Below, one piece after another: positions 1-64,000 of a DNA stretch of 64,000 nt; position 1 is the first letter of the stretch, and each line of letters begins with the position of its first letter. The stretch is from Dysidea avara (lineage: Eukaryota > Porifera > Demospongiae > Dictyoceratida > Dysideidae). The notes below the pieces were generated by a model. The model did not search any database and was not told the DNA's origin. It worked only from the letters and a program-made list of their open reading frames with translations. Both the position numbers and the translations under genes were made by a program. The stretch lies in NCBI RefSeq assembly GCF_963678975.1, contig NC_089274.1:33413790-33477789 (forward strand), given 5' to 3'.

Positions 1-1369
1 TCTTACATTCAGTTTTGTTAGCAGTATACGACTTCTGTTCATTGATTCTTCAACGTGTTAAACCCCAGAAATATTGTACAGAGTGGCAGTAGCTGGTAGG
101 CCATCTCTACCACCCCGACCTGTTTCCTGTAAATACATTTCAATGTCTGACGGGGAGCCCCAGTGAATAATATACCTCACATTTGGACAATCAATACCCA
201 TACCGAATGCCACTGTTGCAATCACTATACGCAACTTAGACTGGAGGTTACAGAATCCTTGTATGATCTTTTCTTTCACTGTGGGGTGTGTACATGATGT
301 AAACATATCAACCATTCGATATTTAGCTTTGTCTGGAGCTCCTATGGGATCTGTAAACTCCTCTTGTAACCTGCTTTTTATGTACAGATAAACCTCACTA
401 CACCCTCCTGTAGTATTATCATGTGTCCTACAAAATATAATTGTTCTTTCTGTGTTTGTTCTCTTCAATTTCAATTTTTCAACTAATGGTGCAAATACTT
501 CTTCAAGTGGTCCTGGTTTCTGGATCACAGTATATTTTACATTTGGCTTATTGGGTGAAACAGCAACGATGCTGACATTCCTCATACTTAGTATTTTGCA
601 AATATCTCGACGAGATTTGGTGGTGGCAGTTGCAGTCAATGCCATGATGTGCACATACTCTGGAATCAAACTGTGAACTTCTCCCAAGTTTGCAAACTCA
701 GTTCGAAAATTAGCTCCCCTACATAATAAGCAAATAACATTGGCTATATTTTAGTACATATTACTATAGTATTAAACATATTATATGTGTGCATCGTTTA
801 ACCATAATGTATCTACAGCTATGCAAAACCCACTGTACTTATTCATGATGACCCATCAAGTATGCAGTACTGCTGATACATGGTAGCTACGTACCACTTC
901 TTAACACAATGGGCTTCATCTACTACAAATGCAACCAGCCTCTGCTGGTACACAGGACCGGCTTTGCAGCATGTCTCTCCAAGTTGAATCTTTATTCTGG
1001 GCTCATGTAAACTAATTGATACTCTCTTTCGCACACTTTTCTTATTTCCTCATCACTGTTGGCACCTCCAACATACACTGCAGTTAGGTTCCTTTCCATC
1101 ATTGCTCTCACTTGATCCTTCATTAGACATATTAAAGGGCTCACAACAATAGCTACTGACTGGTGCAGTTGTTCAGGCCGCATCACACCAAAAGCTCGGG
1201 GAAGAATTGAATAACAGAGCGACTTTCCACTGCCTGTAGGTAAAGCAACAAAAACATCTCATCCTCTAATAAATTCTGAAATCGCTTCTAACTGCTTTGG
1301 CCTAAGTTCTCTATAACCAATGGTATTCACAACTTTGGTTAGAATTGCTTGTAATCGAGAATCACCCAT
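1..1369 (-). pseudogene. RecQ-like ATP-dependent DNA helicase, decayed, 3' end beyond the window
   Basis: RecQ helicases are 3'-5' DNA helicases of superfamily 2. Read leftward from the ATG at 1369, the helicase motifs come in order: GYRELRPKQLEAI, Walker [54 protein letters not shown] and [11 protein letters not shown] plausible intron runs from a GTACGT donor at 894 to an AG acceptor at 719-720 and restores the reading [11 protein letters not shown]. The gene is broken in at least three places: a TGA at 1259-1261 just before Walker A (RG-stop-DVFVALPTGSGKS), frame loss around 970-1010 between the MSPE and VYQQRLVAFVVDEAH segments, and a TAA at 58-60 followed by in-frame family-like sequence (HVEESMN). 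Motifs are otherwise well kept, so decay is recent. It could be one dead copy of a multigene RecQ-like family. Confidence 0.8.
719..894 (-). other. Intron of the RecQ-like pseudogene
   Basis: Donor GTACGT at 894 and acceptor TATGTAG ending at 719 join codon TG|G, giving Trp, between the DEAH-box exon and the ALTATAT exon. The 176-bp size fits the short introns seen in the DUS1L and eIF3b genes of this window. Confidence 0.65.
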
Positions 1370-1535
1370 TTTCTGGCACAAGAACAGTGCAGTGCAATTC
1401 GTGTAGCTAATTTGTCATTGTTCACAATAAGTATGTAAAAAATTCATATTTGATAATTTGTTTCGTCATTAAGTGCGCGAAGCGATTTGATTGGCTCTGC
1501 CAACATTCCGGCAGTGGTCCCAGAATGTGTGCAAC

Positions 1536-1588
1536 AGTGACCAGACGGTTTATTTACCGCCCTCACAAACCGTCTGGCACGCGAGACT
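1536..1588. repeat. Hairpin mini-element of the AGTCTCG family
   Basis: CCAGACGGTTTA at 1541 pairs with AAACCGTCTGG ending at 1577, and the block ends in CACGCGAGACT. On the minus strand it starts AGTCTCGCGTGCCAGACGG, close to the termini of the hairpins at 22606-22747 and 24488-24586. Confidence 0.55.
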
Positions 1589-2122
1589 ATTCACTTCATT
1601 GGTAAGGTTAAATTTCATCAGTAGGCATCCCATGAAATTTGTGGTATTTCAAGTCTTTTCATGGTGTTTCTATAATGGTAAATTCTCCACTAGCTCCATT
1701 TTCCATCTATCAAAAATAATTTCAAATATAGTAGCGTATTTATAAATACCGTGGACAGGTCTAGGAGGACTCTGAGGACGACTCACTTCACTTGGGAGTG
1801 ACCTGTAGTGAGTGCCGTGACGAGTGTATTGCGAAGAAATACTGTAAGTAATGTGACAGTGTATATTTATTGAGGTGAATACAATGTCAGGCGGATTTTC
1901 CGATCCGTCCTCGATCAGTTGGAATATACGGAACCTAGCTACCTAAAATTAGGGAAAAGCGCTCGTAGGATTAGAAACAGCATCTCTAGGATTAGGCCAC
2001 ACCAACTCTAGCTGTTTCCCATCCCGCACCGCTCTAACTATTCCATTATTCCGTATTCTTCCATTATTTTCCGGTTATTCTTGCATTCTGTACAGGCCCA
2101 TCTTGTATTAAACGGTAAGATA

Positions 2123-2599
2123 CAGGGACGGATCCAGGAGCTGGCAAGGGGAGGGAGTAAGTTGTAGGTAGTTGGGGAGAACCAGATTCCCTAGTTCAGT
2201 GCTGCATTTTTGAAGCAGCAAATAATCACCTATTAGTAGTGTCTCACTGTTGATTTTTGCCATTTTGGCCTTTTCAGATGGTTGTGAAGTCTTAAAAGCT
2301 GTTTACAAGGCTCTGAATGTCTTAAAGAACAGTAACATGATACTTATTTTTAGAGGCGCTTAGTACGGACGAAGGTGTTGGGTGACAATCTAAGTCAATC
2401 TACAGTTAGTTTAACATTCGTTTGCTTTGGTTTCAGGTGAATTTGTAGTAAAATGTGCATATTTTCATTAGTTGATGAACTGATCTTGGCCTGACATAAA
2501 GTTTAGAAGCTATTTTAATCAGAAGCATGGCTGGCTCCTCCACAAGGTTGGGGGGGGGGGGGCATTTGCCCCAAATTCCCCATCCTGGATCCGTCATTG
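2123..2599. mobile_element. Small nonautonomous DNA transposon, 5-bp target duplication AGATA
   Basis: Ends read CAGGGACGGATCCAGGA and, inverted, CAATGACGGATCCAGGATGG. AGATA stands at 2118-2122 and 2600-2604. The paralogous site in copy B (near 12038) reads TAAGATAATTACC with a single AGATA, which is the empty site. The 477-bp element has no transposase. Terminal sequence and target size resemble 8102-8718. hAT-like is my best guess for the superfamily, although 5 bp is shorter than the usual 8. Confidence 0.85.
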
Positions 2600-2673
2600 A
2601 GATAATTACCTGAATAGAAACCCAAAACGATACCGGTCTATAATTTATACTTGTACATATTATGTCTCTGTAA

Positions 2674-3051
2674 GGCCACTTCAACTAAATTTCTTGTTTC
2701 TCTGACCCGACCGACCCATAAAATTTGTGAATGAAATGTTTTTGTTCATTTTTAAGATCACGTGTTTGATCACATGAGCTTGTGGCGTCGATGTATTGTT
2801 GGTCATCCATATCTGCTATGCTTGGGGCAAGCTTGGTTATTACAAGAAGAGTTGTAAAAGCAGACTATGGATGGACGATTGGTCAATTAAATATACTAAT
2901 CATTATCGAACATTGTAGTTATACGTGTTGCCATAACTTCAGTTTTAAAAATTATTACCATGCACCTATTGTTATTTTATTTATACCTACCTACCAACCC
3001 ACTTTTCAACTAGTTTCAGTCCAAGAAACAAAAGATTTAGTTGAAGTGACC
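2674..3051. mobile_element. Harbinger-type MITE, target duplication TAA
   Basis: The 378-bp insert has terminal inverted repeats GGYCACTTCAACTAAAT... and TAA at 2671-2673 and 3052-3054. The matching position in copy B (12108-12110) has one TAA and no insert. A 3-bp TAA/TTA target duplication is characteristic of PIF/Harbinger elements. There is no coding capacity. Confidence 0.8.
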
Positions 3052-4536
3052 TAAGGGGAGAACGTTGGCAGGCTTTACCCTTTGTGTAACCCTTGTCAGG
3101 GCTCGTCCTTGTCTTTTGACAAAAATCGATAATCTAATCTAATGCACAGACCAGGTTGACACAAACCCAATCTCGGTTAACAATGAATGAACCTAGAATC
3201 GTAATTGTATAACTTACATCAGCACCATAGGGTCACTGATTACAACAAGTTGTATGGAGAAAATTTGTTCTCTGCATTTTTGGCAATCAACGAAAATTTA
3301 ATACCACTTGTTTAATAGTTAAAACAATCAAGGCCCCATTCCAAGCGATCAAGCAAATCTTGATTCGCAGATGGACTAGCTATTGGTAGTGACTACCCCT
3401 TGTAGTCAGTGACCCTGTGGTGCTGATGTAATTATGATTATAGATTCATTGTTACCTGAGGCTGGGTCTGTGCATTGGACTTGCTAGATTATCGATTTTT
3501 GTCAAAAGACAAGGGTTACACAAAAGGCAAAGCCTGCAAACGTTCTCCCCTTACAGAGACATAATATGTACAAGTGCAACTTCAGTGGGGTAGATATTAT
3601 AGACCGGTTTTGTTTTGTTTCATTTCATTTCCGGTTTCTATTTCGGTAATTATAACTTGCCTCTTGTAGCAGTGTCAGTTCATGTGTCAGCAATGTAGTC
3701 AAGTTGGCACAAATTCATGTAAGAGGAAGGTACAAGCTTAAGCATGCTTTCTACAGCTTTTTATAGTCGTGCCAGGAAAAAATGGGTTGAAAAGCTGCCA
3801 ATCTTATAATGAAAATGGACTGCCCGACCATATACTAATGTGCGCCTGAGTCCAGGATGGGAAACAGAATTATTTGGAGTGGCCTTAGGAACAGCACCCC
3901 TAGGATTAGGAACAGTGCAACTATAGCTTTTTATACTCAATCACCCAGTCAGTTTTTGATTGCCGATCTCAGAAATAGCTATGTAGGTTGTAGGGTTGGA
4001 ATTGAAGCACGGTGCTTTAAAACATACATTTTCCCTGAGGCTCTACATTAAAGAAAAATGGCACAATTGAATTAGGGAGCCATATGCATCTCACAGGAAG
4101 AAGTTTGTTACAAACAAAAACAGATATTATTGTCAGGGCTGGAGGTAGGAAAATTAGGCCATTGTAGATGTTTAAATTGCTACTAATATGGGTGATGCCT
4201 TGAGAGAGGAGTTGCTGTGAAGTGCAAAGCATGAGCATCTTCTAAAAGGAGGTCTTGGGGGCATGTTCTCCCAGGAAAATTTTTAAACATTAGAAACTCA
4301 GATATGCAATTTTTAGTGATATTTCACTGGTAGCTGTATGATATGCTTAGCCTTCCTTGTTCTTCGGACTTCTATGCTATATTATACATAGGTAGATTTG
4401 ACATACAGTGGGGCACAGCATGAAACTTGCTATATGCACGGGTATTGTATAGTTCAGATGGGGTCTTGGGGTGCAACTCCCAGAAGTTGCAAGCTAACTC
4501 TCTTACCCCACATTGTGCCATTTTCAAATTGTGTTT

Positions 4537-4655
4537 GATCTCGTGATTGTTCACCAGTATCACTTCATCAGATGAAGCAGTACTGATGGACAATCACGAG
4601 ATCGAAAACGACTGATGAAGCAATACTGGTGGACAATCATATGAGATCAAACGCT
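4537..4655. repeat. Palindromic block with a third direct copy, copy A
   Basis: GATCTCGTGATTGT followed by CACCAGTATCACTTCATC is mirrored by GATGAAGCAGTACTGATGG and ACAATCACGAGATC, then a further copy with GATGAAGCAATACTGG. The same arrangement is at 13776-13895 in copy B, so it predates the duplication. Confidence 0.7.
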
Positions 4656-5096
4656 ATTTGAAAATGGCATGATGTGGAATAAGAGAGTTTGCTCAGTAGT
4701 TCTATTGGACGAGTGGGTAGTTGAAGAGAGGAGTGATTTGTACCCATATCTCGTGAATGGTTGTACAAATTTAATGAAATTTGCTGTGTGGCCTATCCTA
4801 GTGTTGTTTTTTTTTGGACAGAAGGCGCCATGGAGCTATATATGCACTTGTAAAAATGCCATTTTCCTTCACTATCACTGTGTGGTGTGCTGGCTTTCTC
4901 AGCCACACAACACACTACTGTGCATCTTGATCTAAGCTTTAAAGTGGTAACTTGCATACCTTGATACTTGTTTTATCGCACAACCCTCTATGTAGTGTGT
5001 ACGTACGTACATATAACTAGTACGCAATTGAACATGTAAATAACAACCAAGTGTACAGAGTATAGCAACAACATGTTTCAATGTAGGAGACACATT

Positions 5097-6458
5097 ATGG
5101 ATGATCTAATAGAAGATGTTGATTTTGAGGATGATCATCAAAAGCCGAAGTTGATTTTGGCACTAGCAAAGATATTACTTCAGTGTGTTACCACATCATT
5201 GTGGCTGATGATATCAGTAGCTTGTCTACCACTGTTCTTGTTAGGTCTCCTCAAATGGGGATTACCCCCTACAATACCAGTTTGGTCCAGATTCTGTAAA
5301 TATTTTACTGCTGTGTTTACAGAAGGCAAGCCGAAAGAAAATATACCATTTACAAATCGAGTGTTGCTGTTTCTGATACTTTTCAATACACTTCTTAAGG
5401 TACCAGTCAATGGAGTGTGCTGGTATATAGATGAACTGTTATATCCTTCATACCACAAGGTTAATATTGATGAGCCAGTGTTCATGATTACAGCATCTCG
5501 TACTGGATCCACCCAGTTATGTCATTATTTGGAGAATGATACTAAAAATTTTATTTCTCCAACAGTAGCAGAAACTGCTTTACCTTACCTTTGGGTGTGG
5601 AAGTTAATAGTGTTAGTTGCTAATTCATTAGGGTTAAAACAAGAGCAAATGCTTAGCTTTACCCTATTTGGTAAAGAAGCTTTAAAACGTCATGAATTTG
5701 TGCTAAATAAATCTGATACATGGGATGGTTTAATTCGATCCTGGCATTTTGGTGTGCTTTCATCATATTTAGGGTGCTCTTTTATGAAATGGGGACTTTC
5801 ACCTATTAAAACAAATGAACCTTTCGATTATGAATTTTGGAAGAGTCATGAACAATTCACACATTGCATACTGAAAAAAGTGATATACTGCCGTGGTAAT
5901 CCTAATCAGCGTATGATAATCAAAGGACACTTTCTGACAATAGCAAAGGTCTTAGAGAAACAGTATCCTAAAGCAAAAATTTTTGTGGTTGTACGACATC
6001 CAGTGGATCGCATCCGCAGTTTGACTAACCTATTAAAAGTAGTTTCATGTGATGGACCATATAAAATGATGTATGGCTTGTTCCCTATGACTTGGAGGGT
6101 CGCTCGTGACTATGCAATTCATACACAAATTCCTTATTGTGAACAAGAAATGTTATTTTACAAAGATCCTGCTGACAACAAGCTTGTTATTCCATTCACT
6201 ATGTATGTGAACAACTTGAGTGCTACTCTTCAACGTATTTACTCATTTTGTAATCTCCCAATACCAGATGATGTAGTGTCTAATGCTATTAGAATACAAA
6301 GCACCACACATGATCGTACAGAGCACCGAGCTAGCTATGATCCTAACTTCAACAAAAGTCTGACCAGTTTAGGAGTCAATGAGACAAAGATAAAAGAGCA
6401 TCTTAGTGAGTACATTGCATGGATAAATACACTTGATGACTTCAAGAAAACAAATTAA
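5097..6458 (+). CDS. Membrane-anchored sulfotransferase-family protein, copy A (ST-A)
   Basis: Likely PAPS-dependent sulfotransferase of the Sulfotransfer_3 type, which moves a sulfuryl group from PAPS to an acceptor; the acceptor is unknown. 453 residues from the ATG at 5097. I chose that ATG because a splice-acceptor-like TTTCAATGTAG lies just upstream and ST-B and ST-C show the same layout; an in-frame ATG at 5073 adds 8 residues. Hydrophobic segments lie at about residues 27-56 and 88-107, predicting an N-terminal membrane anchor. The 5'-phosphosulfate loop is ITASRTGSTQL at about 132 and the 3'-phosphate motif is VVVRHPVDRIRSL at about 300. The loop has Ser where ST-B and ST-C have Pro (APRTGS). 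The coding region is a single exon. A polyadenylation signal AATAAA is at 6713. The C-terminal third is nearly identical to ST-B. Confidence 0.85.
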   Translation: MDDLIEDVDFEDDHQKPKLILALAKILLQCVTTSLWLMISVACLPLFLLGLLKWGLPPTIPVWSRFCKYFTAVFTEGKPKENIPFTNRVLLFLILFNTLLKVPVNGVCWYIDELLYPSYHKVNIDEPVFMITASRTGSTQLCHYLENDTKNFISPTVAETALPYLWVWKLIVLVANSLGLKQEQMLSFTLFGKEALKRHEFVLNKSDTWDGLIRSWHFGVLSSYLGCSFMKWGLSPIKTNEPFDYEFWKSHEQFTHCILKKVIYCRGNPNQRMIIKGHFLTIAKVLEKQYPKAKIFVVVRHPVDRIRSLTNLLKVVSCDGPYKMMYGLFPMTWRVARDYAIHTQIPYCEQEMLFYKDPADNKLVIPFTMYVNNLSATLQRIYSFCNLPIPDDVVSNAIRIQSTTHDRTEHRASYDPNFNKSLTSLGVNETKIKEHLSEYIAWINTLDDFKKTN

Positions 6459-8101
6459 CACTATTACTATGTACCCAAAGAACTTAGTAAGCTAACTATG
6501 ATTGTACATATTAATTACATTATACATGTAGATATGAACTTTTTAGACTAGTTACTACAATGATTCCTGCAAGATCACAGACCTGTGCATGTTGATGTGA
6601 GTAAAGCAACTGCGGTATATAAATGCATTTACAGATAGTTTGAATGCTGCATTTTATACTACGTACTTTTAGTCACTTGTTACATAAGCTCTCATGATGT
6701 GTATAAAAAGGCAATAAACAGTATCATATAGTATGGTAGTAACTGTATATGCTAGGGGTCATGGGGGTTTGCACTTTCTCACAAAAGAAACTACTGACCA
6801 GAAACCAACCTCGCAATGCCTTTATGGTACCTTGGCAGTATTAGTAAGTATAGCCAAGCCCAAAAGTGCCTTCAATACAACCTGAAATGCTTCCAATTGG
6901 TTGCTGTAAAATTTTAAATTTTTTAGAGAAACTTTCTACTGGCTGACTGACTGATGCCTTCAGACAATCATAACTTGATAACAATTGGGCCTACGCATTC
7001 ATATGAAAACAATAAGTCCAGTATATACCATTCTTTCTTTTAATGCAGTATGCGCATGTTCACCAGTCATACAAGAAGTAAATGGTACAATGAGAAATGA
7101 GGAATTTTAAGTTTGATTAGGGATCATAGAAAAACAAGGGAGGTCACATACACCCGAAAATAAATTATACTAGTGGATGTTTGCCGTATTTGCTTGGGTA
7201 AATGTCATAGCCTTATTTCCACAATTCGATGCAGAGACTATGGTAAAAATTTGGCTAGTTTTATAAACATCGGCAAATTAATAAATGTTGTGCAAAGCCA
7301 GGATTATAGTACATTACCAGTGGCGTAGCCAGGAAAAAATTTTTAACAAGGCGAAGTTTATAATTTATATTGATCTAATTGAGAGGGTCTGTTTTTGACT
7401 CAACTACATGATTCACAAACACTTTGACTTTCAAGCATGAGTGGTACAGCATTTTCATGTTGACTCTCTGGTTGGATGGAAGAAACTGTTTCAGAAGCTA
7501 AGACTCTGAACATTTTCTACACGCCATAAGTAATGCTCCTAGACCAAATGCTACAGTATGCTATGCTTCAATTATTAGACTAGTTCAACACAAAAAAACT
7601 GACTTGTTCCGGAGATATATTGAGTGGTCAGGCCATCCATGGACTGCAACAGAGCTAGGTCATAGCCATGCATGCACACCATATGTGACTTGACTGAATT
7701 TGACAAAACTCAAGCCTGCTCAGCCTGAATTATTGAGCATTTTTAGCTGCCTCGGTTGCCTCAATGGCACTGCATTGCAGCACGGGTCCAAACAAATACA
7801 TTGCATGCAGGGTTCAAACAAATTCATTAGCTAAAGTTCACGAATGCTTTTAAATTTTATTGATGATACATACAAAACTACAAATCACAGCATGTTTGAT
7901 ATATACAAGCCTCACAAGTTAGAAGACACAGTTTTACTGACTCAACACTTTACAGATCTAGAGAAAAGTTGAAATTGAATATCACAAGTATAGAAGTTTG
8001 TCAAAGGCTTGGTTCAGTGTTTATCAAACAATCTAAAACTGACCCATTCCCTAGGGCGTCCATTTGTGCTTAGGTAAAAATTGATTCTTCAATGTGTCCA
8101 T
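6459..8101. other. Intergenic, AT-rich, repeat remnants only
   Basis: No gene seen. At 6780-7030 lies one copy of a dispersed repeat containing GATGCCTTCAGACAA, shared with 18945-19375 and 33331-33425. At 7318 a hAT-like terminus CAGTGGCGTAGCCAGG begins, but I could not find its partner end. Confidence 0.5.
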
Positions 8102-8718
8102 CAAGGGTGGATTTAGGTTGGGGGGCTTGGAGGCCGCCACCCCTCCAAAATTTTAGTTAGAAAAATAGTAGAAGCTACAGTACAGGTGCAGTTATATCTA
8201 AAGCATGAAAACATGGAAAGAGTGAGAAGAGAAGAGCTAATCACTTCTAGGAGCCAACAAGAGGGGAACAAAGGGGTAAAAACCGCTAAACATCGAAATA
8301 CTCTAATAGAACAGTCAACTACTCTAATAGAACATCCATCATTAAAATTCTTTAAACTATAAAGAGCAAAAACCAACTCTCACTTTGAACTTATACTGCA
8401 GCATTATGTTGTGCTCTTTCTATGAAAGCTAGTTACCACTGCTAGAAAATAATGATTTCGCTTAGTTAAAGTGGCTCACAACACTTAATAAGATTCAGTC
8501 AATATTATTGCCAAATTCAATCTCAGAAAGCTAAATTTGCAAAAAATTTTCCTGTGAGGACATGTTCCAATTAAGACCTCTTAGATAAAGCATGCTCCTT
8601 GTGCTGAATGTTCTTCTCACACTGCACTACTAGTTGTATCAACCAGCTGCAGATGCCACATTTTTTAGCCCCACTATAAATGCCCCTAGCTTAGCACCTC
8701 CCCCTAGATCCGCCCCAG
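8102..8718. mobile_element. Nonautonomous DNA transposon, 5-bp target duplication TCCAT
   Basis: Starts CAAGGGTGGATTTAGG and ends, inverted, CTGGGGCGGATCTAGG. TCCAT flanks both sides (8097-8101 and 8719-8723). 617 bp, no transposase. Terminus and target size match the element at 2123-2599, so they form one family. An internal pair of ACTCTAATAGAAC motifs is at 8299-8335. Confidence 0.75.
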
Positions 8719-9545
8719 TCCATTGCTACCATACTTGGCCCCACACCAGGCCTGCTAGTGTGGTTCATCCAAAAAGGCAACATCCCTTTCACAATTAACT
8801 TCATATCTCTTTCAGATATCGTCATGTATAGATAACTGGTGGTCTGAAAAATAGGAGGCAAAGTTTACATAACATTTTTGCTAGGGACTCTGGCAGTCTG
8901 CGAATGTAGAGCTGATAAGCATCGCTCTTCCATCTCCCCATCATCTTTATATCAGTGTTTGTTATGCCTACCTCTTTTGCTATGTTGCTGCTTCAATCTG
9001 GCAGCTGTGTGTTATATGAGGTGTCATTTAACCCTGAGTGCTTAATTACACATGCATACACTTAATATTAAACACATCTACACTTGACAAACATATACAT
9101 GTGCCACAAGCATGTATATCTTTTGCACACATTCCATATGCATATGGTCAGTATGAGATTTCTATAAACTGTGTGTAGGGAAAGGCTGTGGCCCAGTATA
9201 ATATTCTTGTGATTACAAACTACTGTAGGTAACCATAAAGTAACTGGCTCCTCAAACTGAACATGTAGCTATTTAGGACAGAAATAAATGTATAAAGGCC
9301 ATGTACATAATATAAACTTAATTATTAGTTTCTCATCCCCACCCACATCACCATTTTTCTTAGGATTTGTTGCACCACTGGTGGCAATAGAGGCCAATTA
9401 ACACCTTTTATAGTTGGTATCTAGCAAGAGCAGTCTAAGAAAATTACATTTTGAGTTTAACTAATTCAGTTATCTAGTTTGTAAAAAAATAAAAATCCAC
9501 CCTCCAGTACTGCTATTTTGAGTACAGGAAGATGAGAAATTACTA

Positions 9546-9612
9546 ATTAAGTATTGTATTGTATTGTATTAATGCTTTACAGTGACCAGCACTGAAGGTC
9601 TGCAGCAACATG
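9546..9612 (-). repeat. SINE tail fragment
   Basis: TTACAGTGACCAGCACTGAA and the following bases match the 3' end of the SINE copies at 27752-28015 and 59331-59545. It is preceded by a (TATTG)n-like tail, as expected for a minus-strand SINE end. Confidence 0.6.
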
Positions 9613-10572
9613 TGTGTATGTGTCCTAAAGAAAAGTCGGATAAAGCGGCGGCTGTGATCAGTGCCACTACAGCAATCCTGTACACCACCATCAACGGATG
9701 GGTCATAAGTGTTTTACAATGATCAGGTGCTGCTGAGTAATTTTCAAGAATGCAGCAGTAAAAGTAGTAAACAGCAGCAGTTCAGTAATTATAGTAAGCC
9801 CGAGTCTCTGCAATGCAACAGATATAGTAATAGCAGTATAGCTGTTCTAAAGAGCAGCAGCAACAAAAGGCACAAATCATTTTTTGCAATCAATCATCTA
9901 GACTAGACGGTAGCGTGTATTTATTTATTAGTAGCTATACCGCATGCATGATAGTGCAGTCAGCAATACTGAGGGGGAAAAATGAGAAAATTATACATAT
10001 AGCCACATTGGTGTAGTAATTTGAAATGTTAATAGAAAATCAGCCAAAGTAATTCAGTACTGGAATCATTGTTAAATGTAGCTACGAGGACTCAGAATGA
10101 TTCAAGTTGAGTATAGCATACGCCCTTGTATACATGTACAGATAAAATTGATTTGATATATACTATATAGCTAGATGATCTTCGAAAAGTGTTGTAAAAT
10201 GATTGAAGTCTGGTGAGCTAACGATTTCTTCTGGGAGGGAGTTCCATATCTGTATACATGACCACTCCACTGGTGGATGGGAAGAAGAGTGCAGATATGT
10301 GTTCAGTTATGAGTTCCACTCTTGTGCTGTTCTGAAAGTGGAAAAAACTTTTGTATACAGTAGCAATCACTTAGGTGGTAGCGCGTGGGTATGACCCTCT
10401 AGGGCACAAGACTACCCCGACAAAAGTAGCTAACAATACACTATAACTACACAAACAAACTTCAACTTGGGCAGTCTAGTTTTTGTAAAGTGACTATTCT
10501 ATCAAGTTATTTATTGACTGCTCTATTAGAATATCTTGCTTACAAGCATGTCTAAGAAGTGGGCACTACTGG

Positions 10573-10805
10573 GATTTTTCGTCATGAAAATGGAATGAAA
10601 AATTTTGAAATACCTATAATTCATGGGGTGGTACCCATGAAATTGAACAACTCTCATGAAATCCAGTGAAATACATATGAAATAAAACCATGGAAAAAAA
10701 ACCGTATTTCATCTTCATTGGTAAGGTTCAATTTCATCGGTAGGCAACCCATGAAATTTGAAGATTTCATTGGTATTTCAAAATTTTCAGTCTCTTCATG
10801 GTGTT
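10573..10805. repeat. Palindromic ATTTCAT-rich MITE
   Basis: ATGAAAAATTTTGAAATACC on the left is mirrored by GGTATTTCAAAATTTTCA on the right, with several ATTTCAT/ATGAAAT words between. Copy A of the duplication keeps only the right half (about 1596-1690), so the duplication breakpoint lies in this element. Confidence 0.65.
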
Positions 10806-11029
10806 TCTATATGATAAACCATATTATATCGAAAATAATTTCAAATAACAGTAACGTGTTTATAAATACCGTGGACAAGTCTAGAGCCGGGGACTCTGAG
10901 GACGACTCACTTCACTTGGGAGCTCGCTTGGGAGTGACCTGTAGTGAGTGCCGTGACGAGTGTATCGCGAAGAAATACTGTAAGTAATGTGACAGCTATA
11001 TATTGAGGTGAATGCAATGTCAGGTAATC

Positions 11030-11811
11030 TAGAAATGATACAACATCGTGCTGCACGGTCTCGCACGGTTTGTATTAAATAAACCTTGGAGGAGGAACCA
11101 TAGAGACAGTATAACTGACATGCTAGTAAGATTGAAATGGCAATCCCTTGAGAATCGTAGAAGACACTCACGTTTAATTCTGTTATTTAAGTTTGTAAAC
11201 AAGATGATACACATTCCTACCCAGTATTTGCCAGCGCCATCCCCCTTAACAACTACCACGATCAAAAGCTCATGCAACTGTTCGCCAGAATTAACCGTTA
11301 TCTTTATTCATTTTTACGAGGACAATCCCGGACTGGAACAACTTGAACATTGAAGACTTAAGTAATTGTGATTTAGATTCCTTTAAAGGTTATTTATCGC
11401 ATTGTTAGTTAGGGGGCATCTCCAAACTGATTTTGGTACGCTTAACGTCATAATGACGCTAACTTCAGACCCCCCCTCCCCCTCTCCTTAACGTCACACT
11501 ATGAAAACAATGCATTGGCAATAGAAGCACAAAACGTTATATTCTTTACCTGAAAACATTAGTCTACAAGCAGTATAGCTGCTTGCACGTCAATTCCTCT
11601 ATTCCTATAGCTGTTTACACTATAACTGCTTTAATAAAAATTTATAACATCATGGCCTGAACCCCCCTCCCCCCTTAACGTCATTATGACGTTAAGCGTA
11701 CCAAAATCAGTTTGGAGATGCCCCCTTAGCCACTACACATGATTTTTGTACATTAACGTTGTACCCTTGATGGGTTTTGCTAAACAAATAAATAAAATCT
11801 TGGATTCCTCC
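11030..11811 (+). mobile_element. 5'-truncated LINE, reverse-transcriptase C-terminus (CR1/Jockey-like)
   Basis: The reading LEMIQHRAARFVLN ... MLVRLKWQSLENRRRHSRL ... KFVNKMIHIP is the conserved tail after the reverse-transcriptase domain of CR1/Jockey-type non-LTR elements. Further on, in another frame, comes TRTIPDWNNLNIEDL ... LDSFKGYL and a stop, so there is at least one frameshift near 11290-11310. The 3' end is AAATAAATAAAATCTTGG. The 3' untranslated part is split by a Harbinger-type MITE (11412-11725). The fragment is absent from copy A. Confidence 0.75.
11412..11725. mobile_element. Harbinger-type MITE inside the LINE 3' region, target TTA
   Basis: Terminal inverted repeats begin GGGGGCATCTCCAAACTGAT and continue for about 45 bp, including CTTAACGTCATWATGACG. 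TTA stands on both sides (11409-11411 and 11726-11728). 314 bp, no coding region. Confidence 0.8.
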
Positions 11812-11859
11812 GATCCGTCCTCGATCAGTTGGAATATACGGAACCTAGCTGCCTAAAAT

Positions 11860-12985
11860 TAGGAAAAGCGCTCGTAGGATTAGAAACAGCATCCCTAGCA
11901 CACCAACTCTAGCTGTTTCCCATCCCGCACCGCTCTAAATATTCCATTATTCCGTATTCTTCCATTGTTTTCCGGTTATTCTTGCATTCTGTACAGGCTC
12001 AGTAAGACCCATCTTGTATTACAGCATTAAATGGTAAGATAATTACCTGAATAGAAACCTGAAACGAAACCGGTCTATAATTTGTACTTGTACATATTAT
12101 GTCTCTGTAAGGGGAGAATGTTGGCAGGCTTTACCTTTTGTGTAACCCTTGTCCGGGCTCGCCCTTGTCTTTTGACAAAAATCAATAATCTAATCTAATG
12201 CACTGACCAGGTCAGCACAAACCTAATCTCGGTTAACAATGAATGAACCTAAAATCGTAATTGTATAACTTACATCAGCACCATAGGGTCACTGATTACA
12301 ACAAGTTGTATGGAGAAAATTTGTTCTCTGCATTTTTGGCAATCAACGAAAATTTAATACCACGAAAATTTCTTGTTAGTTAAAGCAATCAAGGCCCCAT
12401 TCCAAGCGATCAAGCAAATCTTGATTTGCAGATGGACTAGCTATTGGTAGTGACTACCCCTTGTAGTCAGTGACCCTGTGGTGTTGATGTAATTATGATT
12501 ATAGATTCATTGTTACCTGAGGCTGGGTCTGTGCATTGGACTTGCTAGATTATCGAATTTTGTCAAAAGACAAGGGTTACACAAAAGGCAAGCCTGCAAA
12601 CGTTCTTCCCTTACAGAGACATAATACGTACAAGTGCAACCTCAGTGGGATAGATATTATAGACCGGTTTTGTTTTGTTTCATTTCATTTCCGGTTTCTA
12701 TTCCGGTAATTATAACTTACCTCTTGTAGCAGTGTCAGCTCACGTGTCAGCAATGTAGTCAAGTTGGCACAAATTCATGTAAGAGGAAGGTACAAGCTTA
12801 AACATGCTTTCTACAGCTTTTTATAGTCGTGCCAGGTAAAAAATGGCTTGAAAAGCTGCCAATCTTATAATGGAAATGGACCGCCTGCCCATATGCAAAT
12901 ATGCGCCTGAGTCCAGGATGGGAAACAGAATATTGTTTGGAGTGGCCTTAGGAACAGCAACCCTAGGATTAGGAACAGTGCAACT
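11860..12985. repeat. Long imperfect inverted repeat (foldback element), copy B
   Basis: Same foldback unit as 1960-3915 without the two insertions, so this is the more intact version. Arms meet near 12390. The CTTTTGACAAAAATC block (12170) and its inverted partner TTTTGTCAAAAGACAAGG (12557) show the pairing well. Confidence 0.75.
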
Positions 12986-13775
12986 ATATCTTTTTATACT
13001 CAATCACCCTGTCAATTTTTGATTTCCGATCTCAGAAATAGCTATGTAGGTTGTAGGGTTAGAATTGAAGCACAGTGCTTTAAAACGTACATTTTCCCCG
13101 AGGCTCTACATTAAAGAAAAATGGCACAATTGAATTAGGGAGCCATATGCATCTCATATGAAGAAATTTGCTAGGAACAAAAACAGATATTATTGTCAGG
13201 CTGGAGGTAAGAAAATTAGGCCATTGTAGGTGTTTAAATTGCTACTAATATGGGTGATACCTTGAGAGAGGAGTTGCTGCGAAGTGTAAAGCACGAGCAT
13301 CTTCTAAAGGGAGGTCTGGGGGGGTGCATGTTCCCCCAGGAAAATTTTGAAATATTAGAAACTCAGATATGCAATTTTTAGTGGTATTTCACTGGTAGCT
13401 GTTAGCCTGCCCTGTTGTTCTTCAGACTTTCTATGCTATATTATACATAGGTAGATTTGACATACAGTGAGGCACAGCATGAAACTTGCTATATGCACGG
13501 ATATCATATAAGTTAGAAGTTCAGAAGGGGTCTTGGGGTACAACTCCCAGAGCTGCAGGCTTGACAATGCCTCAATTAAAACTAGCAACTCCACCCCCTC
13601 CCTCCCCAAGATTTTTACAGGGAGCCTAGCAAAGCCCCCTTAGAGTAGTATATATTTATTAGCAGCTAAACAGTGAACTCACTGTAGCTACACAGCTATT
13701 TAAATGTAGTATACTATACTGGAAGAGTATACTGTAGTCTGAACTCTCTTATCCCACATTGTGCCATTTTCAAAT

Positions 13776-13895
13776 TGTGTTTGATCTTGTGATTGTCCAC
13801 CAGTATCGCTTCATCAGATGAAGCAATACTGATGGACAATCACGAGATCAAAATGACTGATGAAACGATACTGGTGGACAATCACAAGATCAAAT
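13776..13895. repeat. Palindromic block, copy B
   Basis: Counterpart of 4537-4655: GATCTTGTGATTGTCCACCA is mirrored by TGGTGGACAATCACAAGATC, with the intervening GATGAAGC words conserved. Confidence 0.65.
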
Positions 13896-14327
13896 GCTAT
13901 TTCACAATGTTGGATAAGAGAGTTTGCTCAGTAGCTCTACCGGACGAGTGGGTAGTTGAAGAGAGGAGTGATTTGTACCCATATCTCGTGAATGGTTGTA
14001 CAAATTTAATGAAATTTGCTGTGTGGCCTATCCTAGTGTTTTTTTAGACAGAAGGCGCCATGGAGCTATATGTGCACATGTAAAAATGCCGTTTCCTGTC
14101 ACTATCACTGTGTGGCGTGCTGGCTTTCTCAGCCGCACAACACACTACTGTGCATCTTGGTCTAAGCTTTAACGTGGTAACTTGCATACCTTGCATACTT
14201 GTTTTATCACACAACCCTCTATGTAGTGTGTACATATGTACATATAGCTAGTACACAATTGAACATGCAAATAACAACCAAGTGTACAGAGTATAGCAAC
14301 AACATGTTTCAATGTAGGAGACACATT

Positions 14328-15659
14328 ATGGATGATCTAATAGAAGATGTTGATTTTGAGGATGATCATCAAAAGCCGAAGTTGATTTTGGCACTAGCAA
14401 AGATTTTACTTCAGTGTGTTACCACATCATTGTGGCTGATGATATCGGTAGCTTGTCTACCACTGTTCTTGTTAGGTCTCCTCAAATGGGAATTACCCCC
14501 TACAATACCAGTTTGGTCCAGATTCTGTAAATATTTTACTGCTGTGTTCACAGAAGGCAAGCCGAAAGACAATGTACCATTCACAAATCGAGTGTTACTG
14601 TTTCTGATATTTTTCGATGTGCTAGTTAAAGTGCCAGTCAATGGAGTGTGCTGGTATATAGATGAGCTGTTATATCCTTCATATCACAAGGCTAATATTG
14701 ATGAGCCAGTGTTCATGATTACAGCACCTCGTACTGGATCCACCCAGTTATGCCATTATTTAGAAGATGATGTTGACAACTTCCTTGTTCCAACGATAGC
14801 TGAAGGATTGTTCCCTTACATCTGGATTTGGAAGTTAGCAGTATCAGTTTTACAAATTAAGCAAGAACGTTTTGGTACCATGTTTGGTACAGAATTAAGA
14901 AAGCGTCATGAATTTTCTTGGGTTAGAGGTGATACTTGGGATGGAATAGCACGTAACTGGCAATTTAGTGTGTGCAATTGTTATTTAGGGTCGGCTTTCA
15001 TGAGGTGGGGTTATTCTTATGCTAGATTAAATGAACCGATAGATGAAGAACTTCTAAAGAGTATTATGCTATTCACGAAATATGTGATTAAGAAAGTAGC
15101 ATACTGTCGTGGCAAGCCCAAACAACATGTGTTACTTAAAGGACACTTTCTATTAATCGCCAAGGCCTTAGAACAACAGTATCCTGATGCTAAATTTGTA
15201 ACAGTCGTACGGAATCCAGCTAATCGTCTATGTAGCTATGTGAACCTGATAAAAGTGACGGTTAATGATTCAGTTTATAAGATGAAGTACGGCTTATTTC
15301 CTACAACCTGGAGGGTTATTCGTGACCATGTCATTCCTACCCAAATAGCTTACTGCGAACAAGAAATGTTATTTTACAAAGATCCTGCTGACAACAAACT
15401 TGTTATTCCATTTACCATGTATGTGAACAACTTGAGTGCTACTCTTCAACGTATTTACTCATTTTGTAATATTCCAATACCAGATGATGTTGTGTCTAAT
15501 GCTATTAGAATACAAAGCACCACACACAATCGTACAGAGCACCAAGCTAGCTATGATCCTAACTTCAACAAAAGTCTGAGGAGTTTAGGAGTGAAGGAAA
15601 ATAAATTACAACAACATCTAGGTGAGTACATTGAATGGATTAACAATTTGGAAGATTAG
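14328..15659 (+). CDS. Membrane-anchored sulfotransferase-family protein, copy B (ST-B)
   Basis: 443 residues from the ATG at 14328, chosen to match ST-A; an in-frame upstream ATG at 14199 would add unsupported sequence across a likely splice acceptor (TTTCAATGTAG). Same two N-terminal hydrophobic segments. The PAPS loop is ITAPRTGSTQL and the 3'-phosphate motif VVRNPANRLCSY. The first 130 residues and the last 110 are almost identical to ST-A. The middle, about residues 140-290, is much more divergent, including the acceptor-side region GEGLFPYIWIWKLA... Single coding exon. Probably arose with ST-A through the segmental duplication. Confidence 0.85.
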   Translation: MDDLIEDVDFEDDHQKPKLILALAKILLQCVTTSLWLMISVACLPLFLLGLLKWELPPTIPVWSRFCKYFTAVFTEGKPKDNVPFTNRVLLFLIFFDVLVKVPVNGVCWYIDELLYPSYHKANIDEPVFMITAPRTGSTQLCHYLEDDVDNFLVPTIAEGLFPYIWIWKLAVSVLQIKQERFGTMFGTELRKRHEFSWVRGDTWDGIARNWQFSVCNCYLGSAFMRWGYSYARLNEPIDEELLKSIMLFTKYVIKKVAYCRGKPKQHVLLKGHFLLIAKALEQQYPDAKFVTVVRNPANRLCSYVNLIKVTVNDSVYKMKYGLFPTTWRVIRDHVIPTQIAYCEQEMLFYKDPADNKLVIPFTMYVNNLSATLQRIYSFCNIPIPDDVVSNAIRIQSTTHNRTEHQASYDPNFNKSLRSLGVKENKLQQHLGEYIEWINNLED

Positions 15660-17222
15660 CTTTAATGAACAAGTGTATGATTAATGTCAGATGTAAATTT
15701 AATATTTGTGTTGATCACCATATTATTAATACCATCAAAAATTGACTCAATCATACTTCACAAGGGACACAAGCATATCGGAGATACATGTAGCAGTACA
15801 GTCTAGCAGAGCTTTATTGGATGTTCTATTAGAGTAGTTAACTATTTGTTAGATCATTAAAATTTTACAACATGACTTTGACCACCTCTCACTGATTCCT
15901 AGGCCTTCTCAGTGTTGCTCTTTCCATCTTTTTATGCAGCATAATACACCTGTTAAGTTACACACATAGCTTAAAATTTACATACAGTAGCTACTTATTA
16001 ATTGATAGTACACAAATCATGATTGTAATTCCTGTAAGTGCATTGTAATAGTCTCACTGGGTAATTTATAATACTCGTTTATTTAATCTAGGATATTTGT
16101 ACATTTTCTATATACTTCAATTACAAATATACAGTGGCATATCTAGGGCGAGCTCTGCCTTATTAAAATATAAAAGGCATGCAAGATGGAGACACTCTAA
16201 CAGAATAATCAAATACTCTAAAAAAAGTGGTGGTCCAGATTTGAAGCATTCTATGTATAGTTACAAAGAAAACTAAATCATTTTATATACTTCATCAGTG
16301 ATTGAGATATATAGTTGCCTTAGTTGGGCTCTTAATTTTCTTCTTAGAATATACAAGCATATACACAGACATTCTACTTTGCAGCTACCTTGTGCCCTAC
16401 AAAACCAGATAGCCTACAAAACTGCTATAGAATACAGAACGGTTGCAGGGTGTAGTCAGGAGAGAGTTCCAACAGTAGTAGCTCTACACTGAGGTACAGA
16501 CATTTAGGGGTCTGCCCACAGCCGCTGAGAGACTTTTAATATGATTCAAAAGAATTAAAACTCAACAGATTCTTATATATTTATGTATGGTTGTATAACT
16601 TGAGGTATAACTCTTAGGAAGCAAATAACTAGTGGTACTACCCATTCAGACATGAGTACACTGACAAAAATGGAATGAGATGCTTAAACATTTAAAAAGC
16701 TACACTACAATCATTTTCTAACAACAATTAAGGGTGCATTTTAATTGCAGGTTAGTAGTACAAGTTCATACTTGGTTTTGCATTGCCTACAGTACATTTA
16801 CAGCTATGTAAAAGGGCTCATATTGAACCTTCCCTGAGAGATGAGTGTAAGTTTTATGGTACTAGTAACTGTGCTGCTCTGTATATTGCTACTCACTTGT
16901 CATGACTGCCTAATTAAACTGGTGTGTTTGGCTGTTGTATACTTAGTTATTTAATTTTGAAAGTAGGGGGGGGTTTCCTGAAACCTCCTCCCTATGCATC
17001 TGGGCTGCAAGGGAAACTGCAGTGTATGAAAGAATTATGTCCATGTAGATCTGTGTGATACTTGTGCACAACCATCAAATTGCATGTAAATCAATGATAA
17101 ATTATGTGATTCCAGTAGAAGAGTTGTGACCGTGACATGCATGCTTATACTCATGAGGTTAAGATTAGTTCACATGTGTGTGCAGTATATTATATTGACA
17201 TGTTGGTGATGATGTGATATCT
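15660..17222. other. Intergenic, no gene recognised
   Basis: AT-rich sequence. It holds copies of the TCTATTAGA motif (15821, 16191) and a hAT-like terminus CAGTGGCATATCTAGG at 16134 without a recognisable partner. A short ORF at 16298 has no recognisable domain. Confidence 0.45.
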
Positions 17223-17260
17223 AGAGTATATAATGGGGAGGCCTCCCCATTATATACTCT
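17223..17260. repeat. Perfect 38-bp palindrome
   Basis: AGAGTATATAATGGGGAGG is followed directly by its exact reverse complement, with no loop and no mismatch. The outer word AGAGTATATAAT recurs at 21671 and near 58065. Confidence 0.9.
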
Positions 17261-18413
17261 TGGTGATATACACCCAGGTCATAGTAACAGGGAACTTCTT
17301 AAATAGGGAAGCTCCGATATGATCTTTTGGTACTCTTTTTTTTCCTTGCATGTGCTTGTAATCCCTAGCAGCATCAACTGTGTCCAAGAGGTAAGTCAAC
17401 TCCAACATGGCCATGACTTGGTTATCTAGTTTTGCATAACTATACATATGACAGGATGATATGGTGTAATGAGTAGAGAAGGGAGAATTGTCTGGGGATA
17501 GTCACTTGCAGATATGTTGGCATGCACACAACAAGTTCACAACATAATCCAGCAAGATATACAGTGGACAAATGTTGTCATGACAAGTAAAATGGCTCTA
17601 TGATAGACAGCCATGCAGTGCATCCAAAATATGAGTTGTTGTATATAAACTAAGTATACCCACACACAAAATACACTTTGGACCACATGCAATGTGTCGG
17701 TGTTGTAAATTTACTGCTGCGAGAAGAGTACATACTAGTGCCAAAGGTGGCAAGGAGAATAAAGGAGAAATGGACTCACTGTATGACAATCTATTCCAAG
17801 TCTCACAACAAGATTCGAGAGATATCAAGTCTTTTTGAACGTTCATGAACAACAGTAATGTTTGACTCCACAAAAAAAATGGTTAAATGCTTAACCTACA
17901 AGTGAAATCATTACTCTAACAGAACAGCCAGTACTTTATTTGACAAAATTGATACTCATTAGTTGTAGTACTATCATAGGTTACTATTACAGCAAGCAGT
18001 TACAATATTCACCAATGTATGAACAGGCAATTGTTGACAAGTTTTTGGCTATGTACTATATAACTGTTACACATATATACAGGAAATATGTAAACTTACC
18101 TAGAATTAGTCCACTTACTTTGCCTGCTAGAAACATGATCGAAAAATTACTCATTTTATTCTTACATGATATAATACACAAAGCCACCTTGAATAAGCAT
18201 CTTGTGCTGTAAGCAAAACATAGGACGTATCCATAATGCATTCATTTACCTAACTGTGGTACACCAACTGAAGGTATATGTGAAAAAAAATTGAAGCATT
18301 AACAATTATTTTAGTATACTTGCTACTGTCTAGCTATACAGCCTGGCTCACATGTGCATACTAGTGAAAAATGTAATAGCTATGAATAAAAGGGTATTGC
18401 TTATACACCCCAT

Positions 18414-18690
18414 GCACAAAAAAAAATTGAATTTTCAACTAGAGTAGGGACCATAGCACATCGACAAAAAGTACTGAAACAAACTGGAGTAGTGCATGCT
18501 CGATATTAAATCACAGTAAACAACAAGAAGTGTTATATCCCTACTGTGCTCAAGACACCATAATGGAAATGCACAGTAGGGATATAACACTTAGTGTGAT
18601 TTAATATCGTACAGCATTCCAGCTTGTTTCAGTACTTTTTATCAATGTGCTATGGTCCTTACTCTAGCAGAAAATTCCAATTTTTTGTGC
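18414..18690. mobile_element. Palindromic MITE
   Basis: Left GCACAAAAAA...AACTAGAGTAGGGACCATAGCACAT is mirrored on the right by ATGTGCTATGGTCCTTACTC...TTTTTTGTGC. Inside, AGTGTTATATCCCTACTGTG pairs with CACAGTAGGGATATAACACT, so almost the whole 277 bp folds back. No coding region. Confidence 0.75.
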
Positions 18691-18944
18691 ACTTGTTTGT
18701 TAACTTTTTCTTGTAAAATAAAATTATTATGATTGGTGAATCCACGCATACCGCATCAAAAGAAAAGAAATAGCGCTGTGCACCCCCAGCTATCAATTAT
18801 CATCTGAAAAGTGAAGTATCCATTACGCTTTGTTGTCAGCTATGTTCAACCCATTATACAGCAATACCAAGAACTGTTCGAAAAGCACCTCTACCATCAA
18901 AGTAGCAAAAATACGGATGATTTACGAAGGGAAGCCATCTCACG

Positions 18945-19375
18945 CTACCGCCAAATCGACACCTTTTGTTTTCGAATGGGATGGATATTGGTAAGTCCAT
19001 GAAGAATACATTGTTCGTACTGCGGTATGCCAAAAGGCACTTGTCCGGATGAAGTGACATCAAACAGTGAAAAAATCAAGCCCGTAGCCTTAGCCGTTAT
19101 CAAGTTATGCTTGTCTGAAGGCATCACTATGAGTTAGCTACTCTATCAGTCAGTCAGTAGAAAATTTCATTTAATAATTTTTTCAGTTTCATAGCAACTT
19201 GTTGAAAGCATTTCGGGTCAATCTGAAGGCTTGTTTGGGCTTAATTTTACCTAACCAATACTGCCTCATTGTTGTCAGGGAATAGTGAGGCTGTTGTTTG
19301 GGTGATTTTTTTTAATGTGCCACACCCAAACGTTTGTGGTCCCTACTATAAGTACTATTGTACTGCATGATACTA
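18945..19375 (-). repeat. Dispersed repeat (GATGCCTTCAGACAA family)
   Basis: Read on the minus strand, GATGCCTTCAGACAAGCATA and the bases downstream match 6951 onward and 33331-33425. The upstream part (TTTCTACTGACTGACTGAT) matches 6925-6950, and the far end resembles 59105-59335. Family unknown; no transposase seen. Confidence 0.55.
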
Positions 19376-22199
19376 TTGATTATCATACTGGTATGATAAG
19401 TACTGCTGTAATGATTTTCTCAAGTGTTGTGGGACCTCACAGTGGAGCCTGGGAAGTGGCTGGAGCCAGTTTTTTTTTTTTTTTATCCCTCTTGGCAGTC
19501 CTGTATGTATAGAGGGTTTGATTGGTGGTGGATATATGCATGGAGATTTATTAGACTGAGCTATGAAGCAGACATTCGTCACCAATTCCAGTTAGTGCAG
19601 TACACCTACAAATTTTTTGTCACTGGTCAATTGCCTACCAATAATTGGCAATAACCAGTTAATTGGTTTGTGTGTATATTGGCAGACGTAATGTACTCAA
19701 CAAGCCTGCTGGAAGGTTTAGGGTGGTAACAAAGTGACCATCAACATCCTGTCTTGCAATAACAGTTATTACAGTCACATATTTACATATGCTTTGAGGT
19801 TATGTTATGATGTTAACACTTGTCAGCAGGGGTAATTAATTTATGGCTTAACAAGTGGGTGGGCAACAACCTGCAGTTTAAATGTTTCTTCACCAGTTAT
19901 TGGCTGACCTAAACAACACCGATTAATAACTGGTTATTTGCACACTGGTGACAGCACTAATTCCAGTAACATTGATCACATTTGAATTACCATACCATAT
20001 AGCTAGCTGAGTTTATAATTAGCCACTTATGATTAGCATATACCCAGCTGGAAGATTAATAGGCCTTTTGTCAATTTTTTTTGATGTGTTATTCTCACCC
20101 TCAAGTAAAATATAATATACTTGATGATGCCATGCAGAACACTGAGCCACATAATACAGCTATAATGACACTTTGTAAATCAAGGTTTCAAAATGGACAT
20201 GCATGCTAAGCCATGCATGGTCATTGCATGATTGTGTCTGTATTATAATAATCAGCCAAGAAATTGTGTAGTCTACTCTTTTGTGTTACTAGATGATACA
20301 ATACAAGGTTCAGTGCAGGGGACCATCAAATTATGCAATTCAAAAAGTCTGTTGTACACATACACTTGTTACATATGCATGTTATATGTACATCTATGAA
20401 AGATTCTTACAGAATCCTTGAAGTCTATAATAGGCAGGTAACTTTGACATCAGCTCAGCTCTGAGTCTAAATATTACCAGATGATCAAGAACTAGAACAC
20501 ACTCTAGAGCTATAGAAATAATGTAACTCATTCACAGAGGCTAGCTATTTATATAAATTGTAATTCCTGTTGAACTATCTTCTACCATGCATGCTAGGGA
20601 TGACAATATGTCTACCCCATGCATCATATATTCACACAACTGCATGCTTATACAAATGGGCATGCATAGCTAGTTTTGGTGAAGTGAAATGACTGTTCTC
20701 AATTTAAGTTTGAATATTCAAAATTTGATATATATACACATCTGTGTATACTTAATTATGTGTCAAAGATAAGTTGATACACACTACCTGATTATGATTA
20801 TAAACACAAAGCATTAACTAGTCTCAGATGATTGATCATAGCTTTCCTTTATTTTGTGTACTTCATAGAAGACACCCAGAGCTCCCAGATATTGAGGGTG
20901 ATTTCAAGTGTCGTTGGCCTACCAAGCCATGCATAGAAGTGAGTAAAACTTTGCCTATATGTTTTTCATGGGGGCTGGTTTTCTGCGGACGGATTAAACA
21001 AAATTTTCGTTCAAGGTGCTCACTCTACCAGCCAAGGGAAGAGAAGCCAATCCTATCACATAAGATGGCAATGAAGTTGTATGTACAAGTATTCTACCAA
21101 GTTTGAAAGAGCTGTGATCTTTATAACCATCTGCATGGTTGGCAGAGATGAAGTTCCAGTGCAAAGATCTTTGATCTTAATTCCTACTGCTACAAATTAA
21201 TGTCTTCCTAGGAACTTTAAATCAAGGGAAGATCTAATCTGAGGCTTCCAGAAGATGGTCAAATCATTGACTTTTAATAAAATGCTATATACTCTATTAG
21301 AACAACCATGTAGTCATTACTATTGATTGTGTGTGAATTGAACAGCCATAAAAAAGTACTTGGTTAGTAAAGTTCCATAGTCATACATGCACATAGCTAA
21401 ATGGACTGTACATGTACGTAATCAAATTCAATAATTCCGCTTACAAGGCTAATGGGGAAATACATGCAGCAGCAAAAAATACAGACAAAACAGGAATGTT
21501 TTAAAAACCAGCAATATAATGCTTGACTATTATTTTAGGTGCATACTTAGTATGCATGAAGGTGCTGTATGTGTATAGGTGACAGTTTGACAGCTGTTTT
21601 GACTTTTGGCTTGCAGTAAATGGTATAGCCCAGCAGTGGCAGAGGAAGTAGTTGATATGGGGGGGGGAGGCTGGCCAGAGTATATAATCTCTGGCAGCAA
21701 GGGGTCAATCTGTAGCCATTTTAGCTTTCACAATGTCTCAAAGTTCACCAAAATTGCAATTTTATAGGTACAATTAAAGCATTTTAACTAAAACACCAAC
21801 TTTTAGTCAAAACTATTTAAAACAGGTAATTTGCCAGTTAAAATTTTTTTGGCACAGCTTTTAGTTGTTGACTAGGATTAATGAACACATAGCATTTATA
21901 AGCAGTACAAAACAGCCTATAGCCATCTGGAAACACTTGATAGTAAGTTGATACAGTATAGTAAGACACCAAATGCTTACGTAAGAAGTACCTGGATTGA
22001 TTCCCACTGTTGGCAACTTTTTTCTTTTTTTTAAAGCTAACACGCTGTTATGAATGCCTTGACTGCTCTATTAGGGCATTTAAGTGTTCTATCAGAGTAT
22101 ATCGATCCTAATGACGTTTCCAGCCCCACTCAAAGAAAAATAATTTCGGTGTGATATGAGGGGGGCCTTTCCACCGCCTATGTCTAAGCCCAGTATTAA
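19376..22199. other. Intergenic, no gene recognised
   Basis: AT-rich, with a poly-T run at 19471 and CAGTGGCAGAGGAAG at 21634, which resembles a transposon terminus. ORFs of 60-92 codons here show no domain that I recognise. Confidence 0.4.
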
Positions 22200-22304
22200 T
22201 GCATATTTTTCATGAGTTATTTTGGCCTGAAAGGTTTAGTATTACAATCAAAAGAAGAAATGGCTCCTCCACAAAAGGGAGATTCTGGATCCACCATAGT
22301 GAAG
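22200..22304. mobile_element. Remnant of the 5-bp-target transposon family
   Basis: TGGCTCCTCCACAA followed by CTGGATCCACCATAG matches the right end of the element at 2123-2599 (TGGCTCCTCCACAAGG...CTGGATCCGTCATTG). Only this end is recognisable. Confidence 0.55.
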
Positions 22305-22467
22305 CTACATGTTTTTACATCTTTAATAATTACAATTGTAATATGAGTAAGTACGCTTATCACAGCAATGACTCCTTCATACTTATTGTGTATTTGGTAG
22401 ATGATGAGGCCCGTAACCAGGATTTGTCAAAGGGGGGGTTCAACTTTGACATGGTAGGGCGTTGAAA

Positions 22468-22577
22468 CCGGGTCGGGTCATCCGGGTCGGGTCATCCGGG
22501 TCATCCGGGTCATCCGGGTCATCCGGGTCATCCGGGTCATCCGGGTCACATTTTCTCCGGGTCATCCGGGTCTGACC
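22468..22577. repeat. 9-bp minisatellite GGGTCATCC
   Basis: About eight direct copies of GGGTCATCC with GGGTCGGGTCATCC variants at the start and TCTGACCC variants at the end. Confidence 0.85.
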
Positions 22578-22605
22578 CGGTTTACAATTTATCCGGGTCT
22601 GACCT

Positions 22606-22747
22606 AGTCTCGCGTAGCCAGACCCTATTTCTCCGCACGGCGCTTATCGATTGGAAATTATAAGCGCCTGCGCCTTTCGGAGAAGGCGCTTATAATTTCC
22701 AATCGATAAGCGCCGTGCGGAGAAATAGGGTCTGGCTACGCGAGACT
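22606..22747. repeat. Near-perfect hairpin mini-element (AGTCTCG family)
   Basis: AGTCTCGCGTAGCCAGACCC opens the left arm and its reverse complement closes the right arm. The arms run about 60 bp each and include GCGCTTATCGATTGG. The loop is about 12 bp (GCGCCTTTCGG). No room for coding. Confidence 0.9.
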
Positions 22748-23227
22748 GTCTTCCTTTATCTGGTTCATCTGGCTTGCATACTCCTACAGCATTGTGTAGC
22801 TATCTCCTGAAAGTTGTGTATGCATAACTATAGTGTGTCACCCATCACTGTGCCATTGCTACATCACTGATGAACCTTACTTAGCTCTAGTTGATGTTGA
22901 TATACAGTGCTGTATATTGGCTAACAATTTTTATCTGGTGATGTTGCCTATAATGTATTGCTGCATACAATACTGCAATAATGTATAGTTCTCTCCTGTA
23001 TGTTTTGTATACATATACTTTGTACACATCACTGTGCCATTACCACACCAAGATGTACTGGCACTTAGCTACTGGTGGCCTTTAGTTACGATGCCTCTAT
23101 TGTGTTATATCTGTCACTACTGTGACATATTAAGATGATTTGGGGATCATGCCTTCACCACCTAATAGCCTCACTGGGGGGCTGTCACGTTGGTGTATGT
23201 ACTTGGTTGTATGTGACGCGTTCCTAG

Positions 23228-23274
23228 TAATAATAATAATAATAATAATAATAAGAAGAAGAAGAAGAAGAAGA
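23228..23274. repeat. Microsatellite (AAT)n then (AAG)n
   Basis: About ten AAT units are followed directly by about seven AAG units. Confidence 0.9.
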
Positions 23275-23720
23275 GGTTCAGTTAATTGTTTGAAAGCTTT
23301 AACCATGAATGATTAGAGTATTTGAGTGACTGTTGTTAGAGTATTTTAATGACTGTTCTATTAAAGTATATCGATCTTTTTTGCAAATTTTCATCCCCAC
23401 CCAGATCTTAGCTGTGTAGAGGTGGGGCTTAGCTCCACTTTAGTTAACATCTCAGAGCTGCCCTACATATAGCTAGCCCCTCTCTACCTTTCGGGCGCCC
23501 ATGTCTTATAGCTAGCTACGCCAGCTTAACTTTTTTTTTTCAAGTTAATGGTAGCTAATTCTGGAGGGGGGCTCGTCCGAACCACTGTATTTCCGTTTAT
23601 TGTGCACTATACACTATATATACTCATCAATGTTCCGGCCTTCTTCATTGACCTTTCGCTTTGACCGCAGTCGCACCTGCATAATCGTCACGTGGTGCTT
23701 AAGTTAAGTACACTATATAT

Positions 23721-24158
23721 GTGACTGAATTTGACAAAACCAGGCTTCGACGCACAAAGCTTCGTTAGGAGACATGGCGATTTTAAGTAATCATTGTGTA
23801 ATAACTTCCCAGTGCCTACAGCTGTGCAAACAAAATTTGCACCAAGTATTCATCTATTTACTAGCTATCACTGAGTGGGTGTAGCTATACATTTCTGATA
23901 CCCAAAATTAGCCCTGTTTTGGGCAGCTTTTCTTGAGCCTCAGCGGGTAATAATATCACAGGTGGTAGTAGCTAATAGGGTGGGGGGGCTTAATAGCTAT
24001 AGGGGTATAAAATGAAGCAAGAAAACGACCAGACTTGCCAGTCCTGAAGGAAGTACAGTGTGGAATATGATAGTGTATTAGGCCAGCAATCCATTTCTGG
24101 TAAAAACGTAAGTTTGATTTTGTGTGTGTGGAAGCCTTGTTATGTGAAATCCGGTCAC
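23721..24158 (+). repeat. Direct repeat unit 1 upstream of the RLE LINE
   Basis: Begins GTGACTGAATTTGACAAAAC and ends GTGAAATCCGGTCAC. The same borders enclose 24825-25360. Differences are concentrated in the middle. It may be 5' material of the LINE that follows unit 2. Confidence 0.7.
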
Positions 24159-24233
24159 AATTTAATATTAAGAGAGGCATCACGTGATCTAACAATAATA
24201 CAGATTGCTTGATTGGCTGCCTCTTGCTATTCC

Positions 24234-24319
24234 TTGTGTTCCATAGTCTGGCGTAGCCGACCCGCGCGCGTAGCGCGAGGGTCTGGTGACAGCCGCATTC
24301 AGTACCTGTGCCAGCTTTA
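24234..24319. repeat. Inverted repeat arm, left
   Basis: AGTCTGGCGTAGCCGACCC...GGTCTGGTGACAGCCGCATT is found inverted at 24667-24743. The two arms enclose about 350 bp that includes the hairpin at 24488-24586. The ends resemble the AGTCTCG hairpin family. Confidence 0.8.
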
Positions 24320-24487
24320 CGGAAAACTGGTGCGTCCAATCAGATCGCTTAGTGACCAATTAACAACATTCTATGACGTTATTCCCGATTTACCCACTGA
24401 ATATGGCGAGCTTCTTATGTCTTTTCCACAACCAGCACAAATGTAAGGGTTTGTAGAGGAAATAGACGTCATTCAAGAGCAAGTACA

Positions 24488-24586
24488 GTAGTCTCGTGCC
24501 CAGACCGCTTTTTTTCTTTTTGTGTGGGGGCGGAGAAAAACCGCCCCCACACAAAAAGAAAAAAAGCGGTCTGGGCACGAGACTAC
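24488..24586. repeat. Hairpin mini-element (AGTCTCG family)
   Basis: TAGTCTCGTGCCCAGACCGC, then a T-rich run and GTGTGGGGGCGG, mirrored exactly on the right to GGTCTGGGCACGAGACTA. Arms are about 46 bp and the loop is only a few bases (AGAAAAA). Confidence 0.9.
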
Positions 24587-24666
24587 AAGTACAGTAGCTG
24601 TTGCTCTGTTACCGGAAATTGTCCACGTGTTTCGCGCGTATTTTCAAATTTAATTGCATTCCATCT

Positions 24667-24743
24667 GCACGGGTACTGAATGCGGCTGTCACCAGACCCT
24701 CGCGCTACGCGTGCGGGTCGGCTACGCCAGACTATGTGTTCCA
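24667..24743. repeat. Inverted repeat arm, right
   Basis: Inverted partner of 24234-24319, ending GGTCGGCTACGCCAGACTAT. One internal difference (GTGCGGG versus CGCGCGGG). Confidence 0.8.
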
Positions 24744-24824
24744 TGGGTTGATAATAAAGTGTGGCCCTGTTTTCAAGCGTCAATTGGTAAGTTACACTTT
24801 ATATGGGCTATAATGTATTCATGT

Positions 24825-25360
24825 GTGACTGAATTTGACAAAACCAGGCTTTGACGCACAAAGCTTCGTTAGGAGACATGGCGATTTTAAGTAATCATTG
24901 TGTAATAACTTCCCAGTGCCTACAGCTGTGCAAACAAAATTTGCACCAAGTATTCATCTATTTACTAGCTATCACTGTGTGGGGGGCGGGTGGTTGTTTT
25001 TTGGGCTTAATATAGGGGTATAAAATGAAGCAAGAAGACGATTGGAATCCAGAGGCCAAGTTTGGGCTCTCCATGGCCCTCAAATCACTCCAAATTGACT
25101 GAGAACACTATTGGTGAGCTCTCTGAAGTCCCAGCTCACTACACACCATTATCACAAAGCCATAGCCATTCAATGGCGCCAATCTCCCACTCGTGGCTTT
25201 GACAGGGTCGGAAGAAAGCTGCCACAGAAATCAGACTTGCCAGTCCTGAAGGAAGTACAGTGTGGAATATGATAGTGTATTAGGCCAGCAATCCATTTCT
25301 AGTAAAAGCGTAAGTTTGATTTTGTGTGTGTGGAAGCCTTGTTATGTGAAATCCGGTCAC
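24825..25360 (+). repeat. Direct repeat unit 2, directly upstream of the RLE LINE
   Basis: Same start and end as unit 1 at 23721-24158, but with about 190 bp of extra sequence at about 25043-25228 (begins TTGGAATCCAGAGGCC). Homology stops exactly at CCGGTCAC in both units. Confidence 0.7.
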
Positions 25361-25361
25361 A

Positions 25362-27505
25362 TATGGTACACTTGCATGTATACGATAGCTAAATTGGTTT
25401 TTTTATATACCAGCATGACAAGTTTCGGCTTGAATGCCGACTTCACCTGCCTAACTGTGACACTGAGCATTGGCATTGGTGAAACAGTTAGACGTATTAT
25501 TGCTAAAGCTGTTTTGTGTGTGATTGGTGAAGATGTTCAGTTTGCTGCATGCTGGCTCTTTGCAACTGTGTGCAGGACAACCATCAGGAGGGGAAGCTGC
25601 TGTTCATGCTATGAGGGAAGCTTTTAATGATGATGATACTGAGGGCATGCTACTAATTGATGCTACTAATGCTTTCAACTCTCTTAACAGAGCCGTGGCT
25701 TTGTACAACATCCAGCATCTCTGTCCATCATTTTCCATCATTCTAATAAATACTTACCAACACCCTGCTTGCCTCTTTGTTGATGGTGATGTTCTCTACT
25801 CTGAGGAAGGGACAACTCAAAGTGACCCGCTTGCAATGCCATTTTATGCTCTAGCCACTGTACCTTTAATTCAGAAACTCACTGCACCTGTCACTCAGGT
25901 GTGGTATGCAGATGATGCTGCTGCCTGTGATAAAATTTCTGCTCTTCGCATGTGGTTGGACCAAGTTTCCTCACTGGGCCCCAGCTTTGGTTACTTCCCA
26001 AATGTAAAGAAGACATGGCTTGTTACTAAGACTCAGTTTTGCTCTATTGGTAAGGAACTGTTTCATGACACAGCTGTAAATGTTACATCTGATGGCAGAC
26101 TTCACCTTGGTGCTCCAGTTGGCACCTCTGAGTATGTGGAAAGTTTTACTTTTGATAAGATTAGCCAGTGGGTTTCTGAACTAATACACTCTCCTCCATC
26201 GCTATCTCCCAACCTCATGTTGCTTATACATGTTTTACTCATGGAATATGTAGCCGTTGGCTGTATGTAATACGTACAGTCCCTGATACATCTTCTAGTC
26301 TCCAGTCACTCGAGAAAGCCTTATTGACAAAGTTTATTCCAACCTTGACTGGCCTTGACCCTCCTGGTGCTCTTCGACGTTCACTCTTTGCCCTTCCAAC
26401 TAGATTTGGTGGTCTAGGCATTGTTGCACCTGATTCTTTATCATCTATTGAGTTTTCTGCTTCAATGTATGTCACAGCACCCTTATGATCACTCTTTTTT
26501 ATTACAGAATTTTGGCTATACTGCTAATACTCGTTGTAGTCTGTACTCCCATAAGCTTGAAATTAAACAATCCAAGACTATCAATTTGTCCACTCTTTCT
26601 AAGGAACTGTTTCTAAGCTTACTCCTACTCTTCAGAGGACTGTTACTTTAGCACAGGAAAAGGGTGCTTCTAGCTGGCTTACTGCCCTACCTGTGCAGGA
26701 ACATGGTTTCTCCCTACACAAGACTGCCTTTCAAGATGCCCTTACTTTGAGGTATGGCTGGATGCCCTCTCGTACACCTTCCCACTGTGAGTGTGGTACC
26801 AACTTTTCTGTTGATCATGCCCTATCTTGTCCAAAGGGTGGATTCCCTTCAATATGCCACAATGAAGTGAGGGATATCACAGCTGAATTACTATCCGAAG
26901 TGTGCCATGATGTGGAGGTTGAGCCTCATCTGCAGCCTCTAAGTGATGAAAGGTTTCAACAGAAGACTGCCAACACTCAGGATGGCGCACGCTTGGACAT
27001 TGCCATGAATGGATTTTGGGGTGGTTGTTATGAAAAATGTTATACGGACATCAGAGTTTTTAACCCACTTGCACCATCCAACAGTGGAACCACGTACCCT
27101 TCAGTCATGTTACAGGAAACACGAATTAACAAAGAAGAGAGCTTATGAGTTGCGAATCTGTGAAGTGGAACACAGTTCTTTTACCCCTCTAGTGTTCTCT
27201 GCTTCTGGGGGAATGGGCCATGAAGCCAGTGTATTTTACAAGGGATTGGCGAGTTTGTTGTCTGACAAATGGAATGACCCTTATTCCACAGTACTAGGAT
27301 GGATTAGATGTAGATTGTCATTCTGTTTGCTGCGTTCAGCAATCCAGTGCATTAGAGGAGCGCGATCTTCACAAAGTCATTACATCAAAAGTGCTCCTGT
27401 GGCCTTGGTGCAATCAGAGACTCAGTTTTTGATTTAATTGTGTTTAACTGAGTTGTATGTTCTAATCTTATTTTCTTTATATCTTCAAAAAAAACAACAA
27501 CAAAA
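25362..27505 (+). mobile_element. Non-LTR retrotransposon with restriction-like endonuclease (R2/R4/NeSL-like), degenerate
   Basis: Reverse transcriptase in 25560-26270: motif A LLIDATNAFNSLNR, motif B EEGTTQSDPLAMPFYAL (Ser in place of the usual Gly of QGDP) and catalytic WYADDAA. A shift near 26265 moves the reading to TVPDTSSSLQSLEKALLTKF...ALPTRFGGLGI, which stops at 26485. Then comes a CCHC knuckle CECGTNFSVDHALSC near 26790 and, at about 26990-27050, ARLDIAMNGFWGG...YTDIRVFNP, fitting the PD-(D/E)XK endonuclease that follows the reverse transcriptase in early-branching LINEs. Another shift lies near 27130 (HELTKKRAYELRICEVEHS in the next frame). The tail ends in an A-rich run at about 27487-27505. 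The 5' part is missing. A related fragment is at 62960-63300. Confidence 0.8.
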
Positions 27506-27751
27506 ACTGACACTGAACTGAGCGGCCTCTTCAGCATCGCTGCTTGTGCTGACAGCTACTCTAGCCAAAACAGAATTGAGAACAACCAGACTCAGTAAAT
27601 GGTTAGTATTAAACTTATGTGTACTAGCTAGTCTGCCGGCCCCGCTAAGTTACTGAGTAACTAGGCTGGTTTCAGTGCGATCCGCCTCACCGTGGTTTAC
27701 TGCATGCGCTAAGCATACTACCCCATGAAGACTATCAGGCATGACAGTCTG

Positions 27752-28015
27752 TTGTTGTTATTAAAACTTTACAGTGACCAGCACTGAAGGTCTGACAGCA
27801 ACATGTGCTGCAGCCTTTGGATTACCTAACCTAGCCAAACTGGAACGTGACTGGAAACCTAAGAACAGTACTTGACCTAGCTAACAATAAGGTGTAACAG
27901 AAAAAGGCCAAAGAAAGGGAAAAAAATCTCTCCCACCCCAGGATTCAAACCACAGGTCACCCAATGTCTAGTCGGGGCCACACTCAGTCTTCCCCCAGGA
28001 GGGCTAGATTTCTTC
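27752..28015 (-). repeat. tRNA-related SINE, copy 1
   Basis: On the minus strand a GTGGTTTGAATCCTGG block resembles a polymerase III B box, with TGGCCCCGACTAGA about 30 bp before it as a weak A box. The 3' end is TTCAGTGCTGGTCACTGTAA plus a (AAC/AAT)-rich tail. Other copies: 28033-28235, 59331-59545, 59560-59612, 9546-9612. Confidence 0.65.
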
Positions 28016-28032
28016 CTTTGAACCTAAAGTAT

Positions 28033-28235
28033 TTATTGTTATTAAAGCTTTACAGTGACCAGCACTGAAGGTCTGACGGCAACATGTGCTGCAGCCTTTG
28101 GATTACCTAACCTAGCAAACTGGAACTGGAAACCTAAGAACAGTACTTGACCTAGCTAACAATAAGGTGTACAGAAAAGGGCCAAAGAAAGGGAAAAAAA
28201 ATCCCTCCCACCCCAGGATTTGAACCACTCCCTTG
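28033..28235 (-). repeat. tRNA-related SINE, copy 2
   Basis: Highly similar to copy 1, with the same tail (TTATTGTTATTAAAGC on the plus strand) and the GGTTCAAATCC-like B box near 28215. The two copies are almost tandem, separated by about 20 bp. Confidence 0.65.
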
Positions 28236-31200
28236 CCTAGTCTGGTACATCGCAGACCCTACCCGCTGGGGCTTATCGATTAGAGATTATAAGCGCCCGC
28301 TTTCTACCAAACTATCCCTTTATTTATTTATTATTATTACTGGGCAGGCAGTGTTTACTGATTATTCCCAGGGGGAGAAATTACAGGGGGGGGATTACAA
28401 GGGGGGAACATATGTACAATTGCCTATTTACAAATGATTAGTTAGCTACAAATGTTATCTAGAAATTATTTCTTATCCCTTGCCCTATGTAGCTAGCTAG
28501 TGCATTCAGTTTTGCGCAATCGAATTTATACCAACCCAACTTCAACTCCCTTTAACTGTTAATTTCCCCCCTTTAAGTAATCAAGTAAGTAAACTTTGTA
28601 GCTAATCACTAGTACAATTTAGCTTCTGGCCACTGACACAGGATGTCAGTGGACCATCATGTGCTGCCACGTGTGCCGATTCTATCATACCAACATCTGC
28701 AACCTGTATGTGTGTATGTATATGTACACTGTAAAGTTCATTATTATTATTATTATTATATAGCTGAGTAGTATGGTGTCATAGATTATCTATGATGGCA
28801 TAGCTAGCGGATCCCGAGTTCTCCCGACTTTCCTATCAGTAAAGGGTCATAAGGCCCACGTACACCGATTGATTATATATCGCCACTAGAGCACCACTCT
28901 AGTGGCCCTTAATACCCATGAACAGTCTAGCATCCCACATTAATCATTGTATACGGGAAGGTCTATTTAAAAAAAATGGAGGTTCAGACTTTAAGTTTTG
29001 CTATAGGGCATAGCAAACGCTAAATTCATACTATTATTATTACTTCAACCACGTGGCTATATGTAGGCGAAACATAGATCATGTGACAAGAATGCCACAC
29101 CCTCTATAAAAGGCTTCGGAGCAAAATGACATCCAAGGTACGTTTAATGCTATAAGCATAGCCCCCAAATGTCAAGTTGAGCCATCTTACATGCAATTAC
29201 AGCTAGCATGAATGTGCAGTTGACTCCTCCGTTGACGTTATAGGCTAATAGTAACTACTGGCCAATAGCTGAAGTTTTAAAAAACACTGGGTTATCCTAT
29301 ACAATACAAATTTGTGGTATAATTGACACTATGTCAGCCTTGCTTCACTAAATGTGTGTCCATTTTCAATAAAGCTAAAGTATGCAGTGCACTTTTTGGC
29401 TTCTTGTATGGCTTTACTGGGGTGCCTTAAATTAACTGCGAAAGTCTGTTTTCCATAGGCTCCAATGTATTTTGACATCACTTTTGATTAGCTGTTGATC
29501 TCTATACCTTGGTGTAGCAATTAGTGATATGGATTTCAGAAGCTTCTGGAACCACTCTATTAATTGATCCTTGTTGAATAGCACTGTGACCTCTAATGAA
29601 GTTAATATGCAGCAATATTGATGACCTGTTAATTATGACATCATTTGTGCGGGAGATGTCTTGAGGAGTTAAAACAGCTAAAGAGAGCTCTTTTGTGAGG
29701 TAGGCACTTTGTGGTGAAGTTTTAAAATGATTTTTGGCCTTTTAGCCATTAGCAAGCGCTGTATTGCTTCACCATCTGAGTAAACCTAGTTTTCATGTGT
29801 GGTAGCATTGATAGTGGTGTTTCCAATCTAACCATCAAGGCTTAAAGTTTAATTATTGTAATTGATGTTTTCTTTGTACTATTGTTCTGGTAGGGTTCCT
29901 TACTGTTCTAACCTTTGTCTTCTGTGCTTTCTAGATTACGTGCACAAATGATATCATATGTGAGCAATTATTTCTACTGCTGCATATTTTTGTCATGTTT
30001 TATGGTATGAACTACCAACATGGAATATTTTAAAGAGCAGCGTCAAAAGTTTAAAAAGCTTCATAGCAGCCTCCAACACAATTCAGTGTGCTTGAGTACC
30101 GTGCACAGAAAGAGAAGGCTAAAATACATTGTAGCCATTGGAAAACATGGTTTCGCAGTTAAAAGCAGGCACCCCACAGAAGCCATAAACTTAATTGCAT
30201 ACCTTGGTTGCTTATTGAGAATGGACTCAATGGTTATTCACTTACTGACAGAAGTAATAGTCTGCTGTGACTTCAGTGGAACCTGACATTTTGATAAGCA
30301 GAATGCTTGTCTATGGTCCCATTTGCAGTACATATACATTTAGACCCCGGGACACCTCCCTCATATAATTTCAAGGTGTCCAGATAAAGGTGTGTAAGTC
30401 AATACAAGAAGTTTGGTCCTATAACAAGGTGCATACCTGCCAGTTGTAAAAAATGTTTAATGATAATGATGATCATGTGGTTAGGCCACCCAAGTAAATT
30501 CCTTTCCTCAAAATGCATGTGGGATGAGCAGTTCATTATTCATTACAGCCATTGCTACCAATATTCAAAATTCATAACCCACACAACAGCTATAAGAGGT
30601 AAGACAATATAAACTAAGAACATGAATACGGTAAAAGCTAGATGGGTTATGACAATGAATAAAATCTTCAGCAGTTGACTGCATAATCATATGGAAGAGA
30701 AATTAGAGAATCTAAATGGGAAATAATGAATCTCGCACTATTATCCAGGTATAACCACATATCACAAAATTAACAATTTCTTGGCTGCTACAGTATTACC
30801 AATTTCTGATGCTTATATAGTAGATAACAGGTGTTGTCACCTAGTGAGTTTGTGTATTAATCTGTTGGGACACCTGCATGCACTAATCACATTTATTGGG
30901 GAAGCCTTAGCAAGCCCTGTCATGAGAATAGTTTTGATCAATTTTCACATGGACGCCCAAAGCGAGTTCAACCTGGGTGGAACTCATTTGTCTTCCAATC
31001 ACCAAAAACCACTTTTGTTTGCAAACTCATCATTACTCTCCATACAGGGATTAGCCAAAATTTCCACCAATAAGTCACCTAAGTGATAACCATTCAATAT
31101 ACTTTACATTAAATCCAACAAGCCACTTATGTGACACTGAATTCTCAGTAACGGCAAGAATAAAATCCATACTACAGTCCAGTCCAGTGCTCCAACCAGG

Positions 31201-31300
31201 AGCCCATAAACATTGTCGGGCTCCTGCTCCAACTGTTGTCAAATTCTTTTGCAACCACTAGTCTTTATATTAGAGGGATAATACAATTATTGTTTGTAGG
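28236..31300. other. Intergenic, no gene recognised
   Basis: Holds half of an AGTCTCG-type hairpin near 28244 (GCTTATCGATTAGAG), an ATT microsatellite at 28740 and a short hairpin CCACTAGAG...CTCTAGTGG at 28883-28905. A TATAAAAG box is at 29105. ORFs of 88-101 codons at 30020 and 30781 have no recognisable domain. Confidence 0.4.
29105..29112 (+). promoter_or_regulatory. TATA-like box
   Basis: TATAAAAG preceded by CCACGTGG about 55 bp upstream. It could serve a transcript running towards ST-C, but the next ATG (29126) lies too close to be downstream of the expected start site, so the assignment is weak. Confidence 0.2.
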
Positions 31301-31445
31301 TACTAGAAGTTAATAAACAGCCAAATAGTGATAATGCTGGCACAAAAAAATGTTAGAGTTTGTAGTTGGTGTAACAAAAATACATTGACATAACAAAGTA
31401 TTTTGTATAGTTGTGGTTTACTATTTTATCTGTTTACAGGAAGCT

Positions 31446-32789
31446 ATGAATGGCCTAGTAGCGGAGAATGTTGTGCTTGAAGATGATCATCATCGTCCAA
31501 AGTTCATTCCAACCTTGTGGAATATTTTACTTTGTTGTGTTACCACATCATTGTGGCTGATCATATCAGTAGCTTGTCTACCACTGTTCTTGTTAGGTCT
31601 CCTCATATGGGGATTATCCCCTACAATACCAGTTCCATCAACATTTTGGAATTACTTTATTGCAACTTTTAAACAGGGCAAGCTAGAAGAAAATATACCA
31701 TTCACAAACAGAGTTTTACTGCTTTTGATCTATTGTGATATTCTAGTCAAAGTGCCAGTCAATGGAGTGTGCTGGTATATAGATGAGCTGTTATACCCTT
31801 CATACCACAAGGTTAATATTGATGAGCCGGTGTTCATGATTACAGCACCTCGTACTGGATCCAGCCAGTTATGTCAGTACTTAGAAGATGATTATGAAAA
31901 CATCATTGCTCCTACAGTTGGTGAAGGATTGTTCCCTTACATTTGGATGTGGAAAATATTAGTACCAGTTATAAAAACATTAGGCAAAGAACATTGTTTA
32001 ATACGACATTTTGATGTAGTTGGAACAGAAGCTAAAAGGCAACACAATTCATCGTTATTTAAAAGTGCTACATTTGATGACTTGGCTAGGTCCTGGCATT
32101 TTGAGATATACAGTTGGTACCTGGGTTCATCGTTCTTAATATGGGCATTTTCCTATGTTGAATTAGGAGATAAAGACTACCAAAGAAATTTTGTGCCATT
32201 CACTAATTGTCTGATGAAGAAGATTGTGTACTATCGTGGTAAACCTAAACAGCGTGTGTTGCTTAAAGGACACTTTTTGTTGAATGCTAGGAAATTTGAA
32301 CAACAGTATCCCACAGCCAAGTTCTTTGTATCACTACGAAATCCACTGGATCGAATGTGCAGTTACGCTAACTTGGAAAAGGTTCTTGTTGATGATGGAC
32401 CATATAAGATAAAGTATGGCTTGTTCCCTACTACCTGGAGGGTTATCCGTGACTATGTGATTTATACACAGATTCCTTACTGCGAACAAGAAATGTTATT
32501 TTACAAAGATCCTGCCAACAACAAGCTTGTTATTCCATTCACCATGTATGTGAATAACTTGAGTGCTACTCTTCAGTGTATATACTCATTTTGTAATATT
32601 CCAATACCAGATGATGTTGTGTCTAGTGCTATTAGATTACAAAACACTACACACAATTATAGGTATAAAAGAAAGCAAATAGATTGTAGATACAGAAGAA
32701 CTCTGACTAGTCTGGGTGTGAATGAAGCAGAGTTAAGAAAGAGGCTCAGTGAATACATTGAGTGGATAAGCAAGTTCGAAGACAATTAA
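31446..32789 (+). CDS. Membrane-anchored sulfotransferase-family protein, copy C (ST-C)
   Basis: 447 residues from the ATG at 31446, which follows a clean acceptor-like TCTGTTTACAG. PAPS loop ITAPRTGSSQL; 3'-phosphate motif SLRNPLDRMCSY. The N-terminal hydrophobic block (TTSLWLIISVACLPLFLLGL) and the C-terminal block around YCEQEMLFYKDPANNKLVIP are nearly the same as in ST-A and ST-B even in DNA sequence. The centre differs strongly, and the extreme C-terminus (NYRYKRKQIDCRYRRTLTSL) is its own. It lacks the upstream repeats shared by A and B, so it is an older member of the family. Acceptor unknown. Confidence 0.85.
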   Translation: MNGLVAENVVLEDDHHRPKFIPTLWNILLCCVTTSLWLIISVACLPLFLLGLLIWGLSPTIPVPSTFWNYFIATFKQGKLEENIPFTNRVLLLLIYCDILVKVPVNGVCWYIDELLYPSYHKVNIDEPVFMITAPRTGSSQLCQYLEDDYENIIAPTVGEGLFPYIWMWKILVPVIKTLGKEHCLIRHFDVVGTEAKRQHNSSLFKSATFDDLARSWHFEIYSWYLGSSFLIWAFSYVELGDKDYQRNFVPFTNCLMKKIVYYRGKPKQRVLLKGHFLLNARKFEQQYPTAKFFVSLRNPLDRMCSYANLEKVLVDDGPYKIKYGLFPTTWRVIRDYVIYTQIPYCEQEMLFYKDPANNKLVIPFTMYVNNLSATLQCIYSFCNIPIPDDVVSSAIRLQNTTHNYRYKRKQIDCRYRRTLTSLGVNEAELRKRLSEYIEWISKFEDN

Positions 32790-32856
32790 TGCCTTGTGGC
32801 ACTTATGGTCCTGAATTAACAAAGCTAAATAACAAATAGCCATACATGCTTAATAT

Positions 32857-32924
32857 AATTATTTAATTAAACATTTGTACTTTTACATACAATTATTTAA
32901 TTAAACATTTGTACTTTTACATAC
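32857..32924. repeat. 34-bp tandem duplication 3' of ST-C
   Basis: AATTATTTAATTAAACATTT and the next 14 bases occur twice in a row. Confidence 0.85.
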
Positions 32925-33330
32925 ATCACGTTCTTCATAATACTAATCAAGACCACCCTATGTAATTTTAACTATTTGTATTATAATGTTATTTGCTATT
33001 ATTTATATAACTATTTATGATTTTAGCTTAGTCCACAATATCTTATTGTACATTCAATACAATTGAAATGTTTGAAGAACTGTAACCGACAGAGGAGATA
33101 TACTCAAATACCATCACAATGAGGAAATGAATTGCAACCAAGACATGGTAAACATATTACAATATTAAGCAACAAAATTTTGTTGAGGACACTTGTCCTT
33201 AGCTTTGCCTCAATGTCATACAGTAGAGTAGTACAGTACAAGGGCAATAGTTTGTACTCAAATATCTTTCACAGTACCACGGCAGCATCAGTTGAACTTA
33301 AATGTAGCTACATTTTTTCTACCGACTCAG

Positions 33331-33425
33331 ATTGATGCCTTCAGACAACAAAAAGTTTTCGCTGTTAGATGTCACTTCAGCCCGACAGGAACCTTTGGCA
33401 TACCATAGTATGGACAATGCATGTA
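33331..33425 (+). repeat. Dispersed repeat fragment (GATGCCTTCAGACAA family)
   Basis: GATGCCTTCAGACAA, GATGTCACTTCA and CTTTGGCATACC occur in the same order and spacing as in the minus-strand copy at 18945-19135. Confidence 0.55.
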
Positions 33426-35929
33426 TACCTTTGTGTCCTGTTTCTTTTTGCTTGTGGTATGAAGGTGTCAAGGAACTGTGTCAAATGAATCTTTGTGTTG
33501 CCCATCACATAAAATAAAAAGTACCATAGGAGCAAAGTTTCAATGGGCAAAATTTTCACAGTTGAGAGCAATCACCCTTATTGGTAAAGTATGGCGGCAC
33601 CCACTGAAATGTGCTAAGCTGCTTTACACTGCTGCGTGTGAGTGTGAGAGAGCTAGCTGTACATCACACACACTTAATGCACAAATCATGAGCTCATCCT
33701 ACAGATTATTCATGTGGGTTACACTCAAGTATAGTGCAATATGGGACCATATTATTGGGAAAGGGCTCCAGTGCACAAGGGAGGAGATTCTTGAAATACG
33801 TGCTTGAATAGCACCACTTTATTTTAAAGATGTCATCAACACTTTAATGGAATGTTAATTGCAAATTTCCCCCCCTTGAAATTACCCACTATACGGCACT
33901 GTGATAAAAATTGATAAATAAACGTACAAATACAAGAAATTTCATGTAGTGACCACATCATTACATTCCTGAATATCACTGGCAATCTCAGTGTTCTTGG
34001 CTGTTTGATTCATAGGTCGCACACGATTAAATTTATGACCTAAATCAAAAACAAAAGACATATGGCAAAATGTACATAGCACATAGTGTGGAGGAGTGTT
34101 TTGGGAAATTCCAATCATGCAAAACCTGAAGTGCTATGCACAACAAAGCTATACCCCAGTGATATAAATCAAACTTCTTGTAGCCTTTTTTTTTCTAAGG
34201 TTACTTGTAACAAAAAGCAATGAAAAATCAGCAGCACTAGAAATAGTAGTGAATCACCAATACACAGATTTGGGTTTTATTTGATAAAAGCTACAAACGC
34301 CCAATACCAACTGGACACTTTGTATTATGTCATTTAACCAATAGTGCTAATAGAGTGTAGTTGAGCAAAATCCATGAAAGAAGTCGGCAAGTACAGCAGT
34401 AAGTGACAAAGGAAAATTCATTGAAGCTATAAATTATGATTATTCCTCTGATCGATGGTCAAAAAAGCCAGCCAGTAACACTTTACACTGAGATTATATT
34501 TCAGTTTCACACACCAATGGTATTATATTTCAGTTTCACACACCAATGGTATTATATTTCAGTTTCACACACCAATGGTATTATATTTCAGTTTCACACA
34601 CCAATGGTAGAGGATTGTTGTTAGATAAAGGGGATACAAAGCATGTGCATTTGTGTGCATGCACAAAAATCTTTATACACTGTAAAATCACCACATGCTT
34701 CATAACTATGGTCTTCATAACTATGGTCTTCATAGTGTGGTCGTCTTGTGTTTTGTCTATGCATATGCTGGCAATTTTATAAGAATTTCATGCATATGCA
34801 TGCTCGACTTCACCTTTGACAATAGCATGCATTCACTGCGTGATCTGAGCCATTTGGTAATTAGCAAATGTGTATCAACCATTATTGGAATACTTGTGAA
34901 TAATGCCTGTGTACAATACAAAGTAACAGTATTGTATCGGCATTGGCCATTCACCACCTAAAATGTATCAGTATTGGATCAACCGGTAAAAAGTGGTATT
35001 GGTGAACTACCATATATACAGTAAGTAATTTAGTAAAAATGGTATATTGCGAACCTCAAATTGTAACATTCATTACAGATTTATAGACAACAAAATACAT
35101 CTACATGCATTACGTACCTGTACAGTTTAGCAATTCTGATCTTGTTTTTATTCTACAGCAAACTTTGCAAAATTTGTACTCACAAGTTTGCCCCTATGCA
35201 TATGTACATATATACAATGTAATAGACCGACACATATTTAAGCATGTATTGGCCTCTACACATTGATTTGTATGTGTTACTTTATAATACATGGCCATAC
35301 ATGAACACCAGGTTTAACAACCTGCTTTATATGATGAAAAACTTCTCTACAGTAGTCGACTACGACTACGACTACGCACACTACCTTGAGAGTGGCTATT
35401 AGGATTGAAACTAGGTCAATACTGCTAACCTGGCTGATCCATATAGTGATCCGGATGGGACCCAAATCTGACCAAAACAAAGATTTGTAACACATCTGCC
35501 TTATTAAAAAATTAACCGTGCGACTGAATGCTACCTATTGCTGAAAAGTGACTTGGACATTCCACTTTGTTTTCAGCTGTCTTCCACCTGTTATAGAGGA
35601 ATGCAACAAACTAACAGTTGGTGCTAGTTGTTGCTACTCATCGCTTAAATCAAGTAAGCTTAACATATGAATCTCAATTAGCAGCCAATTCTTTAATAAG
35701 ACCACCCCCTCATAGTGACCATGTCAAATAAATGCTAATGCATCAACACTAAGGCCATAACTTTAATCACAAAAGTAACCCTACTAACAAGGCTTTGTCA
35801 TGGTTTCTCCCACTATGAAGACAGTAAAGCAAAACGCATACAGTTGTGTATTGCGTGAATATGCACTTGGCAGAAGGATGTGTCATGCTGCCAAAGACAC
35901 TGTCACATACATTGTAGCCACATGAAAAC
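33426..35929. other. Intergenic, no gene recognised
   Basis: AT-rich. Contains the 29-bp tandem array at 34493-34611. The 109-codon ORF at 33478 shows no motif that I recognise. Confidence 0.4.
34493..34611. repeat. 29-bp tandem repeat, four copies
   Basis: Unit begins ATTATATTTCAGTTTCACAC and ends ACCAATGGT. The four copies are practically identical, so the array is young. Confidence 0.9.
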
Positions 35930-36271
35930 TAGTGATGTGCAATATATCAATTATATCGATTCTCGTGATATATTAAATTTTATATTAATTGTGATAAAAA
36001 ATTAATATTGTTATATCGTGATATATGATGGTGTAACAATTTCTTCAGAAAATGATGTTCTAGACAGTATTAATTTCTTTATAACAGACTTACATGCAGA
36101 GGAAAGTGCATGTTAGGGACTATTTTACATGGTTTATACTCAAATACTAGCAATTTATTACCATGACTTCATGCAATTTGTATATCATGATAATTTATTG
36201 TATCGTGATAAAAGAAGAGAGCAATAATCGTGATAGGCAATATACAAAATTTGCCATATCGCACAACACTA
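35930..36271. mobile_element. hAT-type MITE
   Basis: Ends TAGTGATGTGCAATAT and, inverted, TAGTGTTGTGCGATAT. Flanking 8-mers ATGAAAAC and ATAAAAAG agree at 6 of 8 positions, as expected of an old hAT target duplication. The interior is AT-rich with ATATCGTGATA words near both ends. 342 bp, no coding. Confidence 0.65.
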
Positions 36272-36791
36272 ATAAAAAGCACAAAATACTGACATGTGTC
36301 TTACCCTTGGATTGCGGTGACACTTCATGCACACTTGCCATTTTCTCTCTAAGAAAAGTACACACAATAATGTATTGATATAAAAGTACAGTATGCTGCA
36401 CATCCATCTTCAAAAAATACTCAAAGCAACTAGGGCATATAAATACATACATTAGTGATGCACCGATACCACTTTTTCACTACCAATCTGATACCGATAC
36501 ATTCGAGGCCGGAAATGGCCGATACCGATACTTTGCTCCACAAGCAAGAAACAACTGCTAATCTCATCAACTGCAGTTTGCTGGTTTTGTGGCTATTGAA
36601 TACCGTATAGCAGGTTATTTTCGAAGAACAAAATTTCGAACAAGAGCTGAAAATTTAAATTTCGGAGAATTTAAATTCGAACAACTACAATATTACGAAA
36701 ATAAATTCATCAATCTTCGTATAGATCTGGTTCACGTGTACTACATCACGTGTATGCAGCTAGCTCAGTGCAATTGAGTCTTCACGCCGCA

Positions 36792-37955
36792 ATGTCTTTC
36801 ACAGTGCAGTCGGTGATACGAGGATATCACGAATACAAGGATATGTGGATTGCTGTGATTGGTGAGGAATTGTCGTGTAAGCGAGAACCTACCAACAGAG
36901 AAGATCGATTTGCTGTAGCAGTTACCAAAGATTCTAGTATTGTGGGGCACATACCTAGGAAAATATCAGCTATTTGTTCCTTGTTTCTGTGGCAGTCTGG
37001 CAAGATCAGCTGTTGTGTCACTGGGCCAAGACAGTACTCTAGTGATTTACCACAAGGGGGACTCGAAATTCCCTGCACGCTAAAATTTACTCGTGCCAAA
37101 GACCTCGATCACCTGGAAAAAGTTAAGAAGCTAATCGAACATGCTCTTTCCTTCGTGATTGACAAATTTAGTTATCATGGGGAATTTCTTGATAGAGTAA
37201 AGAGAGAAGTCACAGATGATAGCTGTGAAGAAGCCTCAGAAGAAGCACTAATCGGTGATGGTGGTGATAGTAATAACAATGGCAATGATTTGGTGATAAA
37301 TGATGATGAGTCTGTTTGCAGTGCCAGTAACAATGTGGTTGACTTAACAATGGGCAGTGATGCACCTAGTGTGTTTCCAAGCGATGAAAACGATGCAGAC
37401 TGGTGTAGATTTGGAGGCATTCGTTTAACACAGCAAAACAAGTACGATATTCTTAGGGGAGACAAATTAAATGATCTGGTCATCAACTTTGTTCAAAAGT
37501 TGATGAAGAAACAGTTTCCATTTGTGAAGGGGTTACAGTCTACATTACTGCAAAGCAAGCCACTGAAACCATCAGATAACAGTTTTTCTTCCCGTTTACA
37601 AGTTATCCATTGCCATAATGATCACTGGATGGTTGCTTCGACTATGCACAGTGGTCCAACTGCAAAGGTGCAAATTTATGATTCACTGTTTGACACCATG
37701 GATAGTCAAACAAAATTTGTTATACCTAATCTCTTTGGATCAGCTGCTAACCCTGAAATAATAGTTGTTCCTAGGCAAGCTGGCATCAAAGATTGTGGTG
37801 TTTTTGCATTAGCTAATCTGATAGCTCTTTGTTTCAGAATGAATCCTGCCGATACCCATTTTAAGCAAGATTTAATGAGACTACACCTTGTTCAGTGCAT
37901 GGAAAGTGGTACTTGTACACCATTTCCATTGACGAAAGAACTTCCACATTATTAG
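36792..37955 (+). CDS. HIRAN domain + Ulp1-type (C48) cysteine protease, carried by the pogo-like element
   Basis: 387 residues from the ATG at 36792 (MSFTVQSV), preferred over an in-frame ATG at 36750 because the HIRAN fold begins here. Residues 2-95 resemble HIRAN domains: KREPTNREDRFAVAV...IVGHIPRKIS. HIRAN domains of HLTF-type proteins bind DNA ends. An acidic, Asn/Ser-rich linker covers about 130-210. Residues 215-370 are a Ulp1/SENP-like peptidase with His278 (NDHW), Asp297 (IYDSL), Gln329 and Cys335 (QAGIKDCGVFA); the Gln-to-Cys spacing of 6 matches yeast Ulp1. All four residues are present, so deSUMOylase or related isopeptidase activity is possible but not shown. It converges on the transposase gene. 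Whether it helps transposition or blocks host SUMO-based silencing is inference. Confidence 0.8.
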   Translation: MSFTVQSVIRGYHEYKDMWIAVIGEELSCKREPTNREDRFAVAVTKDSSIVGHIPRKISAICSLFLWQSGKISCCVTGPRQYSSDLPQGGLEIPCTLKFTRAKDLDHLEKVKKLIEHALSFVIDKFSYHGEFLDRVKREVTDDSCEEASEEALIGDGGDSNNNGNDLVINDDESVCSASNNVVDLTMGSDAPSVFPSDENDADWCRFGGIRLTQQNKYDILRGDKLNDLVINFVQKLMKKQFPFVKGLQSTLLQSKPLKPSDNSFSSRLQVIHCHNDHWMVASTMHSGPTAKVQIYDSLFDTMDSQTKFVIPNLFGSAANPEIIVVPRQAGIKDCGVFALANLIALCFRMNPADTHFKQDLMRLHLVQCMESGTCTPFPLTKELPHY

Positions 37956-38456
37956 GCAACTTTCTGATGGTGTAAACCACTTGATATTGTTATTATTGTG
38001 ATTTCATCTACATTTTTGTAAAATAAGTTTATCTTAATTATAGTACCAAAGTATGCGTGCAGAGACAATTATATGATTTAAAGACTATGCCATAATCAAT
38101 AAGCATGCCATAATCAAGTCAAGTGTAATGCACTGTCAGACAATTATAGTGACAGAAGGTAAAGGTTGCATTTGCCTTATCTTAGTTGCTAGGAGTGGTA
38201 CATTCTTACAGTGCAAATGTATTGTAGGAGAGGAGATGAATACACTAGGCTTATAATTAATTGCAAAAATTTCCCTTGTACATGTAGTCAGTGATCAGTT
38301 AATTATAAGAGACAGTTCAAATAATAAACTTGACACTAGAATTAACAATATGTGGGTATAAAACAGTCAGGCATATACAGGTATTTATACACACACTCAG
38401 GTTGTAAAAGAGTTTAGCTATAGTCTATAACGCAAAGGTACATCATTTGTAAAAAA
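37956..38456. other. Spacer between the two convergent transposon genes
   Basis: AT-rich. AATAAA-like words near 38322 could serve the plus-strand gene, and TTATTATT runs the minus-strand gene. No ORF recognised. Confidence 0.4.
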
Positions 38457-39984
38457 CTACAAAACTTTGCTAATTATATCAGTTATGCCTGCAGCTTTGA
38501 AGCTGTTCTTCACCATGGAATCTTTTCCCTTGATGTAATTGTAGGCACCAACAAGCCAACCAGCTCCCAGCGGTTTCATTGTGGACATTCTCAGATCAAC
38601 AGGCACGACATTGACCGATTGACCATAGCCTTTCTTGACCTCCTCTGAATACCACTTTTGAAATTTGTCTCGTAAAAAATCCTTTACTGGTTTGTTTATG
38701 CTCAGGTCCATAGGTTGAAGGCGGTCTGTACAATTTGGAGGAACTTTTACAACTTGTATGTTGTTGGAATCTAACATGTTGTAAACGTCATCTGTTACTT
38801 GGCCTTTAAATTCATCGAAAATGACTAATGCAGGTTTTCCATGTGCTTTGCACTTCTCTGAGACATATTGCAGAATAATCTTTTCTATGTACTCTTTTGT
38901 CTTCTGCTCGTTAGACCAATGGTTTGGTGTGAAAGTCACATTCCAGTCTTGGGGAAACACAAATCTGGGTAGACATGCTGATGTCTTGCCTTGATATATT
39001 AGCTGCAATGGAAGGAGCTCACCACTTAGTGCAGCACAAAGCACCACAGTGATTTGCCGCTTGTCATTGACCCCTACTGCTTTGACCCTCTTTGATCCTT
39101 TAGCCTCCATTGTCCACTGCGAGCCTGGCACCACATTGATGCCAGTATGGTCCCAATTTAGAATGAGATCAGATGGCACATCTTCCATGTCAATGACAGT
39201 TTTTATATCTAGGAGGAACTGTTCTTTTAGTTCTTTAAAATGCGAAGGCTCAACTTTAGCTGATGTCGTAACTTTTCTTTTCACAAAATTTATTCGTTGA
39301 TGTATTGATTTAGCCCAAACACTGGTAAGCTCAATTGGTCCACCGTTTTCCTTCAACAGACCTTTATTAACTTTGTTTACTATTGCTTCACCACTAGCTA
39401 TAGTAACAGCAGTAGTAACAATCCCCTTCTTCTCACGAACCTCCTTGATGTAACTTATCACCTGTCGATCTAAATTTTCACCCAGCAGAGGTGGTCTTCC
39501 TCTTTTCATCTGAGGCAAACTTTTAACTTCAACATGCTTCTTCTTGCTACCACTCTCCTTTAGCAGACGCTTCATCTCAGCCACATATTTCACTTTCCAT
39601 GTACTGACGGAGCTATCTTTAATCTCTGTATGAAATTCTCTTGCATACCTTCGAATAGCTGCTTGATTCCAAAGGCGAAAGCATGCTTTGCAATCTGCGC
39701 CTGTTCAACAGGCGTTAACCTTACGTAAAAACCTCCGGCTTGCATTCAACTGGGTGTTCACGAGTGTGGTTCCTTGAAGAACAAGCCTTGGAATATGCAT
39801 CGTTGGCGTCTCGTATAGCTTCAGGTGGTACAACTGCAGACAAGGGGCCATTTGGATCTGGCAGTTGTTTATCTTGACGTTTTACAACAACTCCTGCAAT
39901 GGGCTTGAAGTAGCAATATAGACTATTCATCACAGCAACTACAATCACAGCATTAAAATAGCTACAACACGGCTCCTCACACAA
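38457..39984 (-). pseudogene. pogo/Tigger/jerky-type DDE transposase, core open, N-terminus frameshifted
   Basis: The 379-codon core (39593 to 38457) is uninterrupted and shows RGRPPLLGENLD, then the catalytic acids in NWDHTG (residue 148), VIFDEFKG (260) and TDRLQPMDLSINKP (probably 296), typical of the DDE_1 family. Upstream, the expected N-terminal part is spread over other frames: KRQDKQLPDPNGPL...CSSRNHTREHP at 39721-39984, then GGFYVRLTPVEQAQIAKHAF, then RLWNQAAIRRYAREFHTEIK, which joins the core frame near 39670. That means about two frameshifts, near 39735 and near 39665-39690. An intron cannot explain them because the pieces abut. Cut-and-paste function is therefore probably lost in this copy. 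Confidence 0.8.
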
Positions 39985-40490
39985 AGATATGGTGACATCA
40001 GCTCTCAGCGAGGCTCTCAGTCACGGGCTAAAATGTTAGCCTTTAACACGTGATCGAAAACGTAATCTTTAACAACATCATAATACTGATTCGCCTACGC
40101 ATTCTCTATAACAAAACTTTCGTAGAATTTATTTTCGAAGGGAATACGCCCTGCGAAATATTCGAAAATAAATTCCTTTCAAAAATAACCCGCTATACGG
40201 TATAATAGTTTGGGCTTCAATGAATCTTATTTCGTGGCTTTCTTCAGTTTCCACTGTACTAATAATGCTAGTAGCTGGCTTCCTTTAAGGAATTCATAGC
40301 TTATATCAACTTTTTCTCAACTCTGTTTGATGCGCTATATACACCACCATCTTGAAAAGTAATTAAAAGACGTCATTTAAAGTATCGGTTGGTATCGGGA
40401 ATTTATAGCTTTACCGATACAAGTCCGATACTGCCAAAATAGGGTTGATATCGATACTAGTATCAGTATCGATGCATCACTAACGTACAT

Positions 40491-40932
40491 GCATTATTAT
40501 ACCAATAATGTCTAGGGAGGCAGGTATACACTACAACATGTATGTATGCATGCAACAATGCATTCTGAAGTGACAACATTAAAAATAGTAGAATACAAAT
40601 AAATGTATATACATTAATAAATGAGATAAACAGGGAGGGATCCATGCACTAAACAAAAAGAAACATGATGGTATTAAACCATAAATGTAACACTTTCACA
40701 CCTCAGATCAAAGGAGTCGCCCGGGCTACATACACGTGATTAGGATGCACGACTTGGATTTTGCCATGAAAGCCACTCAGACGGAGAGCGTTTTGTTATC
40801 TTCGCCATCCTACGAGTTGAAAAACGTTGGGCTACTAGCACTATAGCTTATTCATTGATCGTTTCTGCATGTTTTCAAATACGGACATGCCCCCATCACA
40901 AAGCTACCACTCTGCACGGAGTAACCACTCTA
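40491..40932. other. Intergenic, no gene recognised
   Basis: AT-rich sequence between the hAT shell and the MITE at 40933; nothing supported. Confidence 0.4.
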
Positions 40933-41323
40933 CTGTGGATTTTCTGTTCGTTTGAACATTTTGTATTTCGTAATTGAAGCGTGTACTGCATAAATCGCAT
41001 CAAGAGTTCATAATATAGTAGTGGGGGAGAGTGTCTAACTGAAATACTTCCATGGAACACACTGTGTTAAGTTACACCTGAGTCTGTTCAAAGAATAAAG
41101 ACTTGACCTTATCAGCACCAATTAACACTAATCAACAGTTCTCTATCACCAGTGGAGGTATTGATTTAATCAAAGAGAAACTTAACCCAGTGTGTTAGTA
41201 CAGGCTATATTGACAGTAGGACACTCTCTTCCATTATTATATTATGAACTCTTGATCACATGGGATTATAATGCAATACGCAATACTCAGTACGCAATGT
41301 TCAAACGGACAGAAAATCCACAG
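40933..41323. mobile_element. Tc1/mariner-type MITE, TA target
   Basis: Ends CTGTGGATTTTCTGTTCGTT and the inverted partner AACGGACAGAAAATCCACAG, each bordered by TA (40931-40932, 41324-41325). Inside, CAAGAGTTCATAATATAGTA pairs with TATATTATGAACTCTTG, so most of the 391 bp can fold back. No transposase. Confidence 0.75.
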
Positions 41324-41609
41324 TACAAGCAAGCTTACCTGTCTAGGCCTTTAGTGAACTCTGTACTTTTTCCATAAACAATTCAAGAGCACTGATTAAA
41401 ACAATAAAGTCGCGTAACTGAAATTCTCTGTGATATCTCTAGAGTATGTCCATTCATTGTAACCGAACGTAACCAGAACGTAACCAGAACGTACTAGCTG
41501 CTGACCCATAATCAAAATTTTTAGGTATGCATATATAATACATTCAGTGGCTGCACTCGTATTGGCTTGGGTGATTGATCGCCCTGTACAGGCTATCAGC
41601 CTGATAAGT

Positions 41610-41735
41610 GTTACATATTAGCTGTAACACGGGGCATTTGGGCTTTGCCTGATATGTATGCCCTCTGCTCTCGGGCAGTCAGGCATACATATCAGGCAGA
41701 GCCCTCATGCCCGTGTTACAACTATTACATGTACT
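41610..41735. repeat. Hairpin repeat
   Basis: TGTAACACGGGGCATTTGGG...CCTGATATGTATGCC pairs with GGCATACATATCAGG...GCCCTCATGCCCGTGTTACA. Arms are about 45 bp and the loop about 20 bp. No coding region. Confidence 0.85.
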
Positions 41736-42929
41736 GTACAGAAGGGTATTTTAATGGGAGAAATTAGTGCATTGTCAGCTACAGTGTATTTGTGAAAAAT
41801 TTCCCCTTGAAAATCAATACATTTGTCACAATAAATAGTGTTTTTAAAATATTTTAAACACATGAAAGGAAGATTCTGAAGATTGCCAAACCCCCAGACC
41901 TACATTAGGCCTATTGACTGTTTTTATAATCCCACTGTTTGCAACAAGTGAGTCTCAGGTGGAACTGACAGATCATTAAAGAGCCTGGTCACTGTCTTTG
42001 TTCTTCTGTAAAGACTGGCAGAACAAACATTGCATTTTGGCATCTCTAAATTGTAAAGGTTGGTTACTTTAAATTCAAAATTCGATGTTAGAGACTCTTC
42101 ATTTCATTGTAAAAAGTATTTCTTCTGTGGCAATTTTTTTAACAACAGCATTTTTGAGGATGCTATTGCCATGATTTTATATTGGAGAGGATCCCTAATA
42201 TACTGTATGATTAAGTGCTATCACTTTTGATGGTAAGCCTTATACACTAAAACCTCTTTATTCTGACACTCATTGAAATTTTCCTGGGTGATGGTAAGTA
42301 GTGAAGGTCTTATCAGTGTACCAAACAGTATCAAATTACAAAATACCTCTGGATCAGAGGAGGTTGGACACGCACATGTGAGCACATACATTTTGTATTG
42401 AAAGTTTTACCAAGTGCTCATCAAAGTTTTCACAAATACCATTTGAGAGTGCACTTCAAGTTTAGTCTATTCAGCCGGTCTACCCCATTCAACCCCACTA
42501 CTCCAGGCACGTGAATCGCTCTTGAAATCTACGGGGATCACGTGTGTAAGCGTTTGAAGGTGGAATCAATGTGTAATACTATAGGGACGCCTTATTTTAG
42601 CACAATAATTGTCGAAGAAAGCAATGTGCATACTAACATAGCCTCCCTGGGTATTGAAAAAGAAAAGCGGACACTGCTAGTTTGGCCTCACAGAGAATCG
42701 AACAGAGAAGTAGAAACTCGCACACTGCCTTGCAATAAGAATTTGCCATTCATCACAAGGTAACATGGTGTGGATATTGCCAAACATTTCTTCTATCACT
42801 TACTCCTCGTCACATATTAGAAATAATGATGAATTTATAATGAATTTAAATAGTAATGAATATCAGAAGCGCTTATATTGTGTCCAACCTCTGATTAGAG
42901 AGGTGTCACGTTATTGGGGTTTCCTGTAC

Positions 42930-45900
42930 CTTTGACTATACATTTTTTCTTTTTCTCTTCTTTCTTGACCTTTTTCTCACTGCTATCTGTAGTTTGGGAA
43001 TCCAGTGGTCTTTTACACTGTGTAGTTTTACCTGGACTAGAAAACAACCAGCGTTGCAAATTTTCCTATTGTGTATTTTTAAATAAACACTGTATGCACA
43101 TATGCATGTAGGGCTATACCAGTTCCACTTTTTACCACGAGTACTACCAAGTATTTGCCCACAAGTACAAGTACAAGAGTAAATTTGAGTATGTAGGTAC
43201 TTCATATCCTATAGCACAATATGAAGACATACCAGTTGACATGGTTACTATAAAGTCAACAGGAAAGAAGTATGGCTATCAACCAGTAGTACAAATATGT
43301 TAAGGTCATGAAGTTAAAAAGACACTGTATCTATAAAGAAGTCACTAGGGTACAAAGCAGTAAAATACTCTTCTGTTGTCTACTACTTTGGTTCAAGCTA
43401 TAGTGTTGCACAATAAATCAAGTGTTTAGTTAAACTACAGTATCTGTTTTGGTACCATCTAATTTCTTAACACCGCAAAACCGTGGATTAAAAACAACAA
43501 CAGATTTTAAAGCTCAACTATTTGTATGAAAAGTGTACATATGAAAGGATATAGCTTAAGTGTTTATAAACAACTATCAATTTGATAACTATAATATGCT
43601 CTAACAGAACAGTCACAATGAACTATGCAATTACATCGACTGTTCTATAAGAGTATACAGTATCTATGATGTGCATTTTGCAGTGAAGAAATATTCAGCA
43701 TATTATACTTACTGCTTTCAGGAACCAGTTGTACTAGGCCGCAGGTAAAAATGCAGTTCACATATAAATCGTAGCAGTGTTATGCATGTAGCTGACTCTA
43801 CAGTACTTTTGACACATAAATAGTAATATCAGCCCACCATTACTAGAATTGGTATATCCCTACACTTACACATACTGTAGGCCCAAACAACATACATTAC
43901 AGGTATGTATGGCCAGATATTTTCTAGGTGGAATGAGATAGCTGTATTCTCTAAAATTAAAGTGGTAATCTATGTTCAATGTATCAAAGCAACTATGCAC
44001 AAGAGCATAGGTAGTGATTTTCTTTTAACTACAACTGTACGAAAAATAAAACAAAAACATACCAAGAACAAAAAAGGGGGTGTCACTCCAATAGGCACTA
44101 TACTATGATCTGCAACTGCAGTCAAAGCCAAATTTTGATCGGTCATGTGTGTGCATACATGCACGCATGCACACAGACACACACCACACCTTGGTCTAAC
44201 ATACGGCTGACATCTCCAATAGGGTATATTATCTAATTCAAAATGTTTCTCCAATTCTTCTGCAGATAAAGATTGCTACAAATACAATCACAAAACAAAG
44301 CATCAAACACAATGCATCTGGAAGTTATACACATTTCTTAGCTAGACAATCTTTCTGAAAGCAATCCAAACTACTACATCACAAACAAAACAACACATCA
44401 CATCACATCACTCTTATCACTAATGTATGTACACATATTAAAACATAACAATCATGCAGATATATACACTGTAGCTTTAACCCACCAATAAGGCTGTCTT
44501 CAAATCCTGTGAAACTGTTTTGAGTTGACTGAATGACTTCGCCTTTCCCATTTTGTGTCTGGATTCAGCATGCTCTGGTCTTTGCAAACTACACAAGTAT
44601 TGATAAACATGAATAAGCAAACACTACAAACAAGTGTGTACTAGACAGACAACACACAAGTATGAAAAATGACAGACACATATACTTGTGTATATATTCA
44701 TAACCAAACAATTGGTAGGCAAGGCACATCTAACTATGAAGCAAGTCTTTATAAATTATCAAAAATCTTTACGTGTTGTGCAGTACTAGTGTGTAATTGA
44801 CTACGGATGCTAATAGTTGCCAAGGCGTTTATGCTCTATTGTTCAGAATACTGCAGGCACTATTCAAATGTGTATTTAAGGGGCGGTATTGGTCCACTAG
44901 TATAGCTGCAAGTGTAGGTGACCTCTCATGTTTCATTACTTTTTATTTCTACTAGACAGATGCTAAAGCATGTAGGGATGAGCCTGAGGTGTGTTTTATG
45001 TGAAAGTTAATTGGATTGCTATGCTATGCAATTAGTAAATGAGGAAGTGCTTTATGAAAGTGATAGATTGGAAAGTTTGTATGAGGAGGATTATCGGAGT
45101 ACACAGGGCTGTGCAGTTAAAATCAAAGAAGAGGAGGAGGATAGCAGCAAGAATAAAGATTTGTACCTGAATGGTAGTAGACTCTACAATAACCCAATTA
45201 TAGTGGATTGGAATAATCAAGTAATGGACGGATTGCCTTTGTCTTCTTTGCAGTAATAACGTTGTTCAACTGTCATCTTCTGTCTCGTCTTGATTTTCAA
45301 GTAATCATTCAACAGAAGCACCCTACAGTCTCAGAATCCTATGGCTTTTCCCGGGGAGGGGTAGGGGCTTATGTAAATTATAAGCACGCATCTTTTCAGT
45401 AATGTAATGATAAACCAATATTTGGATGTTTGTTAGGACCAACTCATGTTCGATAGCACCAGCCCATACTTGGAGCGTTACTGTGCGGTGGTGCTGGTGA
45501 TGATAGTGTTTGGTCTGGGGCTAGTAGTGTTATCTGCCTGAGAAATGCCTCAGCAATTAATTCATTTACTACAGAAATTACGGATGGCTTCCATTATAAA
45601 CTAGTCTTGCATGGTCAGATCCAAGTGGGGTCTGGCCACGCAAGACTAGTTGAACTGTAAGTTTACAATGTACTATCACAAGGAAGCTAATAGCACTTCT
45701 CTGCAAATCAACTACGTGGTAGTGCATGGAAAAAGAAATGGAAGGATGACAAAGGTACGGTAACTCTACAATGCAGCTGCTGCAGTACACGAAAAAGCAC
45801 ATTTCGGGCTCATGCAATATGAAACAGCAGGGCTCGAACAACATTAGACAATTTCCAGTCACAAGCTTTACCTCAAGCCAACTTTGAGGTTTGTACGCAC

Positions 45901-46999
45901 CAGCCTTGTACTTGTCAGCTATGACAGTGCAAAATGTATTTGAAACCAGTGTTACCTTTGACTGGTGGGATGCACGAAACTTCATTTTAATACAGGCGTA
46001 GCTTAATTAAAGCACCTGTTTTTTTTTTTGCTGTACTTGACTAGAGTACATTATAGTCTCACCAGCCAGCCTGTATTTTTTCTTTTGTCATTTGTTTTCG
46101 GTAATTGAGTTGGTTAACTCCCAAACCTTGTAAGTTCAACCTCAACTTTACTAAGTGCTATGGAGAAGTAATCATACAAACAACAGTGCAATAATGAGGT
46201 CATTTAAGTTTTCGCTGCTACATGAGTAGCATGTTACCGGACTGTCTTTTTCCCACAAGAAAAAATACAGGCTGGCTGAGTACATTATGTTATAACAACT
46301 TTTGGCATGACTACATTTGAGCACTGAAAAATCAGAACTGGTAACAATACATTTTTATGTTTTGCCAGGACAAAATCTGTGTTGTACCGGCAGTTTGACT
46401 ATACACTCTAAAAAGTATCGGGAGCCCAGGAACAGTGAAGAAATTAGTTAACCATAGCCGGGATGGCTGAACTCAACAGTTAAGTAATCAGTTGGTAGTC
46501 AGAGAAAAATTCTGTTGAATAAAAAAATTCCAAAACTTGTTCACAGTATTTATACAGTAGGTTCAATTGAAAGGCACATTTGCCCTTGATTATGCCTAAC
46601 CAATAGTGAATACTGCCGCTAAGGTTGGTTTCTGGGTGATATATTTTTAGCAAAAGTGCAATGCTGGATGTCTCCTGTACTGTATGATATTGATCAGTCA
46701 CTACATGTACTGTACAAATCTTCTGCAAAATTTAAGCATCATTCAGAAACCTGATACAGTAGTTTAAGCCTCACATTTTACGTGCAAGCTCGTAATACTG
46801 CATGTGATTGTGGGATAAAGTTATGGTGTAAATGTAGACACACATTCACCAGTGCACACCACCACAGTCTACACACATATATACAGTGACTCACACACAT
46901 ATATACAGTGACTCACACACATATATACAGTGACTCACACACATATATACAGTGACTCACACACATATATACAGTGACTCACACACATATGTACAGTGA

Positions 47000-47063
<64 letters not shown>

Positions 47064-50000
47064 TGCGCATACACATAACTCACACAAAATGCCATATCTT
47101 AAACAGATGACCTCGGGAACACGTCAGTGCACACGGGTACTGTTCCACCATAGCGATATACTCATCTGCCATCTCCCAACACGGTGGCTGCTTACCAGTG
47201 AACAATGCTGGATTATGAAGACTACCCTCTGAAATGTTAAAGATGTACCTTTTTGTTATTTTTATGTCCAATAATAATAAGTTGGCAATTATACGTGCAT
47301 CACCATATTGGTGTTCACATCTTGAAAGCTGGTACATAACATATGGTATAGCTAACTTGCACACACATGCATTAACATGGGCATACACAATGAAGAGGTT
47401 GAAGATAAGCATCAATATACACATAGAGTGTGTGTATATATCTAACCAGCTATCATGACTCCATCACATTTGGTCTCCGCAATACAATTTTCAACATCTC
47501 TCAAAAACTGAATATTTCCATTAGAAAACACTGGAACACTAACATTTTCCCTGTGTGGAGAAAAAGTGGGTGTGTGAACATAAGGGCATACACAAAGTGA
47601 CATACTTTTAGATGGTGGATAACTGTGTGTTGTAGTGAATGTTGTGTGTGTACTTTAATTTTGTGCAAAAAAATTTCGTGATAAAAATTTTCGCATAATT
47701 TATGTGAATGACTGCTCTATTAAAGTAGTTCGATCTTATATAAAAATTTTCGTGCAAGAAATTTTCATACAAGTTTTGTGATACAAAATTACAACGAAAA
47801 AAAGCAAATTACAGTAACACACAGTGTGGTGTACAGTACCTGCTTTTTCAAAGGAGGTTGGTCACATGTCAACACAAAACAACCTGTGACCTCAGATTTA
47901 ACCCATGTAATTCCAACATCTGCATTAAGCTTCATTGAAAACCCTAAATAAATGTGTGGCTTTCCTAGCTAAGAAACAAGAACTACACTTCCTACGAATA
48001 AGACAAAAGTATCAGTACCAATTCCCAGCAACCACACATGTCATATTACAACAAGTAACCAACCTCCTCTGGGTACAGAACTAACACTAGCTAGTACAAC
48101 GCAACTAGACAGGTCACAACACACAACATACTTCACAGCCTTGACATGCTTCCAACTGGCTACACCAGTGTTGGGTCCCTTTTGTTCTTTAGTACGACCA
48201 TGAACCGTGATGATCTGGAATGGGACACAAACCCACAATATTGACAGACTCAATTGCATACTGATTGTACACATTCAAAACACAACTGTAAGCACAATGG
48301 CAGAACTCTTCAAAAAGGACATCTGAAATGTGGACACCTGACAATATGGTCCCATACATATATTAGTGAACAAATACTTAGGAATTACATTTAATGAGGA
48401 CCACTTAGCAGTTAGCATAGTTCCACAGTGCATACACACACATGTATTATATTCAAGGTTGGCATACCTACAGTACCATACGTACATACAGTGCATCCAT
48501 TATTGTCTGATTACCTGTGCACCAGCAGCTTCTAACATTTTAGCATACTGCACAGTTCTCTCAACATCCTCAAATATTCTGATCTTACAGGTGATGGGGA
48601 TGGACAATTCTTTGTGACACAGACTGACTAGCAATGACAACAACTTTGTAAAAGTTACTGTGTGTATGTAGGTCATGCAGTATAAAAACATTCAGTAGGT
48701 TAGAGTTAATGAAGTATGGCCTCTATATACTTACTCATGTCATGAAGCAAGTCCCACTCTTCTTGCAAAAAGGCACCATAGTGACCTGTTAATATGCATA
48801 ACATTTTATGAAATGAAACAAAGTTGTATACTCATCACAAGGAAGTTATTACAATAACAACAAGTGTTAATAACAGAAGAGACAGTAGAGTATCCACAAC
48901 AAAATGATTTCATGTAGGTCAAAGGGATCCCATCAGACATGGTAACATGCACACACTGGCAGATCATGTACCATATAGTAAAAAACTTTGGCGGTAAAAA
49001 GTGTGACGAAACCCCTCTGTTGAAAAAATTGACGGAAAAAACTTTGCTGATTGAAATTATATTCGCCAAAGTTTTTACTGTACAGTACGTAAGGATAAAA
49101 TGACAAGGTGTCAACTCGTCAGTTAAGTAGTGTAGTAAGTGCATAGGTAGCTAGCGTTGTTGTTGTAGCAGTGCTTAAGTAGCTACTGATCTAACGACGC
49201 CGGTGCTAGCAAAAGCGTGCTTCTCTATCTCCTGCGAAGCCGAGAGCGACTGTATTTGCTTTTTCAGTGGACTCCAGTAGCAGACGTTATCACGTATATC
49301 AAAGTATTTGGCCAAATCCATCATGAGAGGATAAACAAACTGATGTGTGAACTGGAAGCCGGTTGGAAACGCCGGCTATCCCAAGGAGTGCTTACAACTG
49401 TGGGACACATTCCTAGGGAGATCAAGATCTCCAAAGTCAGCTCGATCTTTATTGCGTTGACCTTCATCTCAAGTTCTAGTTACTCAATGCGCTCACTATA
49501 CGGTAATGAACCTACACCCTGTATGTTGTACTTTGCGTGGGAGGATCAAAGCGATGTCACACGTATTGTATCATCCATACAGTATTTATTAGCTGCATAA
49601 CTATACTGTATGAGTCAGTTATGCAGCTAATTGGCAAATACAGTACAGTTATGTGCCTAATTGGGCAAATACAGCACACTTTGGCAAACACAGTACAGTT
49701 ACGTGGAGAATTTATTTAAGGAACGTTATGAAAACAACACACTATAAATCGCTAAAACCAGCCAAACTAATCCTACCAGTTCATTCTACGGCCAGTAATA
49801 GATTGTAGGAAAACTTATTACCAAACTTGTAAATTCTAGCAGTACTTGTCACACAGTACAGAGACTCTACAGTGTGATTCTCTGTGCAATACTCTGTAGT
49901 ATACTGTATGTTATAGTTAAAGCACCACCATGCGTGTTTACGGAAAATACAACACAAGGCAAAGCCGAGTTTTGCCGAGTGCTGTATTTGCCTCGAGACA

Positions 50001-51287
50001 CCCACCGAGTGTTGTATTTGTTGTACACACAAGCATAAGTGGTGCCTTAAGTATTATATTGTACTTCCTTTGGAGCGATTTTCTATAGTACTCAAACTGC
50101 GTGACGATAATTTGTCAACTCAGTACTAACTTTAGTTTTTTTAACTGGAGTAACTACTGCAAGTTTCCACAAGTCAGGAAAGACACTCTCCTCTCCTACT
50201 CCTGATAACACACAGTGGGTACAGAACAGAAAGGGAAATCATCAACTTCCACGCTTGTACAGTACACACATTATTAATGTAGCATTTTGTGTTACCACAT
50301 CTGATGTCACTGTTAGTTCAAGGTAGGTAGTTGTAATGTTGACATGATTATGAGAGATACAGTTGCCTAAGTGGTAACACATTCTTTAAAAATTCAGCCT
50401 TGTGATCACATGGAATTATTATACTACACATTGTCTGGACAGTACATGTAACTGGTACACTGGTCTCCATGATATACCACTGTAAAAATGGCTTGATGTA
50501 TTGTAGAACAGGGCTTGAACCATGTAAATGTAGAAATTCAAAATATATTAATTACGAACATCTATCCAACAGTATTGAATGTTCACCTTTCTTGGCAATA
50601 GTCTGGGGGCAGCCCAGATTTAAGTCTACTGCATCACAATAGGGCTCAACCAACTTGGCAGCTTTCAGCAGTGTGTCAGGGTTGTTGGCACAAAACTAAA
50701 ATATGACATGAAGGTCAATACAGTACTGTATCATGTAAACACATATGAATAGCCAAAAACGAAAAGTATTCATACATAACTAAAGTGTGTATAAACTTTT
50801 CCAGATAAATTAATAATAGAAACATGTTTCAATGAGAGTTCATTCAGTATACAACTATTCAGCTACCAGTCATTTTAGCTGGTCCCAGAAGTACAATTAT
50901 TGTCATTGCATGTATGCACATGTCTCACTAGCAACACAACAATACTGCATAGCTTTAGCTATGTATTTTACACTACTTATTCTATTTAAAGCTCACTACG
51001 AGCATTAATTAAAATCATACACAAATCTTTTTACTTACTTGTACAATCAGCGGTCTATCATCCAGACAGGTCACCATGTGGATTTTCCTATAGTTTACAT
51101 CTCTCACGAACACAGACGCGTGTAACATTGGCGTGTAACACAGCTGGGCTCCTAGTTTACGGCTCAACATCCTCCATGCCAGCTCGGATTGGTCTACCAT
51201 GGGGGCCACAACATATTTGGCACTACGGAGTGCTCCAGTCCATAGCTCATACCCGCTACCTTGGGCCACGTTGATAGACTTCGCCAT
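42930..51287 (-). CDS. DUS1L: tRNA-dihydrouridine synthase, DUS1L type; ten exons seen, 3' end not resolved
   Basis: FMN enzyme reducing uridine to dihydrouridine in the tRNA D-loop. Exons read leftward: 51287-51039, 50695-50587, 48785-48735, 48627-48515, 48214-48132, 47550-47447, 47228-47086, 44572-44482, 44259-44190, 43036-42930. All have GT-AG borders and matching phases. Landmarks: [14 protein letters not shown] (flavin site, exon 1), [14 protein letters not shown] with the catalytic Cys (exon 2), [13 protein letters not shown] (exon 3), [11 protein letters not shown] (exon 4), [12 protein letters not shown] (exon 5), [10 protein letters not shown] (exon 6), [15 protein letters not shown] (exon 7), [13 protein letters not shown] (exon 9), and a Lys-rich stretch (exon 10). 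The family's C-terminal zinc-binding Cys cluster was not found and should lie to the left of 42930. Introns contain several repeats. No disabling change seen. Confidence 0.85.
43597..43655. repeat. Paired TCTATTAGA-type motif
   Basis: GCTCTAACAGAACAGTCA followed about 30 bp later by GACTGTTCTATAAGAGTATA in opposite orientation. It is one of at least eleven loci in this window with this roughly 24-bp motif. Confidence 0.6.
45011..45256 (+). other. Short Glu/Lys-rich ORF within the DUS1L intron, unrecognised
   Basis: 81 codons, acidic ([10 protein letters not shown]), no recognisable domain, located on the opposite strand between DUS1L exons 7 and 8 region and exon 9. Could be chance or an exon of an unknown gene. 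Confidence 0.15.
45603..45650. repeat. Short hairpin of the AGTCTCG-like family
   Basis: CTAGTCTTGCATGGTCAGATC pairs imperfectly with GGGGTCTGGCCACGCAAGAC, the same plan as the AGTCTCG...CCAGACC hairpins but with a very short interior. Confidence 0.6.
46871..47062. repeat. 22-bp minisatellite running into (CA)n
   Basis: Six copies of a 22-bp unit ACACACATATATACAGTGAC + TC (46871-47001), then about 30 CA units. It lies in the DUS1L intron just downstream of exon 7; the His-Thr repeat reading frame is a by-product. Confidence 0.9.
49260..49600 (+). pseudogene. HIRAN-domain relic
   Basis: The reading [13 protein letters not shown]...SKVSSIF...[21 protein letters not shown] parallels the HIRAN part of 36792-37955 (IVGHIPRKISAICSLF...IPCTLKFTRAKDLDHLEKVK). 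The first half of the domain is in another frame: REP...GNA near 49355. No Ulp1 part follows. It lies inside the largest DUS1L intron (between exons 2 and 3), on the opposite strand. It may be a remnant of another HIRAN-carrying transposon. Confidence 0.5.
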
Positions 51288-51878
51288 TCTCTATCGGAAA
51301 CAATTCTGGTCCGTATAACTCCGGAGAGTTTTCTATAAGAGGGTGGGGTTCGGTTCGTTAGCACCTATAATTAGCTCGGAGTAGTGTGCATAGGTTATAT
51401 TCGGTTCTAGAAACACTCTTCACCTTGAGGTGAGTTAAATGTGCAGAAGTAGTTTACTGCAGCAGCGTGTCGCGTTGATTTGAAATCGGTTGCCGAGATG
51501 CCAAGTCGCGTTTCCAATTAATATTTGTTGCGGTGTCTTTTTTTGCACTTAGCAATTATTAATCAGTTCTATTGTTGCGTGTGTGCTTTGTGTATACTCA
51601 GTTTACATTCCGTGAATGTTTCTTGATACCAGAAAGGTCAAATATCTGGGTTATGTAAATTTCGAGGTTAATAGTTTGTTTGTGGTACTTAATATTGACA
51701 CCCATTGTACTTATATGCAAATATTTCCTTGATTACAAGCTTACCAAGAAACACCTTAGTTTGTTTATTAACATTTAGATTTAGTAAACATAAGACACAC
51801 ACATTTTAAGTAGTTTTTCTATAAATACCATTGTGTTTGTGTGCTACTTAATGCTGGTTTGGTGTTAGATCACAAGCA
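51288..51878. promoter_or_regulatory. Divergent intergenic region, DUS1L / FMO
   Basis: 590 bp separate the two start codons on opposite strands, so the region should hold both promoters. No convincing TATA box; ordinary AT-rich sequence near the FMO side. Confidence 0.4.
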
Positions 51879-53579
51879 ATGTCAGGGTCTGGAGGATTTG
51901 AACATGACGTGACAATTATCGGTGCAGGTTGGTCAGGACTGTTAGCCTGCAAGCACATGTTGGAAGAGGGGCTGACTGTTGTGGTGCTGGAGAGAAGAGC
52001 AACAATTGGTGGGGTGTGGCAGTATATTGATGATCCCAATGAAACCAGTGTCATGAGATCCACTCAGTGTACATCGTCGATAACGGTCACAGAGATGTCA
52101 GATTTCCCTATGCCAGATGACTTTGATACCTTCCCAAGTCACTCACAGATAACACGCTACCTTGATTCCTACGCTGATCATTTCAATCTCTGGCCCCATG
52201 TCCATCTTAACACAAAAGTTGACCAGGTAGAAAAAGAAAAAAACATCTGGAAGGTCCATACTATAGGTGGCCAAATCTACACCAGCAGATATCTAGTGGT
52301 ATGCACTGGTATCTATGAGAGGGCCAATATGGAACTGCAGTCAACATTGTTTAGTAACTATACCGGATCATTATACCATTCAAAGGTGATCAAGTACCCT
52401 CTATCCAAGCACAATGGTGATGACATATTGATAGTTGGAGGTGGTGAAACAGCCAGTGACATTGTCAGTGAATGGTATGATCATACAAACTGTATCTACT
52501 GGAGTATACCACGTGGACAACATTTCTTTCGTAAGTATGCTAAGATTCTGCCTTGGGGAAGGCCACAGCCATTGGATAAAGCTTCTTCAAGAGCCCTCAC
52601 GACTATTGCACCATATCACAAATCAAAACCAGGCCTGAGTTGGATTTGCAAGTGGACATCAAATGGCTCACTGTTAGCCTATCAGGGCCACGGAATCCCA
52701 GAATGGAAAAATGATTCACCTTTCTTTCACTTTGTCATCAACAAAAATGGTAAAGTATTGGATTTAATCAACTACAAGAAGGTGGTTCCAAAAGGTGCTA
52801 TCAAAAGCTGTCAAGAAAGAACAGTAGAATTTGCCGATGGTACAAGCAAAGAGTTTGATGCAATCATTATGTGCACAGGGTATGACTCTAGCTATTTCCC
52901 ATTTCTTCCTGGAAAATACCACCAAAATAAAACTTTGCGAGATCGCTACAAGTTTGTTTTTGATGTAGAAGATCCTTCAATTGCTTTCATAGGCTATGTG
53001 AGGCCTGTAGTTGGTGCTATACCAAGCATCGCTGAAATGCAGTCAAGATGGGTATCTAAGGTATTCGCCAAAACCATCCCTTTTAAACCATTAGAAAATC
53101 GACAGGATGATGTGAAACAAGATGCTGAATTCTGGGAGAACTATTTCAAGGGATCTTCACAGAGACTAGAAGGCTTGGTGGAAGGGTTTATTTACATTGA
53201 CCAAATTGCACGCTTGGCTGGAGTTTTCCCTGATTTCAAATCACTTTTATTTAGAAATCCCAAAGGATGGTTTACAGCTGTTTTTGCACCATACAATGGT
53301 GCCACATATCGCTTGAATGAACCGAAACATGAAGCTCAAGCTATTCAGACAATGTCAAAACACCGCAAACAAACAACAAATCCACTACACCTTCTGCTGA
53401 TAGTATTTATGAGAGTCAGTGGTATTGACAGGACAATAGTACTACTGGAAAATGTCAAGTACAGTATCCAAACATCTTGGTGGTGGCCTCATGTTAGGGA
53501 CCTACGAATTGTAAGGGCATTAAACTGGGTCTGGTGTCTACCTAAGAGACTTTTGTTTGACTCTAAATCAACAACATAA
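51879..53579 (+). CDS. Flavin-containing monooxygenase (FMO family), single exon
   Basis: FAD- and NADPH-dependent enzyme that oxygenates nucleophilic N or S atoms of small molecules. 566 residues, close to the usual 530-560. FAD Rossmann motif IIGAGWSG at 13-20 with LERRATIGGVW after it, FMO signature YTGSLYHSKVIKY at 161-173 (the consensus begins with Phe), NADPH motif IVGGGETASD at 185-194 and the late MCTGYDSSYF block near 340. The C-terminus is mildly hydrophobic (LHLLLIVFM near 505) but has no clear anchor. The ATG at 51879 is the first in frame and is followed quickly by the Rossmann fold. No intron, unlike DUS1L and eIF3b on either side. Substrate cannot be told from sequence. Confidence 0.9.
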   Translation: MSGSGGFEHDVTIIGAGWSGLLACKHMLEEGLTVVVLERRATIGGVWQYIDDPNETSVMRSTQCTSSITVTEMSDFPMPDDFDTFPSHSQITRYLDSYADHFNLWPHVHLNTKVDQVEKEKNIWKVHTIGGQIYTSRYLVVCTGIYERANMELQSTLFSNYTGSLYHSKVIKYPLSKHNGDDILIVGGGETASDIVSEWYDHTNCIYWSIPRGQHFFRKYAKILPWGRPQPLDKASSRALTTIAPYHKSKPGLSWICKWTSNGSLLAYQGHGIPEWKNDSPFFHFVINKNGKVLDLINYKKVVPKGAIKSCQERTVEFADGTSKEFDAIIMCTGYDSSYFPFLPGKYHQNKTLRDRYKFVFDVEDPSIAFIGYVRPVVGAIPSIAEMQSRWVSKVFAKTIPFKPLENRQDDVKQDAEFWENYFKGSSQRLEGLVEGFIYIDQIARLAGVFPDFKSLLFRNPKGWFTAVFAPYNGATYRLNEPKHEAQAIQTMSKHRKQTTNPLHLLLIVFMRVSGIDRTIVLLENVKYSIQTSWWWPHVRDLRIVRALNWVWCLPKRLLFDSKSTT

Positions 53580-53773
53580 CTTTGTGTAACTTATTATTGT
53601 GTACACTCAGTATTGCAGCTGTATTTGGCATGTGTTGTATGACAAAAGAGTATACTTAGATACCAAGCTAGTGAGGCTATATAATGAGGGGGCATAGGAA
53701 AAGGGACCTAGAGACTTAATAAACTTACGAGTTAAAGTCAGTAAATTTCCGTTTATTGTTAGGTATTTATAGT

Positions 53774-54262
53774 CAGGGTTGGGCAAGTTACTTTGTAAAA
53801 GTAACTAGTTACATATTACTTGCAACTGAACTATTTAGTTACAGTTACATATTACCCATAAAATAAAGTAACTATAATAATATTACATATTATATTACTT
53901 TGTGTCCACAGCCTTAAACTGTCACGTGTGAAACTACCACTTTATCACGTGACATGATTACGTTGTTGGACAATGTGCAAATTGTGGTTTTAAGTAAGAA
54001 GCTGGTGAATAAGCTTCATTCAGTAGGCTTCATTACTTCACTGTGGCTAGGCGTTACTCAGAGGATAACTAACGAGATTAGTAACTTCGTTGCTTGTAGT
54101 AATAAATATTACGTAATATTAGAGTCATTACAGTAACTATATTACTTAGGTAACGCATTACATTTGTAAGTGAAGTAACTTGAGTTATATTACCTGCGTA
54201 TTTCGTTATATTACTTTGTTACCACAAAGGTAATATTACGTAGCGCGTTACTCCCAACACTG
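53774..54262. mobile_element. hAT-type nonautonomous element with perfect 8-bp target duplication
   Basis: Starts CAGGGTTGGGCAAGTTACTT and ends, inverted, CAGTGTTGGGAGTAACGCG. TTTATAGT is present on both sides (53766-53773 and 54263-54270) without mismatch. The interior is a series of GTTACTTT/AGTAAC words. 489 bp; a 60-codon ORF inside is not a transposase. Confidence 0.9.
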
Positions 54263-54270
54263 TTTATAGT

Positions 54271-55183
54271 ACATTAGGAAAGTACACTTGTATTAAATTC
54301 TTCATAACTTTATGAAACAATTGAGTATTGACTTGAAATATGAATAGCTAGCAAATTGTGGAATTCTTTGATTAGCATAACTCACATTCCATGTCTAACT
54401 GATATAGGTCCCTTTTCCTATACCCCTCACAATAATATGCCTTGTTGTATCTTGTTGCATGAAGTAGCAAGAAGTGAACAAATTGTAGTCTAATGCATAT
54501 CCTACATACCTCTCCTAACATGTACTGTTATAATCTGATCACAAATCACTCTGTTTTCCTTACTACTGTCCATCACTCAAGCCACCTGCTGAAACACATA
54601 TATTTATGGCTTTAGACCAGAATTGTGTTTATCAGAAAACTACTGTGATGAAAGCAAGACGTTTAAAAAATATTTTCAAGCAAACAAGTTTGTGCTGAGT
54701 GTGTATATGTTCTGTTAGAGTATTTTGTTCATTTGCTTCAATTACGTATTTCTGTCATGTGAGTCTCAAAAATTGCAGTACAAAACCAGCCAACAATGGG
54801 GCTCACTAGGGTGCTCATTTAGATTGCACTTGACAACTTCAAGGCTATATACTTTGCTTTGTAAGGGCCCCTGGATATAGAAATGGTGAAATGGTTAAAA
54901 ATTACTGTTACGGAGGCTCTTTCAAAACAAAGTACAGTACATTTTCTGTCAAGTGCTATCTAAAGATCTAGTGAACTTCAAATATTTGCTGGTTTTGTAT
55001 TACGACTATTGAGATTCACGTGGTTTCCAAATAATAATTATGTAATTAAAGTTAGCAACACTCGCACATGTCCTACATCCTCCTAATACCCATACAGTAA
55101 CCACAATTGTTTGAATTGTAAATATGTAGATTTTATAAAGAAATATATTCACTTCTAGGTAGTCACAATACAATGTTACACTG
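54271..55183. other. Intergenic, no gene recognised
   Basis: AT-rich; contains a single TGTTCTGTTAGAGTATTTTG motif at 54709. Confidence 0.4.
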
Positions 55184-57021
55184 TTAGGTCAGTTCCTCAG
55201 TCTCCTCATTCTCCAGAATAAATAGATCCTCAAAATCACTTTCTTCATCCAACTCTGGTTCAACATCTGTAAAATATAGAACCCTTCATAAACTAGGTAT
55301 GTATTATGATCGTTCAGTGTTTTCACACTAACAGGTCACTAGACCTTTCAAAATGCTCACAATAGTATTAGCTTGCATACAAGTAAGAAGGAATTTCAAA
55401 TGGAGAAATGACAACAATCTTTTTCACAGTTGTAAACAAATACTCTTGGTAACACACATACCCTAAAGGGTACAGAAAGATATTCAAATTTTTCATGAGT
55501 AGGCAAATAAGATGCTGTGTATAGATTTAATTAATTTGAGACTGAGTAACGGCTCAATTAAAGCTTGCATTTTTTTTCTTCTTTATAGCATGCCATATAA
55601 ACTACAGTATATGGGGATTTGCTGAGATAGTTAAATTAAAATATACACCCATATTAGATAACCTTCCACTTACAATCAGTAGGTCTCTTCGCTGTCTCAA
55701 ATTCTTGAGCTTTACGATGTCGAAATCTGCTAAACTCATCCATCATCTTTCTCCTCTTGTCAATGATCACCTACACCACAGACTGCCTAAGTACACACTT
55801 TAAACAACACCATATTACCTGAGAAGCCTTCTCCCTTCCTAACCTATCCTGTGCATCAAACTGGTGATGGTACTTTTTGGAGTTCTTCTTGATGTTCTGA
55901 GGAAGACACAAAGTTTTTAAGTACCACATAGGAGACAATTAAAGGAAAGTCAGTGGTACCTTGATGTCTTCTGCTGACAAAAGGGTAAGTGGTCTTGGCC
56001 TCCACAATAACTGACAAAACTTATCCAAGGTGACAGGATTCTTGTACAACTGGCGACCTTGGAATGACCATACTATGAACCCAGTATCCATCTGTGGGTT
56101 AGAGACTATGTTAACATATGTACAGTATGGTTAAAGTACCTTTTGGGACCAGAAGCTAACAGATGTCACTACATATCTGCCAGTGGGGTCCCACTCTAGG
56201 TCTGTCGCCATCCCATGCTCAGATGACTGCATTAGTATGAATTCCGAAGATTCGGCATCATAAAATTCCAGCTGACCATCCATACTATAGGTATGACACA
56301 AAAATGTGTTAAAGTGTACATAGACAATTATGCGCACACTGTACACACTCACACACACATACACACACAGCATGCACACGCACACAAAGCAAAAAGCCTT
56401 CAGCTGTCGTGCTAGCACAGTCATGCCTCCCCAGTGAACCAGCTGTGCACTACTCATGTGTTATGAGTCATCCTCCTGGATCAGGACTAGTGACCCGCAG
56501 GAAGCTGTGCCATGTCTCACAGGTAAAGGCGTGGGAACCCGAATTCCCAGACACACTAACACTACACTACACACACACACACTACACTACACACACACAC
56601 AGTACACACCACACACACATGTGCGTAGTACAGTGCTACACACAATACACAGACCCATGAATGTTTACAACTTACCCTTTCAAGCCAGCAAGTACTAAAA
56701 ACTTTCCTTTGGGACACCAAAATATTTGATTAGTTGGCTTTCGTTCCATTGTCTCTGTATACAACAACAAAATGAGCTCATTAAATACTAATACAAACAA
56801 CAAAATACTAATACAAACAACAAAATACTAATACAAACAACACTGTAAATCAGACACAGCTAGTCCATACACTATTCACTCACTGATTCGACTGATACTA
56901 CTACCAGCTCCCTTGTGACTGAGTTCATAACAGCTAAATGATATACGACCAGGAGGCTCCCCATGTAGTACAGCAAACTTTGTCCCATACGGTTCCAGTC
57001 CAAAAGACAATATCGGTTGAT
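55184..57021 (-). CDS. EIF3B: Eukaryotic translation initiation factor 3 subunit b, C-terminal exons
   Basis: eIF3b scaffolds the eIF3 complex on the 40S subunit. Seven exons read leftward: 57021-56884, 56754-56676, 56284-56140, 56091-55960, 55896-55819, 55770-55674, 55266-55184, all with GT-AG borders and consistent phases. Landmarks: [81 protein letters not shown], then the charged helical tail [16 protein letters not shown] and the acidic end [12 protein letters not shown]. These are the last beta-propeller blades and the eIF3i-binding tail. Stop TAA at 55184-55186. The N-terminal RRM and earlier propeller exons are not recognisable between 57022 and 64000; they may lie beyond the window across a repeat-filled intron. 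Confidence 0.88.
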
Positions 57022-57373
57022 CTAATTAGTATGAATAATATAAGATAATCAAAGTAAAGTTTCAATTAACACCCTCTCAACCCATTACAACACAATTGAT
57101 ATCCTAAGAAGTTTGGACAATAGTACATCACATAGTACTATAGAAGAACTAGACCTATATTTGTTTATGAGACTTCCATTGTCTAAACACCTAGCTGTGT
57201 GCTAGTTCAATCACATAAATTTATAAACTAAGCACATTCAGTATCACTTTAATAGAATATATAGCAGTCAGTGTCAACCACTTTTAATTATATTGTCGTG
57301 AGTGCTACCGTATAAGGATAATCAAGATATAATAGAAACCAAGAGTATCGAATGGGTGTATTACCCCGTGATT

Positions 57374-57752
57374 AATGATTGCATAAAGTAACACAGATAT
57401 TTCAGTAATTGTTCGTTTTCATTGCCATTAAGGGTTGTTGTATTTAGCCCAATTCAGCCACTGAACCATGCGAAAACATGATAGCGTTAAAGGGAATTGG
57501 CTAATGTTAAAGTTCTGGCAGTGCAAAGCGAATCCCTGAAGGCGTGGCAACACGCTCGTTTGTGCAACTGTTGCTTTAGTGAGCTGGAGTTATCTTGGGT
57601 CCTTACTACACCTTCTTTGTACAATAATTGTTGAATATTGAATAACACGGAAAACTGGCGAACAAGACCCATTGCCACATACGCATTTCAAATTACCATT
57701 TCGCATAAACAAACAATTACTGAAATATCCGTGTTACTTTATGCAATCATTC
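57374..57752. mobile_element. Palindromic MITE
   Basis: AATGATTGCATAAAGTAACA...GATATTTCAGTAATTGTT near 57374 is mirrored by AACAATTACTGAAATATC...TGTTACTTTATGCAATCATT ending 57751. The interior has no transposase. Target duplication unclear. Confidence 0.7.
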
Positions 57753-58562
57753 ACTCATTAATATGAGAATTGTAGCTGTTTACATATGTGAAGGTAGCTA
57801 ATTGACAAAATAAAAATTTCACAAACAAGTATAAGAATAAATTAAGAATTTTAATCTAGAGTAGTACCGCTGCAATAAAAAGTGAAACAAGTTGGATCGG
57901 AATAGTACGTAATGTCCAGATACTGTAAAACAATAAGAAGTGAATATTCCTACTGTCCATATACGTACTTGTAATAATAACAACTTGGCGCTTGGCCTCA
58001 ATGCTAATAAGCATTCAGCTTTATTAGCATCTCGGCCGTGTGCCTTGTGCTTTATTATCCCAAGAGTATATAATAGAAACCAAGAGTGTCGAAGGGTATA
58101 TTAGCCCGTGATTAGATTATGATCTGCAGCAACCATGAATCTAATAATTATATTCATAAAAGCACAGGGGCTATCCACTTACATTCCAGCTGCACCTATA
58201 TTGCTGATATGCACCAACGGCACAGGGCGTCTTGCATAGCTGTCAGACTAATTCACTTACATGCAGCTATACCAGACTAACTCACTTACAACAATAGTCT
58301 AATACTTGTACATATACCGTTCCACAAGCAGTCCATTTCCTGGTGGCAGGCGAAATCTCGTCTACAACGGAGAACAGCTCACTGAACTACCTGCATGTGT
58401 ATTCCAATATGTTGGTGCAATAACATTGTGAAACGTGAGATTGAAGCCGTACTGTGCTATGGCCGCTCAGTATATCGAAGGATAAAAGTAAGACAATAGC
58501 ACACGTATTGTATGGCCATCAAAATACCAAAGGTTTCTTCCTAAGTGAATTCAAAGAGTTTC
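57753..58562. other. Intergenic or intronic, no gene recognised
   Basis: Contains at 58065-58118 a second copy of the TATAATAGAAACCAAGAG...CCCGTGATTA block that also stands at 57331-57373, so the MITE at 57374 lies next to one member of a direct-repeat pair about 730 bp apart. Confidence 0.5.
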
Positions 58563-58826
58563 TGTGAAAGAAGTAGGGCTGTAGCTGTAGCCACTTTTCA
58601 ACTACGCTTGCCAGAATGCATCACGCAGGCTGTGAAAGAAGTAAGGCCGTAGCTGTAGCCACTTTTCCGCTATGCTTGCCTGAACGCATCAGGTAGGCTG
58701 TGAAAGAAGTAGGGCCACAGCTGTAGCCACCTTTCCACTACGCTTGCCAGAATGCATCGGGCAGGCTGTGAAAGAAGTAAGGCTGTAGCTGCAGCCACTT
58801 TTCTGCTACACTTGCCTGGACGCATC

Positions 58827-58830
<4 letters not shown>
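58563..58830. repeat. 68-bp minisatellite, four units in an ABAB pattern
   Basis: Units begin GTGAAAGAAGTAGGG or GTGAAAGAAGTAAGG. Units 1 and 3 share AGTAGGG and CCAGAATGCATC. Units 2 and 4 share AGTAAGG and CTG(A/G)ACGCATCAGG. This is a two-unit (136-bp) higher-order repeat. Confidence 0.85.
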
Positions 58831-59085
<255 letters not shown>

Positions 59086-59104
59086 CAGTCAAATTCCATT
59101 AAAT

Positions 59105-59335
59105 AACTTTGTAGCAACTTGACGAAAACGTTTCAAGTTGATCTGAAGGCACTTTTGGGCTAGATTATAAAATTAGTATTAGCGTTACATGTGAAGAAGG
59201 CCCAAGGAGCCTGCAAAGCCTGATCTGTGTTTTATCCAACCAATGAGGAAAGATCGAGGCAGGTTTTTGGGTGATGTTTCATCGTGGGCCACGCCCACAC
59301 CTTCACCGTCCCTACTATTGTACTGTATGATCAGC
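59105..59335 (-). repeat. Dispersed repeat, partial copy
   Basis: TAGCAACTTG, CTGAAGGC, ACCAATGAGG-like, GGGTGATG and the ending CTACTATTGTACTGTATGAT follow the order seen at 19190-19375. Confidence 0.5.
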
Positions 59336-59545
59336 ACTGAAGGTCTGACAGCAACATGTGCTGCAGCTTTTGGATTACCTAACTTAACAGAAATTGGAGA
59401 CCTCAAATGATTAGGTGAAACAGAAATGGGCCAAAGAAAGGAAAAAAATCCCTCTTACCCCAGGATTCAAACTTCAGGCCACCCAATGTGCAGTCAAACG
59501 CCACACTCAGTCTCCTCCAGGAGGGATGGACTTTCTAAGTGTTTA
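59331..59545 (-). repeat. tRNA-related SINE, copy 3
   Basis: CAGCACTGAAGGTCTGACAG through CCCCAGGATTCAAACTTCAG to CACACTCAGTCTCCTCCAGG matches the SINE at 27752-28015 end to end, with moderate divergence. Confidence 0.65.
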
Positions 59546-59559
59546 TTTTTATTCTTTAA

Positions 59560-59612
59560 TATTATTAGCACTTTACAGTGACCAGCACTGAAGGTCTGAC
59601 AGCAACATGTGC
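59560..59612 (-). repeat. SINE tail fragment, copy 4
   Basis: TTACAGTGACCAGCACTGAA and the next 25 bases match the SINE 3' end. It is preceded by an AT-rich tail and truncated after ACATGTGCT. Confidence 0.6.
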
Positions 59613-61040
59613 TTTATTATTCATATAGCACAAGCAAGGAAATGCTTCAAATTATTTATGGAACCTTCTAGCCCAGTATATAAAACGTACTAAAATGGCA
59701 CTTTGGTTGTACACTTACACCAAGAGTTCATAATAAAAATATCTAACTCTTGCTTATACATGTAAACAGTAGTCCAGGTGAGTGCTAATAGTCCAGGTGT
59801 ACATTATTGCTAGCATTCCAACTTCATTGTAGTGTACAACAGGCCTGCTACTTTGTGAAATAATCCTACAATCATTTTCTATGGTATAATGTTGGTGGCA
59901 TCCAGCTATAACTGTTATTTTGATTACTGTCATAACTGTACTTTATTAAGGGGCAATGGTAGCGAATTGTTTATGTGATAAACAAATTACACCATTTTTA
60001 AGGAATATGTGTGTGCCATTAAAATGGTGGTCTTTGTATATTAAGGGCTAATTAGTCACTTCTATACTGTTTGTTGAAACACCTACAACTGGGATCAAGA
60101 TTCAATCAAATAATCAAGGGGGTTTTACACAGTGAATAAAGCATCAAGATGTACACAAAAGTAACAAGCACATTTGAAAGCAAACTTTTAGCAACACACA
60201 TTTACTAGGCTTTTACGGTTGATGATCAAGAATCAGGGCTCTTTTATAAGTGAAATAAAAGCAACCAAGGCAAAATATTGACGATCATAATTCTCGATCC
60301 TGGTCACCCCTGTCTGGATTGAGAATTATGATCGTCAATATGGCTACCTCTATCCTTGTATAAGATTGTAAGTCATGTAAGCTGGTCCCTGGACTATCCA
60401 ACATTGTAATACATTATAGTAAGAGGCGTGGTTATCCTGTTTGAGATAAAGTACTTTGTTTTATAAAATAGCATCACTGTTTCAACCTGCCTGGTACAAG
60501 TTGTTGTGTAGTATCAATTATTCCTCAGCTGCTTGTTTATTGCCATAGAATAAAATCTGTGCATGGTCTTTAAGATTGTTTTCCCACACACTGAAAACAC
60601 ATGATTTTATTGTACACTAACTTAGCAGGCTCCACGAAGCAGCAACTTGCTACACTAGCAAGGAATGGGAGAATGGAACAGTGTATTTCTCGAGTTCACG
60701 AAGTCATGGGGTCTCACTGGAACTCGTGTGATTTGTGACCATCAGGAAGGCTCCTCCATGGCTGCTTTGCACAGCAACCGTCTGAGGATAGAAAGCGATT
60801 ACTCAGTCGTTGCCTTCTCCCTTCAAGGCTGTGGGACATGCCAGACCCACTCAAGCTAGACTGAAAGAGAACTCTCGCAGTTCCTACAGCCTTGTAGCCA
60901 CAGCACAGCAGTGCCCCATTCACACATTCAAATAATTGTGCAGTAGCGTGATAGTACTTCAGCTGGCTGTGCTGCTATATGCCTGCAAAGACAATGACGG
61001 CATGCAGCTAGAGGAGCAAGAGAGGCTATAGAAAGCCATA
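59613..61040. other. Intergenic, no gene recognised
   Basis: A short inverted pair ATTGACGATCATAATTCTC / GAGAATTATGATCGTCAAT lies at 60277-60338. Otherwise nothing supported. Confidence 0.4.
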
Positions 61041-61096
61041 ATCAATCAATCGATCAATCAATCAATCGATCAATCAATCAATCAATCAATCGATCG

Positions 61097-61126
<30 letters not shown>
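61041..61126. repeat. (ATCA)n microsatellite
   Basis: About 21 ATCA units interspersed with ATCG variants. Confidence 0.9.
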
Positions 61127-61127
<1 letters not shown>

Positions 61128-61179
61128 CGTACAGTAAAGTACAGCATCCACAATAAGACGAAGAGTACAACTATGTAGA

Positions 61180-62320
61180 TAGGTGTCAGTACCATTACAG
61201 CTGCTGCGACAGGGTCGAGGAGACTGTGGCCAGATGCTGGGGGTCCAACCTGACATACAGACGATATGATGCGCTCTTCTACTGCCCCAACGTCTGGATA
61301 GTGGAGTCTTCTATGCCAGCCATGGCAACTGTAGTGGCCATTCCTATTCTTTAACTATGTCTTGGGCAGGAAGGTTAGCTGTTGTCAGTGTCTGATGAGT
61401 GGCCGTAACAAATCTGGGTTGGGATAAAGGCATCTCATCCTGCCAAAGGAATAACACTCCAGGAGCACTCCCTTGTAGACCAGAAGGACTGTGACAGGGC
61501 ACAGGTCATCTCCTATAATCACTTTGACTCCCACTCTTTCCTGGACTGTCTGATCAATACAGAAACAGTTAGTTTCTGGAGATTGTGTCGACCCTTGAGT
61601 TGAAACATCCTGGAATGCGAGTGGCAGAGAACCAAAAGTCGAACTTGGCAGCAAAGAACACCAGGAGGTGCACCAGGTGAATTCATGCGTGTCATTTGTA
61701 AATAGACAAACATCGACAAACATCGTTTGTAAATAGTGAAGTTCAGCTCTTGATAGATTTAGCTGTTGTCCACTTCTTAAATTTGTGGCCGTAAACTAGC
61801 CACTGGTGGCCCCCAACATCTTGAGCCAGTTGAATGATGTGTTGATGTGCAGCAAGGCTCACTGCTTCTTCCTTCAGGGTGGCTGGAGCAGAAAGTAGGA
61901 CCACCATAAAGTGTGAGTATGCTTGTAACCAGCTTGTCAAGTCCTTTGGTGTCTTTCTTGGAGCCTTAGCCACCTGAAGTTGAGGTAAAGATCTCCCCTG
62001 CGTCTGTTTCCCCAGAAGCAGAAAGAAGCAAATTCCCACTGCCTGACTCTCTCAATAACTCAAGATGACACCCTGAGTATTCCTTTGGTGACCATAACTG
62101 TTGGTGACATAACCCCTGGGAGGTTGAGGAGCATTCATCAAGCTTAAGGGGGGGAAGGGGAGGATCTCGTAGTGCCAGTAGAGGATCCACTGGAAGCAGA
62201 GGCGCTGCGGCCACCTGCGTAAGAGAACAATGATAAAAGTAGACCAGCGGAGCAACAGCAGTGCGCTGCACTGTAAGTAGAAGCCAGTCAATCGTGCCTC
62301 TTTGCCATGACAAAGGCAGG
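61180..62320 (-). mobile_element. Fossil tyrosine-recombinase retroelement (DIRS/Ngaro-like), broken
   Basis: At about 61180-61335 the minus strand encodes the C-terminal part of a tyrosine recombinase (GIEDSTIQTLG and YVRLDPQHLATVSSTLS). Upstream on the same strand (about 61743-62313) lies a gag-like segment (KDLTSWLQAYSHFMVVLLSA, AAHQHIIQLAQDVGG). No reverse transcriptase was seen. The element is clearly incomplete and broken several times, so it is old or a decayed internal fragment. Family assignment rests on the recombinase; a Crypton is the alternative. Confidence 0.5.
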
Positions 62321-62959
62321 TAGAATTTGCTGAACTAGCTGGAGACTGCCAGACCCTTGGGTTCATCCCACTAGACTGCACTGCGCTAGATGGATGAGGA
62401 GGGTCGGTGCACTACACCTCAGTCAGGCAATACGCAATAACTAAATTAAAGCAAGAACAACAACGAAACACAAAATATATACGCTACCTGACAAGGAGGA
62501 TGGGGTTTGAGTCGCAAGTAGAGGGGTGCAGGTTCCTTGACAACAGCCCCACCTGGAGTATTCCTGCCACCACAGTAGCAATGCTGGACAAGTCACCTGG
62601 AGTAATTACGCCTCAAGCACACTGTAGAAGTGGTAGAGGCAGGCTTGCAGGAGCTGGGGCCGATGTCACTACAGCAGACACAGGAGGGAGCACAACTGCT
62701 CCAGAAACTGCTGGGTCCATAGCACGGCATGAGATAACACCTGCAGTTAAACTTCTACAAATATATCATGTGCTTAGCAATCTTGAAAGGCTTTATAACA
62801 AAGCAAATTTGCAATGCATTGCCTCTTTAACGTTTCATAAAGTACAGTTAACACCTCAACTGAACTTTATGGAAAATAAAAGGTTTTTTTTACAGTTAAA
62901 TCCTTTGTCCACGGTAAAGTGATACTCTGCCCGAATCAAATCCACAACTGGGGAGTCTT
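62321..62959. other. Repeat-derived sequence, unassigned
   Basis: A 171-codon ORF at 62407-62922 (+) is Ala/Gly/Thr-rich with no recognisable domain and is probably antisense to repeat sequence. Confidence 0.3.
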
Positions 62960-63300
62960 GATGTAGTGACCAATGGCTCCATGGATGCATTGTATTGAGT
63001 ACCGCAGGAACGAGAAAGACAAACAGCATCTTAACCAGCCCATGATAACAGAGTAGCCATTGCCCCACTTAGAAAGCCAAGCAATGATAAAAACAGTTGC
63101 CTCATGAGCCAGACCCCTAGTAGCAGACATGACTAGGGAAGTAAAAGAGGCACACTCCACTTCGTGAAGGTGTTGAGCATACGCATGCTTCTTGGTGTTT
63201 TCATGCCTATGGAAGCAAGAAGGAAATGAGGATGTGTATTTTCTGTCAGTTGAACAAAGTGAATTAGACAGAAAATAACCTCCAACCAGAATCGGAAGTT
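62960..63300 (-). mobile_element. C-terminal fragment of an RLE-type LINE
   Basis: Minus-strand reading HENTKKHAYAQHLHEVECAS, SLVMSATRGLAHEATVFI and MGWLRCCLSFSFLRYSIQCI aligns with the end of the element at 25362-27505 (HELTKKRAYELRICEVEHSS, LVFSASGGMGHEASVFY, LGWIRCRLSFCLLRSAIQCI). It is a different, diverged copy. Confidence 0.75.
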
Positions 63301-64000
63301 GTCGCACGTGCCAGGTGTGGGAGTAGGGTACTTAAATGTGTAAGGTGTGAACGCATGTCAATTCTACGCTGCATATTTCAAAGTGTAGGCTACCAGTTGC
63401 GCGATGACAACCGAAGATAAAGTCGATAGAGTACTGCGTCAACGTCACTTGGATGTGAAGTGGAAGAAAGCTTGAACAGGACATGGCTGAGCCGCCCAGG
63501 AAGATGCAACTGAACGTGCCCTTACGAGGACGAAGCAGCTCAAAGGAGAAACGAGACGGATAAACTCGACGCTGCCGCCAAGAAGATGAAGAGGCTACAC
63601 GTACCAATGCGGACAAAAAATGAAGCTCGTGCAAGAAGCAGACTCAGCCACGGTTCCACTGGAGAACATTGGAGGTGTTAAAAGTCGGGGATGGAATCAG
63701 CGAAGAAGAAAAACGGGTGAAAGGGGTAGAGAGAGACGTGGCTGACCAGTATAGCGGGTAAAGGAGACCAGCTAATAAAGGAAGCGGGCCAGGATTCAAA
63801 GGCCTCCAGGATCATGTTCAATGCTCTGAGTATAAGGTCACTTGAGGCTAATTGCCCCAAGCTGGCAACAAGTCCACAGTATCCTTTAAAGTAAGAGCAG
63901 GTATTGTATGTGGGGTGAAATCATGTGGTAGATAGTCAAGAGAAAGCTTAAGCATGTGGTGATATGTACTGTTAACTACGCAGTGTGTGTCAGCCTGTTG
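63301..64000. other. No gene recognised
   Basis: Purine-rich plus strand (AAGAAGATGAAGAGG-type runs). Several ORFs under 101 codons without domains. Confidence 0.35.

Follow-up and report, generated by a model that had tools for sequence, protein, structure and literature searches.

What kind of transposon places a gene for a HIRAN-Ulp1 protein beside a pogo-like DDE_1 transposase? The question is raised by a window of 64,000 nucleotides from the sponge Dysidea avara (NC_089274.1), the whole stretch of DNA analyzed here, in which a 3.6-kb, TA-flanked element with two convergent genes lies nested inside an older MITE of about 430 bp. The window element is one copy of a large cut-and-paste family with a second, DNA-end-binding and SUMO-protease-like gene. 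The initial annotation had proposed a distinct transposon lineage with an accessory protease, and the pairing of the two genes, their shared ends, and the recovery of both termini in 18 of the 26 regions examined all support that proposal.

Two nested elements in the window

The outer MITE (36453..40482) is split by the inner element into halves at 36453-36602 and 40203-40482, and its terminal inverted repeat has arms of 22 nt that are 91% complementary. The flanking octamers, ACATACAT on the left (36445..36452) and ACGTACAT on the right (40483..40490), agree at seven of eight positions, just as first described, and constitute its target duplication. The end of this MITE has 438 matches in the genome with at most one mismatch, against none for a control, and the outer element is a genuine repeat family. 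Nine uninterrupted copies, chosen for exact and closely spaced end pairs, measure 445-485 bp; the 8-bp duplication is perfect in six, matches at 7/8 in one, at 6/8 in one, and at 2/8 in one. When the window flanks are joined across the inner element, they match uninterrupted copies at 87-91% over the junction, an inexact empty-site match in that about 8 bp of other copies are absent at the insertion point. An older relic of the same MITE lies nearby, outside the element, as two blastn pieces at 34398..35004 (76-80%), with an end-like match at 34247-34263 showing three mismatches. The duplication and the multicopy ends bear out the MITE as annotated; its hAT assignment is putative, drawn from the 8-bp duplication and from the end sequences of hAT elements.

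The inner, pogo-like transposon occupies 36603..40200, or 3,598 bp without the TA dinucleotides read on its left (36601..36602) and right (40201..40202). Comparison of the arms gives terminal inverted repeats CCGTATAGCAGGTTATTTTCGAA (36603..36625, plus strand) and CCGTATAGCGGGTTATTTTTGAA (40178..40200, minus strand); extended to 36600-36625 and 40178-40203 the arms are 26 nt long and 92% complementary, with TA on either side, confirming the TA flanks reported earlier. The inner end pattern, allowing up to three mismatches, occurs three times in the window where 0.03 would be expected by chance, the occurrences being both ends and one three-mismatch place at 33878.

The accessory gene (36792..37955, plus strand) is open and encodes 387 residues from the first ATG. 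Its HIRAN domain, residues 23-74 of 387 (36858..37013, plus strand), is recognized by Pfam model PF08797 and by comparison of a family profile with HLTF structures; family alignment, with the L033 and L010 rows left out, places the Ulp1/C48-type catalytic core at 37623..37796 (plus strand), with His at 37623, Asp at 37680, and a Gln..Cys pair with the Cys at 37794. On the minus strand, Pfam and alignment identify the main frame of the DDE_1 transposase with its DDD catalytic residues (38457..39704), while its N-terminus, which starts MNSLYCYFKP and is PCNA-box-like, lies at 39721..39930 in a different frame, as comparison with the relative L043 reveals. Because the two parts fall within one ORF in L043, the window transposase is frameshifted, and the window copy is therefore probably dead. 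Two convergent genes are indeed present, as annotated, but no single open frame covers the transposase.

Pairing of the two genes across the genome

Searches covered the window's own genome, 551 Mb. HIRAN-Ulp1 was found at no fewer than 127 loci, down to about 35% identity, using the best 150 of 161 matches. Two queries located 117 loci for the DDE_1 transposase of this clade (in one search of 104 rows, ten short N-terminal rows were left out, their loci being represented by longer rows); from a third query, only seven places judged new by eye were added. Going by the match lists alone, a convergent HIRAN(-Ulp1) match lies no more than 3.5 kb from 89 of the 117 transposase loci. Eight of the 28 list-unpaired transposase loci were inspected, and seven proved to have both accessory parts and one (L070) the protease part. 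Two of six unpaired loci from the third query gave both accessory parts (L092) and the protease part (L091), and four inspected out of 50 accessory loci lacking a listed transposase, some of which had been paired already in another comparison, all have a transposase or a piece of one. All 14 list-unpaired loci inspected thus contain the partner gene, whole or in part. Among 101 first-query transposase matches there are 74 convergent pairs, against a mean of 0.07 and a maximum of 1 when positions are shuffled, which rules out chance neighborhood.

A HIRAN-Ulp1 gene confined to this locus, the outcome that the initial annotation had set against its own proposal, is contradicted by the counts of loci and of paired transposases. 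A one-off capture, or an accident of neighboring genes at the window locus, is refuted by the multicopy pairs and the shuffle test, has nothing found in its favor, and retains virtually no probability.

As the annotation anticipated, the genome holds many copies of about 3 kb with the same convergent gene pair between the same kind of ends. In the 18 regions with both ends (TA-CCGTA...TACGG-TA), the element is 2.91-3.60 kb long and TA stands at both termini in every case; the other eight regions have one end unreadable. For a sister element, L025, exact empty sites reading GGT-TA-ATGG occur in four copies of a repeat, two of them in L039 and one each in L051 and L062, and its insertion duplicated TA. 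Searching with the inner terminus, as had been suggested, gave 221 exact genome copies of the 19-base inner end; the eight that were cut out comprise seven MITEs of about 530-570 bp with similar ends and one place that shows a single end, none of them a two-gene element. Both genes are open in eight elements from five subfamilies.

An accessory gene as a general trait of DDE_1 elements is unsupported by a DDE_1 family search, for which 150 of 835 candidates were scored. None of these 150 overlaps the 101 first-query transposase matches; within a distance of 5 kb, one has an accessory locus and six have a HIRAN match. Of those six, the three inspected comprise two Tigger-like elements whose HIRAN gene stands alone and L074, a decayed relative of the present clade in which HIRAN is present and a protease part was looked for and not found. 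Because L074 is among them, the 150 matches are not wholly free of this clade. Of 100 HIRAN family matches, 38 fall in accessory loci, 11 near a clade transposase, 6 near other DDE_1 matches, and 45 are unassigned, by lists that are incomplete; HIRAN as such is not restricted to these elements. What is conserved is the two-gene make-up, whose genes move and diverge together in a TA-targeting, pogo-type lineage.

Conservation of both proteins

The window accessory protein matches HIRAN model PF08797 at 3.9e-07, with 30.2 bits against a cut-off of 24.7, and Peptidase_C48 model PF02902 at 0.018, below the Pfam cut-off. Across the family, whose accessory open frames run to 378-458 residues, HIRAN is matched by eight of eight members (E 0.01 or better) and C48 by five of eight (best 6.7e-06); the family profile also matches PDB 6dg4, a Ulp1-like SUMO protease, at 0.0063. 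The catalytic signature HW / YD / Q..CG is found in 14 of 15 accessory proteins from 11 subfamilies (13 by pattern, L020 by eye), the exception being L019, whose frame is lost before the Cys, and the catalytic residues are retained down to about 35% identity. Searched against PDB, the family HIRAN profile hits solely HLTF up to E 5, through five distinct sequences and weakly (E 0.03-0.04); in all 11 cases, the Asn that aligns with the second Asn of the HLTF pair, the Asp that follows, and a Gly-His are unchanged. AlphaFold2 run on the window accessory protein alone gave a pLDDT of 33.6, and the model was not used. No relatives of the window protein or the family alignment were found in viral contigs, nor any of the window protein in genome contigs, a set without eukaryote genomes. 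YopJ is matched by two of eight family members; the substrate of the protease could be ubiquitin, or its activity acetyl transfer, and both are counter-points to the mechanism discussed below.

The window transposase matches DDE_1 (PF03184) at 2.2e-15, and the same domain is recognized in all five further transposases scanned, the L043 row having been left out. Transposase open frames in the family run to 468-557 residues. The catalytic motifs are N[WF]D, [FY]D and LQP[LM]D, with the Asp invariant, and, by visual count on the window protein, 35 residues separate the last two Asp (DD35D). HTH_Tnp_Tc5 is sub-threshold in two of the five (0.00095, 0.0072) and unmatched in three, four of the five being N-terminally shortened by the end of the locus. 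The pogo-like assignment accordingly stands on TA duplication, size, DDE_1 and DD35D, while the DNA-binding domain is only marginally recognized. A PCNA-box-like core marks the N-terminal end of the transposase in 8 of the 11 subfamilies that could be read vs 0.6% of windows, although it lacks the canonical Gln, is missing in the other three, and occurs in subfamilies that are kin, so that the eight cases are not independent.

Both genes are under purifying selection at one divergence, with dN/dS of 0.19 at dS of about 1 for the accessory gene, from two comparisons sharing a row, and 0.15 at dS 0.7 over 203 codons for the transposase. The family has recent copies, L037, L038 and L044 being 99.8-99.9% alike. 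Between recent copies, accessory dN/dS ranges from 0.38 to 1.99 on few changes and says nothing firm about selection since insertion. The flanks of L024 and L027 are 98.7% alike over 4.15 kb, and these two are therefore one duplicated stretch rather than two insertions. Pairwise identities of the two genes over 14 elements, near-identical copies included, correlate at r 0.94, and a Mantel test on 10 subfamilies gives r 0.70 (p 0.0006); trees of both genes make L019 the window copy's sister subfamily and resolve the remainder poorly. A passenger gene, captured once, conferring no benefit and decaying in most copies, would fit the state of L040-L043, the near relatives of the window copy examined, in which one or both genes are broken, and the dN/dS of 0.54-0.74 within the window-copy subfamily. 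Against it stand the value of 0.19 at the older divergence, the persistence of catalytic residues among distant members, and the eight elements that retain two open genes; this reading is largely refuted by the data on selection and pairing, and we consider it very improbable.

A candidate role and its counterparts

We favor, at a probability of roughly 60%, a pogo-type two-gene lineage whose HIRAN part directs a modifier-removing protease to cut DNA, PCNA or the transposase, which suggests that the element comes with a means of its own for acting on host proteins as it moves. Cleavage by the transposase would expose short 3'-OH strands, or the element may instead act at replication forks, which offer both PCNA and 3' ends. 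HIRAN would bind such ends as it does in HLTF, and so set a SUMO- or ubiquitin-removing protease on cut DNA, PCNA or bound transposase; removal of the modifier may then favor transposition by aiding turnover of the complex, repair, or evasion of SUMO-dependent control. The HLTF HIRAN domain binds 3'-OH ends and requires N90/N91 (PMC4666394, PMC11237066), and the Pogo transposase binds PCNA (PMC5371812).

A rather unlikely competitor makes the accessory protein an anti-silencing factor, which would desumoylate silencing proteins, of chromatin or of the small-RNA pathway, at the element's own locus, with HIRAN a mere DNA anchor and neither ends nor PCNA the target. The same evidence of HIRAN, C48 and catalytic signature fits, and SUMO-dependent silencing of transposons occurs in animals. 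Unrelated elements carry Ulp1 proteases as well, namely Ginger1 and Mutator (PMC2836005) and oomycete Cryptons (PMC3212892). A generic anchor, however, would not need the invariant residues that are important for 3'-end binding in HLTF, and Tigger-like elements have HIRAN without protease, which suggests that the domain may be useful by itself. Were the protease aimed at its own transposase, for processing or dose control, it would act as a regulator in cis and not as a tool directed at the host; the two genes do diverge in step, but joint inheritance also yields co-divergence, and the usual targets of clan CE enzymes are isopeptide bonds formed by small modifiers, which makes this possibility an improbable one.

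To our knowledge, the role of transposon-borne Ulp1 proteases is unproven. In the present lineage, large and diverse as it is, such a protease is consistently coupled to a domain whose ligand, 3'-OH DNA ends, is known, and the transposase belongs to a superfamily known to touch PCNA; together these allow a concrete, testable guess at what transposon proteases do, for which the elements with both genes open are material. More tentatively, and with greater doubt than attends the directed protease, HIRAN may be a recurrent module of the pogo superfamily, fused to a SUMO/ubiquitin protease in one lineage and alone in others, that recognizes 3'-OH ends made by cleavage or found at forks. If this is true, the HIRAN-Ulp1 lineage, as a mirror image of HLTF, would be the first transposon known to carry a modifier-removing enzyme of its own that is directed to DNA ends.

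No published description of a pogo-like DDE_1 lineage with HIRAN-Ulp1 was found in the literature, Repbase lying outside that search, and the words HIRAN and Ulp1 are absent from the main texts of two pogo surveys. With the pogo superfamily of IS630-Tc1-mariner (Tigger, Passer, pogoR, Fot, Lemi, Mover), as PMC7386202 describes it, the present elements share TA duplication, short inverted ends, DDE_1 and DD35D; their length of 2.9-3.6 kb is inside its range of 1.2-5.2 kb. The N-terminal domains of that superfamily are HTH_Tnp_Tc5, CENP-B_N, HTH_psq and BrkDBD, of which HTH_Tnp_Tc5 is the one matched here, below threshold. Pogo superfamily elements have one or two ORFs encoding transposases, according to that source, whereas the present lineage adds a conserved convergent HIRAN-Ulp1 gene. 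Also comparable are the Tigger-like L073 and L075 of the same genome, each with a pogo-superfamily transposase and a lone divergent HIRAN gene, set between one pair of inverted ends in L073 and with both frames broken in L075. Ginger1 is also a DNA transposon with Ulp1, there fused C-terminally to an integrase-like transposase, and Mutator-like elements and oomycete Cryptons carry an Ulp1-type protease with other recombinases; HIRAN goes unmentioned for all three in the portions available (PMC2836005, PMC3212892). With HLTF the accessory protein has Asn-x-x-Asp and Gly-His in common, through a weak profile match; in HLTF, HIRAN is combined with helicase and ubiquitin ligase parts (PMC4666394, PMC11237066), whereas the present protein joins it to an enzyme of the modifier-removing type.

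Structure of the window element

The inner element occupies positions 36603-40200 of the window and is bordered by a TA pair at each side, as the initial annotation had it. Its ends, 26 nt long, are 92% complementary, and the inner-end pattern, allowing at most three mismatches, is found three times in the window against 0.03 expected by chance. An accessory gene on the forward strand (36792-37955) is an open frame with a HIRAN match and a weak match to C48, the Ulp1-type protease profile; a transposase with a DDE_1 match lies on the reverse strand (38457-39704). Both genes claimed for the element are present, but the transposase is not one open frame, its N-terminus lying in a different frame from the main part at 38457-39704. 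Because a relative, L043, reads the same join as a single ORF, the window copy is, on its reading frames, probably dead.

The outer MITE spans 36453-40482, and its near-identical 8-bp flanks, reported from the start, are equal at seven of eight letters. Its end has 438 genome matches with at most one mismatch, against none for a control. Nine uninterrupted copies, chosen for exact, closely spaced ends, are 445-485 bp long, with the 8-bp duplication perfect in six, matching at seven of eight letters in one, and absent in two. When the window flanks are joined, they align over the junction with all nine at 87-91% identity; at the insertion point they are about 8 bp shorter than the uninterrupted copies. 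These copies and the junction alignment bear out the proposal that the pogo-like element sits inside an older MITE, which is putatively hAT-type by its 8-bp duplication and hAT-like end sequences.

An old outer-MITE relic stretch (34398-35004) contains a 29-bp unit in four perfect copies (34493-34609). Elsewhere the window holds three sulfotransferase ORFs, related to one another and pointing the same way (5040-6458, 14181-15659 and 31389-32789; Sulfotransfer_3, the third below cut-off), an FMO-like flavin monooxygenase ORF (51852-53579), and a CAGG repeat of about 66 copies (58826-59088) that reads on the reverse strand as an open CLPA repeat.

Pairing of the two genes across the host genome

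The window's own genome, 551 Mb in 108 contigs, was searched. The accessory protein query gave at least 161 matches (100 of 1,597 first-look candidates were scored). Thirty excised accessory loci represent 28 separate places, two of which, L024 and L027, share flanks; 27 of the 28 contain a transposase of the same clade within the excised locus. L012, the remaining place, has part of a transposase at a distance of 6.3 kb, as would be consistent with an insertion. With two queries for each gene, at least 127 accessory loci and at least 117 transposase loci were found. By match lists alone, a convergent HIRAN or HIRAN-Ulp1 match stands no more than 3.5 kb from 89 of the 117 transposase loci, and a transposase is listed beside 77 of the 127 accessory loci; both counts are lower bounds, and a sample of the loci left unpaired was inspected directly. 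Among eight of the 28 such transposase loci, seven have both accessory parts and one, L070, the protease part. A third transposase query added seven new places, one of them list-paired; of two inspected, L092 has both accessory parts and L091 the protease part within the stretch fetched. Four of the 50 unpaired accessory loci were inspected, and each carries a transposase, whole or in part. The partner gene is at least partly present, then, at 14 of 14 inspected loci.

Convergent pairs numbered 74 of 101, where random placement gave a mean of 0.07 and a maximum of 1. Both ends are readable in 18 of 26 regions, 2.91-3.60 kb apart; in seven of the 26 one end is absent from the searched stretch, and one, L044, runs into unreadable sequence. 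L077, outside the 26, also has both. One pair of ends encloses both genes in many copies. The multi-copy family anticipated by the initial annotation is what the genome contains, and the one-off capture it named as the refuting case was not seen.

As a control, a DDE_1 family search was made, with 150 of 835 candidates scored. The 150 show no overlap with the 101 matches of the first transposase query; one is at most 5 kb from an accessory locus and six are at most 5 kb from a HIRAN match. Three of the places with DDE_1 near HIRAN were inspected. L074 (G000:C11:14795000-14798400) is a decayed clade relative with HIRAN and transposase pieces; the protease part was sought there and not found, making this the single case against pairing with both domains. 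DDE_1 matches similar to L074 occur at two further places on C11. The other two, L073 (G000:C2:6700000-6704800) and L075 (G000:C8:18178700-18182700), are Tigger-like; their transposases match HTH_Tnp_Tc5, CENP-B_N and DDE_1, and each has a divergent HIRAN gene standing alone. L073 keeps its transposase in a single frame of 579 aa, its HIRAN reaches 2.2e-08 against Pfam, and TA-CAGTGGAACCTGT ends enclose the two genes. In L075, with ends that are GAACCTCTCTATTCC repeats, both genes are broken, the transposase falling in two frames and the HIRAN frame containing a stop. Judging by these lone HIRAN genes, HIRAN appears either to have been acquired by at least two pogo-type lineages or to predate their split. 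A 212-aa HIRAN-bearing ORF at L076 (G000:C2:9426000-9430000), with the same length listed at five genome places, has no DDE_1 nearby among the matches listed.

Ends, movement and selection

In the compared subfamilies, copies of the same subfamily cease to be alike at TACCGTA, give or take at most three bases. The L025 element sits in a repeat; four further copies of that repeat (L039 with two, L051 and L062 with one apiece) read ...GGT-TA-ATGG..., and the occupied site reads GGT-TA-CCGTATG...CGTACGG-TA-ATGG. This is a clean TA duplication, like that of Tc1/mariner and pogo. Movement has been recent, because near-identical copies (L037, L038 and L044, 99.8-99.9% alike) sit at separate places. 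Both genes are open in eight elements of five subfamilies (L023 and L045; L025; L029; L034 and L036; L037 and L038), counting open frames irrespective of start codon, with the L025 transposase frame lacking an early Met and L044 left out because 200 letters of its transposase frame are unreadable. Seven TA-flanked sequences of about 530-570 bp (L001, L002, L004-L008) have ends like those of the inner element, and are MITEs perhaps moved by the clade transposase.

For the accessory gene, dN/dS is 0.19 at dS about 1 (L026 and L024 against L035, comparisons that share one row), and for the transposase 0.15 (L026 against L035, 203 codons, dS 0.68). Recent copies, with few changes, give 0.38-1.99 and 0.14-1.11, respectively, and the window subfamily 0.54-0.74 and 0.49. 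On these codon comparisons we claim purifying selection for a single divergence within the lineage, and make no such claim for the window copy. Change in the accessory gene runs at roughly double the transposase rate (median end branch 1.07 versus 0.55). Identities of the two genes co-vary (r 0.94 across 14 elements, some of them near-identical copies; Mantel test over 10 subfamilies, r 0.70, p 0.0006), and the gene trees agree on the window's sister, the rest being poorly resolved.

Protein domains, proposed role and known systems

The motifs N[WF]D, [FY]D and LQP[LM]D are common to the transposases, the last spacing being 35 by eye, and two of five have sub-cut-off HTH_Tnp_Tc5 matches. In 8 of the 11 subfamilies with a readable N-terminus, a PCNA-box-like core, [ILM]xx[FY][FY], is located at the first Met, compared with 42 of 6,538 sequence windows across those proteins, although it lacks the usual Gln and the sequences carrying it are kindred. 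According to PMC5371812, pogo transposase contacts PCNA by way of a PCNA box, which Tigger and Lemi1 retain. Accessory proteins match HIRAN in eight of eight and C48 in five of eight; other profile matches are to YopJ acetyltransferase (two members), ElaD/SseL (one) and RickCE (one). An HW / YD / Q..CG signature occurs in 14 of 15 accessory proteins from 11 subfamilies (13 by pattern, L020 by eye). Searched against PDB, a HIRAN profile of 11 sequences found HLTF alone at E of 5 or less (five distinct sequences, E 0.03-0.04). Invariant in the 11 are an Asn facing the second of the HLTF Asn pair (N91 by count), the next Asp, and Gly-His. The HIRAN domain of HLTF is reported to bind 3'-OH ends or a dinucleotide, with N90/N91 required for this (PMC4666394 and PMC11237066). 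At L077 (G000:C14:7124800-7129800) the HIRAN and C48 parts lie in two overlapping frames (2283-3450), and its 166-168-aa open frame recurs at several other HIRAN matches; the split frames and this recurrence suggest an intron in that subfamily.

After Tc1/mariner-type excision, 3' overhangs of 2-3 nt remain, and SUMO is attached to PCNA and to silencing proteins. The accessory protein would dock at cut 3' ends or forks and, once there, would strip SUMO or ubiquitin. The identity and ends of the lineage are close to certain; the predicted Ulp1-like, modifier-removing activity is likely, and the predicted direction toward 3' ends is a tentative proposal. To this account as a whole we assign a probability of roughly 0.6.

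The words HIRAN and Ulp1 are absent from the main texts of two pogo surveys, and literature searches found, among the records listed, no published element pairing HIRAN/Ulp1 with a transposon; an unnamed consensus may exist in Repbase or Dfam, which lay outside their scope. Ulp1 domains themselves have precedents in other transposons, being described in PMC2836005 for Ginger1 and Mutator elements and in PMC3212892 for oomycete Crypton elements.
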